From: a bacterium
GTDB lineage: Bacteria > Desulfobacterota > Binatia > DP-6
Length of the DNA stretch: 64,000 bases
Assembly: GCA_026129405.1 (NCBI GenBank)
Contig: JAHCID010000001.1
Span: 1,023,237 to 1,087,236 of the forward strand
Direction: 5' to 3'
Positions 1 to 64,000 of the stretch are shown here, piece after piece. The stretch's first letter is position 1. Every line of letters starts with the position of its first letter. The position numbers were made by a program, and so were the translations under genes. A model generated the notes under the pieces. That model did no database searches. It saw nothing but the letters and a program-made list of their open reading frames with translations, and was not told the DNA's origin.

Positions 1-2
1 CG

Positions 3-509
3 GCGCTGCGCGACCATGCCGAGCGCAAGGTCACGCACATGGTGAAGAAGTACCTGCGGCGTCCGGGCGACGCGCACGTCATCCTGAGCGTCATCAAGTC
101 GCGCCACCTGGCGGAGATCACGCTCCAGGCGCAGCACGTGTCGATGGTCGCCAAGGAGACGACGCACGATCTCTACTCGGCGATCGACCTCGCCGTCGCC
201 AAGCTCGCGCACCAGGCGCAGAAGCTGAAGGCGAAGCGTGCGGACCGTAAGGGCGTCGCGAGCGTGCGCGAGGTGTTGCCGGAGCCGGAGGCCGCGAAGG
301 CGACGAAGCCCGCGAAGGCGAAGAAGACGCTGCCGCGCACCGAGCGCGTCATGCTGCCGCTGCTCACCGTCGAGCAGGCCATCGCCCGGTTCGAGCAGAC
401 CGAGCCCGTCTTCATCTGCTTCACCAACGAGGCGGACGAGCGCCTCCACATCGTCTACCGGCGGCCCGACGGGCGGCTGGGTCTCGTCAAGCCCGTTCCG
501 GGGCGCTAG
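3..509 (+). CDS. hpf: Ribosome hibernation promoting factor, long form (5' end cut by window)
   Basis: The reading frame is open from the first codon of the window, so the start lies upstream. The visible N-terminal part (LRDHAERKVTHMVKKYLRR) is the helix of the ribosome-binding HPF/RaiA fold, followed by strands and the helix with DLYSAIDLAVAKLAHQ. A basic Ala/Lys linker then leads to a C-terminal domain of about 55 residues (LTVEQAIARFEQTEPVFICF, then HIVYRRPDGRLGLV) that in long HPF mediates 100S ribosome dimerisation. The family silences ribosomes in stationary phase. It is followed 9 nt later by ptsN; in related bacteria rpoN lies just upstream, which cannot be seen here. Confidence 0.93.
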   Translation, partial: ALRDHAERKVTHMVKKYLRRPGDAHVILSVIKSRHLAEITLQAQHVSMVAKETTHDLYSAIDLAVAKLAHQAQKLKAKRADRKGVASVREVLPEPEAAKATKPAKAKKTLPRTERVMLPLLTVEQAIARFEQTEPVFICFTNEADERLHIVYRRPDGRLGLVKPVPGR

Positions 510-518
510 TACGCGCCC

Positions 519-980
519 ATGAAGATCGAGGACATCCTCCCCGAGGAGCTGGTCGTCCCGGAGCTGGAGGCCCGGTCCAAGTCTGAGGTCCTCGAGGAGC
601 TGGCGGGGCGGGTCGCCGCCCAGTACCCTGAGCTGAACCGCACCCGCCTGGTCCAGGCCCTGGAAGACCGCGAGCGTCTCAACAGCACGGCGCTCGGCGA
701 CGGCGTCGCGATCCCGCACGGGAAGCTGCCCGGCATCCGCCGCGTCTTCGCCGCCTTCGGGCGCAGCCGGGCCGGCGTCGATTTCCAGTCGCTCGACGGC
801 AAGCCGACGCACCTCTTCTTCCTGCTCGTCGCGCCCGAGGACTCCGCCGGGGCGCACCTGAAGGCGCTGGCCCGCATCTCGCGTCTCCTGAAGGACCAGA
901 GCTTCCGCGAGCGCCTGCTCGCCGCCGGCGACGCGGCCGCGATCTACCAGACGATCCGCGACGAGGACGCGCGGTACTGA
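519..980 (+). CDS. ptsN: PTS system nitrogen regulatory EIIA component (PtsN)
   Basis: A 153-residue EIIA of the fructose/nitrogen class. The phosphorylatable histidine is H67 in the motif AIPHGK; residues such as LFFLLVAPEDSAGAHL and the C-terminal helix match the family. PtsN accepts phosphate from the PTS chain and acts as a regulator rather than a sugar transporter. It lies between hpf and hprK, ending 1 nt before the hprK start, so the genes are surely co-transcribed and probably translationally coupled. No membrane IIB/IIC gene is nearby, consistent with a purely regulatory PTS. Confidence 0.93.
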   Translation: MKIEDILPEELVVPELEARSKSEVLEELAGRVAAQYPELNRTRLVQALEDRERLNSTALGDGVAIPHGKLPGIRRVFAAFGRSRAGVDFQSLDGKPTHLFFLLVAPEDSAGAHLKALARISRLLKDQSFRERLLAAGDAAAIYQTIRDEDARY

Positions 981-981
981 G

Positions 982-1917
982 ATGGTCACCGTCGCCGGGC
1001 TGCTCGCGGCCGCGGAGGCGGGGATGGACCTCCGGCTCGTCGCCGGCGACCGCGACCTCGGGCGAGCGATCGCGCAGCCGCGGCTCCAGCAGCCGGGCCT
1101 CGCCCTGGCGGGCTACCTGCCGCAGCTGCACCCCGATCGCGTGCAGGTGCTCGGCAACAGCGAGGTCTCCTATCTCGCCACGCTGACGCCCGAGGGCGCG
1201 CGCGCCGCAGTCGCGGCCGTGGCTGCCGCCGGCGTCGCGTGCTTCGTCGTCACGAACGGCACGCTCCCGCCCGCGGCGCTCGTCGAGCCGGCCACGGCAG
1301 CCGGCGTTCCGGTGCTGACGACGACGCTGCGGACGGGCGAGTTCATCCGGCTCGCCGCGGCGTGGCTCGAGGAGCAGCTGGCGCCGGAGACGACGATGCA
1401 CGGCGACCTCGTCGAGGTGCACGGCCTCGGCATCCTGATCTCCGGCCGCAGCGGCATCGGCAAGAGCGAGGCGGCGCTCGATCTCGTCGCCCGCGGCCAT
1501 CGCCTGGTGGCGGACGACGCCGTCCTCGTGCGCCGCATCTCGCCGAGCGTCCTGCGCGGCCGGGCCGCCGAGCTGCTCCGGCATCACATGGAGATCCGCG
1601 GCCTGGGCGTCATCGACGTCGAGGCCCTCTTCGGCACGCTCGCGACGCTCGACGAGCACCGGATCGACCTGGTCGTCGAGCTGAGCGAGTGGGCGCCCGG
1701 CGCGGACCGGCTCGGCCTGGCCCACGACACGATCTCGCTCCTCGAGGTGGCGCTCCCGGTCGTGCGGCTGCCGGTGCAGCCGGCCCGCAGCATCGCGCTG
1801 CTGATCGAGACCGCGGCCCGCAACCAGCTCCTGCGCTGGCGGGGACGGCACAGCGCCGCCGACTTCGCCGCCCGCATCGACGCGCGAGCGGCAGGCGGGG
1901 GCCGGGATCGGACCTGA
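982..1917 (+). CDS. hprK: HPr kinase/phosphorylase
   Basis: A 311-residue bifunctional enzyme that phosphorylates or dephosphorylates a serine of HPr. The N-terminal half is the substrate-recognition domain. The C-terminal kinase domain has the P-loop GRSGIGKS (about residues 155-162) and the family signature MEIRGLGVIDV (from residue 203). The start ATG is 1 nt after the ptsN stop. Its probable substrate, HPr with a conserved regulatory serine, is encoded 1.4 kb downstream in the same cluster, which supports the assignment. Confidence 0.95.
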   Translation: MVTVAGLLAAAEAGMDLRLVAGDRDLGRAIAQPRLQQPGLALAGYLPQLHPDRVQVLGNSEVSYLATLTPEGARAAVAAVAAAGVACFVVTNGTLPPAALVEPATAAGVPVLTTTLRTGEFIRLAAAWLEEQLAPETTMHGDLVEVHGLGILISGRSGIGKSEAALDLVARGHRLVADDAVLVRRISPSVLRGRAAELLRHHMEIRGLGVIDVEALFGTLATLDEHRIDLVVELSEWAPGADRLGLAHDTISLLEVALPVVRLPVQPARSIALLIETAARNQLLRWRGRHSAADFAARIDARAAGGGRDRT

Positions 1918-1968
1918 CGGCCCGTCCAGCGTGCATGAGCAGGCGTCGACGGGCACAATGATCGCGGC

Positions 1969-2832
1969 ATGAACGCCGGCCTGCGCGCGATCGTCGTCAC
2001 CGGCCTGTCGGGCTCCGGCAAGACGACGGCGCTGCACGTCCTCGAGGACCTCGGCTTCTACTGCATCGACAACCTGCCGGTCGCCCTGCTGCCGCGCTTC
2101 GTCGAGCTGTGGGGTACGTCGATGGAGGAGGTGCGCCGCGTCGCTCTCGGCATCGACGCGCGCGAGCGGCATTTCCTGCACGACTTCCCCCGCGTCTTCG
2201 ACGAGCTGCGCCACGCCGGCGTGCGGCTCGAGGTGCTCTACCTCGACGCCAGCGACGACGTCCTCCAGCGTCGCTTCAGCGAGACGCGCCGCCCGCACCC
2301 GGCCGCCGAAGGCGGCTCGCTCGCCGACGGCATCCGCCGCGAGCGGGAGAAGCTGCGCGCGCTGCGCGAGGTCGCGGACCGGGTGATCGACACGAGCGCG
2401 TTCACCGTCCACGAGCTGCGCGACGCCCTGCGCCAGCGGCTCGCCAGCCCCGAAGAGGGCAGCCTCACCATCTCGTTGGTCTCGTTCGGATACAAGTACG
2501 GCCTGCCGACCGACGCCGACCTCGCCTTCGACTGTCGCTTCCTGCCGAATCCGTTCTTCGTCGAGGAGCTGCGCGCGAAGGTCGGCACCGATCCGGCGGT
2601 GGCGCACTACGTGCTCGACCGCGTCGACACGCAGACGTTCCTCGAGCGCGTCATGTCGCTGCTGGAGTTCACGCTCCCCGGCTATCAGCGGGAGGGGAAG
2701 AGCTATCTCACCATCGCCGTCGGCTGCACCGGCGGCCGGCACCGCTCGGTGGCGCTGGTCGAGGAGCTGCGCGACCGCCTCCAGCAGCACGGGCACCGGG
2801 TCCTCGTCCGCCACCGCGACGTCGCCCACTGA
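1969..2832 (+). CDS. rapZ: RNase adapter protein RapZ / YvcJ-family nucleotide-binding protein
   Basis: 287 residues, the usual length for the family. The Walker A motif is GLSGSGKT (residues 12-19), with a short Asp/Asn-rich stretch after it (YCIDNLP). The C-terminal domain holds the diagnostic GCTGGRHRSVALVEEL. In enterobacteria RapZ guides RNase E to a small RNA controlling GlmS; in other groups the partner is unknown, so only the family is certain. A CACAAT hexamer sits 9 nt before the ATG and no Shine-Dalgarno sequence is visible, so the gene may also have its own short-leader promoter. Confidence 0.93.
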   Translation: MNAGLRAIVVTGLSGSGKTTALHVLEDLGFYCIDNLPVALLPRFVELWGTSMEEVRRVALGIDARERHFLHDFPRVFDELRHAGVRLEVLYLDASDDVLQRRFSETRRPHPAAEGGSLADGIRREREKLRALREVADRVIDTSAFTVHELRDALRQRLASPEEGSLTISLVSFGYKYGLPTDADLAFDCRFLPNPFFVEELRAKVGTDPAVAHYVLDRVDTQTFLERVMSLLEFTLPGYQREGKSYLTIAVGCTGGRHRSVALVEELRDRLQQHGHRVLVRHRDVAH

Positions 2833-2866
2833 GCACCGGCGCGGCCTGCGCCCGCGGTGCTTCGCC

Positions 2867-2896
2867 TTGAAGGGGTGCGCGCCCGGAGGCTAGGAT
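2867..2896 (+). promoter_or_regulatory. Promoter of the EIIA(Man) gene, predicting a leaderless transcript
   Basis: TTGAAG (2867-2872), 18-nt spacer, TAGGAT (2891-2896), then only 8 nt to the ATG at 2905, which has no Shine-Dalgarno sequence. Transcription would start at or next to the A of the start codon. A GC stem (2833-2838 with 2855-2860) just upstream could end transcription from rapZ. Confidence 0.5.
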
Positions 2897-2904
2897 CGGG
2901 TCGA

Positions 2905-3297
2905 ATGGTCGGTCTGGTGGTCGTCGGCCACGGGGAGCTCAGCGAGGCCCTGCTGCGCACCCTGGAGAGCGTCGTGGGCAAGCAGCAGCACGTCGCAGCG
3001 GTGACGAGTGCCCCCGAGGACGGCCCCGAGACGATCCGGGCGCGCATCGTCGAGGCCGTCCAGCAGGTCGATCAGGGACACGGCGTGCTCATCGTCACCG
3101 ACATGCTGGGCGACACGCAGACGAACCTCAGCGTTTCCGTCGCGCGCGAGACCGGCGCGCAGGTGGTGGCGGGCGTCAACATGCCGATGCTGGTGAAGCT
3201 CTCCAGCGCGCGCGTGCAGATGGAGGCGCCGGCGTTGGCGAAGTTCATCCGCCGCTACGGGCAGGAGCACATCTTCTGCGTCACGGCAGCGTCGTGA
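2905..3297 (+). CDS. PTS mannose-type EIIA domain protein
   Basis: 130 residues. The first strand ends in the phosphorylation motif VVVGHGELSEAL, with H9 as the expected active-site histidine; LIVTDMLGDTQTNLS and VAGVNMPML are typical of the mannose-family IIA fold. An upstream in-frame ATG at 2857 would add 16 non-conserved residues across the predicted promoter, so I use 2905. Proteins of this type in deltaproteobacteria-like PTS clusters are single-domain phosphate acceptors with no transporter alongside. It overlaps the HPr gene by 4 nt (GTGA). Confidence 0.9.
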   Translation: MVGLVVVGHGELSEALLRTLESVVGKQQHVAAVTSAPEDGPETIRARIVEAVQQVDQGHGVLIVTDMLGDTQTNLSVSVARETGAQVVAGVNMPMLVKLSSARVQMEAPALAKFIRRYGQEHIFCVTAAS

Positions 3298-3578
3298 GCG
3301 ACGGCATGCCGCTGCGGGCCGGGCTCGCCATCCAGAACCGGCTCGGGCTGCACGCCCGGGCGGCCGTGCTCCTCGTGCAGACGGCGAGCCGCTTCGACGC
3401 CGAGGTCACGGTCGAGAAGGACGGCCAGGTCGTCAACGGCCGTAGCATCATGGGGATCATGATGCTGGCGGCGGAGCAGGGCAGCACGATCGACGTCACC
3501 ACCCAGGGCCCGGAGGCCGTGGAGGCCATGGAGGCCATCCGGGCGCTCATCGAGGCCCGCTTCAACGAGCCCGAGTAG
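3294..3578 (+). CDS. ptsH: HPr phosphocarrier protein
   Basis: A 94-residue HPr-like protein starting at a GTG that overlaps the preceding stop codon. The phosphocarrier histidine is H20 in [10 protein letters not shown] and the regulatory serine is S51 in [10 protein letters not shown], the site used by HPr kinase, whose gene is in the same cluster. HPr normally receives phosphate from enzyme I (PtsI). No ptsI follows; the next gene is metK under its own promoter, so enzyme I must be encoded elsewhere or be absent. Confidence 0.93.
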
Positions 3579-3622
3579 CCGCGGCCCGTGCCGCGGCACG
3601 GCGGACCGCACGGCAGACCGGC

Positions 3623-3652
3623 TTGCCGACCCGGAGGGGGCCGGGTTACAAC
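3623..3652 (+). promoter_or_regulatory. metK promoter, predicting a leaderless transcript
   Basis: TTGCCG (3623-3628), 18-nt spacer, TACAAC (3647-3652), then 8 nt to the metK ATG. No Shine-Dalgarno sequence is present. The same TTGCCG-N18 layout occurs in front of ruvX and of the gene at 35996. Confidence 0.55.
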
Positions 3653-3660
3653 GCCCGGCC

Positions 3661-4836
3661 ATGCTCAAGGACTACGTGTTCACCTCCGAGTCGGTGAACG
3701 AAGGCCATCCCGACAAGGTCTGCGACCAGATCTCCGACGCGATCCTCGACGCGCTGCTGGCGCAGGACCCCGACAGCCGGGTGGCCTGCGAGGCCCTCAT
3801 CAAGACCGGCCTCGTCGTGGTCGCGGGCGAGATCACCTCGAAGGGTCGCGCCGAGTTCGGCGAGATCGCCAAGTCGGTGATCCGCGACATCGGCTACACG
3901 ACCCCCGAGAGCGGCTTCAACGTCGACAGCTGCGCGGTCGTGTCGGCGGTCGAGCGGCAGTCGCCCGACATCTCCCAGGGCGTCACCGCGGGCGAGGGCC
4001 TGCACAAGGAGCAGGGCGCCGGCGACCAGGGCATGATGTTCGGCTACGCGTGCGACGAGACGAAGGAGTACATGCCCTTCGCGATCTACACCGCGCACCG
4101 CATCGGCCAGCGCCTCGCCGAGGCCCGCCGCAGCGGCGACCTGCCGTGGCTGCTGCCCGACGGCAAGTGCCAGGTGTCGGTCGAGTACAAGGACGGCCGT
4201 CCGGTGCGCGCGACGACGGTCGTCGTCTCGAACCAGCACAAGGACAGCGTCAAGGACGCGACCATCAAGGAAGGCATCGTCGAGGAGGTCGTGAAGCGGG
4301 TGATCCCGCCGGAGTTCCTCGACAAGAACACCGTCTACCACATCAACCCAACGGGGAAGTTCGTGGTCGGCGGCCCGCAGGGCGACTGCGGCCTCACCGG
4401 CCGCAAGATCATCGTCGACACCTACGGTGGCTACGGGCGTCACGGCGGCGGCGCCTTCAGCGGCAAGGATCCGAGCAAGGTCGACCGCAGCGCCGCGTAC
4501 TACGCGCGCTACGTCGCCAAGAACATCGTCGCGGCCGAGCTCGCGGCGCGCTGCGAGGTGCAGGTCGCGTACGCGATCGGCGTCGCCGATCCGGTGTCCG
4601 TCCTCATCGACACCTTCGGCACGGGTAAGGTGCCGGACGAGAAGATCGCCGCCGCCGCGCGCGAGGTCTTCGACTTCAAGCCGGCGTCGCTGATCCAGCA
4701 GCTCGGCCTGAAGAAGCCGATCTACCGGCCCACCGCGGCCTACGGCCACTTCGGCCGCGTGCCGGACGGCGACCGCTTCACCTGGGAGAAGATCGATCGC
4801 GTCGCCGCGCTGAAGAGCGCCACCGGCGTCAAGTAG
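3661..4836 (+). CDS. metK: S-adenosylmethionine synthetase
   Basis: A 391-residue MetK that makes S-adenosylmethionine from methionine and ATP. Visible signatures are [17 protein letters not shown] near the N-terminus (H16, D18, K19 at the active site), [12 protein letters not shown] (from residue 120) and [19 protein letters not shown] for phosphate and metal binding. Full length with no disruption. It precedes, convergently to a small HIT gene, the ahcY gene that removes the S-adenosylhomocysteine product, so the two ends of the methyl cycle lie within 3 kb. Confidence 0.97.
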
Positions 4837-4848
4837 CGAGGGTGCGTT

Positions 4849-4874
4849 CCGGGCGCGCGCCGACGCGCGCCCGG
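4849..4874. terminator. Hairpin between convergent metK and HIT genes
   Basis: A perfect 11-bp stem, CCGGGCGCGCG pairing with CGCGCGCCCGG, around a 4-nt loop. It fills the gap between two convergent stop codons and has no T-run on either strand, so it is either a bidirectional U-less terminator or an RNA 3'-end stabiliser. Confidence 0.45.
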
Positions 4875-4878
4875 GGCG

Positions 4879-5310
4879 TCAGCGGCCCAGCCGCTTGCGC
4901 AGCGCCGCGATCAGCGTGCGTTTCTCGCCGCCGGCGAGCGGCTTCAGGCGCTCCGCCAGCGGCCGCACCCAGATCGGGTGCTGCTTCTCCGGATCGTCGG
5001 CCTGGCGCGGGATCACGTGCCAGTGCACGTGGGTGAGGAAGTTGCCGAGGCAGGCGTAGTTGATGCGCTCGGGTGCGACCTCGGCGCGCAGCGCCTTCGC
5101 CACCCGCATCACGTCCTCGAACAGCTTCTGCTGGCGCTCGTAGGAGAGCTCGTCGAGCGCGTCGGCGTGGTCGCGCAGGAAGACGATGCAGTAGCCGCGA
5201 TAGGCCTGCTCGTCGGCGAGCGCCACGAACGACTCCGACAGCTCGGCGACGAAGTCCTCGTCCTTGCCCTCGCGCATCCGGGCGATCCGATCACATCCCG
5301 CACAGGTCAT
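4879..5310 (-). CDS. HIT-family hydrolase
   Basis: About 143 residues with the histidine triad HVHWHVIPR near the C-terminus and the N-terminal CAGC pair common in this subgroup. HIT proteins hydrolyse or transfer nucleotides from AMP-linked substrates. I place the start at the ATG at 5310, not the upstream ATG at 5328, because a TACATC hexamer lies exactly 6 nt before it with GCGACA 17 nt further up, and the homologous core begins there. It is divergent from ahcY and convergent with metK; an adenosine-linked role is only a guess from position. Confidence 0.87.
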
Positions 5311-5316
5311 GCGGCG

Positions 5317-5345
5317 GATGTAGCGCACGCGCGGGACCGTGTCGC
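5317..5345 (-). promoter_or_regulatory. Promoter of the HIT gene, predicting a leaderless transcript
   Basis: On the minus strand GCGACA (5345-5340), a 17-nt spacer, TACATC (5322-5317) and then 6 nt to the ATG at 5310. No ribosome binding site precedes that ATG. Confidence 0.4.
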
Positions 5346-5358
5346 GTCCTCTGGGACC

Positions 5359-5403
5359 TTGACATCACAGAGGAAAGCGGTGACAAGCGTTCATCCGGAT
5401 GAA
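5359..5403 (+). promoter_or_regulatory. ahcY promoter with a 14-bp perfect palindrome at the expected transcript start
   Basis: A consensus -35 TTGACA (5359-5364) is followed after 17 nt by a weak GACAAG. The perfect palindrome TTCATCCGGATGAA occupies 5390-5403, where RNA polymerase should start, and is followed by CGGATGATCCG, an imperfect copy of the same half-site. This looks like a repressor operator. The leader then carries a Shine-Dalgarno AAGGAG (5431-5436) 6 nt before the ATG. Confidence 0.5.
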
Positions 5404-5442
5404 CGGATGATCCGGCCTCGCGGTCGGAAGAAGGAGCCCACG

Positions 5443-6915
5443 ATGAGCCAGCCCGCCCGCGCGGCCACTGCCGCGTCCCGCCTTCCCTACAAGGTGAAGG
5501 ATCTCGCCCTCGCCGAGCTCGGCCGCAAGGAGATCCGCCTCGCCGAGCAGGAGATGCCCGGCCTGATGGCCATCCGTGCCCGCTACGCGGACAAGAAGCC
5601 GCTCGCCGGTGCGCGCGTCATGGGCTCCCTCCACATGACCGTGCAGACCGCCGTCCTCATCGAGACCCTGATGGACCTCGGCGCCGACGTCCGCTGGGTC
5701 TCGTGCAACATCTTCTCGACCCAGGACTCGGCCGCCGCGGCGGTCGTCGTCGGCCGCACGGGCACGGAGGCGAAGCCCGCCGGCGCCGCGGTCTTCGCGT
5801 GGAAGGGCGAGACGCTCGAGGAGTACTGGTGGTGCACGTACGAGGCCCTCGTGTGGCCCGACGGCAAGGGCCCCGACCTCATCGTCGACGACGGCGGCGA
5901 CGCGACGCTGCTCGTGCACAAGGGCCTCGAGTTCGAGCGCGCCGGCGCGGTGCCCGCGTTCGATCCGGCGAACGACCCCGAGGAGTGGGGCGTCATCCTC
6001 GATCTCGTCCGCCGCGTGCAGGGCGAGGACAAGGGCGTGTGGCAGCGCATCTCGCCGGCGATCAAGGGCGTCAGCGAGGAGACGACCACCGGCGTCCACC
6101 GCCTCTACGAGATGGCGAAGAAGGGCACGCTGCTCTTCCCGGCCATCAATGTGAACGACTCGGTGACGAAGTCGAAGTTCGACAACATCTACGGCTGTCG
6201 CCACTCGCTGATCGACGGCATCAACCGCGCCACGGACGTCATGCTGGGCGGCAAGATCGCCGTCGTCTGCGGCTTCGGCGAGGTCGGCAAGGGCTGCGCC
6301 GAGTCGCTGCGCGGGCAGGGCTGCCGCGTGATCGTCACCGAGATCGACCCGATCTGCGCGCTCCAGGCGGCGATGCAGGGCTACGAGGTCGCCACGGTCG
6401 AGGACTACGTCGAGCGCGCCGACCTCTTCATCACCACCACGGGCAACTTCGGCATCATCACCGCGGCGCACATGGCGCGCATGAAGGACAAGGCGATCGT
6501 CGGCAACATCGGTCACTTCGACAACGAGATCGACATGGCCGGCCTCGGCAGGATCGCGGGCATCGAGCGCATCAACATCAAGCCGCAGTACGACGAGTGG
6601 CGTTTCCCCGACGGCCACTCGGTCCTGATCCTCGCCGAGGGACGCCTCCTGAACCTCGGCTGCGCCACGGGCCATCCGTCGTTCGTGATGAGCGCCTCGT
6701 TCACGAACCAGGTGCTGGCGCAGCTCGAGCTGTGGGAGCGGAACGCAAGCTACGAGAAGAACGTCTACATGCTGCCGAAGAAGCTCGACGAGGAGGTCGC
6801 CCGCCTCCATCTCGAGAAGCTCGGCGTGAAGCTCACGGTCCTCACCGAGAAGCAGGCCGAGTACATCGGCGTGCCGGTCGAGGGGCCGTACAAGCCCGAG
6901 CACTACCGCTACTGA
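5443..6915 (+). CDS. ahcY: Adenosylhomocysteinase
   Basis: 490 residues; hydrolyses S-adenosylhomocysteine to adenosine and homocysteine using tightly bound NAD. Signatures: [18 protein letters not shown] at the N-terminus, [15 protein letters not shown], the NAD-binding [17 protein letters not shown] (from residue 277) and the C-terminal [13 protein letters not shown]. In-frame starts further upstream (ATG 5407 and earlier) are rejected because only the ATG at 5443 has a well-spaced AAGGAG. The gene ends 40 nt before the convergent hemW stop and is followed by a long hairpin. Confidence 0.97.
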
Positions 6916-6924
6916 GCGACGACG

Positions 6925-6961
6925 GTGTGAGCCGCGGCGGCGCGCGCCGCCCGGCTCACAC
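6925..6961. terminator. Long hairpin between convergent ahcY and hemW
   Basis: GTGTGAGCCG (6925-6934) pairs with CGGCTCACAC (6952-6961), with an inner GC-rich stem between the arms. The structure includes the hemW stop codon and has no T-run. It is the second of three such hairpins at convergent gene ends in this window. Confidence 0.45.
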
Positions 6962-8104
6962 GAACGTCGCCGCGACCGTGTCCGCGAAGCGGAGCCCGCG
7001 CGGCGTGAGGCGCAGGCGCTCGGCGTCGCGCCGGACGAGGTCGTCGCGCTCGAGCGCCGTGACGTGTGGAAACACGCACGCGAGCTCGGTGCCGAAGCGG
7101 CGCTGGAACTCGCCGAGATCGAGCCCGGCGAGCCGGCGCAGGCCGGTGACGACGAAGTCGGCGCGCGCCTGTGCCGGCGTCAGCGTCTCGTCGTCCGCGA
7201 TCGCCGTGCCGCCGGCGAGGACCGCGGTGCGCCAGGCGTCGGGCGGGCGGTGGTTCGACCAGCGCCGGCCCGGCGCCGGCGTGGCGCAGAAGGAGTGCGC
7301 GCCCGGGCCGATCCCGAGGTAGTCCGAGCCGTCCCAGTAGCGCTGGTTGTGCGCCGACGCGTGCCCCCGCCGCGCCCAGCTCGAGATCTCGTAGCGGGCG
7401 TAGCCCGCCGCGGTGAGGCGTGCGTCGGCGCGCTCGGCCATCGCGGCCTCGACGTCCTCGTCGACCGGCGTGAGACGCCCGCGCTCGCGCCAGGTCGCGA
7501 AGGGCGTCCGCTCCTCCCAGGTGAGCGCGTAGCAGGAGACGTGCTCGGGACCGAGCGCGAGGGCCGCGTCGAGGTCGGCGCTCCAGTCGGCGAGCGTGGC
7601 GCCGGGGACGGCGTAGATGAGGTCGAGGCTGACGTTGACGAAGCCGGCGGTGCGGGCGGCGGCGACGGCGGCATGTGTGTCGTCGGGTGCGTGATCGCGT
7701 CCCAGCGTGCGCAGGAGCGCTCGGGAGAACGACTGCGCGCCCAGCGACAGGCGGCTCACGCCGGCGCGCCGCCAGCCGCTGAGCCGCTCGACGTCGACGG
7801 TGGCCGGGTTGGCCTCGAGCGTGACCTCGGCGTCGGGCGCGAGCCCGAAGCGCGAGGCGACGGCGCCCAACACCGTGGCGATCGCCGCCGGCGACAGCAG
7901 CGACGGCGTGCCGCCGCCGAAGAAGACGCTCGCGACGGTGCGGCCGCGGAGGCGCGCATCGCCGGCCCAGGCCGCGAGTTCGGCGACGTAGGCCGGCACG
8001 TCGGCGGTCTCGGGCGCGCGCGCGGCGGCGTGGACGTTGAAGTCGCAGTACGGGCAGACGTGCCGGCACCACGGCACGTGCACGTAGAGCGCGAACGGCG
8101 TCAT
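6956..8104 (-). CDS. hemW: HemW-type radical SAM protein
   Basis: 382 residues with the radical-SAM cluster motif C13-x3-C17-x2-C20 inside PWCRHVCPYCDFN, then FFGGGTPSLL and the family's EANPATVD. HemW is a haem chaperone related to, but distinct from, coproporphyrinogen dehydrogenase HemN; the short N-terminus starting directly with YVHVPWC fits HemW. The start ATG overlaps the lexA stop (ATGA), making a lexA-hemW operon. Confidence 0.9.
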   Translation of the reverse strand: MTPFALYVHVPWCRHVCPYCDFNVHAAARAPETADVPAYVAELAAWAGDARLRGRTVASVFFGGGTPSLLSPAAIATVLGAVASRFGLAPDAEVTLEANPATVDVERLSGWRRAGVSRLSLGAQSFSRALLRTLGRDHAPDDTHAAVAAARTAGFVNVSLDLIYAVPGATLADWSADLDAALALGPEHVSCYALTWEERTPFATWRERGRLTPVDEDVEAAMAERADARLTAAGYARYEISSWARRGHASAHNQRYWDGSDYLGIGPGAHSFCATPAPGRRWSNHRPPDAWRTAVLAGGTAIADDETLTPAQARADFVVTGLRRLAGLDLGEFQRRFGTELACVFPHVTALERDDLVRRDAERLRLTPRGLRFADTVAATFV

Positions 8105-8703
8105 CGATAGCTGCGCAGCAGCCCGATCACGATGCCGCGCAGCTCGACCTCGTCCTCGCGCGCGACGATCGGCTCGAGCGCGGCATTGGCCGGGATCAGG
8201 TGGATGCGCCCGCGCTTGCGCTGGAACCGCTTGACGGTAGCTTCGCCGTTGACGAGCGCCACCACGGTGGCGCCGTTGGCCGCCTCGCTGCGGCGCTCGA
8301 CGATGACGATGTCGCCGTCGAGGATGCCGTCGTCGATCATCGAGTCGCCCTTCACCCGCAGCGTGAAGGTCTCGCCGCGCCCGAGCAGCTCCTCGGGCAG
8401 CGTGACCGTCTCGCGCTCCTCGATCGGCTCGATCGGCGTCCCGGCCGCGACGCGCCCGAGCAGCGGCACCTTCACGGCGCGGCCGTCGGCCGCCGCCGGC
8501 TCGACGATCTCGAGCGCCCGGCTCTGCCGCGGCAGCCGCCGGATGGCGCCGCGCTCCTCCAGCCCGCGGAGATGCTTGTGCACGGTGGCGAGCGAGCCGA
8601 GGTGGAGATGCTGGCCGATCTCCTCGAGCGTCGGCGAGACGCCGTGCCGGGCGTTGTACTGTCGGATGTAGTCGAGCACCTGCTTCTGCCGGGGCGTCAC
8701 CAC
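8101..8703 (-). CDS. lexA: SOS-response repressor LexA
   Basis: A 200-residue repressor. The N-terminal winged helix (TPRQKQVLDYI, SPTLEEIGQHL) binds DNA; the self-cleavage bond is A87-G88 in GRVAAGTP; the catalytic pair is S121 (KGDSMID) and K158 (ATVKRF). The start is one of two adjacent GTG codons (8703 or 8700), with no ATG in frame at the right place. A TAGGAC hexamer ends 7 nt before GTG-8703 and no Shine-Dalgarno sequence is seen, which favours leaderless expression. RecA, which triggers its cleavage, is encoded at 27053. Confidence 0.95.
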   Translation of the reverse strand: MVTPRQKQVLDYIRQYNARHGVSPTLEEIGQHLHLGSLATVHKHLRGLEERGAIRRLPRQSRALEIVEPAAADGRAVKVPLLGRVAAGTPIEPIEERETVTLPEELLGRGETFTLRVKGDSMIDDGILDGDIVIVERRSEAANGATVVALVNGEATVKRFQRKRGRIHLIPANAALEPIVAREDEVELRGIVIGLLRSYR

Positions 8704-8706
8704 GGC

Positions 8707-8763
8707 CTTCGTCCTAGGCGAAGAGCGGGCGAAGCGCAAACCCTCCGGGGCAAGATCTTGCCC
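8707..8763 (-). promoter_or_regulatory. lexA promoter with two inverted repeats
   Basis: On the minus strand TTGCGC (8739-8734), 17-nt spacer, TAGGAC (8716-8711), then 7 nt to GTG-8703. An inverted repeat CTTCG-N7-CGAAG (8707-8723) is centred on the -10 element. A 16-bp perfect palindrome GGGCAAGATCTTGCCC (8748-8763) lies just upstream of the -35, between lexA and the divergent gene at 8818. Either could be an autoregulatory operator. Neither matches the SOS boxes I know (CTGT-N8-ACAG, GAAC-N4-GTTC). Confidence 0.5.
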
Positions 8764-8817
8764 GCCGGGCGGGCCGCCCGCATGCTGTGCAGGCCCCGCC
8801 CGGGGAGGTGAGGCGAG

Positions 8818-9072
8818 ATGGGATTCATCGGATCGATGCTCGTGCTCGGAGCGCTGACGCTGCCGCTCGTCGTGACCGGGACCGCCCATGCGGCGGTATC
8901 CGGGAAGGCCCGAAGCGTGCGATGCTGCGTCGATGTCGAGATCGACGGCGCGCCCGCGCGGCCGCTCTGCGTGGTGTTGAACGTGCGGTCCCGACCGCGC
9001 CGCGTCCGGGTGCGGGCGCGCACCGCGTGCCGGCTGATCGGCGGCCGGGTGCAGTCCGGAGGTCGCTCCTGA
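8818..9072 (+). CDS. Small secreted protein of unknown function
   Basis: 84 residues. A good Shine-Dalgarno GGGAGGTGAG lies just before the ATG. Residues 1-25 form a signal peptide (hydrophobic core after MGFIGS, cleavage likely after TAHA). The mature part is short, Arg-rich and has four cysteines, so disulfides are plausible. I recognise no family. Its stop codon overlaps the proposed CTG start of the next gene, with which it is probably co-transcribed. Confidence 0.6.
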   Translation: MGFIGSMLVLGALTLPLVVTGTAHAAVSGKARSVRCCVDVEIDGAPARPLCVVLNVRSRPRRVRVRARTACRLIGGRVQSGGRS

Positions 9073-10379
9073 CCGCTGCGCTCCGCTGGCTCGCGCTCGG
9101 GCTCGTCGTCGCGGCGGCGAGCCCGTCGCGCGCGACCGACGCGGTTCCGGGTGCGGCCGCGCCCGGCGTCCCCGGTCTTCCCGGCGCGCAGCCGATCGCG
9201 CCGGTGCCGGCACCCGCGCCGGCGCCGCCTGCCGACGCCCCACCGGGCGCGGCCGGGCCGAGCCGAGCCCCCGTCGCAGAGGCGAAGCCGGGCGCGGCGC
9301 CTGCGGCAGCAGCGAGCCCGGACGAGTCTCCCGTCGTGGTCCCGGGCGCGACGCCGCAAGCGCCTCCGTCCGGGACGGCGGGCGCGAAGCCGGGCGACGT
9401 GCCCGTCGCTGCGGGCGGGGAAAGCCGCTCGCCGGGGCCACCGCGCCGGCTTCGCACCAGGCACCGGCGGCGCCCGACGCCGTCACCGCGCTCCCACCGT
9501 CCCCGGCCGCCGCTCCGCCGCCGGCCGCGCCGCCCGGCGGTCGACGCGGCAGTGCCGCCCCGGACGCCGCAGCGAGCTCGCGTCCCGCACCGGTGGGCGG
9601 CGGCAGGCCCGCGCCGGCGCCCGCTCCGTTCCCGCCGCCGCGCCGCCGCCGCGGCCCCGCCGCCTGCGCCCACGCCGCCGCCCGGCCGCGTGATCCAGCT
9701 TCGCGAGGAGCGTCTCACCGCACAGCTCGACGACGTCTCCCTCGACGAGGTGATCGCGCTCTTCAGTGCGGCGAGCGGCGCGGAGGTGCGCGGCGCGCCG
9801 GTGGGGACGCGGCAGGTGAGCGCCGAGTTCGCCGACGTGCCGCTCTATGAAGGGCTCAGCCGTCTCCTCGGGGAGCAGAACTTCACCCTGACGTTTCGCG
9901 AGGACGGCTCGGTGAAGACGCTGCGCCTGCTGGGTGGCCCGCAGGAGCCGGTGCCGGCGACGCAGGTCGTGCGCGCCGGCGACGCGGCGCCGAACGCGCT
10001 CTCGACCGCCGAGCTGATGCAGCACCGGGTGCCGATCCTGCCCGGCAGCCGGCTCTCGCAGCATCTCGGCGGCGGCGACTCGGCGAGCCTCCAGCAGCTG
10101 CTCGAGACCAGCCTGCGCGAGAGCGACCCGGGCATCCGCAGCGAGGCGCTGCGCGCCGGTCTCGGCGGCGTCGAGGCGGAGCCGACGTTGCGCGAGGCCA
10201 CCATCAAGGCCTTGGGCGACATCGACGATCATACGCTCGAGAACGTCGTGCGCGCCGTCGCCCGCGACAACGCGCGCGAGCTCGTCGCGCAGGTGTCGAC
10301 GTTCACCAAGATCAACGAGGTGCGCACGCGCGGGTTCGCGCTGCTGCGCCAGCTGAATCAGTCCGGGGGGGGCCAATGA
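9069..10379 (+). CDS. Secreted STN-domain-like protein with Pro/Ala linker and helical repeats
   Basis: Signal peptide (LALGLVVAAASPSRA), then a long Ala/Pro-rich linker, then from about 9690 a short domain (LREERLTAQLDDVSLDEVIA, continuing to LRLLGG) resembling the secretin/TonB short N-terminal (STN) fold, then about 130 residues of HEAT-like helices. Start: CTG-9069 has GGAGG 6 nt upstream and overlaps the previous stop as CTGA; GTG-9027 is the alternative and lacks a ribosome site. Between about 9415 and 9650 this frame becomes Arg-rich while a neighbouring frame keeps the Ala/Pro composition, suggesting two compensating indels. The next gene is a shorter paralogue. Function unknown; periplasmic location inferred. 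Confidence 0.65.
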   Translation: MTAALRWLALGLVVAAASPSRATDAVPGAAAPGVPGLPGAQPIAPVPAPAPAPPADAPPGAAGPSRAPVAEAKPGAAPAAAASPDESPVVVPGATPQAPPSGTAGAKPGDVPVAAGGESRSPGPPRRLRTRHRRRPTPSPRSHRPRPPLRRRPRRPAVDAAVPPRTPQRARVPHRWAAAGPRRRPLRSRRRAAAAAPPPAPTPPPGRVIQLREERLTAQLDDVSLDEVIALFSAASGAEVRGAPVGTRQVSAEFADVPLYEGLSRLLGEQNFTLTFREDGSVKTLRLLGGPQEPVPATQVVRAGDAAPNALSTAELMQHRVPILPGSRLSQHLGGGDSASLQQLLETSLRESDPGIRSEALRAGLGGVEAEPTLREATIKALGDIDDHTLENVVRAVARDNARELVAQVSTFTKINEVRTRGFALLRQLNQSGGGQ

Positions 10380-11152
10380 CGATGGCGCGTGCGCTGCTGG
10401 GCCTCGTCCTGCTGGCGTCGGTGGCGGCGGCCGCGACGCCCCCGGCGGTCACGCTACGCGACGATCGCCTGACCGTGCGCTTCGAGCAGGTGCCGCTCGC
10501 CGACGCGCTGACGGCGATCGCGCAGGCGGGCGGCGGTGTGGTGCGCGGCAGCGTCCGCGAGCCGCGCGACGTCACGACCGAGTTCGACGCCGTGCCGCTC
10601 ACCGACGCGCTGCCGCGTCTCCTCGGCGCGCAGAACTTCACCCTGAGCTACGCCAAGGACGGCCGCCTGCTGGCGATCGTGCTGCTCGGCGGCCCGGACG
10701 TCACTCCGCCCACCGCGGTGGCGACCGGCAGCACGACGACCACGACCACGCTGCCCGCGAAGGCGGCGTTCCCGCTCGAGCTGTCGCGCGCCTTCACGAA
10801 GCATCGTCCGGTCAAGCTGCCCGAGGGCGGGACGCTCCAGTTCGAGGACGGCACCGCCACCTTCCCCGAGCTGCTCGAGGTCGCCACGCTCGACGACGAC
10901 GGCACCATGCGCAACCAGGCGACCCAGGTCGTGCTGAGCGCGCTCGAGCGCGAGAGCCGCCTGCGCCGCTCGTTCCTGCGCACGCTCTACCGGCTCGACC
11001 CACCGGCGCTCGAGGGCATCATGGCGGGCGAGTCGGGGGAGCGCTTCGTCGAGATCGTCGAGTACCTCTCGGTGCACTCGCGTGACGCGAACCTCCAGCG
11101 CAAGGCCACCCTCGTCCTCGACCAGATGCGCACCACCGGGACGGCCCACTGA
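10376..11152 (+). CDS. Secreted STN-domain-like protein, paralogue of the preceding gene
   Basis: 258 residues: signal peptide (residues 1-20), an STN-like domain (LRDDRLTVRFEQVPLADALT, then TEFDAVPLTDALPRLLGAQNFTLSY) and, after a Thr-rich linker STTTTTTLP, a helical domain like the one in the upstream paralogue. LLGxQNFTL is shared nearly word for word with the upstream protein, so the pair arose by tandem duplication. Start ATG overlaps the upstream stop (ATGA). STN domains usually sit on outer-membrane secretins or receptors, but no beta-barrel follows here. Confidence 0.75.
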   Translation: MTMARALLGLVLLASVAAAATPPAVTLRDDRLTVRFEQVPLADALTAIAQAGGGVVRGSVREPRDVTTEFDAVPLTDALPRLLGAQNFTLSYAKDGRLLAIVLLGGPDVTPPTAVATGSTTTTTTLPAKAAFPLELSRAFTKHRPVKLPEGGTLQFEDGTATFPELLEVATLDDDGTMRNQATQVVLSALERESRLRRSFLRTLYRLDPPALEGIMAGESGERFVEIVEYLSVHSRDANLQRKATLVLDQMRTTGTAH

Positions 11153-11158
11153 GACGCT

Positions 11159-12157
11159 TCAGCGGCGCTGCCAGCGCGCGACGGCGGCCTGGTGTGCGCC
11201 GAAGTCGTCGCTGAACTCGTGCGAGCCGTCGCCGCGGGCGACGAAGTAGAGGTGGCGGACCGGGGCCGGGTCGACGGCCGCCTCCAGCGCGGCGCGGCCG
11301 GGGTTCGCGATCGGCGTCGGCGGCAGGCCGCGGATCGTGTACGTGTTGTGCGGCGTGGGCCGGCGGAGATCGGCGCGCGTGATGCGGCGGTCGCCCGGCG
11401 CGCGTCCGTAGAGCACCGTCGGATCGGACTGCATCGGCATGCCGCGGCGGAGCCGGTTCAGGAAGACGGCGGCGACCAGGCGGCGCTCCTCCGGCCGCGC
11501 CGTCTCCTCCTCGACCAGCGAGGCGAGCGTCACCGCCTGCTGCCGATCGAGCCCGAGCGCCGCCGCCTTCTTCTCCATCTCGGGCGTGAAGACCGCGCGG
11601 AAACGCTCGAGCATCGTGTGCAGGATGCGCTCGGGCGGCGTCGCCAGGGGTAGGACGTAGGTGTCGGGGAACAGGTAGCCCTCGGCGCCCTCGGCGGGCA
11701 GCTCCTCGGCCGCGAGGAAGGCGGGGTCGTCGAGCAGGCAGTGGAAGCTCTCCTCCGCGCCGTAGCCGTGCAGGGCGAGCAGCGAGACGACCTCGTCGAC
11801 GGTGAGCCCCTCGGGGATCGTCACCGCCTGCACCGGATCGGGCGGACCCTCGAGGCGCGCGAGCAGCTCGAGCGGCGTCAGCGGGGCGCCGATGCGGTAG
11901 TCGCCCCAGCGCACGGCGCGGTCGCGCCCCGTGACGCGCGCCCACAGCACGAGCAGCAGCGGGTGGCGCAGCACGCCGCGCGCCGCGAGGTCCTGGGCGA
12001 CGTCGCGGAAGCGCCGGCCCTCGCCGACGCTGACCATCACCGGCGCCGGCAGCGGCGGGCCGGGCTGGTGCAGCAGGACCGCCACGGTACCGGCGCTGGC
12101 GGCGAGCGCCGCCACCGCCGCCGCCGCGGCGAGGAGGATGCGGCGGGCGCGGCTCAC
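11159..12157 (-). CDS. mltG: Endolytic murein transglycosylase MltG
   Basis: 332 residues. One N-terminal membrane segment (residues 7-30), a LysM-like region (VSVGEGRRFRDVAQDLA), then the YceG domain with the catalytic glutamate E216 in ASLVEEET and the conserved QSDPTVLYG and GLPPTPIANPG. MltG cuts nascent glycan strands and limits their length. Starts at a GTG overlapping the ruvX stop (GTGA), so mltG is translated from the ruvX transcript, a common pairing. Confidence 0.95.
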   Translation of the reverse strand: MSRARRILLAAAAAVAALAASAGTVAVLLHQPGPPLPAPVMVSVGEGRRFRDVAQDLAARGVLRHPLLLVLWARVTGRDRAVRWGDYRIGAPLTPLELLARLEGPPDPVQAVTIPEGLTVDEVVSLLALHGYGAEESFHCLLDDPAFLAAEELPAEGAEGYLFPDTYVLPLATPPERILHTMLERFRAVFTPEMEKKAAALGLDRQQAVTLASLVEEETARPEERRLVAAVFLNRLRRGMPMQSDPTVLYGRAPGDRRITRADLRRPTPHNTYTIRGLPPTPIANPGRAALEAAVDPAPVRHLYFVARGDGSHEFSDDFGAHQAAVARWQRR

Positions 12158-12564
12158 GTGGCGCGGGCGAGGTACGACTCGAGGATCACCGCCGCCGCCT
12201 CCTGATCGATCAGCGCCTTGCGCCGGTCCCGGCGCAGCCCGGCGGCCCGCAGCGCCTCCTCGGCGGCGACGCTCGTCAGCCGTTCGTCCCAGAGTGCGAT
12301 CGGGATGCCGAGGTGGGGCTCGAGTTTGGCGACGAACCTCCGCACCCGGGCCGCCTGCGTCCCCTCGCTGCCATCCATGTTGAAGGGCAGCCCGACGACG
12401 ACCCGGGACGGCGCGAACGGAGCGAGGGTGCGGGCGATCGCGTCGAGGTCGCGCTGCCCGCCGACCCGGCGGATGGTGGCGACGCCCCGGACCGTGAGCC
12501 CGAGCTCGTCGCTCACCGCTACGCCGATGCGGACGTCGCCGACGTCGAGCGCGGCCAGCCGCAT
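12154..12564 (-). CDS. ruvX: Putative Holliday junction resolvase / pre-16S rRNA nuclease YqgF
   Basis: 136 residues with the RNase H-like YqgF signatures LDVGDVRIGVAVSD, VVGLPFNMDGSEG and WDERLTS, and an acidic residue late in the chain (DQEAAAVIL). The second residue of the usual DxGxKR is kept, although Lys is replaced by Val. It is the first gene of a ruvX-mltG operon with its own short-leader promoter. Confidence 0.93.
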   Translation of the reverse strand: MRLAALDVGDVRIGVAVSDELGLTVRGVATIRRVGGQRDLDAIARTLAPFAPSRVVVGLPFNMDGSEGTQAARVRRFVAKLEPHLGIPIALWDERLTSVAAEEALRAAGLRRDRRKALIDQEAAAVILESYLARAT

Positions 12565-12571
12565 GGCCCGG

Positions 12572-12601
12572 TGGTTAACACCGGGCCCCGGGGGGCGGCA
12601 A
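12572..12601 (-). promoter_or_regulatory. ruvX promoter, predicting a leaderless transcript
   Basis: Minus strand: TTGCCG (12601-12596), 18-nt spacer, TAACCA (12577-12572), then 7 nt to the ATG. No Shine-Dalgarno sequence. Same -35 sequence and spacing as the metK promoter. Confidence 0.55.
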
Positions 12602-12684
12602 ATCGTCCGCCCGCGACGGCTGCCGGGACACGTCCGGGCGAGTCGAGGTTGGATACGGAGGCCCCGTTCGGCGAGGCGGCCGGG

Positions 12685-12713
12685 CTCAAGTTCGGCCCGG
12701 AAACGGCCGATGG
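12685..12713 (+). promoter_or_regulatory. Possible sigma-28 (FliA/WhiG)-type promoter
   Basis: CTCAAGTTC (12685-12693) and GCCGATGG (12706-12713) resemble the TAAAGTTT...GCCGATAA consensus of flagellar/motility sigma factors. The spacing from TCAA to GCCGAT is 16 nt, one longer than the usual 15. It lies 27 nt upstream of the PilB-like gene and there is no good sigma-70 alternative in this 176-nt gap. Confidence 0.4.
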
Positions 12714-12740
12714 AGGGCCTCGGATGCGGGTGGGGTTTTC

Positions 12741-15002
12741 ATGGGACCGGGGCTGAACGGACGGCGGGCGCTGCTCCGCTTCCTTCAGCGGCGCGGGCAC
12801 CTGACCCCGGTGGATACGCAGCGGCTCGAGCAGGCGACCGAGACCGAGGGCCTCGCCGTCGCGGACCTCCTCGCGCGCGAAGGCCTCGTGCCCGAGGCCG
12901 ACCTGGCGACGGTGCTGGCCGACGCGCTGAAGCTCCGCCGCGTCGAGCCGGCGGGCCTGACGCTCGCGCCCGCGGCCGTGGGCATCCTGAAGGACGCCCT
13001 GGCGCTCCAGCACGAGGTCCTGCCGATCGCGCTCGACGACCGCAGGGTCGAGCTGGCGATGGCGAACCCGCTCGACCTGGACGCCATCAAGGCGGTCGAG
13101 TTCGCCACCGGCAAGCGCGTCACGCCGCTGGTCGCACCCCGTGGCGCGCTCTGCGAGGCGATCGCCGCCGCCTATCGGATCGAGGACGCGCGCGAGCGGT
13201 TCGGGAGCGGCGGATCCGAGCCCGAGCAGCCTGGGCTCGTCGCGCTCGAGGACGAGGCCGGCGCCGATCTGCGCACGATCGCGGGCGACGCCGACCTCCC
13301 GCCGGTCGCGAAGCTCGCCGACATGATCCTGATCGAGGGCACGAGGGCCGGCGCCAGCGAGGTCCACCTCGAGTCCGGCCCCGACGGGCCGACGCTGCGC
13401 TACCGCGTGGACGGCATCCTCGAAGAGGGCTTGCGCTTTCCGAAGTGGGTGGAGAGCCCGCTCATGGCGCGCCTCAAGGTGATGGCCAAGCTCGACCTCA
13501 CCGAGCGCCGCGTCCCGCAGGACGGCCGTCTCCAGGTGCGGTGGCAGGGACGAACGCTCGACGTCCGCGTCTCGAGCCTGCCCACGCCGCACGGCGAGGA
13601 GGTCACGCTGCGCATCCTCGATGCCACGCGCGCCGTGCGCAGCATGGAGGACCTCGGCCTCCCGTCCGGCGATCTCGGCCTCGTACGCGAGGCCATCGCC
13701 CAGCCGCAGGGCATGGTGCTCGTCACCGGGCCGACCGGCAGCGGCAGGACGACGACCCTGTGCGCGCTCGCCCGCGAGATCGTCTCGCCGGCCCGCGCCG
13801 TCGTCGCCCTCGAGAGCCCGATCGCGTACCAGCGGGACGGGATGCGTCGGGTCGAGGCGGACGAGAGCCGGGGCCTCACCGTCGCGGGCGTGCTGCGCCG
13901 GGATCCCGCCGTCGTCCTCGCGGGCGAGATGCGCGACGCCGAGCGCGCGCGCATCGCCTTCGAGGCGGTGCAGACGGGGCACCTCGTGCTGAGCACGCTG
14001 CACGCGAACGACGCGGCCTCCGCGGTGACGCGCCTCATCGACCTCGGCATCTCGCCGTCCGCGGTCGCCTCGTCGGTGACGCTGCTCATGGCCCAGCGAC
14101 TCGTACGCTGCGTGTGCCGCGACTGCGCCGGCCCGCACGAGGTGCCCGACGACGTCCTCGACATGCTCGGCCTCCAGGCGCAGCGCGGCCGGCTGCGGTG
14201 CGGCCGCGGCTGCCGGAGCTGCCGCGGCACGGGCTACAGCGGCCGGATCGGCGTCCACGAGGTGCTCCCCGTCGGCCCGGCCATCGGCAGGATCATCGCC
14301 GGCGACCTGGGCGAGAGCGAGCTGCGCCGCCAGGCGCGGCGCGAGTCGCGCCGCACGCTGCGCGAGGACGCGATCGCCAAGATCGCCGCCGGCGTCACGA
14401 CGCCCGAAGAGGTCCTGCGCGTCGTCCAGGTCCCGACCGACGGGGCCGACGAGCCAGCGCCGACCGAGCCGATGGCGGCGCCGCGATCGGCCGTGCCCGC
14501 TGCCGGCCCGGTGTCCGATCCCCCGCGGGCGCCGGCGGCCTCCCGCGCTGCGGCCCAGCGGCCGGCGCGCACGTTCAGGGCGCTCGTCGCCGGCGACGAG
14601 CCGAGCCTGCGCCAGGTCGTCCGGCTCATGCTCGAGACGGCGAAGCTCGGGCTCGTCGTCCTCACCGCGCAGGACGGCGAGGAAGCCCTGGCGATGGCCG
14701 CGCTCGAGCGTCCCGACGTCGTCGTGCTCGACGGCGGCTCGCGGGGCATGGACGGTGTCGAGGTCCGCCGGCGGCTGCGCGCCGACCCGGCGACGGCCGT
14801 CGTCCCGATCCTCATGCTGACGAGGCCCGACGCGCCCGAGCTGCTCGCGGGCGGCGGCGGTGCCGGCGCGGACGACTACCTGCCCAAGCCGGTGCGGCGC
14901 GAGACGCTCCTCGCCCGCGTGCGCCCCTTGCTGGAGCGTACGTTCGGGAGGGACGCCGTGCCCGCGGCACCCGGCACGCCCGCGGCGGCGGAGTCGCTCT
15001 GA
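12741..15002 (+). CDS. PilB/GspE-like ATPase with degenerate catalytic motifs fused to a response-regulator receiver domain
   Basis: 753 residues. Order: GspE/PilB N-terminal domain (about 10-155), secretion ATPase core (about 180-560) and a CheY-like receiver (about 610-735). The Walker A reads GPTGSGRTTT (330-339), with Arg336 in place of the invariant Lys. The Asp box is LESPIAY instead of EDPxEY, the stretch between GLT and the Walker B is several residues short, and the Walker B reads DPAVVLAGEMRD. The zinc tetracysteine (CVCRDC and CGRGCRSCRGTGYSGRIGVHE) is intact. In the receiver, the phospho-acceptor D664 (VVVLDGG), Thr (LMLT) and Lys (YLPKP) are kept, but one of the two N-terminal acidic residues is Gly. 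Probably a non-motor, signalling relative of PilB. Confidence 0.85.
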   Translation: MGPGLNGRRALLRFLQRRGHLTPVDTQRLEQATETEGLAVADLLAREGLVPEADLATVLADALKLRRVEPAGLTLAPAAVGILKDALALQHEVLPIALDDRRVELAMANPLDLDAIKAVEFATGKRVTPLVAPRGALCEAIAAAYRIEDARERFGSGGSEPEQPGLVALEDEAGADLRTIAGDADLPPVAKLADMILIEGTRAGASEVHLESGPDGPTLRYRVDGILEEGLRFPKWVESPLMARLKVMAKLDLTERRVPQDGRLQVRWQGRTLDVRVSSLPTPHGEEVTLRILDATRAVRSMEDLGLPSGDLGLVREAIAQPQGMVLVTGPTGSGRTTTLCALAREIVSPARAVVALESPIAYQRDGMRRVEADESRGLTVAGVLRRDPAVVLAGEMRDAERARIAFEAVQTGHLVLSTLHANDAASAVTRLIDLGISPSAVASSVTLLMAQRLVRCVCRDCAGPHEVPDDVLDMLGLQAQRGRLRCGRGCRSCRGTGYSGRIGVHEVLPVGPAIGRIIAGDLGESELRRQARRESRRTLREDAIAKIAAGVTTPEEVLRVVQVPTDGADEPAPTEPMAAPRSAVPAAGPVSDPPRAPAASRAAAQRPARTFRALVAGDEPSLRQVVRLMLETAKLGLVVLTAQDGEEALAMAALERPDVVVLDGGSRGMDGVEVRRRLRADPATAVVPILMLTRPDAPELLAGGGGAGADDYLPKPVRRETLLARVRPLLERTFGRDAVPAAPGTPAAAESL

Positions 15003-16645
15003 TGGCGGCCGGACGCGAGGACTCGAAGGGCGTGGCCCTGGGCGGGCTCATCGCCCGCTTCACCGCCGACCGCGACGCCATGCTGGCGCAGGTCCACGCG
15101 TGCCAGGAGCGGGTGCAGGATCTCGTCGGTCGGCTCGACGAGCACGGTCTGTCGATGGGCGGCCCCTCGCCGGCGTCGAGCCCCGAGCGGCTCGACGAGC
15201 TCGAGACCGCCGTCGCCCTCCTGCGCGACGAGGTGACGACGGTCACCGCCGACGGCCATCGCGCCGCCCGCGACCTGCGCAGCCTGGTCGAAGCCGTGCG
15301 CACGACCGCGATCCAGGCGATGGAGCGGGCCGATCGAGCCTCCGCCGACGTCGACGCCGTGCTGGAGCGTCTCGGGGTCGAGATCGCCCGCCTCGCGGCC
15401 GACGGCGCGGCCGACGACGTCGCCTCGCTGCGCGCCGCGGTCGAACGCCTGGAGGCGGGCGGCGGTGTGGGCACGATCGCGCCGCTCGAAGCGGCGGCCG
15501 CCGCCGCCGAGCTCGAGGGCCTGCGCGACGAGGTGGCCCGGCTGGCGCGGCTCGTGGAGCAGCTCGGCGCCGTGCAGGCGCAGTGGGAGACGACGTTCGC
15601 GGACGACGCCGCCCGCCGCCAATCGCTGAGCGACGTCGTCGCCCGCCTGACGGCGGCGCAGGCCGACACCGAGGGCGCCATGGCCCGCCTGGCCGCGGCG
15701 CAGGGCGACGCCGCGGCGAAGCTGGAAGGCCTCGTCGCCGGCCCCGGGGACGAGGCGCTGGCGGCGACGCGCCGCGAGCTCGAGGCGGCGCTGGCCGCGG
15801 TCGTCGCCGGGCAGCGGCCGCTCGCGGACGGCGTCGACGATCTCCAGCAGGGCCAGCAGTCCCTGCGCGTGCAGCTCGAGCGCCTGCGCGACACGGTGGA
15901 GGGGCTGACCGGTCGGGCCGGGGAGGCCGTGTCGCGCGAGGCGCTCGCGGTGGTCGAGAGCGCCGTCGCGGCGATCGGGACGCGGGTCGAAACCGTCGAA
16001 GGCGACCGTACGGCGCTGCGCGACGAGGTCGCCCGGGCCTGCGCGGACGCCGCGGCGGCCCGGCAGGCGGCGGCCGTCGCCGCCGACGCCGTCGCCGGCG
16101 TGCGCCGCGAGCTGCAGGGCGCCGCCGAGACCGCCGAGGCGGCAGTGCGCACCGCCGCGGAGGGCGGCGCAACGGACCGGCGTCGCATCGAGGACCTGGT
16201 CCACCGCGAAGCCGCCGGCCTGCGCGCTGCCCTCGAGCGCGGTCTGGCGGGGCTCGGCAGCCGGCTCGACGACGCGAGCCGCGACCTCGACGGCCTCGCG
16301 GAGGCGCGTGACCGCCTGCGCGACGAGCTCGCGAGCGCGGCCGAGATCGCGTCCGCGACGCAGCGGCGCGCGACGGCCGACGGCGAGCGGCTCGTCGCCG
16401 TTGGCACCGACGTGCAACGGATCGCAGCCACGTTCGACGCGTTCGACGCACGGCTGCGGGTGATGGAAGAGACGATGACTCGCGTCGTGGCGACGCGGGA
16501 CCCGGAGTGGAAGACGGCGTGGTGGGGTGCGGCGGAGGCGCTCTGGGTGCAGGTTTCCGCGTTTGTTGCAACGCCGAAGATTGACTTCCGGGAGGCCCTT
16601 TGGCAGCTTGCGCGCGCCGCAAGCTCCGCAGCGAAATTCCAGTGA
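15002..16645 (+). CDS. Large coiled-coil protein of unknown function
   Basis: 547 residues, almost wholly alpha-helical with long Ala/Glu/Arg heptad-like stretches from about residue 10 to 500 and no signal peptide or membrane segment. The C-terminus is different: aromatic (WWGAAEALWVQVSAF) and may be a contact site. The start overlaps the stop of the PilB-receiver gene (TGATG), so the two are translationally coupled and probably act together. I do not recognise a family; partial resemblance to SMC-like or polar scaffold proteins reflects composition only. Confidence 0.7.
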   Translation: MAAGREDSKGVALGGLIARFTADRDAMLAQVHACQERVQDLVGRLDEHGLSMGGPSPASSPERLDELETAVALLRDEVTTVTADGHRAARDLRSLVEAVRTTAIQAMERADRASADVDAVLERLGVEIARLAADGAADDVASLRAAVERLEAGGGVGTIAPLEAAAAAAELEGLRDEVARLARLVEQLGAVQAQWETTFADDAARRQSLSDVVARLTAAQADTEGAMARLAAAQGDAAAKLEGLVAGPGDEALAATRRELEAALAAVVAGQRPLADGVDDLQQGQQSLRVQLERLRDTVEGLTGRAGEAVSREALAVVESAVAAIGTRVETVEGDRTALRDEVARACADAAAARQAAAVAADAVAGVRRELQGAAETAEAAVRTAAEGGATDRRRIEDLVHREAAGLRAALERGLAGLGSRLDDASRDLDGLAEARDRLRDELASAAEIASATQRRATADGERLVAVGTDVQRIAATFDAFDARLRVMEETMTRVVATRDPEWKTAWWGAAEALWVQVSAFVATPKIDFREALWQLARAASSAAKFQ

Positions 16646-16692
16646 CGAGTTCGTCGCGTTCCCCAGCGCGGCGGGATCGGAGGACCGACGAC

Positions 16693-18276
16693 GTGTCGAG
16701 ACGCCGAAACCTGATGGGGACGCGGTCGCACATGGTGCGACCCGTGATCCTGATCCTGTGCGTGGTCGCGATGTGTTTCCCATCGCTGGCGCGTGCGTCG
16801 AAGAGTATCCGCCCGTCGTCCAAGCCGGCGGCGAAGAAGCTCGACCCGAAGAAGGCCGACCCGAAGAAGCCCGCGCAGAAGGCCGCCCCGGCCAAAGCGA
16901 AGACGAAGGCCAGCGCCAGGGAGACCGCCCGCAAGCCCGTCGGGAAAGGGCCTGGCAAGGTCGCGCCGAAGTCTGCGGCGCGCAAGCCCGCCCCGAGGAC
17001 GAGCGCCGGCGCCACGGCGCGCGCATCGGCGGGTCGCAAGGCCACGGCGCGTACCGGCACCGCGTGGCGGCGTCGCTACGCCGGCAAGAGCGCCCGGCGC
17101 GTCGTGCGCGCGCCCGAGCCGCCGCGCTTCGGATCGCGCGGCGTCATCGACGAGCACGTCCACGTGCGCCGTGGCGACAGCGTCGAGCGTCTCCTCTACA
17201 TGCGCGGCATCGGCGTCAGTACGGCGCGCGAGTGGCTGGGTGCGGCCGAGGAGGTCTACGACCTGCGGCAGATTCGTCCCCGCCGCGGCCTGACGCTGCG
17301 CTTCGATCGCGCCACCCGGACGCTCGATTCGATCCGCTACGAGATCGACGACAGCTCGCTCCTGGTCCTCGAGCGCGAGGACGACGGCGCCCTCGAAGCC
17401 CGCGTCGAGGCGCTGCCGTACGTGCGCGAGGTGCAGGGCATCGCCGGGCGCATCTCGCAGGGCCTGCGCGACGACGCGATCGACGCCGGCGTGCCGCCGA
17501 GCATCGCGGCGTCGATGGCCGAGGTGTTCGGCTGGGACGTCGAGATCGAGCGGCTCGATCCCGGCGACGAGTTCCGCGTCATCTACGAGAACATCTGGGA
17601 GGTCGGCCGCCAGAAGCCGCTCACCGGCCAGATCCTCGGCGCCGAGATCGTCACCCGCGGCCGGACCTACTCGGCCGTGCTGTTCGAGGACGACGACGGC
17701 AGCAACTACTACGCGCCCAACGGCGAGTCGCTCGCCCGTACCTTCCTGCGCTATCCGGTCGAGTTCACCGAGATCAGCTCCGAGTTCTCGTGGGAGCGCT
17801 TCCATCCCGTGCTCCACCGCACCCGCCCGCACCTGGGCGTCGATCTCGCTGCGCCGAGCGGCACGCCCGTGCGGGCGGCCGCGGGCGGCGCGGTGATCGA
17901 GGCGGGGCGCAGCGGCGGCCTCGGCATCGCCGTGCGTCTGACCCACGGCGACGGCGTCACCACGACGTACGGCCATCTCAGCGAGATCGCCCCCGGCATC
18001 CAGGAGGGCCGCACGGTCGAGCGCGGGCAGGTGATCGGCTGGGTCGGCGCGACCGGCCTGGCCACCGGTCCGCACCTCCACTACGAGGTCGCGCTCGACG
18101 GCGAGCAGCTCGATCCCATGCGTATCCGCCTGGCCCGCGACGCCGCGGTGCCGGCGCATCTCCGGCGCTCGTTCGAGCGCGTGCGCGGCACGGTCACGCA
18201 GCACCTGGCCGCTCTCCCCGAGACCGATTCGCCGGTGCGCGTGGCGCTGTCGCCCAGCGCCTGCCGCGCGGAGTAG
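16693..18276 (+). CDS. Secreted M23-family (LytM) zinc metallopeptidase
   Basis: About 527 residues. Signal peptide (VILILCVVAMCFPSLARA), a Lys/Ala/Pro-rich region to about residue 130, a LysM-like and helical middle domain, then the M23 domain with H380 and D384 (HLGVDLAAP) and H461/H463 (HLHYEV). Such enzymes cut peptidoglycan cross-bridges or regulate cell separation. GTG-16693 is chosen because GGAGGA stands 8 nt before it; ATG-16714 and ATG-16732 are possible shorter starts that keep the signal peptide. The basic linker suggests peptidoglycan or DNA/LPS binding, but that is speculative. Confidence 0.85.
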   Translation: MSRRRNLMGTRSHMVRPVILILCVVAMCFPSLARASKSIRPSSKPAAKKLDPKKADPKKPAQKAAPAKAKTKASARETARKPVGKGPGKVAPKSAARKPAPRTSAGATARASAGRKATARTGTAWRRRYAGKSARRVVRAPEPPRFGSRGVIDEHVHVRRGDSVERLLYMRGIGVSTAREWLGAAEEVYDLRQIRPRRGLTLRFDRATRTLDSIRYEIDDSSLLVLEREDDGALEARVEALPYVREVQGIAGRISQGLRDDAIDAGVPPSIAASMAEVFGWDVEIERLDPGDEFRVIYENIWEVGRQKPLTGQILGAEIVTRGRTYSAVLFEDDDGSNYYAPNGESLARTFLRYPVEFTEISSEFSWERFHPVLHRTRPHLGVDLAAPSGTPVRAAAGGAVIEAGRSGGLGIAVRLTHGDGVTTTYGHLSEIAPGIQEGRTVERGQVIGWVGATGLATGPHLHYEVALDGEQLDPMRIRLARDAAVPAHLRRSFERVRGTVTQHLAALPETDSPVRVALSPSACRAE

Positions 18277-18280
18277 GCCC

Positions 18281-19075
18281 CTGCGCTATCTCGACGGGCC
18301 CCGTCCCCGCCTCTTCGCCCATCGCGGAGCCTCGGGGACGTGGCCCGAGAACACGCTCGAGGCATTCGCGGCGGCGCTGACGTTCGGCGCCGATCGCCTC
18401 GAGCTCGACGTGCACGCCACGTCCGACGGTCACGTCGTCGTGCTGCACGACCCCGATGTCGATCGCACCACCGACGGCAGCGGCCCCGTCCGCACCATGA
18501 CCCTGGCGCAGCTCCAGGCGCTCGACGCCGGCTGGCAGCACCGCGCGCCCGACGGCAGCCATCCGCACCGCGGCAAGGGCATCGTCGTGCCGACCCTCGA
18601 CGCGCTCCTCGCGGCCCATCCCGGCGTCCCGCTCAACATCGAGATCAAGCAGGACGAGCCGGCGATCGAAGCGGCCGTCCTCGCGGTGCTCGACCGTCAC
18701 GGCGCGCGCAGGCAGACGTTGCTCGCGGCCGAGCATTCCCGCATCGGGACGCGCATCCGCGCCGCCGCGCCGGACATGCTGACGAGCTTCTCGGCCGAGG
18801 AGGTCGCCGACTTCGTCGGCCGCCTGCGCGAGAACCGGTGGGAGGGCTACGTGCCCCCGGCCGTCGCGCTCCAGGTTCCGCCGGCCTGGGACGGGATGGA
18901 GATCGTCACCACGCCGTTCCTCGAGGCCGCGCACCGCTTCGAGCTCGAGGTGCACGTCTGGACCGTCAATCAGCCGGTCGAGATGCACCGTCTGCTCGAG
19001 CTCGGGGTCGATGGTCTCATCACCGACCTGCCGGCGGTCGCGATGGAAGTGATGCGCCGCCGCCGGCTGCGCTAG
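18281..19075 (+). CDS. Glycerophosphodiester phosphodiesterase, apparent CTG start
   Basis: 264 residues. The GDPD barrel starts LRYLDGPRPRLFAHRGASGT, with the catalytic H14-R15 and the ENTLEAF that follows; ELDVH, VVLHD, NIEIK and the C-terminal VWTVNQ complete the family pattern. The homologous N-terminus requires translation from CTG-18281, which has GGAG 7 nt upstream; the first GTG, at 18410, would delete the catalytic HRGA. It releases glycerol-3-phosphate from phospholipid head-group diesters. It overlaps the convergent VanX-like gene by 4 nt at the stop codons. Confidence 0.88.
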   Translation: MRYLDGPRPRLFAHRGASGTWPENTLEAFAAALTFGADRLELDVHATSDGHVVVLHDPDVDRTTDGSGPVRTMTLAQLQALDAGWQHRAPDGSHPHRGKGIVVPTLDALLAAHPGVPLNIEIKQDEPAIEAAVLAVLDRHGARRQTLLAAEHSRIGTRIRAAAPDMLTSFSAEEVADFVGRLRENRWEGYVPPAVALQVPPAWDGMEIVTTPFLEAAHRFELEVHVWTVNQPVEMHRLLELGVDGLITDLPAVAMEVMRRRRLR

Positions 19076-19770
19076 CGTCCCAGCGTCTCGATCGGCACGT
19101 CGAGCACGGGCCACTGCTCCCAGCCGTCGCAGTCGTAGTGCCACCACTCGGCGGGGTAGACGGTGAAGCCCTCGTTCTCCATGGCGAGGCGCAGCAGCTC
19201 GCGGCGCGCGCGCGCTTCGGGCGTGCCGCCCTCGTAGTCGGGGTGCGCGCGGCCGGAGAAGTCGTCGTACTCGCTCGGCATGCCGACCAGGCGGCCGGTC
19301 GTGCGGTCGTACAGCGTGACGTCGACCGCGCAGCCGCGGTTGTGCCGTGAGCCCTGGGCCGGGTCGGCGACGTAGGCGCGCTGCGCCGGCGGCGTGATCT
19401 CCCAGAAGAGCCGCGTCACCGACCACGGGCGGTAGCCGTCGAGGAGCACGAGACCGTAGCCGTACTGGCCGAGACGCCGATGGGCGCGCACCACGGCCTC
19501 GGCCGCCGGGCGCTGGAGCCAGACGCGCGTGCCGGCGGGATAGACCGGCCGGCCGACGAAGTTGTTGGCGGTGGCGTAGCGGACGTCGAGCTCGAGCGTC
19601 GGATCGAGGCTCGCGACGTCGACGAGATCGGGCGCACGCGTTGCCTGCGGATCGCGCGGCGGCCCCTCGGTCCGCGACGAGCAGCCGAGCGCGAGGACGA
19701 GGAGCAACGCGGCGCGCGCCCGCGGCGCGTGCGACGACGGAGAGCGGACGGGCGCGCGGCGCGGGCTCAG
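19072..19770 (-). CDS. VanX/DdpX-type D-alanyl-D-alanine dipeptidase, predicted lipoprotein
   Basis: About 232 residues. A short hydrophobic leader ends in a lipobox, LALGCSS. The M15D metallopeptidase domain has SRHNRGCAVDV (His and Asp zinc ligands) and EWWHY (catalytic Glu and third ligand), plus the early DVRYATANNFVG. It would cleave D-Ala-D-Ala in the periplasm, for peptidoglycan salvage rather than vancomycin resistance, since no vanHA genes are near. The only start with a complete signal sequence is CTG-19770, which overlaps the upstream stop as CTGA; no ATG or GTG lies between. Confidence 0.87.
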   Translation of the reverse strand: MSPRRAPVRSPSSHAPRARAALLLVLALGCSSRTEGPPRDPQATRAPDLVDVASLDPTLELDVRYATANNFVGRPVYPAGTRVWLQRPAAEAVVRAHRRLGQYGYGLVLLDGYRPWSVTRLFWEITPPAQRAYVADPAQGSRHNRGCAVDVTLYDRTTGRLVGMPSEYDDFSGRAHPDYEGGTPEARARRELLRLAMENEGFTVYPAEWWHYDCDGWEQWPVLDVPIETLGR

Positions 19771-20576
19771 CGTCTCTTCGGCTTCGCCTGCTCGCCGTAC
19801 TCGGCGATGAGGCGCATCAGCGCGTCGTGCAGCACGCCGTTCGACGACACCATGCCCGGCCGCAGCGGCGACGGCTGGTTGAACACGAGCGGCTGGCCGT
19901 CGAGCCCGGTCACCTTGCCGCCCGCCTCCTCGACGAGGATCGAGCCGGCGCAGATGTCCCACTCGTTCTTCGGCGTCAGCGTGAAGGTGGCGTCGCCGGC
20001 GCCGGTCGCCATCTCCGCCAGCTTGAACGCGACGCTGCCGGTGAGCACGACCTTGCACAGCGGCTTGAAGACGTCCCATTCGCCCCGCTTGTCCTCGGAG
20101 CGGCTCGCGAGCACCTCGGCCCGGGCGACGTCGGCCTGCGTGCTCACCCGCGCCGGCGCGCCGTTGACCGTCGTGCCCTGGCCCTTCACCGCGACGTAGA
20201 GACGGTCGGCGGCGGGGTTGTACTCGACGCCGACGACGGGCCGGCCGTTCTCGACCAGCGCGATGCAGACGCAGAACTCGGGGATGTGCTGCGTGAACTC
20301 CTTGGTGCCGTCGAGCGGGTCGACGATCCACGCGCGCGGCCGCTCGAGGCGCTCCTTCGAGTCGGCGGTCTCCTCGGAGAGCCAGCCGTCGGCGGGGAAG
20401 GCCTGCGAGATCAGCCGGTGGATGCAGTCGTTGGCGTCGCGGTCGGCCAGCGTGAGGGGGTTGTCCTCGGTGCGCAGGTTCTCGACCGTGCCGTCGTAGT
20501 ACCGGCGGATCAGCGCGCCGGCCTCGCGTGCCGCCTCCACCGCGACGTCGCGCTCGCGTGCGAGCCCGCTCATCAT
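19767..20576 (-). CDS. Inositol-monophosphatase-family phosphatase (CysQ-like)
   Basis: 269 residues with the metal-binding EETAD, WIVDPLDGTKEF and NEWDICAGSILVEEAGG of the IMPase/CysQ superfamily. Substrate could be 3'-phosphoadenosine 5'-phosphate (CysQ) or inositol phosphate; TKEF after DPLDG favours CysQ. The start is set at ATG-20576, the first of two adjacent ATGs after GGGAGC, instead of the upstream 20612. First gene of a two-gene operon with the VanX-like lipoprotein. Confidence 0.88.
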   Translation of the reverse strand: MMSGLARERDVAVEAAREAGALIRRYYDGTVENLRTEDNPLTLADRDANDCIHRLISQAFPADGWLSEETADSKERLERPRAWIVDPLDGTKEFTQHIPEFCVCIALVENGRPVVGVEYNPAADRLYVAVKGQGTTVNGAPARVSTQADVARAEVLASRSEDKRGEWDVFKPLCKVVLTGSVAFKLAEMATGAGDATFTLTPKNEWDICAGSILVEEAGGKVTGLDGQPLVFNQPSPLRPGMVSSNGVLHDALMRLIAEYGEQAKPKRR

Positions 20577-20688
20577 CCCTGCTCCCGGGCGGCGCTCCGC
20601 ACCACCATCCACGCGACCTGCCGCGTCGTCAGCATGGGGCGCGGGGTATCAACTCCGCGCAGGTTTGGAAAGTCGCGTCCGGCATGCC

Positions 20689-20717
20689 TTGACCGCGCGG
20701 AGGGCACCCCGTAGCCA
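20689..20717 (+). promoter_or_regulatory. pgpA promoter, predicting a leaderless transcript
   Basis: TTGACC (20689-20694), 17-nt spacer, TAGCCA (20712-20717), then 6 nt to the GTG start at 20724. No Shine-Dalgarno sequence. Confidence 0.55.
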
Positions 20718-20723
20718 TCGGCC

Positions 20724-21181
20724 GTGCGCGCGCTCGTGGTGATCCTCGCGACCGGCGGCGGAGCGGGCTACGTGCCCGTCGCGCCGGGGACCGCGGGCTC
20801 GTTGGTCGCCGTGCCGCTGATCCCCCTGCTCGGGCTCGTCCACGCGCGCGGCGGCCCGGGGCTCTGGGCCGCCGCCGTGGCCGCGCTGATCGCGATCGCG
20901 ATCTGGGCCGCCGGCCGCGCCGAGCCGCTCTTCGGGCACGACGCCGGTAAGATCGTCATCGACGAGATCGCGGGCATGATCGTCGCGTCGTGCTTCGTAC
21001 CGGCCACCTGGACCGCGGCGGCCGTGGTGTTCGTCTTCTTCCGCCTCTTCGACGTCTGGAAGCCGTTTCCCGCCGGCGTCGTCGACCGCTCCTGGCCCGG
21101 GGGGTTGGGCGTCGTCGGCGACGACCTCGTCGCCGGCGTCTATGCGGGCCTCGTCGCCCGCCTGCTCCTGGAGGTTCTCCC

Positions 21182-21185
<4 letters not shown>
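20724..21185 (+). CDS. pgpA: Phosphatidylglycerophosphatase A
   Basis: 153 residues, membrane protein with three to four hydrophobic segments. Family motifs: GGGAGYVPVAPGTAGS at the N-terminus and KIVIDEIAGMIVA with the metal-binding Asp/Glu, then FFRLFDVWKPFP. It removes the phosphate from phosphatidylglycerophosphate in phospholipid synthesis. Start GTG-20724 fits the promoter spacing. Its stop overlaps the cinA start (GTGA); pgpA-cinA is a frequent bacterial pair, and cinA is often followed by recA, which here is 4.6 kb away. Confidence 0.93.
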
Positions 21186-22459
<1,274 letters not shown>

Positions 22460-22477
22460 CGCGGGGGCGGGGCGCGC

Positions 22478-23572
22478 TCATTGGAGGTCGATCCCGCACC
22501 CCGTGCACACCATCTTCGTCCCCTTCGTCTTGCACTTCTTGCAGTTCCCGAGCGACGCCTGGACGACGGGCGCAGGGCACTCGGGGGTGGGGCAGACCGG
22601 GGTCGGGCACACGGGATCCCCGCCGCCGAGGCAGGCCACCGGCGAGGAGGCGCCGCCGATCTCGCACGTCGAGGGTCCGCCGGCCGGGTTGCCGGTGATG
22701 AGCTCGCCGGCGAACGGCACGATGACGCCGCCGGCCTCGGCGAGGAAGGCGCCGCCGGCGTTGTTCACGGCGGTGAGCCCGGCGGTGTTGATCACCGCGC
22801 CGCCGCTCGCCTGTACCCCGACGCCGCTGTGCGCGACCACCGCGTCGTGCAGGTGCAGCTCGGCCCCGTTCTCGGCCCAGAACCCGGCGGCGGAGGAATC
22901 GGTGACGCTCGTGTCGTGCGCGAGGGCGACGAGCGAGCCCGCGACGCGCAGCCCGATCCCCACCGTGGCGAGGCGTGAGCCTTCGACGGTGACGCGCGGC
23001 GTGCCGCCGCCGGGCGTCACCCGGATCCCGGCCCCGCCGATGTTGCGGATCACCGTGTCGGCGACGTGGAGGTTGCCGGACCCTTCCGCGGAGATGCCGA
23101 GCTGCGAGAAGTTCTCGATGACGCAGTCCTCGACGTGCAGCTCGGCGCCCTGGAGGAAGCGCACGCCGGTGACCCCCGGCGACGGCGCATCGCTGGCGCC
23201 GTTGATGCTGAGCCGGCGCAGGACGACACGGACGTTCGTGCCGTTCACGATGACGCCGGTCGTCGACGAGGCGAGGATCGAAGCGTGCACGCCGCCGCCG
23301 TCGATGACGATGTTCTTGGTGATCGTGACGGCGCCGTAGCCGGCGGGATCGAGGGCGTTGATCTCGCCGCCGTTCGCGGTCTTCGAGATCGCGCCTGCCC
23401 AGGTCTTGCAGGGTGCGGTGCGGCTGCACGGGTTGGCGTCGTCGCCGACCCCGGAAACCCAGGTGCGTGTCGCCTGAGCCGCGGCGGGCGCCGCTGTCCA
23501 GGGAGCCAGCAGGAGTGCGAGCACGAGCCACGACGAGCGGGCGGAGAGCGCACGGGACGGCGGTATCGGCAT
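22478..23572 (-). CDS. Secreted right-handed beta-helix protein with Cys-rich tail
   Basis: 364 residues. Signal peptide (cleavage near AAAQA), then a region starting TWVSGVGDDANPCSRTAPCKTWAGAI, typical of secreted proteins related to pectate-lyase folds, with repeats rich in IxGxxVxI strands to about residue 300. The C-terminus is unusual: a VCPTPVCPTPECPAP spacer followed by a zinc-ribbon-like CKKCKTKGTKMVCTGCG. No catalytic lyase residues are obvious. It may be a surface structural protein. Divergent from the DUF2235 gene across a 204-nt gap. Confidence 0.75.
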   Translation of the reverse strand: MPIPPSRALSARSSWLVLALLLAPWTAAPAAAQATRTWVSGVGDDANPCSRTAPCKTWAGAISKTANGGEINALDPAGYGAVTITKNIVIDGGGVHASILASSTTGVIVNGTNVRVVLRRLSINGASDAPSPGVTGVRFLQGAELHVEDCVIENFSQLGISAEGSGNLHVADTVIRNIGGAGIRVTPGGGTPRVTVEGSRLATVGIGLRVAGSLVALAHDTSVTDSSAAGFWAENGAELHLHDAVVAHSGVGVQASGGAVINTAGLTAVNNAGGAFLAEAGGVIVPFAGELITGNPAGGPSTCEIGGASSPVACLGGGDPVCPTPVCPTPECPAPVVQASLGNCKKCKTKGTKMVCTGCGIDLQ

Positions 23573-23671
23573 GACATCGCTCTGCCACGGATCGGTCCGA
23601 ATCACACGCGACCGCCGCGCGCTCCGCTCGGCCGTCCGTTTTCGCAGACCGGCGCTCCGTGTTCCTGGACG

Positions 23672-23698
23672 CGGGGAGCGAGAGATCGACGCTCCCCG
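23672..23698. promoter_or_regulatory. Inverted repeat in the divergent gap upstream of the DUF2235 gene
   Basis: CGGGGAGCG (23672-23680) and CGCTCCCCG (23690-23698) form a perfect 9-bp inverted repeat with a 9-nt centre, 79 nt before the DUF2235 start. It could be an operator serving one or both divergent genes, or an RNA hairpin in the leader. Confidence 0.35.
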
Positions 23699-23776
23699 GG
23701 CGCGATGGTCGGTCCGATCGGCGGCCTCCGGATTGCAGTGGCGTTCCGCACGGGAGATCCGAGCCTGGAGGGCGAG

Positions 23777-25600
23777 ATGGGCAAGAACATCGTCCTGCTG
23801 TCCGACGGAACTGGCAACAGTGCCGCCAAGCTCTTCCGGACGAACGTGTGGAGGCTCTACGAAGCGCTCGATCGGAGCGATCCGACGGCGCAGGTCGCAT
23901 ATTACGACGACGGAATCGGTACGTCGTCGTTTCGGCCATTGGCGGCCGTTACCGGCATCTTCGGCATCGGGCTCAAGCGCAACGTCCTCGACCTCTACCG
24001 CTTTCTCTGCCGGAACCACGCCCCGGGCGACCGCATCTACTGCTTCGGGTTCAGCCGCGGCGCGTTCACCGCCCGCGTGCTGGCGGGCTTCATCGCGGAC
24101 CAAGGCATCGTCCCGTACGCGGGCGACGAGGCGGCGCTCGTGAAGGCCAGTGCCGCCGCGTATCGCCGCTTCCGCAAGCGCTTCGACGTCAGCCTGGGTC
24201 TCGTCGGCCCGCTGCGTCGGCTGCGGGATTGGGTGTTGCGGGATCCTCCGAGCGGGAACGTGCCGGCGACCGTCGAGTTCGTCGGCGTCTGGGATACCGT
24301 GGCGGCGTACGGCGGGCCGATCGAGGAGATCACCCGCGCCGTCGACCACTGGGTGTGGCCCCTGTCGATGCCCGATCGCTTCATGTCGAGCAGAGTCCGG
24401 CGAGGATGCCATGCGATTGCCCTCGACGACGAGCGCAACTCCTTCCATCCCCTTCTCTGGGACGAAGAGCACCTCGACCACGAGAACGGCCCACCGTTGG
24501 ACCAGCATGGGTCCTGGACACCGCCCGGGGCGAGCCTTCCCCCGATCGACCAACAGCGGATCAGCCAGGTCTGGTTCACAGGCATGCACTCGGACGTCGG
24601 CGGGGGGTACGCGCAGGACGGGCTCGCCTACAAGGCCCTCGATTGGATGATCGATCGGGCGTCGGTCTACGGCCTCCACTTGGAGGCGTCCGAGCGGCAG
24701 CGGATCCGGGAGCGCGCGCGCCATCTCGATCGGATGAACGACTCACGCCGCGGCGTCGTCGGTGGCTACTATCGGTACAAGCCCCGCAGGATCGCAGACA
24801 TCCTCGCGCGGAACGCGAAGAAGGCGACGCTTCGCGGCGACCTCGCCCACATGATGCATTCGCTTCGCGGCGGATTGCCGGTCGCCGCCGCGCACGGCTC
24901 GAACAGCGGTCCGATGATTCACGAGAGCGTCTTCGAGCGCATCCGCTCGCGATCCGACGGTTACGCGCCGATCGTGCTGCCCGGCGTCTATCGCGAGACG
25001 AGCGCACTGGGCGGCGTCCGCGCGCTGACGCCGCCGGACGTGGCGCTCGCTGCGGCCCGGGCCGAGCACCAGGAGCTGGCCTGGGACTGGGTCTGGGCGA
25101 GGCGCGTCGTGTACTTCGCCACGCTGCTGGCGTCGCTCGTCCTGCTCGCGTTGCCGTGGGTCGATCCCAACTGGCCGATCGCCGAGCGGGGCTTGGGCGG
25201 GGACACCGTGGGGTCGAAGGCGCACCTCCTGGCCGAACTCGTGCCCGGCCCGCTGTCACCCTGGGCCAATGCGCTCGTGGCTACGCCCATCCGGTTCGCG
25301 TTGGTCGTCGCCCTGCTCGTCGTCCTCATGGAGAGCGGGAGGCATCTCGAGGGGCGCATAAACAATGCGATGCGCCAGCTCTGGGATCCGGCGGTTCTCG
25401 CCCAGCGGATGGGATCGCCCGTCGTTCACGGCCTGCTCTACCGGACGCGGACGTCGAAGTACTATCGCGGCTTCTTCTATGCCCTCACGAACTGGATCGT
25501 GCCGACGCTCCTGGCGATCGGCTTCTACGGGGTGCTCATGATCGTGACCCTGTGGTTGGCGCGTGCCTTTGCCGGAGTCGAGGCCAGCGCACTTCCGTAA
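23777..25600 (+). CDS. DUF2235 alpha/beta-hydrolase with C-terminal membrane segments
   Basis: 607 residues. Start ATG-23777 has GGAGGG 4 nt upstream. The domain begins IVLLSDGTGNS; the nucleophile elbow is GFSRG (S93) in CFGFSRGAFTARVLAG; later VEFVGVWDTVAAYG and FTGMHSDVGGGYA supply the usual acid and histidine region. After about residue 430 come three or four hydrophobic stretches (VVYFATLLASLVLLAL, IRFALVVALLVVLM, WIVPTLLAIGFYGVLMIV). Some DUF2235 proteins are type VI phospholipase effectors, but no VgrG, Hcp or immunity gene is near, and membrane anchoring argues for a housekeeping lipase-like role. Codon third positions look less GC-biased than in the neighbours, which may mean acquisition. 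Confidence 0.85.
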   Translation: MGKNIVLLSDGTGNSAAKLFRTNVWRLYEALDRSDPTAQVAYYDDGIGTSSFRPLAAVTGIFGIGLKRNVLDLYRFLCRNHAPGDRIYCFGFSRGAFTARVLAGFIADQGIVPYAGDEAALVKASAAAYRRFRKRFDVSLGLVGPLRRLRDWVLRDPPSGNVPATVEFVGVWDTVAAYGGPIEEITRAVDHWVWPLSMPDRFMSSRVRRGCHAIALDDERNSFHPLLWDEEHLDHENGPPLDQHGSWTPPGASLPPIDQQRISQVWFTGMHSDVGGGYAQDGLAYKALDWMIDRASVYGLHLEASERQRIRERARHLDRMNDSRRGVVGGYYRYKPRRIADILARNAKKATLRGDLAHMMHSLRGGLPVAAAHGSNSGPMIHESVFERIRSRSDGYAPIVLPGVYRETSALGGVRALTPPDVALAAARAEHQELAWDWVWARRVVYFATLLASLVLLALPWVDPNWPIAERGLGGDTVGSKAHLLAELVPGPLSPWANALVATPIRFALVVALLVVLMESGRHLEGRINNAMRQLWDPAVLAQRMGSPVVHGLLYRTRTSKYYRGFFYALTNWIVPTLLAIGFYGVLMIVTLWLARAFAGVEASALP

Positions 25601-25620
25601 CGCCGCGGCGTATTCGGCAC

Positions 25621-26235
25621 TCAGCCGCGCCCGGCGCGCCAGCGTGCGACGCCGCGCAGCCCGAGCCCGCCCAGCGCGAGCGCCAGCAGCGGCACGTAGG
25701 TCGCGTCGCCCTTGGCGACGCGGCCGTAGTACGAGAAGGCGAACACGAACCAGAGGTAGTGGATGCCGAAGGCGTGCAGCCGCTTCCAGGAGCGGCCGAG
25801 CCGGCGTACGGCGGCGTCGGTCGACGTCGCCGCCATCGCGAACATCGTCAGGTAGGCGCCGCCGCCCACGACGATGGTGATCGGCTCGGGCGGCTTCCCG
25901 CTGAGGACGACGAAGGTGACGAGCGCCGCCAGGTGGAGCGTGTGCGCGGTCGCGAACGCCAGCCCCGCGGCACGTCGCCGGCGCATGAGGCCGCGCGACG
26001 CCGCGCCCGGCGCGAGCCGGTACCAGGCGCTGGCGACGTAGACCGGCATGAAGAGCAGAAACGACACGCGGGCCGTCCAGCGTGCGGCGAGGCGCCAGCC
26101 GTCGATCGGCGTGGGGCCGGCCGACAGGCCGAGCAGGATGGCGCCGGCACCGGCGACGGCGGCGCCGCCGCACAGCGCAGCGATGGTGGCGGGCGAGCGT
26201 GCCGCCGGGGGCGAGCGGACGAGGGCGACGGACAT
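25621..26235 (-). CDS. Ferric-reductase-like haem membrane protein (YedZ/MsrQ-like)
   Basis: 204 residues with about six hydrophobic segments and paired histidines in the middle (TAHTLHLAALV) and near the end (KRLHAFGIHYLWF) suited to b-haem ligation. The start ATG-26235 is preceded by GGAGG. The fold matches the ferric reductase-like transmembrane domain; MsrQ is the best-known short member and supplies electrons to MsrP, but no msrP is adjacent, so the partner is unknown. Confidence 0.75.
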   Translation of the reverse strand: MSVALVRSPPAARSPATIAALCGGAAVAGAGAILLGLSAGPTPIDGWRLAARWTARVSFLLFMPVYVASAWYRLAPGAASRGLMRRRRAAGLAFATAHTLHLAALVTFVVLSGKPPEPITIVVGGGAYLTMFAMAATSTDAAVRRLGRSWKRLHAFGIHYLWFVFAFSYYGRVAKGDATYVPLLALALGGLGLRGVARWRAGRG

Positions 26236-26344
26236 GCGGGCCTCCTCTGGCGCGCACCTTGGCCGGCATGCTGCGGGCGACGCAACGGCGCGCGTTCGGC
26301 GTTGCCGGCGGGCGGCGCGGCTGCTAGCGCGGCGCCGTCGTCCG

Positions 26345-26924
26345 ATGCGCTGCTTCGTCGCCGTCGAGGTCCCGGAGGACGTCCGCGCCGCGCTGGCGTG
26401 CGCGCAGGAGCGCCTGCGCGCCGCCGCGCCGCGGGCCGACGTGCGCTGGAGCGACGCCGCCAAGCTGCACCTGACGCTGCGCTTCCTCGGCGAGGTGGTG
26501 TCCGCACGGATCGCGTCGATCGAGGACGCGCTGCGCCTGGTCGCCGCCCGCCACGGGCCGCTCGCGCTCGCGGCCGGCGGCCTCGGCGCCGCTTCCCCGG
26601 CCCCAGCGCGGCCGCGCGTCCTCTGGGCCGGGGTGGGCGGCGATCTGCGCTGACCTTGGGCTGCTCGCGGCCGACGTCGAGCGCACGCTCGCGCCGCTCG
26701 GCTTCCCGCACGAGGCGCGGCCGTTCCGCCCGCACCTGACGCTCGCCCGCGTCCGCTCGCCGCGCGGCGTGGCCCGGGTGACGGCGGCGTTCGCGGCCGT
26801 CGGGACGGCTCCCTTCGGCGCCTGGACGGCGGACGCGCTGACGCTCTTCCGCAGCCATCTCGGCGCCGGCGGCTCGACCTACGAGCCGCTGGCACATGTG
26901 CCGCTCGGCGTCGTCAGCGGCTGA
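26345..26924 (+). pseudogene. thpR: RNA 2',3'-cyclic phosphodiesterase (ThpR/LigT), interrupted by a frameshift
   Basis: The first part, from ATG-26345, reads MRCFVAVEVPEDVRAALAC and holds the first catalytic HxTx motif (LHLTLRFLGE, H42). It stops at 26653. The rest of the protein continues in the +1 frame from about 26649 (DLGLLAADVERTLAPLGF) with the second motif RPHLTLARVRS and ends at a TGA at 26924. Both halves are well conserved, so one base near 26648 has been gained (or two lost). The disruption is recent or is a sequence error. Confidence 0.85.
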
Positions 26925-27013
26925 CCGCGTGGGGCGCGAATGCTCCGGAGAAAGGCACGGCCACGGCTGGAGACTCCGAAACGCGCAGAGTAGAGTGGGC
27001 GCCATTCGAGACC

Positions 27014-27030
27014 CGTCACAGGACGTGACG
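27014..27030 (+). promoter_or_regulatory. Inverted repeat in the recA leader
   Basis: CGTCAC-N5-GTGACG between a weak -10 candidate TAGAGT (26991-26996) and the recA start. Possibly a repressor site or RNA hairpin. It is not the same sequence as either inverted repeat at lexA. Confidence 0.3.
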
Positions 27031-27052
27031 GCGGCGGGGAGGGACTTCCAAG

Positions 27053-28168
<1,116 letters not shown>

Positions 28169-28174
28169 GCACAC

Positions 28175-29326
28175 GTGGAGCTGGATGCGATCCTGCGCGA
28201 GGCGGTCACCCGGAACGCGTCGGACATTCACCTGAAGGCGGGCACGGCGCCCATCTTCCGGATCAACGGCACGCTCACGCGCTGGGACGACGGCGGTCAC
28301 ATCGATCGTGACGCCATGGTGGCGCTCACCCAGCAGCTGCTCGACGACTACCACGTCGGTCGGCTGAAGGAGAACCTCCAGGTCGACGTGGGCTACGGCA
28401 CCCCCGAGCTGGGGCGCTTCCGCGTCAACGTGTTCTATCAGCGCGGTGCGCTCCAGGCGGCGCTGCGTCTGATCCCGGCGCGCGTGCGGCGCGTGAACGA
28501 GCTGCACCTGCCGCCGGTCATCGAGCGCATCGCCGAGGAGCACCGCGGGCTCATCCTCGTCACGGGGACGACCGGCAGCGGCAAATCGACCACGCTCGCG
28601 GCGATGATCGACCACGTCAATCGTGCCACCGACAAGCACATCATCACCATCGAGGACCCGATCGAGTACCTGCACAGCGACGACCTCTCGATCATCACCC
28701 AGCGCGAGATCGGCGCCGACTGCACGAGCTTCGCGGCCGGCCTGCGCGGTGCGCTGCGCCAGGACCCCGACATCATCCTCGTCGGCGAGATGCGCGACCT
28801 CGAGACCATCGAGACCGCCATCCTCGCGGCCGAGACCGGTCACCTCGTCATGTCCACGGTGCACACCCTCGACGCGACGGAGACCGTCACCCGCGTCATC
28901 TCCGCGTTCCCCGAGCATGCGCGCGGTCAGGCCCGCCTGATCCTCGCCAGCATCATCAAGGGCATCATCAGCCAGCGTCTCGTGCCGCGCGCCGACGGCA
29001 CCGGCATGGTGCCCGCCGTCGAGGTCCTCGTCTCCACCGGTCTGGTGCGCGAGTGCATCCAGATCCCGGAGCGCACGCGCGAGCTGCGCGACGTCATCGC
29101 GCGCGGCTTCACGACCTACGGCATGCAGACGTTCGACCAGTCGCTGATGGGCCTCTGGCGCGAGAACCTCATCACCTTCGAGGAAGCGATGGCGCAGGCG
29201 ACCAACCCGGACGACTTCGCGCTGAAGGCGCGCGGCATCTCGTCCACCAGCGACTCGCGCTGGGACGACTTCGACCACGACACCAATGCCGTCGAAGAGG
29301 AGTCGATCAAGGTCGACCGCTTCTGA
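28175..29326 (+). CDS. pilT: Type IV pilus retraction ATPase PilT
   Basis: 383 residues from a GTG start, 6 nt after recA. Typical PilT features: N-terminal [20 protein letters not shown], intact Walker [10 protein letters not shown] (131-139), Asp box [11 protein letters not shown], Walker [20 protein letters not shown] and the His box [16 protein letters not shown]. Unlike the PilB-like protein at 12741, all catalytic residues are present. PilT depolymerises pilin to retract pili. No pilin or assembly genes are close. The stop lies 41 nt inside recX. Confidence 0.93.
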
Positions 29327-29777
29327 TCGCGAGGCGCCCCGGCGCACGCCCACGCCGCTCGACGTGGCGGCGGGCGTGCTCCGGCGGGCGCCGCGGTCCG
29401 CGGCCGATCTCGCCGAGCGCCTGGTCGCGAAGGGCTACCAGGTGGAGACGGCGGCGAAGACCGTCGCGCGCTCCACCGAGCTCGGCTGGGTGAACGACGC
29501 CCAGCTCGCCCTCGACCGGGCGCGCACCCTACGCCGCCGCGGAGCCGGGAGCCTGCGCATCGCGGCCGACCTCGAGGCGCGCGGCGTCGCCACGGCGCTG
29601 ATCGACGCGGCGGTGGCGGAGTCGCGGGGCGGCGAGTCCGAGGCCGTCTGGGCGCGGCGGGCGCTCGGGCACGCGCGCGCCGCCGATCCGCCCCGGGCCT
29701 GGCGGCTGCTCCTGTCGCGCGGCTTCCCCGAAGAGGTCGTTGCCGACGTGGTGCCGCTCCCCGACTCGGGGCACTGA
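29286..29777 (+). CDS. recX: Regulatory protein RecX
   Basis: 163 residues. Despite low identity the pattern LRRAPRSAADLAERLVAKGY, ELGWVNDAQLALDRARTLRRRG and IAADLEARGV is that of RecX three-helix repeats. RecX restrains RecA filaments. The ATG at 29286 overlaps the pilT end by 41 nt; the first conserved residues begin about 25 codons later, so a shorter start is possible. Its presence after pilT supports one transcript from recA. Confidence 0.85.
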   Translation: MPSKRSRSRSTASDREAPRRTPTPLDVAAGVLRRAPRSAADLAERLVAKGYQVETAAKTVARSTELGWVNDAQLALDRARTLRRRGAGSLRIAADLEARGVATALIDAAVAESRGGESEAVWARRALGHARAADPPRAWRLLLSRGFPEEVVADVVPLPDSGH

Positions 29778-29900
29778 CCAGCGCGCCCGGCGCTCCGCGC
29801 CGGCGCCGTCCCATCGCGCATGTGGGCGTGGAGACGCCCCCGATCGGACGGCCTGCCGGCGGCCGCGCGGCAGCCGATCGGTGCATGGCGTGGAATTGCG

Positions 29901-29929
29901 TTGCGGCCATCGAAGGCGGGCGTCTAGGC
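29901..29929 (+). promoter_or_regulatory. Promoter of the pectinacetylesterase-like gene
   Basis: TTGCGG (29901-29906), 17-nt spacer, TAGGCT (29924-29929). Unlike the leaderless cases, about 40 nt of leader follows and a Shine-Dalgarno GAAAGGA (29966-29972) precedes the ATG. Confidence 0.45.
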
Positions 29930-29977
29930 TTCGCCCCTTCGAGCCCGCGGCGCCTCCGCGGACGTGAAAGGACCCGA

Positions 29978-31822
29978 ATGCGAACGCCGCCCGTCGTGAC
30001 GCTCCTTGCCCTCCTCGCGGCCCCGGCCGCGTCCTTCGCCGGCCTCACCCCCGGCCAGCTGTGTGAGAAGACCGCCGGCGACACGCTGCGCAGCTGCGTG
30101 AAGAAGGCGTCGAAGCTGGCGCAGAAGTGCTACCAGACGGCCAGCGCCGCCTGTCCCGACACCGATCCGAAGCTGGTGAAGGAGATGGCGCGCATCGGCG
30201 GCAAGGTGCTGCCCAAGTGTCCGGACCCGGCGACCGTGCAGGCCGCGAGCTACGGGCCCGTGCTGACGCCGGCCGGCCTCGTCGAGCGTCTCGCGAGCGC
30301 CTGTACGCGCGCGGTGGCGAGCCTCGCGGCGCGCAGTGTCGGCGGCCCGCACGGGGCCGCGTACGGCTCGGCGTCGGCCGGCGATCGCAAGTGCCTCGAC
30401 GGCGCGTGGAAGGAGGGCCAGGGCCTCATCGACTACGCGATGAAGCAGCAGAGCACCTGCATCCGCAACGCCGGCGCCGGCAGGCCGTGCGACGCGGCCG
30501 GTGTGGCCGCGAAGATCGCGGCACGCGAAGCCAGGTCGGTCGCCAAGATCGGCGGCCGCTGCCCGACGCCGCTCGCGAGCCTCGTCGCCACCGACGCGGC
30601 GGTGTACGCGTCGCGCGCCCTCGCGCAGTCGCGCTGCCTCGTCGCCACCGCGCACGGCGTGACGACGCCGCTCGCGCTCGACTGCGGCCCGCGCGCCGCG
30701 GTGCCGGTGCCCGCGCGGGGCGTCGCGGTCAAGGTCGTCCTGCCGCACGCGGTCTTCGGCTCGCGCTGCGGCAACGGCAGCGACTACGCCTTCGACATGC
30801 GCCTCGCCCCCGTGGGTTTCCCGGTCGAGAACGTCGTCGTGCACATGTCGGGCGGCGGCTTCTGCGCCGACGGCCCGAGCTGCGCGGCGAGGAGCCCGGA
30901 CCTCTTCGAGGCGATGAGCGACACGCTGCCGAACGGCGGCATGATGTCGAGCACGCAAGCGACGAACCCGTTCCAGAACTGGACCAAGGTCGGCCTGCCG
31001 TACTGCACGCAGGACCTGCACCTCGGCGGCGGCGTGCCGACCGCGTATCCGGAGATGACCGTGCACCGCTACGGCGCGCTGAACGTTCGCGCCGCGCTCG
31101 GCTACGTGCGCGACGTGATCTGGGCGGTGATGGACGCCGACGACCCGCAGGGCTACCGCGCCGACCGCCCGCGCATGGTGTTCGCGGGCAGCTCGGCGGG
31201 CGGCTACGGTGCCGCCTACAACTACCACTGGGTGCTCGACGACCTCGGTTGGATCCACTCGACCTCGGTGCCCGACGCGGCGCTGGCGATGGACAACGGC
31301 ACGCCGCTCGGCGTGATCGCGATCGGCGCCGTTACGCTGCCGGCGACGTACCCCGGCTGGAACACGCTCCCGTTCCTGCCACCGTACTGCAAGGACCCGA
31401 GCTGCGCCGAGATATTCGACAACCTCGAGCTGGCGACGTCGCCGCGCCTCCTCGGCACGCCGGAGCAGCGCATGCTCAACGTCTCGAACCAGATCGACAA
31501 CACACAGCGGAACACGACGCTGTTCCCGTCGAACGGCGCCTTCGTGAACGCGCTGCGCGCGAACTACTGCAGCGTGCAGGGCACGCCCGGGATCTTCAGC
31601 TGGATCCGCGGCGTGCACACCCACATCCACGGGGAGCTCAACCAGGCCGACTGGAACACGGGCACCGCCGCCGGCGTCCTGCTGCGCGACTGGGTCGGCG
31701 GCGCCATGTCGAACCCCGCCGGGCTCGTCGACGCCGTCGAGACGGGTACGGTCGACGCCAACGTCAGCGGCGTGCTGCCGTTCCCCTGCGCCCTCGGCTC
31801 GCCGAGCGGCGCGTTCCTCTGA
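29978..31822 (+). CDS. Secreted Cys-rich protein with pectinacetylesterase/NOTUM-like hydrolase domain
   Basis: 614 residues. Signal peptide (MRTPPVVTLLALLAAPAASFA). Residues about 20-260 are a Cys/Lys-rich helical region (LCEKTAGDTLRSCVKKASKL, KCYQTASAACPD) with regularly spaced cysteines. Residues about 290-610 are a serine esterase of the pectinacetylesterase family: oxyanion strand HMSGGGFCADG, nucleophile S406 in AGSSAGGYGA, likely Asp in NQIDNTQ and His in HTHIHGE. Substrate unknown; in this fold enzymes deacetylate polysaccharides or remove lipids. ATG-29978 with GAAAGGA is preferred to 29822, which lies upstream of the promoter. Confidence 0.82.
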   Translation: MRTPPVVTLLALLAAPAASFAGLTPGQLCEKTAGDTLRSCVKKASKLAQKCYQTASAACPDTDPKLVKEMARIGGKVLPKCPDPATVQAASYGPVLTPAGLVERLASACTRAVASLAARSVGGPHGAAYGSASAGDRKCLDGAWKEGQGLIDYAMKQQSTCIRNAGAGRPCDAAGVAAKIAAREARSVAKIGGRCPTPLASLVATDAAVYASRALAQSRCLVATAHGVTTPLALDCGPRAAVPVPARGVAVKVVLPHAVFGSRCGNGSDYAFDMRLAPVGFPVENVVVHMSGGGFCADGPSCAARSPDLFEAMSDTLPNGGMMSSTQATNPFQNWTKVGLPYCTQDLHLGGGVPTAYPEMTVHRYGALNVRAALGYVRDVIWAVMDADDPQGYRADRPRMVFAGSSAGGYGAAYNYHWVLDDLGWIHSTSVPDAALAMDNGTPLGVIAIGAVTLPATYPGWNTLPFLPPYCKDPSCAEIFDNLELATSPRLLGTPEQRMLNVSNQIDNTQRNTTLFPSNGAFVNALRANYCSVQGTPGIFSWIRGVHTHIHGELNQADWNTGTAAGVLLRDWVGGAMSNPAGLVDAVETGTVDANVSGVLPFPCALGSPSGAFL

Positions 31823-31836
31823 GGACGACGCGTGGG

Positions 31837-31863
31837 GACGCCGGCGCGCGATGCGCCGGCGTC
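31837..31863. terminator. Hairpin between convergent genes
   Basis: GACGCCGGCGC (31837-31847) pairs perfectly with GCGCCGGCGTC (31853-31863) around a 5-nt loop, between the stops of the esterase gene and the DUF4336 gene. No T-run on either strand. Confidence 0.5.
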
Positions 31864-32551
31864 ACCCGCGCAGCAACCAGGCGTAGCCCTCGCGCAGCAA
31901 GCGGTTGCCGTCGCGCTCCTGCACGTCGCCGTGGGCGACGATCACGCGGTCGAAGTTCCATGCGAGGATGCGCTCCAGGCTGGCGCGCGCCTTTTCCCGG
32001 TCGCGGATGAGCAGCGGATCGAGCTTGGATGGTCCGAAGTAGCCGTAGCTGCGCACCAGCGACATCAGCAGGCGGGTCGCCGTCGCGGTGCGCTCGCGGA
32101 AGTTGAAGGCGAGGTCGCAGGTGACGAGCGTCCGGCTCGCGCGGTGGTAGAAGGCGACCTCGTTCTCGTAGGGCCGGCCGCGGAAGAACGTCTGGTCGAC
32201 CTCGCCGCGCCATTCCTCCGGCGCCTCGTCGCCGAGGAGATCGACGTACCGGAGGTCGGGACGCTTCAGCTGGAGGCCGGGCGCGATCCACAGGCGCGCG
32301 CCGGGATACGCCGTCGCGACGTCGCCGGCGTAGAGGTGATGGACGCGGTTCGGCGCGACGGCGTACGCGACCGAGCCGAGCGCGTCGAGCTCCGCGCGCA
32401 ACGCGCCGTCGAGCGGCAGCGGCGAGTGCAGCAGCAGGCGGCCCTCGGGCAGGCGGATCACGGTCATCCGCGCGCCCACCTCCAGGCCGAAGAACCGCTG
32501 GGGGCGCTCCGCCACCCACAGGTCGGACGCGATCTCGCGCAGGACCGCCAT
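31862..32551 (-). CDS. DUF4336 protein (metallo-beta-lactamase-like fold)
   Basis: 229 residues. Starts MAVLREIASDLWVAERPQRF and contains the family pattern TVIRLPEGRLLLHSPLPLD, AVAPNRVHHLYAGDVATAYP and VIVAHGDV. DUF4336 proteins look like a reduced metallo-beta-lactamase fold; here the HH (VHHLY) and late H (AHGD) remain, but the full HxHxDH is absent, so catalysis is doubtful. No Shine-Dalgarno or clear promoter is seen upstream. Divergent from the crotonase operon. Confidence 0.78.
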   Translation of the reverse strand: MAVLREIASDLWVAERPQRFFGLEVGARMTVIRLPEGRLLLHSPLPLDGALRAELDALGSVAYAVAPNRVHHLYAGDVATAYPGARLWIAPGLQLKRPDLRYVDLLGDEAPEEWRGEVDQTFFRGRPYENEVAFYHRASRTLVTCDLAFNFRERTATATRLLMSLVRSYGYFGPSKLDPLLIRDREKARASLERILAWNFDRVIVAHGDVQERDGNRLLREGYAWLLRG

Positions 32552-32815
32552 CGTCAGCGACCCTGCGGCGGCGCACCGCCGCCGCGCCGGCGTGCATCGC
32601 TGGTGCCGCGTCTTCCGCTCGCTTCGTCGCGGGGGCTTCCCATGGCGTCATCGGACATGATCCGGTCCGCCAACGGAAGCGCCGCGGGCGCGCGCGGCGG
32701 GCTCGACCGTCGCCGCGTCGCGCGCGGCGCCGCGCGGTCGGCGCCGCCGGACGTCGGCCGGCGCTTCTCGCGCGTGGGCGGGTGGGTTCGGGGACCGCGC
32801 CGCGCTGCGTCCCGG
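32552..32815. other. Intergenic region without a gene
   Basis: Between the divergent DUF4336 and crotonase genes (332 nt in total with the next feature). I see no ORF with a ribosome site, no RNA gene and no repeat in this part; it presumably contains the minus-strand promoter, which I could not place. Confidence 0.5.
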
Positions 32816-32861
32816 TTGACTCGTGAATCCGCATTCACTACCGATGTGAATCGCGGTTCAC
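32816..32861 (+). promoter_or_regulatory. Crotonase-Rieske-tetR promoter with two palindromic operators
   Basis: Promoter TTGACT (32816-32821), 17-nt spacer, TACCGA (32839-32844). Operator 1, GTGAATCCGCATTCAC (32823-32838), has perfect 6-bp arms and fills the spacer. Operator 2, GTGAATCGCGGTTCAC (32846-32861), has the same outer bases and covers the expected transcription start. Centres are 23 bp apart. The layout fits steric repression by a TetR dimer pair, and a TetR gene ends this operon. Confidence 0.7.
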
Positions 32862-32883
32862 CGCCAACCAGGAGGGCGCGACC

Positions 32884-33657
32884 ATGCCGGTACACTACGA
32901 AGCCGACGGCGCCATCGTCGTCGTCACGCTCGATCGACCCGAGGTGGGCAACGCCGTCGATCGTCCCACCGCCGACGCGCTCGCCGACGCGTTCCGCCGC
33001 TTCGACGCCGATCCCGCACTCGCCGTCGCGGTGCTCACCGGCGCCGGCGGCCGCTTCTGCTGCGGCGCCGACCTGAAGGCGATGCGCGCGGGCGACGCCG
33101 CCCGCATCACGCGCGTCGCGCCGGACGGCGACGGGCCCGTCGGCCCGACGCGCATGCTGCTCGACAAGCCGGTGATCGCCGCGGTCGAGGGCTACGCGGT
33201 CGCGGGCGGGCTCGAGCTGGCGGCGTGGTGCGACCTGCGCGTCGCCGCGACCGACGCGGTGTTCGGCGTCTTCTGCCGGCGCTGGGGCATCCCGCTGATG
33301 GACGGCGGCACGGTCCGCCTGCCGCGCCTCGTGGGGCAGAGCCACGCGCTCGATCTGATCCTCACCGGACGCGGCGTCTCGGGCGACGAGGCGCTGCGGA
33401 TGGGTCTCGCGAATCGGCTCGTGCCGCCGGGCCGCGCGCTCCCGGAAGCGGTGACCCTCGCGCGCGAGATCGCGGCGCGGCCGCAGGCGGCGCTGCGCAC
33501 CGACCGGCGCTCCGCCCACGAGCAGTGGAGCCTCGACCTCGACGCCGCGCTCCTCGCCGAGTACCACCACGGCGTGCGCGCGATCGCGAGCGGCGAGCTC
33601 GCCGGCGGACTCGACGCGTATGCCGCAGGCGCCTGGCGCAGCGGGACGGGGGCGTGA
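32884..33657 (+). CDS. Crotonase / enoyl-CoA hydratase-family protein
   Basis: 257 residues from ATG-32884, preceded by AGGAGGG. Oxyanion-hole motifs GGRFCCGADLKAM and VEGYAVAGGLELAAWCD are present. At the first catalytic position the usual FxxPE is replaced by GVFCRRWGIPLMDGGTVRLPRL, a sequence typical of a crotonase branch lacking that glutamate, so hydratase activity should not be assumed. First gene of the operon with a Rieske protein and TetR; an acyl-CoA catabolic role is inferred. Confidence 0.88.
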   Translation: MPVHYEADGAIVVVTLDRPEVGNAVDRPTADALADAFRRFDADPALAVAVLTGAGGRFCCGADLKAMRAGDAARITRVAPDGDGPVGPTRMLLDKPVIAAVEGYAVAGGLELAAWCDLRVAATDAVFGVFCRRWGIPLMDGGTVRLPRLVGQSHALDLILTGRGVSGDEALRMGLANRLVPPGRALPEAVTLAREIAARPQAALRTDRRSAHEQWSLDLDAALLAEYHHGVRAIASGELAGGLDAYAAGAWRSGTGA

Positions 33658-33661
33658 CGCG

Positions 33662-34789
33662 ATGACGCCCCTCGCCGACGACCCCACGGTGGTGCAGCGC
33701 CTGCTCGATCACCTCGACCGCAAGACGACCGATCTCGGCGACGCGGTCTGGCGGGAGCCGGTCGCGCACTACCGCTCGGAGGCGCGCTTCGCGGCCGAGC
33801 GCACCCGCGTGCTGCGCCGCCATCCGACCCCGTTCTGTCCCTCGGCGGCGCTGCCCGAGCCCGGCTCCTACGTCGCGCGCACGGCCGCCGGCACGCCGCT
33901 CGTTGCCGTGCGCGGCGACGACGGCCGCGTGCGCGTCTTTCGCAACGCCTGCCGTCATCGCGGCACGCCGCTCGCCGACGACGGCGCGGGCTGCGAGCGG
34001 GCGCTCGTCTGCCGCTACCACGGCTGGACCTACGAGCTCGACGGCGCGCTCCGTCACGTGCCCGACCGGCACGGCTTCCCCGGCCTCGACGAGCGCGCCA
34101 TGGGCCTCGTGCCCGTCGCCGCCGTCGAGCGCGAGGGCCTCGTCTTCGTGACCCAGGACGCGCCGGGCGCCGAGCCGGGCGACCTGCCGACGCTGATCCC
34201 GTCGCGCTTCCGCCTCCTCGGCTTCGGCGAGATCGACGTGCCGGCCAACTGGAAGGTGGTCGTCGAGGGCTTCCTCGAGGGCTATCACATCCGCTCGACG
34301 CACCCCGGGACGTTCTTCCCGCTCCAGTTCGACAACGTGAACGTCGTCGAGCGCTTCGGGCCGAACAGCCGGGTCGCCTTCCCGTTCCGGGCGATCGACA
34401 AGCTGCGGGCCGTGTCGCCCGCCGAGCGCTCCGCCGACGGCAAGCTCACCTACGTCTACCACCTCTTCCCGAACGTCATGGTGGCGACGTTCCCGGCGCG
34501 CATCTTCGTCGTGATGCTGGAGCCGCTCGCCGTCGACCGCACGCGCTTCGCCACGTATCTGCTCAGCGATCGTGCCGCCGACGACGCGCCGGCGCAGGCC
34601 TACCTCGCGCAGGCGGGCGCGCTCGTCGAGCGCGGCGGCGCCGAAGACCGCGAGGTGGCCTGCGCCATCCAGCGCGGCCTGGCCAGCGGCGCGAACGAGG
34701 TCTTCACGTTCGGGCTCTTCGAGGCCGCGATCGTGCACTTCCACCGGACGCTGCACGCGCTCATCGACGGGCCGGGAGCGCCGGCGTGA
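33662..34789 (+). CDS. Rieske 2Fe-2S aromatic-ring-hydroxylating-type oxygenase
   Basis: 375 residues. The Rieske cluster is C97-x-H99-x17-C117-x2-H120 (CRHRG and CRYHGW). The catalytic-domain iron site is in NWKVVVEGFLEGYHIRSTHP with its two histidines. The family dioxygenates or demethylates aromatic or quaternary-ammonium substrates with an external reductase, which is not encoded here. Start ATG-33662 is 4 nt after the crotonase stop. The stop overlaps the tetR start (GTGA). Confidence 0.92.
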   Translation: MTPLADDPTVVQRLLDHLDRKTTDLGDAVWREPVAHYRSEARFAAERTRVLRRHPTPFCPSAALPEPGSYVARTAAGTPLVAVRGDDGRVRVFRNACRHRGTPLADDGAGCERALVCRYHGWTYELDGALRHVPDRHGFPGLDERAMGLVPVAAVEREGLVFVTQDAPGAEPGDLPTLIPSRFRLLGFGEIDVPANWKVVVEGFLEGYHIRSTHPGTFFPLQFDNVNVVERFGPNSRVAFPFRAIDKLRAVSPAERSADGKLTYVYHLFPNVMVATFPARIFVVMLEPLAVDRTRFATYLLSDRAADDAPAQAYLAQAGALVERGGAEDREVACAIQRGLASGANEVFTFGLFEAAIVHFHRTLHALIDGPGAPA

Positions 34790-35550
34790 GCGCTCGCGGC
34801 GGCGGCACGACGCGCGGCGCGGGCGCGCCGGTGTGGCGGCGGCGCGGGCGCGTGAAGGCGCGCTCGCAGCCGCGCGGGCGGGGGGGGGGGGGGGGCGGCA
34901 GGGGGGGGGGGCCGCGCCGCGGCGGGTCGCCGCGCGTCCCGACCCGCACGCGCCTGGTCGACGCCGCGCGCACGCTGCTCGAAGAGGGCGGCTACGCCGC
35001 CGCGTCCGTGCAGGCGATCGCCGCGCGGGCCGGCGTCGCCGCAGGGGCCATGTACCGGCATTTCCCGTCGAAGGCCGATCTCTTCGTCGACGTCTTTCGC
35101 GACGCCGCCAAGCGCGACATGGCCGCCGTCGACGAGGCGGCGTCGACGGCGGGCTGCGTCGCGCGGCTCGAAGCCGCGGTCGCGGCGCACGCGCGCGGTG
35201 CGCTGCGGCACCGGCGCCTGGCGTGGGCGCTGCTGCACGAGCCGGTCGAGCCGCTCGTCGACGCCGAGCGGCTCGCCTACCGGCGCACGTATTGCCGGCA
35301 CATGGCGGGCCTGCTGCGCCAGGCGGTCGCGGCCGGCGAGATCCCCGAGCAGAACGTCGAGCTCAGCGCCGCCGCCGTCGTGGGCGCCATCGCCGAGGCG
35401 CTGGTGGGGCCGCTGTCGCCCGTCGCCGGGCAGACCGCGAGCGAGGAGGAGATCGTGGCGACGCTCGTGCGCTTCTGTCGTCGCAGCGTCGGCGCGCCCG
35501 ACGTCCCCGCCCTGCGCCGCGTGCCCGATCGCGCCGGCCGCCAGCTCTGA
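34786..35550 (+). CDS. TetR-family regulator with a poly-G-encoded N-terminal tail
   Basis: 254 residues as assembled. The HTH is conventional: LVDAARTLLEEGGYAAASVQ, IAARAGVAAGAMYRHFPSKADLF. It is preceded by about 50 Arg/Gly residues encoded partly by runs of 16 and 11 G. The GTG start overlaps the Rieske stop. No ATG or GTG occurs between the G runs and the HTH, so a one-base slip would abolish the regulator. It is the natural candidate to bind the two operators at 32823-32861 and control its own operon. Confidence 0.88.
   Translation: MSARGGGTTRGAGAPVWRRRGRVKARSQPRGRGGGGGGRGGGPRRGGSPRVPTRTRLVDAARTLLEEGGYAAASVQAIAARAGVAAGAMYRHFPSKADLFVDVFRDAAKRDMAAVDEAASTAGCVARLEAAVAAHARGALRHRRLAWALLHEPVEPLVDAERLAYRRTYCRHMAGLLRQAVAAGEIPEQNVELSAAAVVGAIAEALVGPLSPVAGQTASEEEIVATLVRFCRRSVGAPDVPALRRVPDRAGRQL
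34880..34911 (+). repeat. Two poly-G tracts (G16 and G11) inside the tetR reading frame
   Basis: G runs at 34880-34895 and 34901-34911 separated by CGGCA. They lie in the N-terminal tail of the TetR gene. Such runs slip readily during replication and during sequencing; they can also form G-quadruplexes. Confidence 0.9.
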
Positions 35551-35577
35551 CCGGCGCTACCCGCCGGCGTGGGCGGC

Positions 35578-35907
35578 CTACTGCGCCGCCGGCGGATCGA
35601 CGCGCGAGACGGTGTAGGGGGTGCCCTCGAGCGCCTCGGCGCACGCGGCCTGCGTCAGCGTGACGCCGGGCTTCGTGGTCACCATCGCGGCCTTGTGCTC
35701 GAAATCGACGCGGACGGTCTCGACGCCGTCGACGTCCTCGAGCTTGCTCTTCACCGTCGGGCCGCAGCCGTCGGGGCACATCATGCCGTCGATGCCGACG
35801 GTCCAGGCGTTGGGGTCGACGGCCTCGCCGGCGAGGAGCGGGCGGGCGGCGACGAGCATGGCGAGCGCGACGAGGAGGCGGCAGAGCGCGACGGTGCGGC
35901 GGGTCAT
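35578..35907 (-). CDS. Exported heavy-metal-associated (HMA) domain protein
   Basis: 109 residues. Signal peptide LLVALAMLVAARPLLAGEA, then an HMA-like beta-alpha-beta-beta-alpha-beta fold with GIDGMMCPDGCGPTVKSKLEDVDGVETVRVDFEHKAA. The metal site is C-P-D-G-C (Cys-x3-Cys), not the usual CxxC. Probably a periplasmic copper or mercury carrier. ATG-35907 is preferred to the longer 35973 start because it begins the signal peptide and has a TAGCCG hexamer 8 nt upstream. Confidence 0.8.
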   Translation of the reverse strand: MTRRTVALCRLLVALAMLVAARPLLAGEAVDPNAWTVGIDGMMCPDGCGPTVKSKLEDVDGVETVRVDFEHKAAMVTTKPGVTLTQAACAEALEGTPYTVSRVDPPAAQ

Positions 35908-35959
35908 GGCTCTCACGGCTACCGTGCACGCCCGTGCGATGCCAGCGGCCCGCGGAGGC

Positions 35960-35989
35960 TTGCCGCCGACCACCGCCCTGCGCTACCCG
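35960..35989 (+). promoter_or_regulatory. Promoter of the LprI-like gene, predicting a leaderless transcript
   Basis: TTGCCG (35960-35965), 18-nt spacer, TACCCG (35984-35989), 6 nt to ATG-35996. No Shine-Dalgarno sequence. Confidence 0.5.
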
Positions 35990-35995
35990 CCGGGC

Positions 35996-36388
35996 ATGAG
36001 ATGCGTCGCTCGCGCCCTTCTCCTCGCCCTCGTGCCGCTCCTCCCCGCCCCGGCCCTCGCGGAGGCGGAGGACGAGGCGACCGCCCAGGCCTGCAAGCTG
36101 GCCAAGGCCACCGACATCCTCCTGAACCGCGTCTACGAGGACGCGCTCGCCCGTGCCGCGAAGGACGCGGCGCTCAGCGAGCGGATCAAGGCGGCGCAGC
36201 GGGCGTGGGTCGCGTTCCGCGACGCGCAGATCGCGCTGCTGTACCCGGCCGGCGATCCGGCGCGGGGCTCCGTCGCGCCCATGTGCACGTGCCGCACCCA
36301 GCAGGAGCTCACGAACGAGCGCGCGAAGCAGCTGAGCCGCCTCATCGCCGGGGAGGAGGGCGACGTGTGCACCTGGGAGCGGCCCTGA
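35996..36388 (+). CDS. Secreted LprI-type (DUF1311) protein
   Basis: 130 residues. Signal peptide ending PAPALA, then the DUF1311 pattern of paired helices: ATDILLNRVYEDALARA, RIKAAQRAWVAFRDAQ, with cysteines at both ends (CKLAKA, CTCRTQQELTNERAKQL, VCTW). Members include the mycobacterial lysozyme inhibitor LprI, but most are unassigned. Divergent from the HMA gene; the two short-leader promoters lie back to back. Confidence 0.82.
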   Translation: MRCVARALLLALVPLLPAPALAEAEDEATAQACKLAKATDILLNRVYEDALARAAKDAALSERIKAAQRAWVAFRDAQIALLYPAGDPARGSVAPMCTCRTQQELTNERAKQLSRLIAGEEGDVCTWERP

Positions 36389-36422
36389 GCCGAGATCACG
36401 GCGCGGCCGCCGGCGCGCGGGG

Positions 36423-36451
36423 TTGTGTCGCGCGACGCCCGCGGCTACGCC
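36423..36451 (+). promoter_or_regulatory. Promoter of the LLM oxidoreductase gene, predicting a leaderless transcript
   Basis: TTGTGT (36423-36428), 17-nt spacer, TACGCC (36446-36451), 6 nt to ATG-36458. This supports 36458, not 36425, as the start. Confidence 0.45.
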
Positions 36452-36457
36452 CGCGGC

Positions 36458-37402
36458 ATGACCACCCAACCCCTGCGCTTCGGCGTCCAGACCGGCCAGC
36501 AGAACGTCACCTTCGCGCAGCTCGCCGAGGCGTGGGCGAAGGCCGACGCCTGGGGCTACGACTCGCTCTGGGTGTTCGACCACTTCTTCCCGATCTTCAC
36601 CGATCCCGAGGGGCCGTGTCTCGAGGGCTGGACGACGCTGGCCGCCCTCTCGCAGGTGACGAAGCGCGCGCGTCTCGGCGCGATGGTGAACGGCAACACG
36701 TACCGCAACCCCTGCCTCACGGCGAAGATGGGGGCGACGCTCGATCACGCCAGCGGCGGGCGCTTCGTCCTCGGCATCGGCGCCGGCTGGTTCGAGCCCG
36801 AGCATCGCGCGTTCGGCATCGACTTCGAGACCGTGCGCGGCCGGCTGGAAGCGCTCGAGGAGTCGCTCCGGATCATCCGCGGCATGTGGACGCAGCCGAA
36901 GACGACGCTGCGCGGGAAGCACTACACGGTCGAGGACGCGATGGGGAACCCGCGTCCCGTGCAGACGCCGCATCCGCCGATCCTGATCGGCGGCACCGGC
37001 GAGAAGGTGCTGCTGCGTCTGGTCGCGCAGTATGCCGACATGTGGAACATGGCGGGACCGGCGTCGGTCATGGCGCACAAGATCGAGGTCATCCGCCGCC
37101 ACGGCGACCGCGTCGGGCGCGATCCGGCCCGGATCGAGCACAGCGTGATGCTGCCGCTCTGCTACCGTGCCTCGGCGGAGCGCGAGGCGTTCGTGCAGCA
37201 GCTGGTGGCCGGCATGCGGGGCACGACGCCCGAGGCGGCGCGCGAGAGCATCATGATCGGCGGCAAGGACGAGTGCCTCGAGACCATCGCACGCTACGGC
37301 AAGGCGGGCGTCACGCACTTCGTCTTCATGACGTTCGCGCCGTACGTGCTCGACGAGCTCCAGGCCTTCGCCGAGGAGGTCGCGCCGGCCGCGCGCGGCT
37401 GA
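36458..37402 (+). CDS. LLM-class (luciferase-like) flavin or F420-dependent oxidoreductase
   Basis: 314 residues. Pattern of the F420-type branch: RFGVQTGQQNVTFAQLAEAW, ADAWGYDSLWVFDHFFPI, RARLGAMVNGNTYRNPCL, HASGGRFVLGIGAGWFEPEHRAFGI and TPHPPILIGGTGEKVLLRLV. The group uses FMN or F420 in oxidation of varied small molecules; substrate unknown. Convergent with the octahaem cytochrome gene (6-nt gap), so not part of that operon. Confidence 0.88.
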   Translation: MTTQPLRFGVQTGQQNVTFAQLAEAWAKADAWGYDSLWVFDHFFPIFTDPEGPCLEGWTTLAALSQVTKRARLGAMVNGNTYRNPCLTAKMGATLDHASGGRFVLGIGAGWFEPEHRAFGIDFETVRGRLEALEESLRIIRGMWTQPKTTLRGKHYTVEDAMGNPRPVQTPHPPILIGGTGEKVLLRLVAQYADMWNMAGPASVMAHKIEVIRRHGDRVGRDPARIEHSVMLPLCYRASAEREAFVQQLVAGMRGTTPEAARESIMIGGKDECLETIARYGKAGVTHFVFMTFAPYVLDELQAFAEEVAPAARG

Positions 37403-37408
37403 CGCCCC

Positions 37409-39754
37409 TCAAGGCCGGCGCTCGAGCATCTCCACCATCCGCCGCGCCGCGGGGTCGCCGGTCAGGTCGGCGAGCCGCCGTGCCCACGCGAGCGCACCGG
37501 CGCGGTCGCCGGTCTCGGCCGAGTACTGCGCGAGCGTCGCGAGCAGGTCGGGCACGTTCGGGTGCCGTGCCTGCGCGCGGCGCAGCACCTCGATCGCCGC
37601 CTTCGGATCGCCGCCGTCGTGCAGCGCGATGGCGTAGACCCAGGCGTGGCGCGGCTCGTCCGGCGCCAGCTCCGCGGCGCGGCGCAGCGCGGGCGCCCGG
37701 CGTGGGCGCGCTTCCGGCGCACGAGCGCGAGGCCGAGCAGCGGCCTGCGCCTCGGCCGATCCCGGCGCCGCGGCGATCGCGCGGCGGAGCGGTTCGGCCG
37801 CGGCCTCGCGTCCGCTCCCGCGCTGCAGGTCGGCGAGCTGCACGTACGGGGCGGCCCAGGCCGGCGCGCGCCGGATGGCGGTCCCGAGCGCCTTCTCCGC
37901 CGCCGCGGCGTCGCCGAGGCGGGCGTCGAGCTGCCCCAGGTTGAACCAGCTCTCGGCGCGGTCGGCGTTGTACGTCTGGCTGGCGCGATACTCGGCGATG
38001 ACGCGGTCCAGGTCCGCGGCGGCGATGCCCGTGCGCTGCGCGGCCGGGACGTCGAGCACGCTGCCGAGGGCCTCGAAGCGCACGCTGCGCATCGGGTCGC
38101 GCAGCAGCGGGCCGGCCAGGGCGACGCGCTCCGGCGGCGCCAGGACCATCGGCGCCGCCTCGGCGGCGGCGCGGCGCACGAGCGGGTCGGCGTCGCGGCT
38201 CGCCTGCATGAGCGCCGGCCCGAGGCGGGGCCCGCCGCGCTGGCCGCCGAGCAACCCCACCGCCGTCGCGCGTGCGATCGCCGGCACGCCGCGGTCGTTC
38301 GCTGCGCGCAGCAGGAGATCGAGCGCTCCCGCGGCGTTGGTGCGTCCGGCGTGGATGGCCTCGCCCCAATGCCACGGCGCCGGCTTCTGCGGGCCGCGCC
38401 ACGCCGCCACCTGCGCCGCGGCCCAGGTCGCCGGCCGATCGCCGTGGCAGGCGGTGCAGGCGTTCGGCGTGCCGATCGCCGCCGTGAGGTCGGGCCGCGG
38501 CACGCGCAACGAGTGATCGCGGCGGCCGTCGACCACCATGTAGAGCTTCTCGGGCATGTGGCACGACACGCACTGCGCGCCCGGTGAGCCGGGCGCGTGG
38601 TGGTGGTGCGCCGGGACGTCGAAGGTCGGCGCCGCGTGGCACCGCGCGCAGAGGACGTTGCCCGGCGCGCGCAGCCTCGCCGAGTGCGGATCGTGGCAGT
38701 CGCTGCACTGCACGCCGGCCGCATGCATGCGGCTCTGGACGAAGGAGCCGTACTCGTACACCTCGCCGTCGATCTGGCCGTCGGCGTGGTAGAGCCCCGG
38801 GTCTAGCAGGGACACGCGGTGGGTCTGCGCGAGCGGCGTGCCCGGCGCGTCGTCGGGCCAGAGCTGCGCGCCGCGGACGTGACAGCGCCCGCAGGTCTCG
38901 AGCTGGACGGGCGACGGCGGCGCGCTGCGGTGCGCGATCGCGGCGCCGGGCGCGAACGTCCAGGTGGCGTCGTCGCGCAGTGCGACGCTGAGCCCGTAGC
39001 GCGGCGTGCCGGTGGGCGGCGGGCTCGCAGGAGCGGCCGCCGGGCTCGGAGCGGCTGCCGGCGCGTCGCCTCCGGCGGCCTTCGCCTCGCTGCCGCCGGC
39101 GCGCTGCTCGGCCCAGGCGACGTGGGCCGCGCCCGGGCCGTGGCACGCCTCGCAGGCGACGTTGGCGTCGGTCCACGTGGTCGTGAACGCGTCCGTCGCG
39201 GCCGCGTAGCCCTTCACGAGGTTGGTCGAGTGGCACTCGGCGCAGGTGAAGTTCCAGTTCTGCTGCGCCGCGGTCCAGTGCAGCTCGTCACGGTGGTCGA
39301 TGTGCTCGTCGGGGTAGAGATGGAACCAGCGCTGGCCGCCCGCCTCCTTCGGTCGCGCGTCCCAGGCGATGCCGAGCGCCTGCAGGCGTCCGCCCGGCAT
39401 GGCGACGAGGTACTGCTGGAGCGGCTCCACGCCGAACGTCCACGCGACGGGATAGTCGTGCAGCGCGCCGTCGGGACCGTCGGTACGCACCATGTACGCA
39501 CCCTCGTGCCGTGAGAACGTGCTGGTGACGCCGTCCTTCGTGAAGCTGGCGCCGTCGAAGCGCCCCTCGACGGTCTCGGGCGTCGGCGTCTCCATGGCGC
39601 GGTCGTGGTGCGAGCCCTGCCGCGCCTTCGTCTCGACCGCGTGACAGCGCGCGCAGGCGGCGCCGCCGACCCAGCCCGGCGCGTCCACGCGCCCCGGCAC
39701 GGGCGCGGCGGCGGCGGGAAGCGCCACGACGAGAGCGAGGAGGAGGCGCGGCAC
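37409..39754 (-). CDS. Secreted octahaem c-type cytochrome with HEAT and TPR repeats
   Basis: 781 residues. Signal peptide (LLLALVVALPAAAA), then eight CxxCH haem sites: CARCH (34-38), CAECH, CEACH, CGRCH, CSDCH, CARCH, CVSCH and CTACH. These spread over the first 440 residues with an Ala/Pro linker after the third, then HEAT-like repeats and TPRs (DRAESWFNLGQLDARLGDAA, ELAPDEPRHAWVYAIAL). The layout matches cytochrome c554/NrfA-like multihaem proteins carrying TPRs. About 37695-37745 the frame turns Arg/Pro-rich while another frame reads LLGLALVRRKRAHAG, as a TPR should, implying two compensating indels. GTG start 22 nt after the BatD gene; last gene of the long operon. Confidence 0.87.
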   Translation of the reverse strand: MPRLLLALVVALPAAAAPVPGRVDAPGWVGGAACARCHAVETKARQGSHHDRAMETPTPETVEGRFDGASFTKDGVTSTFSRHEGAYMVRTDGPDGALHDYPVAWTFGVEPLQQYLVAMPGGRLQALGIAWDARPKEAGGQRWFHLYPDEHIDHRDELHWTAAQQNWNFTCAECHSTNLVKGYAAATDAFTTTWTDANVACEACHGPGAAHVAWAEQRAGGSEAKAAGGDAPAAAPSPAAAPASPPPTGTPRYGLSVALRDDATWTFAPGAAIAHRSAPPSPVQLETCGRCHVRGAQLWPDDAPGTPLAQTHRVSLLDPGLYHADGQIDGEVYEYGSFVQSRMHAAGVQCSDCHDPHSARLRAPGNVLCARCHAAPTFDVPAHHHHAPGSPGAQCVSCHMPEKLYMVVDGRRDHSLRVPRPDLTAAIGTPNACTACHGDRPATWAAAQVAAWRGPQKPAPWHWGEAIHAGRTNAAGALDLLLRAANDRGVPAIARATAVGLLGGQRGGPRLGPALMQASRDADPLVRRAAAEAAPMVLAPPERVALAGPLLRDPMRSVRFEALGSVLDVPAAQRTGIAAADLDRVIAEYRASQTYNADRAESWFNLGQLDARLGDAAAAEKALGTAIRRAPAWAAPYVQLADLQRGSGREAAAEPLRRAIAAAPGSAEAQAAARPRARAPEARPRRAPALRRAAELAPDEPRHAWVYAIALHDGGDPKAAIEVLRRAQARHPNVPDLLATLAQYSAETGDRAGALAWARRLADLTGDPAARRMVEMLERRP

Positions 39755-39776
39755 CGCGCCCTGTGTGCCTCGCGGG

Positions 39777-41039
39777 TCAGGACGGGTTCAAGTCGGGCAG
39801 CAGGGTGGCGAGCGCCGGGCGCCGCTGTGCGAGGGTGCGACGATGGCGGGTCAGCGCCGCGGCCAGCGCCGCGCCGCCGACCTGCGTGCGTCCCGCGGCG
39901 AGCGCGTCCAGGAGCGCCGTCACCTGGCGGCGGAGCTCCGGGTCGGCGTCGTGGGCCAGCAGGTCGTCGGCGACGGTGGCGCAGCCGGGACCCGCGTGGC
40001 GAAGCGCGAGCCAGGCGACGAGGGCGCTCCAGATCGCGGCGGCGCCGCCGCTGCGGCATGCCCGCTCGAGGGCTCGGAAGCGGCCGGGCTCGCTCGCCTC
40101 CCAGGCGCTACGCCGCCGCCGCCAGGACGCCGCGAGCGCGTGCCGGCGCCACCACAGGATCGTTGCGAGCCCGGCCATCGCCGCCGCCCATACGGCCCAC
40201 GTCGCCGGCGACGGCGGCGCGCCCGCGACCTCGAACGTGACCGCGGGCAGCGTCCGCTCGGCGAGCTCGGCGGCGCCGAGGTCCCACCAGCGGAACGTCA
40301 CCCCGGGCAGCGTGACGCGGTCGGCGCGCGTGCAGACGTAGGTGATCGTGTCGATGCGCGTGCCGACGAGGTCGCCGCGCTCGCTGCGGTCGGTCACCTG
40401 CGGCGGCTTCGGGTAGGCGGCGAGGCTGCCGGCCTCGCCGATCGGCAGGGGCGGCAGCAGCATGGCGGGGACGCCGGCGACGGTGCGGGTCACGGTCCAC
40501 GTGAACGCGTCGCCGACGCGGGCTTTGCCGGGCGCGGGCGTCCACTGCTCGTCGATCGTCATCCGCGTGGTCGCGACCACGTCGTCGCCGGCCGCCACGC
40601 CGGGCGGCAGCGCGGCGGTGACGGCGACGGGCGTGGTCGCGAGCTCGTGCGGGATCGCGGCGGCGCCGGGCGCGCCGGTCGTGCCGAAGCGGACGGTGAC
40701 GGCAGGGATCGTGAACGCGCCGGGACGCAGGGCGTAGAACGCCAGCTCGAGGCGCTGCGAGAGCCAGGTCGTGCCGTCGATCGTGGCCGAGCCGAGCACC
40801 GGGTGGGGATCGGCCTGCATCAGCACGGCGCCGGGGATGCGCGGCAGCGCGAAGATCGGCGAGCCGGCGAACGGTGCGGTCGCGGAGAGCGTCACGGCCA
40901 GTGTCGCCTGCTGGCCGACGAGGACGGGCGCCGTCGTCGTGAGCGCGGCCTCGAGCCGCACGCCGTCGTCGGCATGCGCCGCGCCGGCGGCGAGGAGCAC
41001 GCCGAGGAGCCATCCCGCACGGACGCGCCGCCGTCTCAC
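39777..41039 (-). CDS. batD: BatD-like protein
   Basis: 420 residues from a GTG overlapping the upstream stop (GTGA). Signal peptide (LLGVLLAAGAAHA), beta-sandwich oxygen-tolerance/BatD domain (LTTTAPVLVGQQATLAVTLS, VTWTVTRTVAG-like strands, TITYVCTRADRVTLPGV), a transmembrane helix near residue 285 (AVWAAAMAGLATILWW) and a cytoplasmic helical tail. Bat proteins form a periplasm-facing complex of unknown biochemical role, linked with stress tolerance in Bacteroides and spirochaetes. Confidence 0.83.
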   Translation of the reverse strand: MRRRRVRAGWLLGVLLAAGAAHADDGVRLEAALTTTAPVLVGQQATLAVTLSATAPFAGSPIFALPRIPGAVLMQADPHPVLGSATIDGTTWLSQRLELAFYALRPGAFTIPAVTVRFGTTGAPGAAAIPHELATTPVAVTAALPPGVAAGDDVVATTRMTIDEQWTPAPGKARVGDAFTWTVTRTVAGVPAMLLPPLPIGEAGSLAAYPKPPQVTDRSERGDLVGTRIDTITYVCTRADRVTLPGVTFRWWDLGAAELAERTLPAVTFEVAGAPPSPATWAVWAAAMAGLATILWWRRHALAASWRRRRSAWEASEPGRFRALERACRSGGAAAIWSALVAWLALRHAGPGCATVADDLLAHDADPELRRQVTALLDALAAGRTQVGGAALAAALTRHRRTLAQRRPALATLLPDLNPS

Positions 41040-41707
41040 GGGGCAGCCTCCGCGGGTGGCGTGCCTGCCGCCGGCCGGCGGCTCGCCTGGAACGCGAACT
41101 TCGCGCGCAGGAAGTCCCCGGGCGTCGTCTGCACGCGGCGCAGCCAGAGCGCCTGCTGCCCGGCGTCGTCGGCCCCGGCGCTCGCATCCGAGGGCTCGGC
41201 CGGTCCGCCCGCGTTCCTCGGGCCGTCCAGGACGATGGCGTCGGGCTTCTCCCGGCCGCCCGTGCCGCCTTCGTCGTCCGCCGGCGGCGCCAGGGCGTCG
41301 CGGCGGGCGGCGGCGACGGCGCGGTTCGCGCGCGCCGCCTTCCAGTCGGGCCGGATCGCCAGGGCGGCGTCGTAGCTCGCGATGGCGCCGTCGTACTTCC
41401 CGCTCATCACGAGCGCGTTGCCGCGGTCGAATGCGGCGTCGGCGCCTCCCACGCGGCCCCACTCCGCCGCCGCGTCGGCGAAGGCGCCGGCGCGGTACAG
41501 CGCGACGCCGCGCCAGGCCGGATCCCGGAAGTGGCCCGCTGCGGCGGCGGCGTCGCCGCGACCCAGGAGCAGCGCGCCGCGCTGGTCGGGCGTCAGCCAC
41601 ATGGCGCCGAGCGAGCCGGCGTCGTGGCGGGCCCAGAGGAGCCCGAGCGCGACCACACCGGCGACGGCGAGCCGCGCCCGCCACCTCAGCGCCACGGCAC
41701 CACCCAT
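41036..41707 (-). CDS. batC: BatC-like TPR protein
   Basis: 223 residues. One N-terminal membrane segment (LAVAGVVALGLLWAR), then TPR units (RGVALYRAGAFADAAAEW, FDRGNALVMSGKYDGAIASY) and an acidic, Pro/Gly-rich C-terminal tail ending with the FLRAKFAFQ motif that BatC proteins carry. The start ATG-41707 overlaps the BatA/B gene by 22 nt. Confidence 0.83.
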   Translation of the reverse strand: MGGAVALRWRARLAVAGVVALGLLWARHDAGSLGAMWLTPDQRGALLLGRGDAAAAAGHFRDPAWRGVALYRAGAFADAAAEWGRVGGADAAFDRGNALVMSGKYDGAIASYDAALAIRPDWKAARANRAVAAARRDALAPPADDEGGTGGREKPDAIVLDGPRNAGGPAEPSDASAGADDAGQQALWLRRVQTTPGDFLRAKFAFQASRRPAAGTPPAEAAP

Positions 41708-43653
41708 CCCGGCCGAAACCACACCAGCACGAGCGCACCGACGACGAACGACAGCGGCCAGCCGGCGTCGTGCCAGCGCTCGCCCGGTGCGGGCGCGCCG
41801 GGCGGCGACACCAGTCGCGTCTGCACGCGGCGGGCGAGCGCGCGCACGTCGCCGTCGTCGGGCGTGACGCTCGTCACCGTGGCGTCCAGCGCCTGCGCGG
41901 CGCGGCCGAGGGCGGCGCGATCGAGCGGTGGGGCGGGCGGGCCGGCGGGCGGCGCGGGCGTGCCGGCGTCGGCGCCCACGGCGAGGATCTGCACCGGGGC
42001 GTGATCGCGCCCGAGCCGTGCGGTCTCGCCCTCGGGCACGCCGTCGGTGACGAGGAGGATCGAGCCCGGGACGCCGGCGCGACGCAGCTGCTGGTCGGCG
42101 AGCGCCAGCGCTTCGCCCGTGGCCTCGCCGTCGACCGGCATGACGTCGGGCGACAGCGCATCGGCGAAGCCGGCGACGAGGCCGGCGTCGGTGGTGAGCG
42201 GGAGGACGAGGTGCGCGCTGCCGGCGTAGGCGACGAGGGCCGTCCTGGTGCCTGGCCGCTCGGCGAGGAGGTCGTGCACCTTGTGGGCGGCGCGCGCGAG
42301 CCGCGACGGCTGCACGTCCTCGGCCAGCATGGTCGGCGTCACCTCGAGGACGACGACCAGCGCCGCCTCGTCGCCGCCGAACGGCGACGGCTCGCGCCGC
42401 CACGTCGGCCCGGCGACGGCGAGCGTCGCGACCACGCCGACGAGGAGGAGCAGGTGCACCGGCTGCACGCCGCGCCGTCTGTCGGCGCCGGTGAGGAGAT
42501 GGGGCAGGAGATGGGGTGCGATCACGCCGCGCCAGGCGCGGCGCTCGTCGAGCCGCGCGCGGATCGCCGTGCACAGCGCGACGGTGGCGACGAGCGCGAG
42601 CAGCCACCACGGACGCAGGAAGTGGAACGGCGCCAGCGCCGCGAGCGCCGCGGCGACCGGGGCCGGCGTGCGACGGACGGCGAGGCCGCGGCGCACCACC
42701 CAGGCGAGGTGATATGCGAGGCCGAGGAGCAGCCCCGCGCCGAGCGGCACCCAGAAGAGGTCGACACGCGGGCGGTGGCTGACGCGCTCCGCCGGCCGCG
42801 TGCGCAGGGCGTCGAGCCTGGCGTAGATCGCCGCGAGCCCGGCGCGGTCGTCGGCGCGCGCGTACTCGCCGCCGGTCGCGGCCGCGACCGCGCGCAGGGT
42901 CGCTTCGTCGAGCGCCTGCTCGCCGGCGGCGGCGGGATCGCCGACGGCGACGGTGTGGATGATGACGCCGCGCGCCTTCGCGATCTCGGCGGCGCGCGCC
43001 GGCGGCACCTGGCTGCCGGTGTCGTTGCCGTCGGTGAGCGCGATGAGGACCTTGTCCGGGATGCCGTCGTGCTGCTCGAAGACCGTGAGCGCGAGCCCGA
43101 TCGCGTCGCCGAACGCCGTCTGCGGGCCGGCCATGCGCACCTGGGCCTCGCCGAGGAGGGCGCGCAGCGCGGTCAGATCCTCGCTGAACGGCGCCTGCAC
43201 GAACGCCGCCGACCCGAAGAAGACGAGGCCGACGCGGTCGCCCCGCCGCCTGGCGAGGAAGTCGTCGAGGACCTCCTTCACGGCGGTCAGGCGATCGACG
43301 GTGGCGCCCGAGGCGTCGGTGAAGTCGCGCGTCTCCATCGAGCCCGAGAGGTCCACGGCCAGCAGCAGGTCGCGGGTGGGCACCGTCTTCATGATCGCGG
43401 GCTCGAGCCACTGCGGGCGCGCCATCGCCAGGACGACGCAGACCCACACGAGCCAGAGGAGCACGCGCTGGAGCGCTGGACCCGTGACGACGGCCGCGCC
43501 GGCGGCGGGCTGCCGTCCCAGCAGCGTCGCCAGACGATCCAGGAACGGCACCGCGAGCGCCCGGCGGGGCTGGCGGTGCGGCGGCAGCACGCGGCCCACG
43601 AGGAGCGGCAGCGGCAGCAGCACCAGCAGCCACGGCAGCGCGAGCGTCAGCAC
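41686..43653 (-). CDS. BatA-BatB fusion: two VWA domains in one membrane protein
   Basis: 655 residues. Half 1: membrane segments, then a VWA domain with an intact MIDAS (DLSGS, 101-105; later LTDGNDTG), matching BatA. Half 2 starts near residue 330 with more membrane segments and a second VWA domain in the BatB position, but its MIDAS reads EVTPT (VVLEVTPTMLAEDVQPSRL) instead of DxSxS, so metal binding is probably altered. A final membrane helix ends the chain. Usually batA and batB are separate genes. The start is GTG-43653 (or CTG-43650), overlapping the upstream stop. Confidence 0.83.
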   Translation of the reverse strand: MLTLALPWLLVLLPLPLLVGRVLPPHRQPRRALAVPFLDRLATLLGRQPAAGAAVVTGPALQRVLLWLVWVCVVLAMARPQWLEPAIMKTVPTRDLLLAVDLSGSMETRDFTDASGATVDRLTAVKEVLDDFLARRRGDRVGLVFFGSAAFVQAPFSEDLTALRALLGEAQVRMAGPQTAFGDAIGLALTVFEQHDGIPDKVLIALTDGNDTGSQVPPARAAEIAKARGVIIHTVAVGDPAAAGEQALDEATLRAVAAATGGEYARADDRAGLAAIYARLDALRTRPAERVSHRPRVDLFWVPLGAGLLLGLAYHLAWVVRRGLAVRRTPAPVAAALAALAPFHFLRPWWLLALVATVALCTAIRARLDERRAWRGVIAPHLLPHLLTGADRRRGVQPVHLLLLVGVVATLAVAGPTWRREPSPFGGDEAALVVVLEVTPTMLAEDVQPSRLARAAHKVHDLLAERPGTRTALVAYAGSAHLVLPLTTDAGLVAGFADALSPDVMPVDGEATGEALALADQQLRRAGVPGSILLVTDGVPEGETARLGRDHAPVQILAVGADAGTPAPPAGPPAPPLDRAALGRAAQALDATVTSVTPDDGDVRALARRVQTRLVSPPGAPAPGERWHDAGWPLSFVVGALVLVWFRPGWVVPWR

Positions 43654-44115
43654 GGCCGGTGCTCCGTGATCCAGCGCTCGACCGTGTCGAAGAGCGCGTC
43701 GGCGTCGGCGCGCTCCATGCGGACGGCCGCGCGCGGATCGTAGGCCAGCGGCACCAGCGCCGCGCCCGGCCCGGCGGTGAACGCCTGCGTGCCGCCGGTG
43801 GCGTCGAGGAAGGCGAGCCAGGCGGAGCCGCTCGACGCCGCGACCGTGGTGCGGGGGAAGGCCGCGAGCGCGGTGCGCTTCACCAGCGCCGGCAGCTCGG
43901 CCGGCGCGCCCGCCGCGCGCAGGCGACGGCACTCGGCGCGCCGCGCGGCGATACAGCCGCGTTCGCCTGCCGGCGCCGCCGGGCCGTCCAGGCCGCGCGC
44001 AGCACGAGCCCCACCACGACCGCGCCGGCGACGAGCCAGCCCGGCGCCGGCGGCCACCATGCCACCGCGGGCGGCAGCACGACGTCGGCGAGCCGATCGA
44101 GGCTGGTCGCGTCGG

Positions 44116-44119
<4 letters not shown>
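43647..44119 (-). pseudogene. DUF4381 Bat-operon protein, interrupted by a frameshift
   Basis: From ATG-44119 one frame encodes [17 protein letters not shown], an amphipathic start and a membrane helix (PGWLVAGAVVVGLVLRAAW) up to RRRRQANA near 43960. The rest of the domain (ARRAECRRLRAAGAPAELPAL, AFPRTTVAASSGSAWLAFLD, TVERWITEHRP) is in another frame, shifted by one base near 43955, and ends at 43647. Together they make one normal DUF4381 protein, which always accompanies MoxR/DUF58/BatA genes. One base missing or two extra; sequence error possible. Confidence 0.78.
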
Positions 44120-46018
<1,899 letters not shown>

Positions 46019-46019
<1 letters not shown>

Positions 46020-47569
46020 CAGTCCTTCGTCGGCTTCGAGAGCTTCGCCATCACCTCGTCGAGGTTGAAGCTCGCGGGCTTCTGGCGCGGCGGGAACTCC
46101 TTGAAGCTCGCCAGCCACTGTCCGACGATCGCCTGCGCCGGCACGAGGAGGAAGATGCGGTCGGCCTTCCACTTGCCGTAGAAGAAGCTCTCCTTGCCGC
46201 GCTCGAACGGATCGGCGCGGAGGTTGTAGATGTCCGGTGCGCGCAGCTTCGTGAACTCGCGTTCCCAGACCGCGAGCCCGGTGGCCTCCTGCTCGAGGAA
46301 GTTCAGCTTCCAGTTCCGGACGCGGATGGCCATGAGGTCGCCGTCGTCGCTCCAGTAGAGGAACTGCTCGCGCGGATCGGCTTTCGTCTCGCCGTTCCAG
46401 AACGGCAGCAGGTTGTAGCCGTCGAGGTGGACCTTGAAGGTCTTGCCGCCCGACGCGTAGCCCTTCAGCGCCTTCGCGACGACGTCGGGCTCGCCCGCGG
46501 CGGCCGCGAACGTCGGCAGCAGATCCTCGTGCGCGTAGATCTCGTTGCGGACGGTGTTCGGCGGGATGGTGCCCGGCCAGCGGATCAGCATCGGCACGCG
46601 GAAGGCGCCCTCCCAGTTGGTCGCCTTCTCGCCGCGGAACGGCGTCGTGCCGCCGTCGGGCCAGCTCATCACCTCGGCGCCGTTGTCGGTGGTGTAGACG
46701 ACGATGGTGTCGTTCGCGATGCCGAGCTCGTCGAGCTTCTCGAGGAGCTGGCCGACGTGGGCGTCGTGCTCGACCATGCCGTCGGGATAGATGCCGAGGC
46801 CGGTCTTGCCGTCCGACTCGGGCTTCAGGTGCGTCCAGATGTGCATGCGCGTCGAGTTGAACCAGCAGAAGAACGGCTTGCCGGCCTTGTGCTGCCGGTC
46901 GATGAAGTCGAGCGCCGCGCCGAGGAACTCCTCGTCGACCGTCTCCATGCGCTTCTTCGTGAGCGGGCCGGTGTCCTCGATCTTGCCGTCGGCGGTCGCC
47001 TTCAGGACGCCGCGCGGGCCGAAGCGCTTCCGGAACTCCGGATCCTTCGGGTAGTCCGGGTTCTCCGGCTCCTCCTCGGCATTCAGGTGGTAGAGGTTGC
47101 CGAAGAACTCGTCGAAGCCGTGCTGCGTCGGCAGGAACTCGTCCTTGTCGCCGAGGTGGTTCTTGCCGAACTGGCCGGTCGCGTAGCCGAGCGGCTTCAG
47201 GATGTCGGCGATGGTCGGGTCCTGCGGCTGGAGGCCGACGTCGGCGCCGGGGAGGCCGACCTTCGTGAGGCCGGTGCGGATCGGCGACTGGCCGGTGATG
47301 AAGGCGGCGCGGCCGGCGGTGCAGCTCTGCTGCCCGTACCAGTCCGTGAACATCGCTCCCTCGTGCGCGATGCGGTCGATGTTGGGCGTCGTGTAGCCCA
47401 TCATGCCGCGGTTGTAGACGCTCGGATTGAACCACCCGATGTCGTCTCCCATGATCACGAGGATGTTCGGCTTCTTGCCGGACGGTGCCGCGGCCTGCTG
47501 CGCGGCGGCGGGCGCCGCGAGCGCCAGCGCCGCGAGCAGTGCGGTGGTGACGACGGTGTGACGTGTCAT
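46019..47569 (-). CDS. Secreted arylsulfatase (formylglycine-type)
   Basis: 516 residues. Signal peptide ([17 protein letters not shown]), metal site [11 protein letters not shown] and the sulfatase signature C83-T-A-G-R in [14 protein letters not shown], whose Cys is converted to formylglycine. Further signature-like [21 protein letters not shown]. It releases sulfate from sulfate esters. AGGAGGGA precedes ATG-47569, 17 nt after the HAD gene. No formylglycine-generating enzyme gene lies in the window. Confidence 0.94.
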
Positions 47570-47586
47570 GGTCCCTCCTGCTTCGG

Positions 47587-48585
47587 TCACTCGAACGGGA
47601 AGATGCGCTTCCAGTCGTGCTGCATGTCGACGATGCTCCACCCTTTTGCGGTCGCCTCGCCCAGGGCCTCGTCGAGCCGTCCGATGTCGGACCGGCGGTC
47701 GTACGCGTACTCGCGCGCGGCGTCGGTGTGGTGGACGAGGCCCATGAAGCGCGGCCCGTCGCCGGCGGCGGTCCACTCGAGCATCTGCTGATCGCCGTCG
47801 GAGTTGCCGAAGGCGAGGCGCGGGCGGCGGCCGATGAAGGCGTTGATGCCCACGGGCTTTCCGGGGCCGTCGTCGACGAAGAAGATCTTCGCCTCGCGGA
47901 ACAGCACCGGGCCCGACGGCTCCACCTGCCACTTCGTCACCGCCGAGCTGCCGACGACCTGCTCCGGCGGCACGCCGTACACGCGCTCGGTCCACGGCCG
48001 CATGAACTCGACGCCGCCGCCGGAGACGATGTAGGTCTTCCAGCCGTTCGCGCGCAGGTGGGCCATCAGCTCCAGCATCGGCTGGTAGACGAGCTCGGTG
48101 TACGGGCGGTCCCAGCGCGGATGCTTGGCGGTCGCGATCCAGTCGGTGACGATCCGCTCGAACTCGGCCGTGGTGGTGTTCGCGTGCGTCACCATCACCA
48201 GCTCGACGATCGCCGGCTCGCCCGCCGCGAGCGCGCCCTTCACGTTGCCGGCGAGGAGATCGGCGAACGGCTGCTTCGTCGTCCACTCGGGATGCCGCGG
48301 CGCCAGCGCCTTCACACGCGCGATCGCGAAGGCGAGCTGGGTGTAGAAGGGCATCTCGACCCAGAGCGTGCCGTCGTTGTCGAAGGTGGCGATACGCTCG
48401 GGGACGGGCACGAACGAGGGGCCCGGACGCGACGTCTCCTCGACGAAGCGCAGGATGGCCTGCTTGCGTGGCCCGTCGTTCCACGACGGCAGCGGATCGT
48501 CGGCGGCGCGCGCCGGCGTCGCCGCGGCGAAGGCGGCGACGGCGACGACGACGAGCGCCGCGGCGAGGCGTCGGAGCCGCATCAC
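47587..48585 (-). CDS. Exported HAD-superfamily phosphatase
   Basis: 332 residues. Signal peptide (LAAALVVVAVAAFAAATPARA), then HAD motif I D69-N-D71 (ATFDNDGTLW), motif II in YIVSGGG, and LAFGNSDGDQQML with the late acidic motif. Phosphoserine-phosphatase-like fold but probably periplasmic, so a phosphate-ester scavenger is plausible. Starts at GTG-48585 or ATG-48582, overlapping a short upstream ORF. HAD-arylsulfatase pairs recur in soil bacteria, suggesting joint use of sulfate and phosphate esters. Confidence 0.88.
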   Translation of the reverse strand: MMRLRRLAAALVVVAVAAFAAATPARAADDPLPSWNDGPRKQAILRFVEETSRPGPSFVPVPERIATFDNDGTLWVEMPFYTQLAFAIARVKALAPRHPEWTTKQPFADLLAGNVKGALAAGEPAIVELVMVTHANTTTAEFERIVTDWIATAKHPRWDRPYTELVYQPMLELMAHLRANGWKTYIVSGGGVEFMRPWTERVYGVPPEQVVGSSAVTKWQVEPSGPVLFREAKIFFVDDGPGKPVGINAFIGRRPRLAFGNSDGDQQMLEWTAAGDGPRFMGLVHHTDAAREYAYDRRSDIGRLDEALGEATAKGWSIVDMQHDWKRIFPFE

Positions 48586-48686
48586 CGGCTCGGCGTGATC
48601 GACTCGATGCCGTTCATCACCGCGACGGCGCGCGCGAGCCCCGCCGTGCGGAGCGCATGGACCAGGATCGATGCCGACCAGCGCAT
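48582..48686 (-). CDS. 34-codon leader ORF coupled to the HAD phosphatase gene
   Basis: ATG-48686 is preceded by GGGAGG with a 5-nt spacer, the best ribosome site of the region, while the HAD gene itself has none. The peptide (MRWSASILVHALRTAGLARA, then 14 more residues) is amphipathic and ends in a TGA embedded in the HAD start (GTGATG). Translation of this ORF would deliver ribosomes to the HAD start, so it may be a coupling leader or a small protein. Confidence 0.5.
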   Translation of the reverse strand: MRWSASILVHALRTAGLARAVAVMNGIESITPSR

Positions 48687-48852
48687 GTCTGCCTCCCGGA
48701 CCGGAGCTTCCCGCGCGCGCGGACGCCGGTCGTGTGCGTGGTGGCCCCCGCTAGCATCGTCGCGTGCGCTTCGGCTAGAGGCCGCGAGGATTCATCCTTC
48801 GGCGCATCGGGCGCCGGTGCGCGGGACGGGCGGCCGCCCCGCGCATCGCGCG

Positions 48853-49284
48853 TCACTTCAGGCTGACCTTGAGCCCATCGACGCCGAGCTTGAACTTCAC
48901 GCCCTGGGTCGTCGACTCGACGCGCATGCGCACGCCGTTCTGGTTCACCATCTCGCTGATGGCGCCCCCGCCGCCGGCCGCGGCGCCCGCGCTGACGGCC
49001 GTATAGGTACCCGCGAAGTCGGAGAGCTTCTTCAGGTTGTAGACCTTGCCGGAGGCCGACACGTCGGTGATCCCGACGTCGCCCACCGACAGCCCTTCGA
49101 CCTTGAGCGCGTGGTTGGCGCCTTTGTAGTGGAGGGTGCCGCTCCCCCAGCTGTAGCCGATGCCGACCGCGATCGAGCCGCCTTCGAACGAGACCGTCGC
49201 GTCGGCCTTCTCGTCCGCCGCCGAGACCAACGAGGCCGAAGCCAGCGCGAAGCCGAGCGCCAGCGAAACGAGCATCCTGCGCAT
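48853..49284 (-). CDS. Secreted DUF1134-like protein
   Basis: 143 residues. AAGGAGA precedes ATG-49284. Signal peptide (LVSLALGFALASASLVSA), then a glycine-rich beta protein: IAVGIGYSWGSGTLHYKGAN, VEGLSVGDVGITDVSASGKVYNL, AGTYTAVSAGAAAGGGG. The VGIGYSWGSGTL/GLSVGDVG pattern is that of DUF1134-type envelope proteins. Function unknown. Confidence 0.72.
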   Translation of the reverse strand: MRRMLVSLALGFALASASLVSAADEKADATVSFEGGSIAVGIGYSWGSGTLHYKGANHALKVEGLSVGDVGITDVSASGKVYNLKKLSDFAGTYTAVSAGAAAGGGGAISEMVNQNGVRMRVESTTQGVKFKLGVDGLKVSLK

Positions 49285-49446
49285 GGTGTCTCCTTGGGCC
49301 GCGCGCGGCCCGCTGCCCGGGCGGCCCGCATGCCGCGCCGGTGGTGTCCTGCTCGCGAGCTAGCCGGAACTCGGGGGCTTGGGAATACGGGTCGTGCGCG
49401 CTTGGTGGTGTCCGGAGTCCGAAGCTCGTCGCCGAAGATCGGGACA

Positions 49447-50520
49447 CTACCGCGCGCGCCAGACGGTGCGGCCCTCGCGGTCGATGTACTCGACGCGGAG
49501 CCCGCCGAAGAGGCTGCCCGATTCCATCCGCGCGAGCCCGTCGCGGAAGCGGGAGACGCCCGCCCAGGTGGTGGGGATCACCTCGCGGCCGGCGCGATCG
49601 ATGAAGCCCCAGGCGCTCCCCCGGCAGACGCCCGCCCGGCCGTCGACGAAGACGCCGACGTGGCGGTACGGCAGCGGCCCGATGACGACCGCGCCGCTGC
49701 GGTCGATGTAGGACCAGCCCGCCGGCGTGCGGACGGCTGCGAGGCCCTCGCTGAACGAGAGCGCGTCGCCGGCGCCGGTCTCGATCACCGTGCGGCCGTC
49801 GCGGTCGATGACGCTGATCGGCGCGTCGAGCGTCGTGCGCACGATCGCGAGCCCCTCCGCGAACGGCTGCGCCCAGGCGTAGCGGGCGGGGATCACCATG
49901 GCGCCGGTGCGGTCGACGTATCCCGCTGCGTCGTCGTCGTAGTCGCCCTCGAACGCACAGGCGCGGCCGTCCTTGAAGCTCGCGATCCAGGCGGCACGCA
50001 TGAAGCGGAAGGGGATGGCGAGCTTGCCGCTCGTGTCGATGAAACCCGTGCGGCCGTCGCGTTTCACCGCCGCGAGGCCCTCGGAGAAGGGTGCGGCGTC
50101 GTCATACTGCGGCGGCACGACCGCGGCGCCGCTGCGATCGACGTAGCCGTACTTCGCCCCTTGCTTCACCCGCGCGCGGCCGTCGGAGAAGTCGCCGGCG
50201 CCGTCCCAGCGCAGCGGGATGACGACGCGCCCGCTGCGGTCGATCCACCCCTGCCGCGACACCGTGCGCGAGACGCCGTCGTCGGTCTCCCGGTGGCGCG
50301 TGCCGACCGCGGCGAGCCCCTCGGCGAAGGGCTCGGCGTCGTCCCACTGCGGCGCGATGACCATGCGCCCGGAGCGGTCGACGTAGCCCGTCTTGTCGCG
50401 CGTCGGCGCGGGGAAGAGCGGACCGTCGGTCGGCCCGGCGGCGCGCAGGGTCGGGGTCGAGCCGAGGACGGCGCCGGCCAGCGCGCCCGCGAGCGCGCGG
50501 CGGAGCGCCCGAAACGTCAT
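49447..50520 (-). CDS. Exported WG-repeat protein
   Basis: 357 residues. Signal peptide after MTFRALRRALAGALAGAV, then about eight tandem WG/KWG repeats, each like GYVDRSGRMVIAPQWDDAEPFAEGLAAV. Repeats of this kind form an antiparallel beta array and are thought to mediate protein or ligand contacts. ATG-50520 is preferred to 50592 because it opens the signal peptide and has TACACC 8 nt upstream. Some repeats (for example ISVIDRDGRTVIETG) are degenerate. Confidence 0.85.
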   Translation of the reverse strand: MTFRALRRALAGALAGAVLGSTPTLRAAGPTDGPLFPAPTRDKTGYVDRSGRMVIAPQWDDAEPFAEGLAAVGTRHRETDDGVSRTVSRQGWIDRSGRVVIPLRWDGAGDFSDGRARVKQGAKYGYVDRSGAAVVPPQYDDAAPFSEGLAAVKRDGRTGFIDTSGKLAIPFRFMRAAWIASFKDGRACAFEGDYDDDAAGYVDRTGAMVIPARYAWAQPFAEGLAIVRTTLDAPISVIDRDGRTVIETGAGDALSFSEGLAAVRTPAGWSYIDRSGAVVIGPLPYRHVGVFVDGRAGVCRGSAWGFIDRAGREVIPTTWAGVSRFRDGLARMESGSLFGGLRVEYIDREGRTVWRAR

Positions 50521-50612
50521 GGCGGTGCGGTGTAGCGTGCCCGCGGGTCGCCTGCTAGAGCGGCGGCGCCCTGCGGTCCTCGACGATCGCACGGGGGGAA
50601 GGACACACGACC

Positions 50613-51116
50613 ATGCACCACCGCCTCGGGGCAGCCGCCCTCGCGCTCGCCGTCCTCGCCGCGCCGGTCGCGGCGCAGACGATCATCGTTCCGAAGCCCG
50701 TGCCCTACGCGGTCGACAACGACATCGCCGCCAACGTGAAGGCCGAGTGCGAGCTCGACACGCGCCTCGCCGACTTCATCAAGGAAGGCGCCGCCGGCCA
50801 GGGGATCACCGTCGAGCTCGCCGCCGACGTGACCGACAAGACGCCCGGCCGCGTGCTGCTGGTCGAGATCAAGGACGCCGTCAGCTCCGGCAACGCCTTC
50901 ATCGGCCACGCGAAGTTCGTCTCGCTGCGCGGCCGCCTGCTCGAGAACGGCCAGGTGCAGGGCACCTTCCGCGCCCGCCGCTCGTCCGGCGGCGGCGCGT
51001 TCGGCAACTGGAAGGGCTCGTGCGCCGTCCTCGGCCGCTGCATCAAGGTGCTCGGCGAGGACATCGGCAAGTGGCTCCGCGCGCCGACGATGGACGCGGA
51101 GCTCGGCGAGAAGTAG
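50613..51116 (+). CDS. Secreted protein of unknown function
   Basis: 167 residues. GGGGGAAGGA lies about 10 nt before the ATG. Signal peptide (LALAVLAAPVAAQ), then a domain with four cysteines (AECELDTRL and SCAVLGRC) and an amphipathic beta-rich middle (GRVLLVEIKDAVSSGNAFIG). It resembles small outer-membrane-associated proteins of proteobacteria, but I cannot name a family. Convergent with the sulfatase-fold gene, 4 nt between stops. Confidence 0.7.
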   Translation: MHHRLGAAALALAVLAAPVAAQTIIVPKPVPYAVDNDIAANVKAECELDTRLADFIKEGAAGQGITVELAADVTDKTPGRVLLVEIKDAVSSGNAFIGHAKFVSLRGRLLENGQVQGTFRARRSSGGGAFGNWKGSCAVLGRCIKVLGEDIGKWLRAPTMDAELGEK

Positions 51117-51120
51117 CGGC

Positions 51121-54100
51121 TCAGTCGAAGACGTAGCCCAGCGCGCGCAGCCGGTCCTTCTGCTCCTGGGGCAGCGCCGGCTGCGCCGGCGCCTGGGCGG
51201 GGGTCTGGAGGATCCGCCGCTCCAGGCAGGTCGCGGTCTCGCGCATCGCCGTGAGCGGGGCCGTGGCGGCCGCGCCCGCGAAGCGCGGGAGCGGCAGCGT
51301 CTCCTCGTGTGCGAGGGTGCCGGTCGCCCGCTCGACGATGCGGATCAGCTCCCAACCGTCGGCGAACACGCCGGTCGCGAGATGCGTGCTCGCGGGATAC
51401 GGCGCGACGCCGACCCCGGTGCCGACGGCGACCGGGTGCCCGTGCTCCGCGCACGGCGCGGTGGCCGGCAGCATGTTCGGCAGACCGAGCGCCTCGAGGA
51501 CCAGGCCGGGAATCTCGATCTGCGAGCGGAGCGTCGCGTCGCGCCGTCCCGCGGACTGCCCGGGCACGTGCACCATCAGGGGCACGTGGGTCAGCTCGGG
51601 GTACGGTATCTGCGTGAAGTGCCCGAGTCCCCCGTGCTCGTAGAAGAGCTCTCCGTGATCCGAGGTGAAGACGACGACGGCGTCGCGCAGGAAGTCCGCG
51701 AGGCGCGGGTCGGCGAAGACGGCCTCGAGCTGGCGGTCGAGCGTGTGCAGGGCGGCTTCGTAGCGTGCGCGCAGACGCCGCGCGCCTTCCTCGGCATGCG
51801 CGAGAAAGCCCGCCTGGTCGAGGAGCGCGCCGATCTGGAGGAACGGCACGGCCATGGTGCCCACGCCGGCGCGGGTCAGCCAGTCGAGGCCGGGCCCCGG
51901 CGCCACCGAGTAGGGATCGTGTACGGCGTAGGTGTGCAGGAAGGCGAATACCGGCGCGCCGCTCGCCGTCGCGTCGGCGACCCGGGTCACGAACGCCTCG
52001 TGCTTGCGCTCGAACGGCTCGTGACGCGAGTCGAACACCTCGAAGCCGCGGTCGAGCCCGAAGGTGGCGGCGACGAGGGCGCCGTCCGCCACCGCCACCG
52101 ACCTCCAACCGCGCGCGCCGAGGTGGTCCGCGAGGGTCGTCACGTCGGCGGGAAGACCAGCATGCCGTCGCGCCGGAAAGTCGGCGGGGTGACGCCCCGT
52201 CAGCATGGCGGCGTGCGTCGGGAGCGTCCAGGTGTCGACCGCGTAGAGCTGCTCGTAGACCGTCGCGCGCGTCGCCAGCCCGTTCAGGAACGGGGCCAGC
52301 GCCGCGGACCCGCCGTACGGCGCGAGGAGGTCGGCGCGGACGGTGTCGAGCGAGACCAGGAGGAGATGGCGCGGGCGTGCGGCCGGCTCGTCGGCGGGAA
52401 CATGGTACAGCGGCCGCGCGAGCTGCACGACGCGTCCCGGCTGCGCACGCGAGTCGCAGTTCTCGCTGCATGCGACGACGACGCGGAGGCCCTGCACGCG
52501 ACCCGTCGGGCGGCGCAGCACGATCGGCATCCAGGACGCGGCGCGCGGCGTGGCGAAGGAGTCGGTGTAGTCCGCGGCCGGCTCGATCGTGCCGTCCTCG
52601 CCGATCCACCCGACCTGGGCCCGGGCGAAGTCGAGCACGCTGGGCAGGGCCGGGATGCGCAGCGTGACGGTGTCCGGTGCGACCTCACGCGCCTGCAGCG
52701 CGCGGAAGCGGCATTCCAGGGTCTGGCCGGCCGGAATCCGCCATCCGAGGTGCAGGCCGTCGAGCCGAGCCAGCTCGCGCGGGCCGCGGTAATCCGTGTC
52801 GCCTGCGGTGAAGGTCGTCGTCGTGAGCGGCGGCGCGAAGCGCAGGGAGCGGACGACGAACCGGCTCCCGGGTGCGCCGGGGAGGTTCAAGCGCAGCGCC
52901 TCGATCGTGCCGCGCCAGCGGGGCGCGTCCCATAGGTCGATCACGGGCTCGCCGAAGATGTTGCGGGGCACCGTGGCCCGGCAGTCCTCCGACAGGGTCG
53001 GGCAGCCGGATCCGGCGAAGTGCACCGTGAGCGGGCCGTCGGGCACGTCGTCGCCCTCGAGGACGAGCAGGCGCGCGACGTCCGCCGTCGCGTCCACGGG
53101 CAGCAAGAGCCACGGTTGGAACGGCACGCCGGCAGCCGGCTCGTCGAGCCGGATTTCGACGGTGCCGTCCGGGCGCGGCGTGACCGCGGCCTGATTCGTG
53201 GTCACGATGGCGGGCGGGTGCTCGCCGCCGAGCAGGGTGAGCGGTAGCGTCTGGGCAGCGAGGCGATCACGATACTCGTCGCGGGGGACGAATGCCGCGC
53301 GGCGAACCAAGAGGGGGGTGGGGGCCGGTGCGGTGACATCGAGGCGCAGAGCCGCGATCGTGCCGTGCCACCACGGGTGCGCACCCAGGTCGACGACGAA
53401 CGTTCCCGGAGCCGTTTCGACCATCCCGAGACGACACGTCTCCATGAAATAGCTGCACACCGACCCGGCGAAGTACGCCTCCAGCCGTGTGCCGGGCGGG
53501 GTGTCCAGCTCTGCGACGAGGTAGCGGGCTTCCGCTGCCGGTCGCTCGAGCCCGAACGCGAACCACGCGCGGTACGGCGTGCCGGCGTGGTGCTCGCGCG
53601 GCAGGAGGCGCAGCCCGTCACCCGGGTCGTGGCGCGGCGTCGTCGTTTCGGCGGTGGCGAAGACGTCGACCTCGTCGTCGGGACCGATGAGCGGAACTGC
53701 GGCGGCGCTCGTGCCCGGGTCGGGATCCGGGTCGTACGTGCCGGCGCGTATGCCGTGCAGCGTGACCGGGCCGGCGTCCGTCGGGAGACGCACCTCGAGG
53801 TCGCGCGGCGCGCCGGTGCGGCCGGTGAGGTCGACCGGCACGCGGTGTCGTCCGGGGCCGGGCAGGCGCCTCCGCGCCACGCACGGCGGCCCGGGCGTGC
53901 TACACGCGCCGTCGGACCATGCGACCTCGAGTTCCAGGTCGCGCTCGGTGGTGACGTCGACGACGAGTCGGTCGTCGCCGCCGGCGCCGAAGGCCAGCGG
54001 TGCGGGCAGCACGACCGCCGGCGCGGGTCCGCGCGGGTGCGCCGTCAGGCCGTCGCCGTCCCGCCACGCGAGTTCGACGTCGCGGCCCTGCGCCGCCGAG

Positions 54101-54288
54101 TGGATCAGCGACGACAGCGCGTAGCGCGGGAGCTGATCGGGATCGACGGACGTCTCGCGCGCGGACGGGACGACGTCACACTCCATCGGGGTCGAGCGCG
54201 TATCGCTGCCGCAGGCGAGAGTCGTGCAGGCCAGGAGGGCGGCCACGCGCGACGCGCGCGACCACCTGTCCAACAGGGTTCGGGCCAT
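51121..54288 (-). CDS. Large sulfatase-fold lipoprotein with three N-terminal Cys-x6-Cys repeats
   Basis: 1055 residues. Lipobox TTLACGS near residue 26. Residues about 90-490 contain three related beta-rich units, each with a Cys-x6-Cys pair (C129/C136, C278/C285, C429/C436) at 149-151-residue intervals. The last two share FAGS.C, PxWxGTIxALRL and VRxxxFxP. The C-terminal 400 residues are an alkaline-phosphatase-superfamily domain (LLLVSLDTVRADLL, VDTWTLPTHAAMLTGR, FTSDHGELFYEHGG, and a final LRALGYVF). The nucleophile position is Thr688, not Cys/Ser, so a phosphoryl transferase or phosphodiesterase is likelier than a sulfatase. Start ATG-54288; a TACCCG hexamer stands 7 nt upstream. Confidence 0.85.
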   Translation of the reverse strand: MARTLLDRWSRASRVAALLACTTLACGSDTRSTPMECDVVPSARETSVDPDQLPRYALSSLIHSAAQGRDVELAWRDGDGLTAHPRGPAPAVVLPAPLAFGAGGDDRLVVDVTTERDLELEVAWSDGACSTPGPPCVARRRLPGPGRHRVPVDLTGRTGAPRDLEVRLPTDAGPVTLHGIRAGTYDPDPDPGTSAAAVPLIGPDDEVDVFATAETTTPRHDPGDGLRLLPREHHAGTPYRAWFAFGLERPAAEARYLVAELDTPPGTRLEAYFAGSVCSYFMETCRLGMVETAPGTFVVDLGAHPWWHGTIAALRLDVTAPAPTPLLVRRAAFVPRDEYRDRLAAQTLPLTLLGGEHPPAIVTTNQAAVTPRPDGTVEIRLDEPAAGVPFQPWLLLPVDATADVARLLVLEGDDVPDGPLTVHFAGSGCPTLSEDCRATVPRNIFGEPVIDLWDAPRWRGTIEALRLNLPGAPGSRFVVRSLRFAPPLTTTTFTAGDTDYRGPRELARLDGLHLGWRIPAGQTLECRFRALQAREVAPDTVTLRIPALPSVLDFARAQVGWIGEDGTIEPAADYTDSFATPRAASWMPIVLRRPTGRVQGLRVVVACSENCDSRAQPGRVVQLARPLYHVPADEPAARPRHLLLVSLDTVRADLLAPYGGSAALAPFLNGLATRATVYEQLYAVDTWTLPTHAAMLTGRHPADFPARRHAGLPADVTTLADHLGARGWRSVAVADGALVAATFGLDRGFEVFDSRHEPFERKHEAFVTRVADATASGAPVFAFLHTYAVHDPYSVAPGPGLDWLTRAGVGTMAVPFLQIGALLDQAGFLAHAEEGARRLRARYEAALHTLDRQLEAVFADPRLADFLRDAVVVFTSDHGELFYEHGGLGHFTQIPYPELTHVPLMVHVPGQSAGRRDATLRSQIEIPGLVLEALGLPNMLPATAPCAEHGHPVAVGTGVGVAPYPASTHLATGVFADGWELIRIVERATGTLAHEETLPLPRFAGAAATAPLTAMRETATCLERRILQTPAQAPAQPALPQEQKDRLRALGYVFD

Positions 54289-54381
54289 CGAGCAGCGGGT
54301 AGCACACCACAGGGAACGGAGGTGGGCAACCGACGCGACATCGGTGGCGCCTCTCGGTGCGATCGAGCTAGAACCCCGCCG

Positions 54382-55767
54382 ATGGCAGGCATCGTCCGCT
54401 ACGGCAGCTACGTCCCGTTCTTCCGGCTCACGCGTGCGGTCCTCGGCGGCGGCAAGGGCGAGCGCGCCGTGGCCAGCTTCGACGAGGACGCGGTGTCGAT
54501 GGCGGTCGAGGCGGGGCGCGACGCGGTGCGGGGCGACGTCGTGCCGGATGCGCTGCTCTTCGCGACGCTGAGCCCGCCGTATGCCGAGAAGCTGAACGCG
54601 GCGACGATCCAGGCGGCGCTCGACCTGCCCGAGGCGATGCTCTCGGCGGAGCTGGGCACCTCGTCGCGCATGGGCACGGCGGCGCTGCTGCTCGGCCTCG
54701 ATCTCGCGGGCGGCCGCCGCCGGACGCTGGTCTGTGCCGGTGACGTCGCGGTCGGCGCGCCGGGCGGCGGGCGCGAGAGCCAGGGCGGCGACGCCGCGGT
54801 CGCGTTCGTCACCGGTCCCGACGACGAGGCGATCGCGCGCTGCACCGGGCGCGCCTCCGCGACGATCGAGATCCTCGACGCCTGGCGGCTTCCCGACGAC
54901 CGCTTCCCGCGCCAGTGGGAGGAGCGCTTCACCGCCGACACGATGGCGCCCGCGATCCTCGACGTCGCGAAGCGCGCGCTGGCGCAGGCGGGGGTCGAGC
55001 CGGGCGCGCTGACGACCGTCATCCTCGACGGGACGAATCCGCGCAGCATGGCCGGTCTGCCGAAGGCCCTCGGGCTTCGGCCCGAGCAGCTCGCGGACAC
55101 GCTGGCGGCGAGCGTCGGCCGCACCGGCACGGCGCACGCCGGCCTGCTGCTCGCGCGCGCCCTCGACGGCGCCAGGCCGGGCGACCGCATCCTCCTCGTC
55201 TGCGAAGCCGACGGCGCCGACGCGCTGGTCTTCGAGGCGACGCCGCGCATCGCCGACAAGCCGCCGGTGCGCAGCGTCGACCGCTGGATCGCGTCGAAGC
55301 GCAACGACCTGCCGTACCAGTCCTACCTCAAGTGGCGCGGCATCCTGCCGTTCGAGGCCCCGCGGCGGCCCGATCCGGAGCGGCCGGCGGCGCCGCCGAT
55401 GCGCCGCCACGAGCGCTGGAAGCTGGCCTTCGTCGGCTCGCGCTGCACGCAATGTCAGGCGGGGCATCTGCCGCCGCAGCGGGTGTGCGTGAAGTGCGGC
55501 GCCGTCGACCAGATGCGCGAGGAGCGCTTCGCCGACACCTCGTGCCGGATCGCCACCTATACCCTCGACCATCTCGCCTACACGCTCCAGCCGCCGGTCG
55601 TGGCGGCGTTCGTCGACTACGAGGGCGGCGGCCGCTTCTCCTGCGAGCTGACCGACGTCGACCCGAAGACGGTCGCGATCGGCGACCATCTCGAGATGAC
55701 CTTCCGGCGGCTCTTCACCGCCCAGGGCGTGCACAACTACTTCTGGAAGGCGCGGCCGGGCCGCTGA
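54382..55767 (+). CDS. HMG-CoA-synthase-like protein fused to a DUF35 zinc-ribbon/OB-fold domain
   Basis: 461 residues. N-terminal thiolase-fold domain similar to HMG-CoA synthase (GIVRYGSYVPFFRL, AALDLPEAMLSAELGTSSRM), then a C-terminal acyl-CoA-binding OB domain (DUF35) with zinc ligands C355/C358 (CTQC) and C369/C372 (CVKC). In HMG-CoA synthases the catalytic Cys lies in NACYGGTA; the aligned segment here is TSSRMGTA, so the Cys position is S95. It may bind acyl-CoA without Claisen chemistry. A TAGAAC hexamer ends 7 nt before ATG-54382. Confidence 0.85.
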   Translation: MAGIVRYGSYVPFFRLTRAVLGGGKGERAVASFDEDAVSMAVEAGRDAVRGDVVPDALLFATLSPPYAEKLNAATIQAALDLPEAMLSAELGTSSRMGTAALLLGLDLAGGRRRTLVCAGDVAVGAPGGGRESQGGDAAVAFVTGPDDEAIARCTGRASATIEILDAWRLPDDRFPRQWEERFTADTMAPAILDVAKRALAQAGVEPGALTTVILDGTNPRSMAGLPKALGLRPEQLADTLAASVGRTGTAHAGLLLARALDGARPGDRILLVCEADGADALVFEATPRIADKPPVRSVDRWIASKRNDLPYQSYLKWRGILPFEAPRRPDPERPAAPPMRRHERWKLAFVGSRCTQCQAGHLPPQRVCVKCGAVDQMREERFADTSCRIATYTLDHLAYTLQPPVVAAFVDYEGGGRFSCELTDVDPKTVAIGDHLEMTFRRLFTAQGVHNYFWKARPGR

Positions 55768-55797
55768 GCCCGCGCCGGCGCCCGCGCCGATTGCAGC

Positions 55798-55820
55798 CGC
55801 TGCCCGCACGCTGGGCAGCG
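55798..55820 (+). repeat. GC-rich inverted repeat after the HMG-CoA-synthase-like gene
   Basis: CGCTGCCC (55798-55805) and GGGCAGCG (55813-55820) with a 7-nt loop, in the 163-nt gap before the phosphofructokinase gene. No T-run follows. Could end transcription of the upstream gene. Confidence 0.35.
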
Positions 55821-55930
55821 GGCGCTTGCCGCTCCCGCCGCCGGTCGAGCGTGCGGGCTTGCGCGCGTCCCCGCGCCGGGGCACGACCCTTGCTCATGGA
55901 TCGTGACGGCGACCGGCATTCGATCCCTGC

Positions 55931-57325
55931 ATGAAGCGCATCGGCATCCTGACGGCGGGCGGCGACACGCCCGCCCTGAACGCCACGATCCACGGCGCGG
56001 TCGTGCGCGCGAACCAGCTGCGCATCGAGATCTACGGGCTCATCAAGGGGTTCAACTCGCTGTTCAATCCGCGCGTGCCGCACGTGCACCTGAACCCGCT
56101 GTTCCAGGAGATCCCCGAGCTCGATCCGACCAAGGGCGGCACGCTGATCGGCTCGTCGCGCGACTTCGTCGACTCGAGCCGCAGCGACGACATCGACCTC
56201 GTCGCGACGCGTCTGGCTCGGCTCGGCATCGAAGGGCTCATCTGCGTCGGCGGCGACGGGACGCTGAACGGCCTGCAGCCGATCGCCGAGCGCTTCCCCG
56301 TGGTGCTGACGCCGAAGACGATCGACAACGATCTCGGCCTCAACTACCCGAGCGAGCCCGACGAGTGGGTGCGCAGCCACGACCCCGCCGCCCGGCACGG
56401 CGTGCGCTACAAGCGCACCCGCGCCACGACGCGCTTCGACCTCGGCCAGATGATCAACTACGTGACCCCGGGCTACGCGACCGCGGTCTACGTCTCCGCC
56501 ACCGGCGTCGATCGCGTGCGCACGACGGCGGAGAGCCACCGCCGCATCGCCATCGTCGAGGTGATGGGGCGGCACGCCGGCTACATCGCGCTCGGCAGCG
56601 CCTACGGCCGCCCGGACATGGTCCTCATCCCCGAGCACCCGCTCGACCTGGAGCACCTGTGCGAGCGCGTGAAGCACCTCTACGACCTCCAGAAGAACGT
56701 CGTCATCGTGTGCGGCGAGGGCATCGTCGACGAGCAGGGGCGGGAGCTCGGTGCCGAGACGCGGACGGCCGACCCGGCCGGCAACGTCGTGCTCTCCGGC
56801 GCCGCGGAGGCGCTGCGCTCGAAGCTGATCCAGATGATCGGCGACAAGTACTTCCAGCGCTATCGGCGCGGGAACTCGGCGCGCGAGGCCGTCTTCACTC
56901 GTAAGGTCGGCCACACGCAGCGCGGCGGTCGGCCGATCCTCTTCGACCGCTTCTACGCCGCGCTGCTCGGCGCCAAGTCCGTCGAGATGCTGGCCGAGGG
57001 CCGCAACAACGCCGTCGCCATCCTCCAGTACGACGCCGAGAACGGCTTTCACGTCGCCGACTGGGACGCCAACCGCTTCCGCGATCGCTGGGGCCACATC
57101 CACGCCCGCAGCGTGCACCCCGAGCTGTACGACCCGCAGCTGATGAAGCCGTCGCGGCTCGGCGTCGAGTACCTGCTGCCGATCTTCACCGACGCCATCG
57201 GTAACGACGACGCCGAGCACATGCGCGTGACGCTGTTCGCCGCCGCGAACCTCTCGCAGCCGTACCACTCGATCAACACGGACGTGCACAAGCGCATCCG
57301 CTACCTGCCGGCCGACGACCTCTGA
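55931..57325 (+). CDS. 6-phosphofructokinase (PfkA superfamily)
   Basis: 464 residues, longer than E. coli PfkA because of insertions. Motifs: ILTAGGDTPALNATI, GGDGT (107-111), PKTIDND (128-134), EVMGRHAGYIA and GHTQRGG. The phosphoryl donor cannot be read with certainty: position 104 (E. coli numbering) is Gly, as in ATP enzymes, but position 124 is Lys (K129), as in pyrophosphate enzymes. The Gly/Lys combination is known from ATP-dependent trypanosomatid enzymes. It phosphorylates fructose-6-phosphate in glycolysis. Confidence 0.92.
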   Translation: MKRIGILTAGGDTPALNATIHGAVVRANQLRIEIYGLIKGFNSLFNPRVPHVHLNPLFQEIPELDPTKGGTLIGSSRDFVDSSRSDDIDLVATRLARLGIEGLICVGGDGTLNGLQPIAERFPVVLTPKTIDNDLGLNYPSEPDEWVRSHDPAARHGVRYKRTRATTRFDLGQMINYVTPGYATAVYVSATGVDRVRTTAESHRRIAIVEVMGRHAGYIALGSAYGRPDMVLIPEHPLDLEHLCERVKHLYDLQKNVVIVCGEGIVDEQGRELGAETRTADPAGNVVLSGAAEALRSKLIQMIGDKYFQRYRRGNSAREAVFTRKVGHTQRGGRPILFDRFYAALLGAKSVEMLAEGRNNAVAILQYDAENGFHVADWDANRFRDRWGHIHARSVHPELYDPQLMKPSRLGVEYLLPIFTDAIGNDDAEHMRVTLFAAANLSQPYHSINTDVHKRIRYLPADDL

Positions 57326-57328
57326 CCG

Positions 57329-58087
57329 CTATTCCTGGCGGTCGAGGATGCGCGTCGCCGCCGCGAAGCACGCCACCGCGAAGGCGGTGAAGGCGGCTCC
57401 CTGCCACCAGAGCGCCGCCGGCGCGCCGATGCCGATGGTCGCGAAGCGCAGCACGTCGACGTGCCAGGTGATCGGGTTCGCGAGCGCGACCGCCTGGAAC
57501 CACGCCGGCAACGGCTCCAGCGGGTAGAACATCGAGCTCGCGAACAGGAACACGAAGTAGAAGATCGAGGTGACGGTGTTGAAGGCGTCGTTGCGCCGGA
57601 TGCGCAGGGCGAAGATCGCGTAGAAGAAGAACCAGCCCGCGGTGCCGACCGCGACCGCTACGACCAAGAGCGGCAGGTACCTCCACACGATCGGGATGCC
57701 GAGCAGCACGGCGCCGAGCCCGACCGCGATCGCGGCCTGGAGCAGCGCGACGCCGACGTTGAAGAGCACCTTGCCGAGCAGATACTGCGAGCGGCTCAGC
57801 GGATACGTCAGCATCTCGTAGAAGATGCCGTTGTCGCGATCCATGAAGAACGACCACGCGGTGTTCGACGCGATCGTGAAGCTCGCCATGCCGAGCACCC
57901 CGCCGAGGAAGAAGGCGTTGTAGTCGACGCCGCCCATCGCCGCCGGCGGCCCGAGCGCGGCGTCGATGCCGACGCCGAACACGAGCAGGTAGGCGAGCGG
58001 CGAGAGCAGGTCCCAGAAGATGAAGGTCGCGTTGGTCACGCGGATGCGCGACTCGCGGTGCACCACGGCGGCGATCGCGGACATCAT
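57329..58087 (-). CDS. ABC-2-type transporter permease
   Basis: 252 residues with six hydrophobic segments and the ABC-2 signature region PLSRSQYLLGKVL. The start ATG overlaps the ATPase stop (ATGA). It pairs with the upstream ATPase to make a simple exporter; polysaccharide, lipid or drug export are all possible. Confidence 0.92.
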   Translation of the reverse strand: MMSAIAAVVHRESRIRVTNATFIFWDLLSPLAYLLVFGVGIDAALGPPAAMGGVDYNAFFLGGVLGMASFTIASNTAWSFFMDRDNGIFYEMLTYPLSRSQYLLGKVLFNVGVALLQAAIAVGLGAVLLGIPIVWRYLPLLVVAVAVGTAGWFFFYAIFALRIRRNDAFNTVTSIFYFVFLFASSMFYPLEPLPAWFQAVALANPITWHVDVLRFATIGIGAPAALWWQGAAFTAFAVACFAAATRILDRQE

Positions 58088-59010
58088 TTCGCCATCAGCT
58101 CCACGAAGACGTCTTCGAGGCTGGCGCCGCCCATCTCGAGATGCAGCACGTTGCCGCGAGCGGCGAGCCGGCTGACGAGCGCCAGGATCTCGGCCTCGGG
58201 CATGCGCACGCCCAGCTCGACGGTGGTGTCGGTGATGCGCAGGTGGAGCGGCGCGAGCGCGCGCAGCTCGGCCTCGAGCCCGGGCGGCACGCGCTCGAAG
58301 GTGATCGCGACCTCCTTCATGCCGCTCGACAGCAGCTTCAGCGCGTGGAGGTCGCCGCGCGCCACCTGGCGGCCGTGGTTCATGATGAGGATGTCGTCGC
58401 AGAGCTCTTCGGCCTCGCTCAGGATCTGCGTCGTCAGCACGATGGTGCGGCCGCGGGCGGCCTCGCCGCGCAGCATCTCCATCACCGCGCGCTTCAGGAT
58501 CGGGTCCATGCCGGTCGAGAACTCGTCCATGAAGATCACCGGCGTCTCGACCAGGAAGACCTTCGCCACCTGCACGCGCCGGCGCTGGCCGCCCGAGAGG
58601 TCCATCGCCTTGCGCTCGGCCTCGGCCGCCAGCTGGAAGCGCTCGAGCAGGTCGGCGGCGCGGGCTTTCGCCAGACGCGCGTCGACGCCGTGGAAGCGGG
58701 CATAGGTGAGGAGGTTGTCGTGTACCGAGAGGAACATCTCCGCCGCCGACTCCTGGATCACCACCGAGATGCGCCGCCGCACCTCGAGGCCCTGCGCCAC
58801 CACGTCGAAGCCCAGCACGCTCGCCCGGCCCGACGTCGGGGGGATCAGCGTGTTCAGGATCTTGAGCGTCGTCGTCTTGCCGGCGCCGTTCGGACCGAGA
58901 AGCCCGAAGATGCTGCCGCGCGGCACCTCGAACGACAGTCCGTCGACCGCACGCACGCCGCGGCGGTAGGTCTTCACGAGCTGCTCGACGCGCAGGGCAG
59001 GGGCGTCCAA
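58084..59010 (-). CDS. ABC transporter ATP-binding protein
   Basis: 308 residues. Walker A GPNGAGKTTTLKIL, signature LSGGQRRRVQVAK, Walker B VIFMDEFSTGMDP, and a C-terminal extension of about 80 residues typical of ABC-2 exporters (DrrA/NodI type). The glutamate after the Walker B aspartate is kept (DE). Works with the permease gene downstream. Confidence 0.94.
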   Translation of the reverse strand: MDAPALRVEQLVKTYRRGVRAVDGLSFEVPRGSIFGLLGPNGAGKTTTLKILNTLIPPTSGRASVLGFDVVAQGLEVRRRISVVIQESAAEMFLSVHDNLLTYARFHGVDARLAKARAADLLERFQLAAEAERKAMDLSGGQRRRVQVAKVFLVETPVIFMDEFSTGMDPILKRAVMEMLRGEAARGRTIVLTTQILSEAEELCDDILIMNHGRQVARGDLHALKLLSSGMKEVAITFERVPPGLEAELRALAPLHLRITDTTVELGVRMPEAEILALVSRLAARGNVLHLEMGGASLEDVFVELMAK

Positions 59011-59031
59011 TGGATCCTCGGGCGGGGCGTC

Positions 59032-59358
59032 TCAGGGCGTTCGGGGGCCGAAGAAGATGACGCCCATGCCGACGAGGCAGATGCCGGCCCCGAGCACGTC
59101 CCAGCGGTCGGGTCGTTGTGCCTCGATCAGCCAGAGCCAGCAAACGGCCGTCGCGACGTAGACGCCGCCGTACGCGGCGTAGGTCCGTCCCGCGGCCTCG
59201 GGGTGGAGCGTCAGCAGCCAGGCGAAGAGGCCGAGGCTCGCCGCGGCCGGCACGAGCAGCCATGCCGAGCCGCCCGCGCGCAGCCAGAGGTAGGGGAGGT
59301 AGCAGCCGACGATCTCGGCGACCGCGGTGACGAGGAAGAGCGCCGTCGTGCGCAGCAT
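59032..59358 (-). CDS. YnfA/UPF0060-family small membrane protein
   Basis: 108 residues, four transmembrane segments: [59 protein letters not shown] and [18 protein letters not shown], a near-perfect match to the family. YnfA is related to small multidrug exporters. ATG-59358 is preferred to 59400 because a TACGGT hexamer lies 6 nt upstream and family members begin there. Gene is 21 nt upstream of the ABC ATPase on the same strand. Confidence 0.93.
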
Positions 59359-59450
59359 GCGCGCACCGTAGCCGAGCGGCCCGACGCGCGCCCGTGGCAC
59401 CGCGGCCCGGGGCCGGCTAAGGGTCGGCGCCGCACAAGGAGACGCGAACC

Positions 59451-60623
59451 ATGGACCTCGAGCTGAACGACACCGAGCGCATGCTGCGCGACACCTTCCG
59501 CGGCTGGTTCACGGGCGAGCTGGAGCCGCACGTGCCCGCCATGGAGCGCGGCGAGCTTTTGCCCTACGACCTCATGCGCACGATGCACCGCACGCTCGGC
59601 CTGGAGGCCATGGTGCCGCGGCCGGGCTCGCGCGAGCCGGGGGAGGGCGGCGCCGGGCTGGACGCCAACGTCGCCCGCTTCGCGCGCACCACCTTCGTGG
59701 TCGAGATGGCGCGCGTGAGCCCGTCGTTCGCGCTCAGCTACGGCGCCAGCACCGGCCTCTTCGGCGCCAACGTGATCGGCAAGGGCACGCCCGAGCAGGT
59801 CGCCGAATGGGCGATCCCGGTGATGCGCTGCGAGAAGATCGGCGCCTGGGGCCTCACCGAGCCCGGCGCCGGCAGCGACGCCCTCGGCGGCATGCAGACG
59901 ACCGCGCGGCGCGACGGCGACCACTACGTGCTGGCGGGCAGCAAGACGTTCATCACCAACGCCCCCTTCGCCGACGTCTTCCTCGTCTACGCGCGCGTGC
60001 AGGGCGGCGAGCAGGACGGCACGATCCAGCCCTTCCTCGTCGACCGCCGCGACGCCGGTCTCACCACCGGCCCGCCCATGAAGAAGATGGGCATGCGCGG
60101 CTCGCCCACCGGCGAGATCTTCCTCGACGACGTGCGCCTCCCGGCCGACCGCGTCCTCGGCGGCGGCGTGCGCAAGCGCGATCACGTGAAGTCGAGCCTG
60201 GCCCAGGAGCGCGGCGGCCTCTCGGTGCTGTCGTACGGCATCGCCGAGCGCTGCTTCGAGATCGCGCGCGACTACGCGAAGGAGCGGCGGCAGTTCGGCA
60301 AGCCCATCGCCGAGTTCCAGCTCGTGCAGCAGCGGCTCGCGCGTATGTGGGTGGCGGTGGCGAACAGCCGGCGCATCGTCTACGCCGACTGGCTCGCCGG
60401 CCGCCCGCTGCGCGAGTCCGTCGCCGACGTCTGCGCCGGCAAGCTCTACTGCGCCGAGATGGGGACGTTCGTCGCCTTCGAGGCGATCCACATCCTCGCC
60501 GGCAACGGCTACATGGAGGAGTACGTCGTCGAGCGCCTGGCGCGCGACGCCAAGCTCATCGAGCTGGGCGGGGGCACGACGGAGATCCAGATCCTGACCC
60601 TGGCCCGCGAGCTCCTGGCGTGA
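59451..60623 (+). CDS. Acyl-CoA dehydrogenase
   Basis: 390 residues. N-terminal helical domain ([16 protein letters not shown]), FAD-contact [20 protein letters not shown] and [16 protein letters not shown]-terminal [20 protein letters not shown] and [20 protein letters not shown]. Uses FAD to introduce a double bond into acyl-CoA. AAGGAG precedes the ATG. Its stop codon lies inside the first of two tandem hairpin units that separate it from the next gene. Confidence 0.95.
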
Positions 60624-60679
60624 GGTGATTACGAAATGATCGCCTCGACAGTGTGAGGTGATTTTGCAAGGATCGCCTC
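60622..60679 (+). promoter_or_regulatory. Two tandem GAGGTGATT-N7-GATCGCCTC units covering the whole intergenic gap
   Basis: Unit 1 is 60622-60646 (loop ACGAAAT), unit 2 is 60655-60679 (loop TTGCAAG). Arms are identical between units, loops differ. In DNA each is a 9-bp inverted repeat with two mismatches; in RNA both mismatches become G-U pairs, giving a complete 9-bp stem. Units start 33 bp apart (about three helical turns). Unit 1 overlaps the acyl-CoA dehydrogenase stop; unit 2 ends at the base before the next ATG and contains its AAGGA ribosome site (60668-60672). Confidence 0.75.
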
Positions 60680-61690
60680 ATGCCGCCTCCGTCTCCGACC
60701 GACCGCGTCCGTGACCTGACGGCCCGCCGGGGCGAGGTCCAGAACCGCGACGTGGCGGCGGCGCTGCGGGTGTCGGCCGCCACGGCGCACCGGCTCCTCC
60801 AGGCCCTCGTGCTCGCCGGCGTCCTCGAGCGGCGCGGCAAGGGGCGCGCGTCCCGCTACGGGCTGCGCACGATCCGGCGACGGTTCCGCCTGGCCGGTCT
60901 CGACGAGCACGCGGCGATCGACGCGATCGCCGCAGACATCGCGGCGATCCGCCCGCTGGGCGCCGACGAGGCGCACACCTTCGCGTACGCCGCCTCGGAG
61001 ATGCTGAACAACGCGATCGACCATTCGGGCGGCCGCGGCGCCGCGGTCACCGTCGCTTTCGAGGCCGGGGGCGCGACCGCGATGACGATAACCGACGACG
61101 GCGTCGGCGTCTTCCGCCGCGTCGCGGAGGAGTTCGGCTACGCCACCCCCGCGGACGCCATCGTCCAGCTCGAGCAGGGCAAGCTGACGAGCGACCCCGC
61201 GCGCCATAGCGGCGAAGGGCTGTTCTTCACCTCCAAGGCGGTGTCGCGCTTCCGGCTGGAGAGCCAGGGCGTGGCGTGGGTGGTCGACAACGTCGCGGGC
61301 GACAGCGGCATCGGCAGCAGCGAAGTGCGCCGCGGGACCCGCGTGGGCTTCGTGCTCGTCCCGGGGCACGTGCCGCGGCTCCAGGACGTCTTCGCGGCCT
61401 TCACCGATCCCGAGAGCCTGGCGTTCCTGCGTACGCGGGCGACGATCCGGCTGGCGGCCTTCGGCAAGACGCTCGTCGCCCGCTCCGAGGCGAAGCGCCT
61501 GGTCGCGCGGCTGCCCGAGTTCACCCACGTGACGCTCGACTTCACCGGCGTCGACGTCGTCGGCCAGGGCTTCTGCGACGAGGTCTTCCGGGTCTTCGCG
61601 CGTGCGCACCCCGGGGTGACGCTCGAGCCGGTGGGCATGAACGACGCCGTCGCCTTCATGGTGGCCCGCGCCCGCGCCGCGGCACGCTGA
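60680..61690 (+). CDS. HTH - HATPase - DUF4325 (STAS-like) regulator
   Basis: 336 residues. N-terminal winged HTH (VRDLTARRGEVQNRDVAAAL, AHRLLQALVLAGVLERRGKGRASRY), a GHKL-type HATPase domain with N-box SEMLNNAIDHSG (N110/N111) and G1 box ITDDGVGVF, then a C-terminal DUF4325 domain (TLDFTGVDVVGQGFCDEVFRVF). No histidine phosphoacceptor or HK dimerisation helices. The domain set resembles anti-sigma/anti-anti-sigma switches joined to a DNA-binding head. The tandem repeats directly in front of the gene are its probable target. Confidence 0.87.
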   Translation: MPPPSPTDRVRDLTARRGEVQNRDVAAALRVSAATAHRLLQALVLAGVLERRGKGRASRYGLRTIRRRFRLAGLDEHAAIDAIAADIAAIRPLGADEAHTFAYAASEMLNNAIDHSGGRGAAVTVAFEAGGATAMTITDDGVGVFRRVAEEFGYATPADAIVQLEQGKLTSDPARHSGEGLFFTSKAVSRFRLESQGVAWVVDNVAGDSGIGSSEVRRGTRVGFVLVPGHVPRLQDVFAAFTDPESLAFLRTRATIRLAAFGKTLVARSEAKRLVARLPEFTHVTLDFTGVDVVGQGFCDEVFRVFARAHPGVTLEPVGMNDAVAFMVARARAAAR

Positions 61691-61735
61691 CGGGCAGGGT
61701 GGCGCCGCCGGCGCGGCGCGGGCTACAAAGCCCGC

Positions 61736-62911
61736 ATGGCCAGCAACGGGATCAAGGACAAGGTCGCCATCGTCGGCATGGGCTGCACCCCGTTCGGGGA
61801 GCACTGGGACAAGGGGCCGGAAGACCTCCTCGTCGACGCCGCCCACGAGGCCTACCGCTCCGCGGGCGTCGAGGCCGACGCCGTCGACGCCTACTGGCTC
61901 GGCACCATGGCGAGCGGCACGTCCGGCCTCATGCTCTCCGAGGCGCTCAAGATCCCGTACCGCCCCGTCACCCGGCTCGAGAACATGTGCGCCACCGGCA
62001 GCGAGGCGATCCGCAACGCCGCCTACGCCGTCGCCAGCGGCGCCTACGATCTCGTCATGGCGATCGGCGTCGAGAAGCTGAAGGACTCGGGCTTCTCCGG
62101 TCTCGTCATCGGCAACCCGCCGAACGACGGCACGCTCTCGAACATGACCGCGCCCGCGACCTTCTCGCTGCTCGCGCCCGCCTACGCCAAGAAGTACGGC
62201 GTCGACGAGGCCGAGCTGAAGCAGGTGCTCGCCCGCATCGCATGGAAGAACCACAAGAACGGCGCCAAGAACCCGAAGGCGCAGTTCAAGAAGGAGGTGC
62301 CGATGGAGACCATCACCAAGGCGCCGCCGGTGGCGGGCATGCTCGGCGTCTTCGACTGCTCGGGGGTGAGCGACGGCGCCGCCGCGGCGGTCCTCTGCCG
62401 CGCGGAGGACGCCCACAAGTACTCGAAGAACCCGATCTTCCTGAAGGCGCTCTCCTTCGCCGCGGGCCCCGCGCACGGCTACTACTCGCCCGACTACGAC
62501 TTCACGACCTTCCCCGAGGTCGTCGCCAGCTCGGCCGACGCCTACAAGCAGGCCGGCGTCACCGACCCGCGCGAAGAGATCAGCATGGCCGAGGTCCACG
62601 ACTGCTTCACGCCCACCGAGCTCGTGCTGATGGAGGACATGGGCTTCTCCCCGCGCGGCCACGGCTGGAAGGACGTCATGGACGGCCGCTTCGACGGCGA
62701 CGGCCCCCAGCCGGTGAACCCCGACGGCGGCCTCAAGAGCTTCGGCCACCCGATCGGCGCCAGCGGGCTGCGCATGATGTACGAGATGTGGCTCCAGCTC
62801 CGCGGCGAGGCCGGCCCGCGCCAGATCAAGGCCCCGAAGCTCGGGCTGACGCACAACCTCGGCGGCGCGCCGGGGCGGTGTGTGAGCTTCGTGTCGATCG
62901 TCGGGGTGTGA
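61736..62911 (+). CDS. Thiolase-family acetyl-CoA acetyltransferase (SCP-x type)
   Basis: 391 residues. Catalytic C85 in LENMCATGSEA, VHDCFTPTEL, and GHPIGASGLRMMYEM with the catalytic His; final THNLGGAPGRCVSFVSIVG. This is the thiolase branch usually paired with DUF35 proteins and acyl-CoA dehydrogenases, in fatty-acid or steroid side-chain breakdown. A TACAAA hexamer ends 6 nt before ATG-61736, with no Shine-Dalgarno sequence, predicting a leaderless transcript separate from the regulator gene. Confidence 0.92.
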   Translation: MASNGIKDKVAIVGMGCTPFGEHWDKGPEDLLVDAAHEAYRSAGVEADAVDAYWLGTMASGTSGLMLSEALKIPYRPVTRLENMCATGSEAIRNAAYAVASGAYDLVMAIGVEKLKDSGFSGLVIGNPPNDGTLSNMTAPATFSLLAPAYAKKYGVDEAELKQVLARIAWKNHKNGAKNPKAQFKKEVPMETITKAPPVAGMLGVFDCSGVSDGAAAAVLCRAEDAHKYSKNPIFLKALSFAAGPAHGYYSPDYDFTTFPEVVASSADAYKQAGVTDPREEISMAEVHDCFTPTELVLMEDMGFSPRGHGWKDVMDGRFDGDGPQPVNPDGGLKSFGHPIGASGLRMMYEMWLQLRGEAGPRQIKAPKLGLTHNLGGAPGRCVSFVSIVGV

Positions 62912-62970
62912 GCTCGGGCGTCTGATTGGCGCGGCGCACGCCGGGCGGCACGCGCGCCGGGTGACGCGCG

Positions 62971-63240
62971 TCAGCGCTGGACGCAGCGGAAGCGCCGGTC
63001 GACGCGCTGGAGCGCGCGCGCGTAGGCCGAGGCACGCACCGGATTCTGCACCTCGGTCAGGGCCAGCGCGCCGATACGGCGGGTCGCCTCCTGGTCCAGC
63101 GCCGCGCCGCGCGCCTGCTCGCAGCGTGCGGCGGTGGGGAACTCGCCGAGCGTCTGCCAGTCGTCGAGCGAGCGCTCCGGGTCGGCGGACGTCACGAGGG
63201 CCCAGACGAGCACGAGGCCGTGGGCGCGAAGCCGCCGCAT
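62971..63240 (-). CDS. Small protein of unknown function
   Basis: 89 residues from ATG-63240. N-terminal hydrophobic stretch (GLVLVWALVTSA), then DDWQTLGEFPTAARCEQAR and a C-terminal RVDRRFRCVQ with a second Cys. The WxxxGxFxTxxxC pattern resembles small exported proteins with one disulfide. No family recognised. It overlaps the end of the upstream gene by 49 nt. Confidence 0.55.
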   Translation of the reverse strand: MRRLRAHGLVLVWALVTSADPERSLDDWQTLGEFPTAARCEQARGAALDQEATRRIGALALTEVQNPVRASAYARALQRVDRRFRCVQR

Positions 63241-64000
63241 GCAGAGATCTCGGTCGATTCGGCGCCGGACTGAAGCGCGTTCGACGGCTCCGGCGGCAGG
63301 AGCGGGTACGAGCCCTTGCGGACGCTCCAGAAGGCGAGCTCGGGCAGGCTCCAGAACGCGCCGCGCAGCGCGGCGCCGAGGCGGGCTCCGCCGTCGAAGG
63401 GCGCCAGGGGCAGGGCGAGGGCCGCGCCGCCGAGCGCGACGACGAGATTGGCGGCGCCGAGCAGCGGCCGCGCCGCCACCACGTCGTCCGTGAAGAAGAG
63501 GAAGAGCGAGTCGTCCGGGCTCGGCCGGTAGGCGGTGGCGGTGAGGACGTTGCCCTCGCGCAGCCAGCGGCGGGGGCCGGGGGCCTGCGCCGCCAGCGTC
63601 GCCTGGCGGCGCGAGGGCAGGGTGGTCGCGGCCGTGATCGGCCACTGCCGGGCCACCGCGCGGGTCGCGACGAACGGGATGAAGGCGAGCGGGGCGTCGA
63701 GCCGCGTCGCCGGCGCGGCGGCGCGCGCCAGCGCGAGCAGCTCGGTGACACAGTTGTGTCCCACGAGGTCGTAGTCGAGCTGGCGCTGCAGCGCCGCGCC
63801 GTATCGGCGCTCGCGCGCCGCGGCGGCGGTGAGGGCGGCCTGCAGGCGATCGGCGGGCCAGGGCGGCGGCGCGAGACGGACGTCCGCGGCGCGGTCGGGG
63901 AGCAGCGGGCCGCCGCGCACCCGCAGCGGCCGTCCGTCGGCGACGGCGCCCGCCAGCTCGGTGCGGCGCATGGCGGCGGCTTCGAAGGCGGCGAAGTCGG
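63192..64000 (-). CDS. Membrane protein with a possible DUF4105/Lnb-like cysteine motif (5' end cut by window)
   Basis: The frame is open to the window edge (reading DFAAFEAAAMRRTELAG), so the start is outside. About 265 residues are visible. LDYDLVGHNCVTELLALARAA resembles the catalytic NC segment of DUF4105 lipoprotein N-acyltransferase-like proteins; later come a helix-forming hydrophobic stretch (LLGAANLVVALGGAALALPLA) and a Ser/Ala-rich end. The last 30 residues lack family character and overlap the next gene, so the real stop may differ. Confidence 0.55.
   Translation of the reverse strand, partial: DFAAFEAAAMRRTELAGAVADGRPLRVRGGPLLPDRAADVRLAPPPWPADRLQAALTAAAARERRYGAALQRQLDYDLVGHNCVTELLALARAAAPATRLDAPLAFIPFVATRAVARQWPITAATTLPSRRQATLAAQAPGPRRWLREGNVLTATAYRPSPDDSLFLFFTDDVVAARPLLGAANLVVALGGAALALPLAPFDGGARLGAALRGAFWSLPELAFWSVRKGSYPLLPPEPSNALQSGAESTEISACGGFAPTASCSSGPS

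Follow-up and report, generated by a model that had tools for sequence, protein, structure and literature searches.

Partner switches, in which a kinase is paired with a STAS antagonist, control sporulation, stress and, according to a 2026 report, immune operons, and in the described cases they consist of separate proteins that act in trans. In CapK/CapS, a system for the DNA-damage-activated control of immune operons (EMBO J 2026; PMC13373217), the kinase is SpoIIAB-like and the repressor is a STAS-wHTH protein, which acts on its own promoter via palindromes; in response to ssDNA signals, phosphorylation relieves this repression (PMC13373217).

The locus described here appears to belong to a family whose members combine the complete switch with a DNA-binding head in a single polypeptide, lack the classical serine and bring their own operators along. 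It is located in the window, i.e., the whole stretch of 64,000 nt that was analysed, where a gene at 60680..61690 (+ strand, like its predicted operators, promoter elements and domains below) encodes a 336-aa protein with a winged HTH (wHTH) head, a SpoIIAB-like GHKL domain and a DUF4325 STAS domain, and is a predicted autorepressor. The gene is preceded by a pair of repeats. As judged from sequence comparison, these repeats are probably tandem palindromic operators at which the encoded protein represses its own gene.

The encoded protein

The earlier note on this DNA had recognized a DNA-binding head, a GHKL ATPase and a STAS-like domain in the gene downstream of the repeats, and domain searches bore this out with matches to HTH_IclR (residues 13-52), HATPase_c_2 (78-193) and DUF4325 (271-324; E 1.7e-12). 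The wHTH head (60716..60835) matches HTH_IclR with an E-value of 7.6e-6 and wHTH repressors with a Z-score of about 10. Only the HTH matches the IclR family; no match to the IclR C-terminal effector domain was found. The GHKL ATPase domain covers about residues 62-229 (60863..61366). In an AlphaFold model built with 50 homologues as input (mean pLDDT 95), the best fold match of this middle domain was SpoIIAB (Z 14.8, with 129 residues aligned at 26% identity), followed by RsbW and UsfX. It shows the Bergerat fold with N, G1 and G2 boxes, and its motifs are an N-box with E107, N110, N111 and H115, DxGxG at 139-143 and HSGEGLFF at 176-183. These columns are nearly invariant: among 50 fused proteins, N110, N111, H115, D139, G141, G143, G178, E179 and G180 are present without exception, and E107 in 49.

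When the DUF4325 domain (residues 271-324; 61490..61651) was modelled alone, STAS domains topped the list of fold matches (RsbS with Z 7.5, RsfB, SpoIIAA and the STAS domain of SLC26), and the list consists nearly entirely of STAS domains, with middling Z-scores. The structures of CapS and VapS are absent from the fold-match lists, which has no bearing either way. Going by the models, the GHKL part is SpoIIAB-like, and DUF4325 has a predicted STAS fold. The phospho-acceptor position of this fold is occupied by Gly297, not Ser, and is Gly or Ala in 50 of 50 fused proteins, whilst most DUF4325 proteins of the class that stand alone have Ser there (PSF/SSF/FSF/VSF); the positions were equated from the alignment and from where the second helix begins rather than from a solved structure. 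The genome encodes only one DUF4325, and no STAS-serine substrate for the GHKL domain in trans was seen nearby. In the same class, open frames of about 120-170 aa encode small stand-alone DUF4325 proteins with a conserved TPSF[VI]DE motif (L134, L127, L128, L129, L135). Possibly, these are phosphorylatable antagonists.

The repeat pair and the predicted promoter

The repeats are 25-nt imperfect palindromes of the form GAGGTGATT-N7-GATCGCCTC, the predicted operator units 1 (60622..60646) and 2 (60655..60679), with a start-to-start distance of 33 bp. As described in the earlier note, they share the same arms and differ in their loops (ACGAAAT and TTGCAAG), and unit 2 contains AAGGA (60668-60672) and abuts the ATG at 60680, ending one base before it. 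Unit 1 overlaps by 2 nt with the TGA stop codon (60621-60623) of the upstream gene, which encodes an acyl-CoA dehydrogenase.

Protein searches in the window's class and in GTDB genomes yielded six close homologues from several phyla, with identities to the window protein of 74% (L019, Acidobacteria, and L004/L020), 72% (L021, Rokubacteria), 62% (L010/L022 and L005) and 61% (L011/L023). Together with the window protein, they form one clade in a protein tree (support 100/100). Both units are conserved in the six homologues, hence in seven of seven loci when the window is counted; they are 33 bp apart, or 32 bp in L021, whose unit 1 measures 24 nt. Unit 2 adjoins the ATG in six of the loci and is 3 nt off in L005. 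The 28 half-sites have the consensus GAGGYGATT, with Y split 14:14, and vary independently of each other. In the whole genome (5,632,691 bases), the strict pattern AGGYGATY-N7-RATCRCCT is found at two sites, which are the two units, and a reversed-pattern control gave no sites in the same 5.63 Mb. When up to three mismatches were allowed, the next best hits were one site with two mismatches, located over unrelated ORFs, and sites with three mismatches; these extra sites look like chance, and this search revealed no convincing second regulon target in the genome. Candidate sites for other targets in two further genomes of the class (L099, L101) adjoin unrelated ORFs and were rejected, as were viral matches to the pattern (L082, L083), the arrangement of which is unlike that in the window.

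A -35/-10 pair was scored in all 524 registers across the seven aligned loci. The best register reached 61 of 84 matches, as compared with 51 for the next one and a mean of 20.3 (sd 7.9). It has a 17-bp spacer and a -10 element that straddles the right arm of unit 2 and stops 6 nt short of the end of this unit. The -35 element is TCGACA in four loci and TCGATA, TCGCCA and TTGGGT in the remaining three; in the window, the -35-like TCGACA (60645..60650) is made up of the last 2 nt of unit 1 and 4 nt of the spacer. The -10 elements of the homologues are TATAAT, TACTAT (twice), TAGTAT, TAGAAT and CACAAT, and the window has AAGGAT (60668..60673; 3/6), 17 bp from the -35 element and 6 nt before the ATG. 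Thus, TANNNT is present in five of the seven clade members, the window and L011/L023 (CACAAT) being the exceptions. The window's own -10 is poor and its promoter weak by consensus, and a stand-alone consensus promoter scan called no promoter on the window copy. Leaderless bacterial genes have TANNNT some 12 bp ahead of the start (PMC3160421). The distance between -10 and ATG hints at a leaderless promoter here as well, with the transcript predicted to start at or beside the ATG.

Two uses of the repeats had been envisaged in the earlier note: binding of protein dimers to two DNA operators on one helical face, or translational control by an RNA-binding protein, with AAGGA as the ribosome site. 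The former is strongly supported by the sequence comparison, i.e., by the presence of both units in seven of seven loci, their fixed distance of 33/32 bp, their overlap with -35 and -10, and phased motifs elsewhere in the family. According to the latter, hairpins in the 5' leader would control translation while being bound by the protein itself or by another RNA-binding protein. All nine pairs per unit can indeed form in the window if G-U is counted, the two arm mismatches turning into G-U pairs in RNA as had been pointed out, and as RNA the 58 nt have a favourable folding score (z -5.4, the homologues ranging from -1.5 to -5.9), but such folding is expected of any pair of inverted operators. 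Over the seven loci, 97 of 126 within-unit pairs are Watson-Crick and 112 are paired when G-U is included, whereas re-dealing the right arms gave 98.7 and 112.7, respectively; with 88.9% of the cells paired vs. 89.6% in the shuffles, there is no excess of pairing or of covariation, at the modest power of seven loci. The innermost pair (columns 9/17) is unformed in 7 of 13 cells, and inner and outer pairings between the units showed no significant excess over permutation in these loci. Thus, the alignment of homologues proposed as a check confirmed that the repeats are present in them, but the arms do not covary and RNA pairing is therefore unsupported. Both arms follow one half-site, GAGGYGATT, and nothing among the seven loci, modest as their power is, favours pairing. 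Furthermore, the -10 lies within the putative hairpin and the predicted transcript starts at the ATG; hence, the hairpin would be outside the transcript. The role assigned to AAGGA does not hold up either: among the seven loci, it is seen in the window alone, where it occupies the -10 position. No fitting Rfam family was found for the repeat region. Control at the RNA level is, therefore, highly improbable. A sub-gathering match to mir-1181 inside the gene was taken as chance.

The wider family and its genomic setting

Upstream repeats were also sought in 54 members of the HTH-GHKL-DUF4325 family at large. In 34 of them, direct or inverted repeats within the 110 nt before the gene are significant; with control pieces from inside the genes, 9 of the 54 gave any direct match and 6 any inverted one. 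Upstream repeats are not significant by the same test in about a third of the members, some of which perhaps have misassigned starts. The motifs differ between subfamilies: besides GAGGYGATT, they are GTTGACAAT at 21/22 or 23/11 bp, TGTTCCAAT at 11/22/32, TATGGCGAA at 21/21, TAGTTATAA, and GTGTAGATT in inverted orientation. Across the family, the spacings (33; 21/22; 23/11; 11/22/32; 21/21) are in helical phase (R 0.92, p about 4e-5, n 12), with the proviso that they were grouped by hand and some were picked after seeing the data. When the five repeat groups tested are mapped onto the protein tree, four changes suffice, which is the minimum; the mean after shuffling is 14.8. In Chloroflexota members, a MerR/HTH_17-type head, matched by PF00376 in three members, replaces the IclR/MarR-type head, and the upstream palindrome is GTGTAGATT..AATCTACAC, located over TATAAT. 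Such a change of head and operator together, which like operator conservation, promoter register and the absence of another operator from the genome is visible in the sequences themselves, argues most strongly for binding of the repeats by the protein itself. The operators might alternatively serve a different, perhaps global, regulator of the gene, given that the link between protein and sites is drawn from sequence. However, the genome has the sites at no other gene, they accompany this gene from phylum to phylum, and each other subfamily pairs a different motif with a different head, which makes a foreign regulator highly improbable.

Individual loci illustrate the variation. The Chloroflexota loci L029 (upstream of 2794), L030 (upstream of 1561) and L025 (upstream of 1916) have a MerR/HTH_17-type head together with GTGTAGATT..AATCTACAC, which lies over TATAAT in L029 and L030; here, a head swap coincides with an operator swap. 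In the distant homologues L007, L012, L014, L049 and L053, three direct TTGACAAT-type repeats are found upstream at 21 and 22 bp. Each of them holds a TTGACA-like hexamer; thus, operator and -35 may coincide.

The six other genomes of the window's family all lack the gene, 15 of 148 genomes in the class have it, and other phyla contain near relatives. This patchy presence suggests that it spreads horizontally. No conserved partner gene was found: the 108 flanking proteins belong to 131 Pfam families, each with at most three members, and the gene that follows shares the strand 27 times and lies on the opposite one 23 times. No recurrent defence system was found among these 108 neighbours, scattered PADLOC matches being found in at most two cases each; PADLOC matches of the query itself were weak and confined to the HTH, and a defence link on this basis was rejected. 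Thus, the gene behaves as a solitary unit. As to carriage by phages or plasmids, the window protein gave no tblastn match, and the other members gave one weak match to a plasmid. Of 50 family members, 44 match PHROG 3364, a phage family with no assigned function, and no phage record was matched by tblastn. An empty-site comparison found no orthologous site; homologues of the upstream acyl-CoA dehydrogenase in the family stand at just 53-54%.

Since the gene is sporadic and appears to move, the repeats could be regarded as part of a mobile element, either as REP-like sites or as sites at which it recombines or transposes. Yet, they are located on the promoter in a fixed register with the start codon; the pattern is found nowhere else in the genome, so that the 3' side is unflanked; and no recombinase is conserved beside the family among the 108 neighbours. 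A role of the repeats in mobility is, consequently, very remote.

The next gene in the window encodes a thiolase. A perfect inverted repeat, GCGGGC-TACAAA-GCCCGC (61718-61735), ends one base before its ATG (61736). The TACAAA is -10-like and located 6 nt from the ATG, and the thiolase gene may also be leaderless.

The proposed switch and described systems

In the autorepressor model, two dimers of the wHTH-GHKL-STAS protein would bind the units about three helical turns apart and thereby cover the -35 and -10 of the putatively leaderless promoter, so that the protein would block its own production (negative autoregulation). That the encoded protein is the binder and that binding means repression is what we infer. 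Upon a signal, the acceptor-less STAS domain would read in cis which nucleotide state the SpoIIAB-like GHKL domain is in, and binding would be relieved or strengthened accordingly; we put forward such an effect of the nucleotide state on binding only tentatively. A protein that regulates nothing but its own gene offers the cell no obvious benefit. A more far-reaching proposal is that the family is a widespread one of stand-alone, horizontally spread one-gene switches, each a fused partner switch, made of a SpoIIAB-like ATPase and a STAS domain that cannot be phosphorylated, with its own operator array, in which nucleotide state alone sets DNA binding, the sole target is the own promoter and the output is the protein itself. 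In this general form, the proposal is unlikely to hold. The locus offers a simple, self-reporting system for asking how the nucleotide state of a GHKL domain becomes DNA binding, and a testable function for a DUF4325 architecture that the literature searched does not appear to describe.

With SpoIIAB/SpoIIAA and RsbW/RsbV, the window protein shares the GHKL fold (closest to SpoIIAB, as given above) and the STAS fold. In contrast to these partner switches, it is one chain with a DNA-binding head, lacks the acceptor serine in cis and has no known sigma factor partner. The wHTH head is shared with one-component repressors of the IclR and MarR/ArsR types, for which autoregulatory palindromes are ordinary; in contrast to the IclR type, the effector part here is a GHKL-STAS pair and not the IclR ligand-binding domain. 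The pairing of GHKL and STAS is also found in the VapKSC toxin-antitoxin system, which, however, consists of three genes with a PIN toxin, has a conserved Ser/Thr acceptor and has no described DNA operator role (PMC13373217).

Among papers on DUF4325 or the STAS-like domain, with subscription papers and preprints outside the search, none appears to describe the wHTH-GHKL-STAS architecture. Thus, the suggestion that this is an undescribed switch holds for the exact architecture within that literature, and CapK/CapS is the nearest system (PMC13373217). Both have a SpoIIAB-like GHKL domain, a STAS domain and a (w)HTH, and in both, palindromes are located over the regulator's own promoter, as far as sequence tells for the window. 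However, CapK/CapS is encoded by two adjacent genes, whereas the window has a single fused protein and no partner gene; the CapK kinase has the order HTH-STAS-GHKL instead of wHTH-GHKL-STAS; the phospho-acceptor Ser is absolutely conserved in CapK/CapS and replaced by Gly/Ala in the fused proteins; and an immune operon is located next door in place of the thiolase gene. CapK/CapS is, moreover, activated by ssDNA. Because of the first four differences, the window protein is not filed as a member of CapK/CapS, although by analogy it would work like a fused version of this nearest described system. The best reading of the repeats is, then, that they represent the conserved operator pair of a putative autorepressor, i.e., a new architecture that would exert a known kind of regulation.
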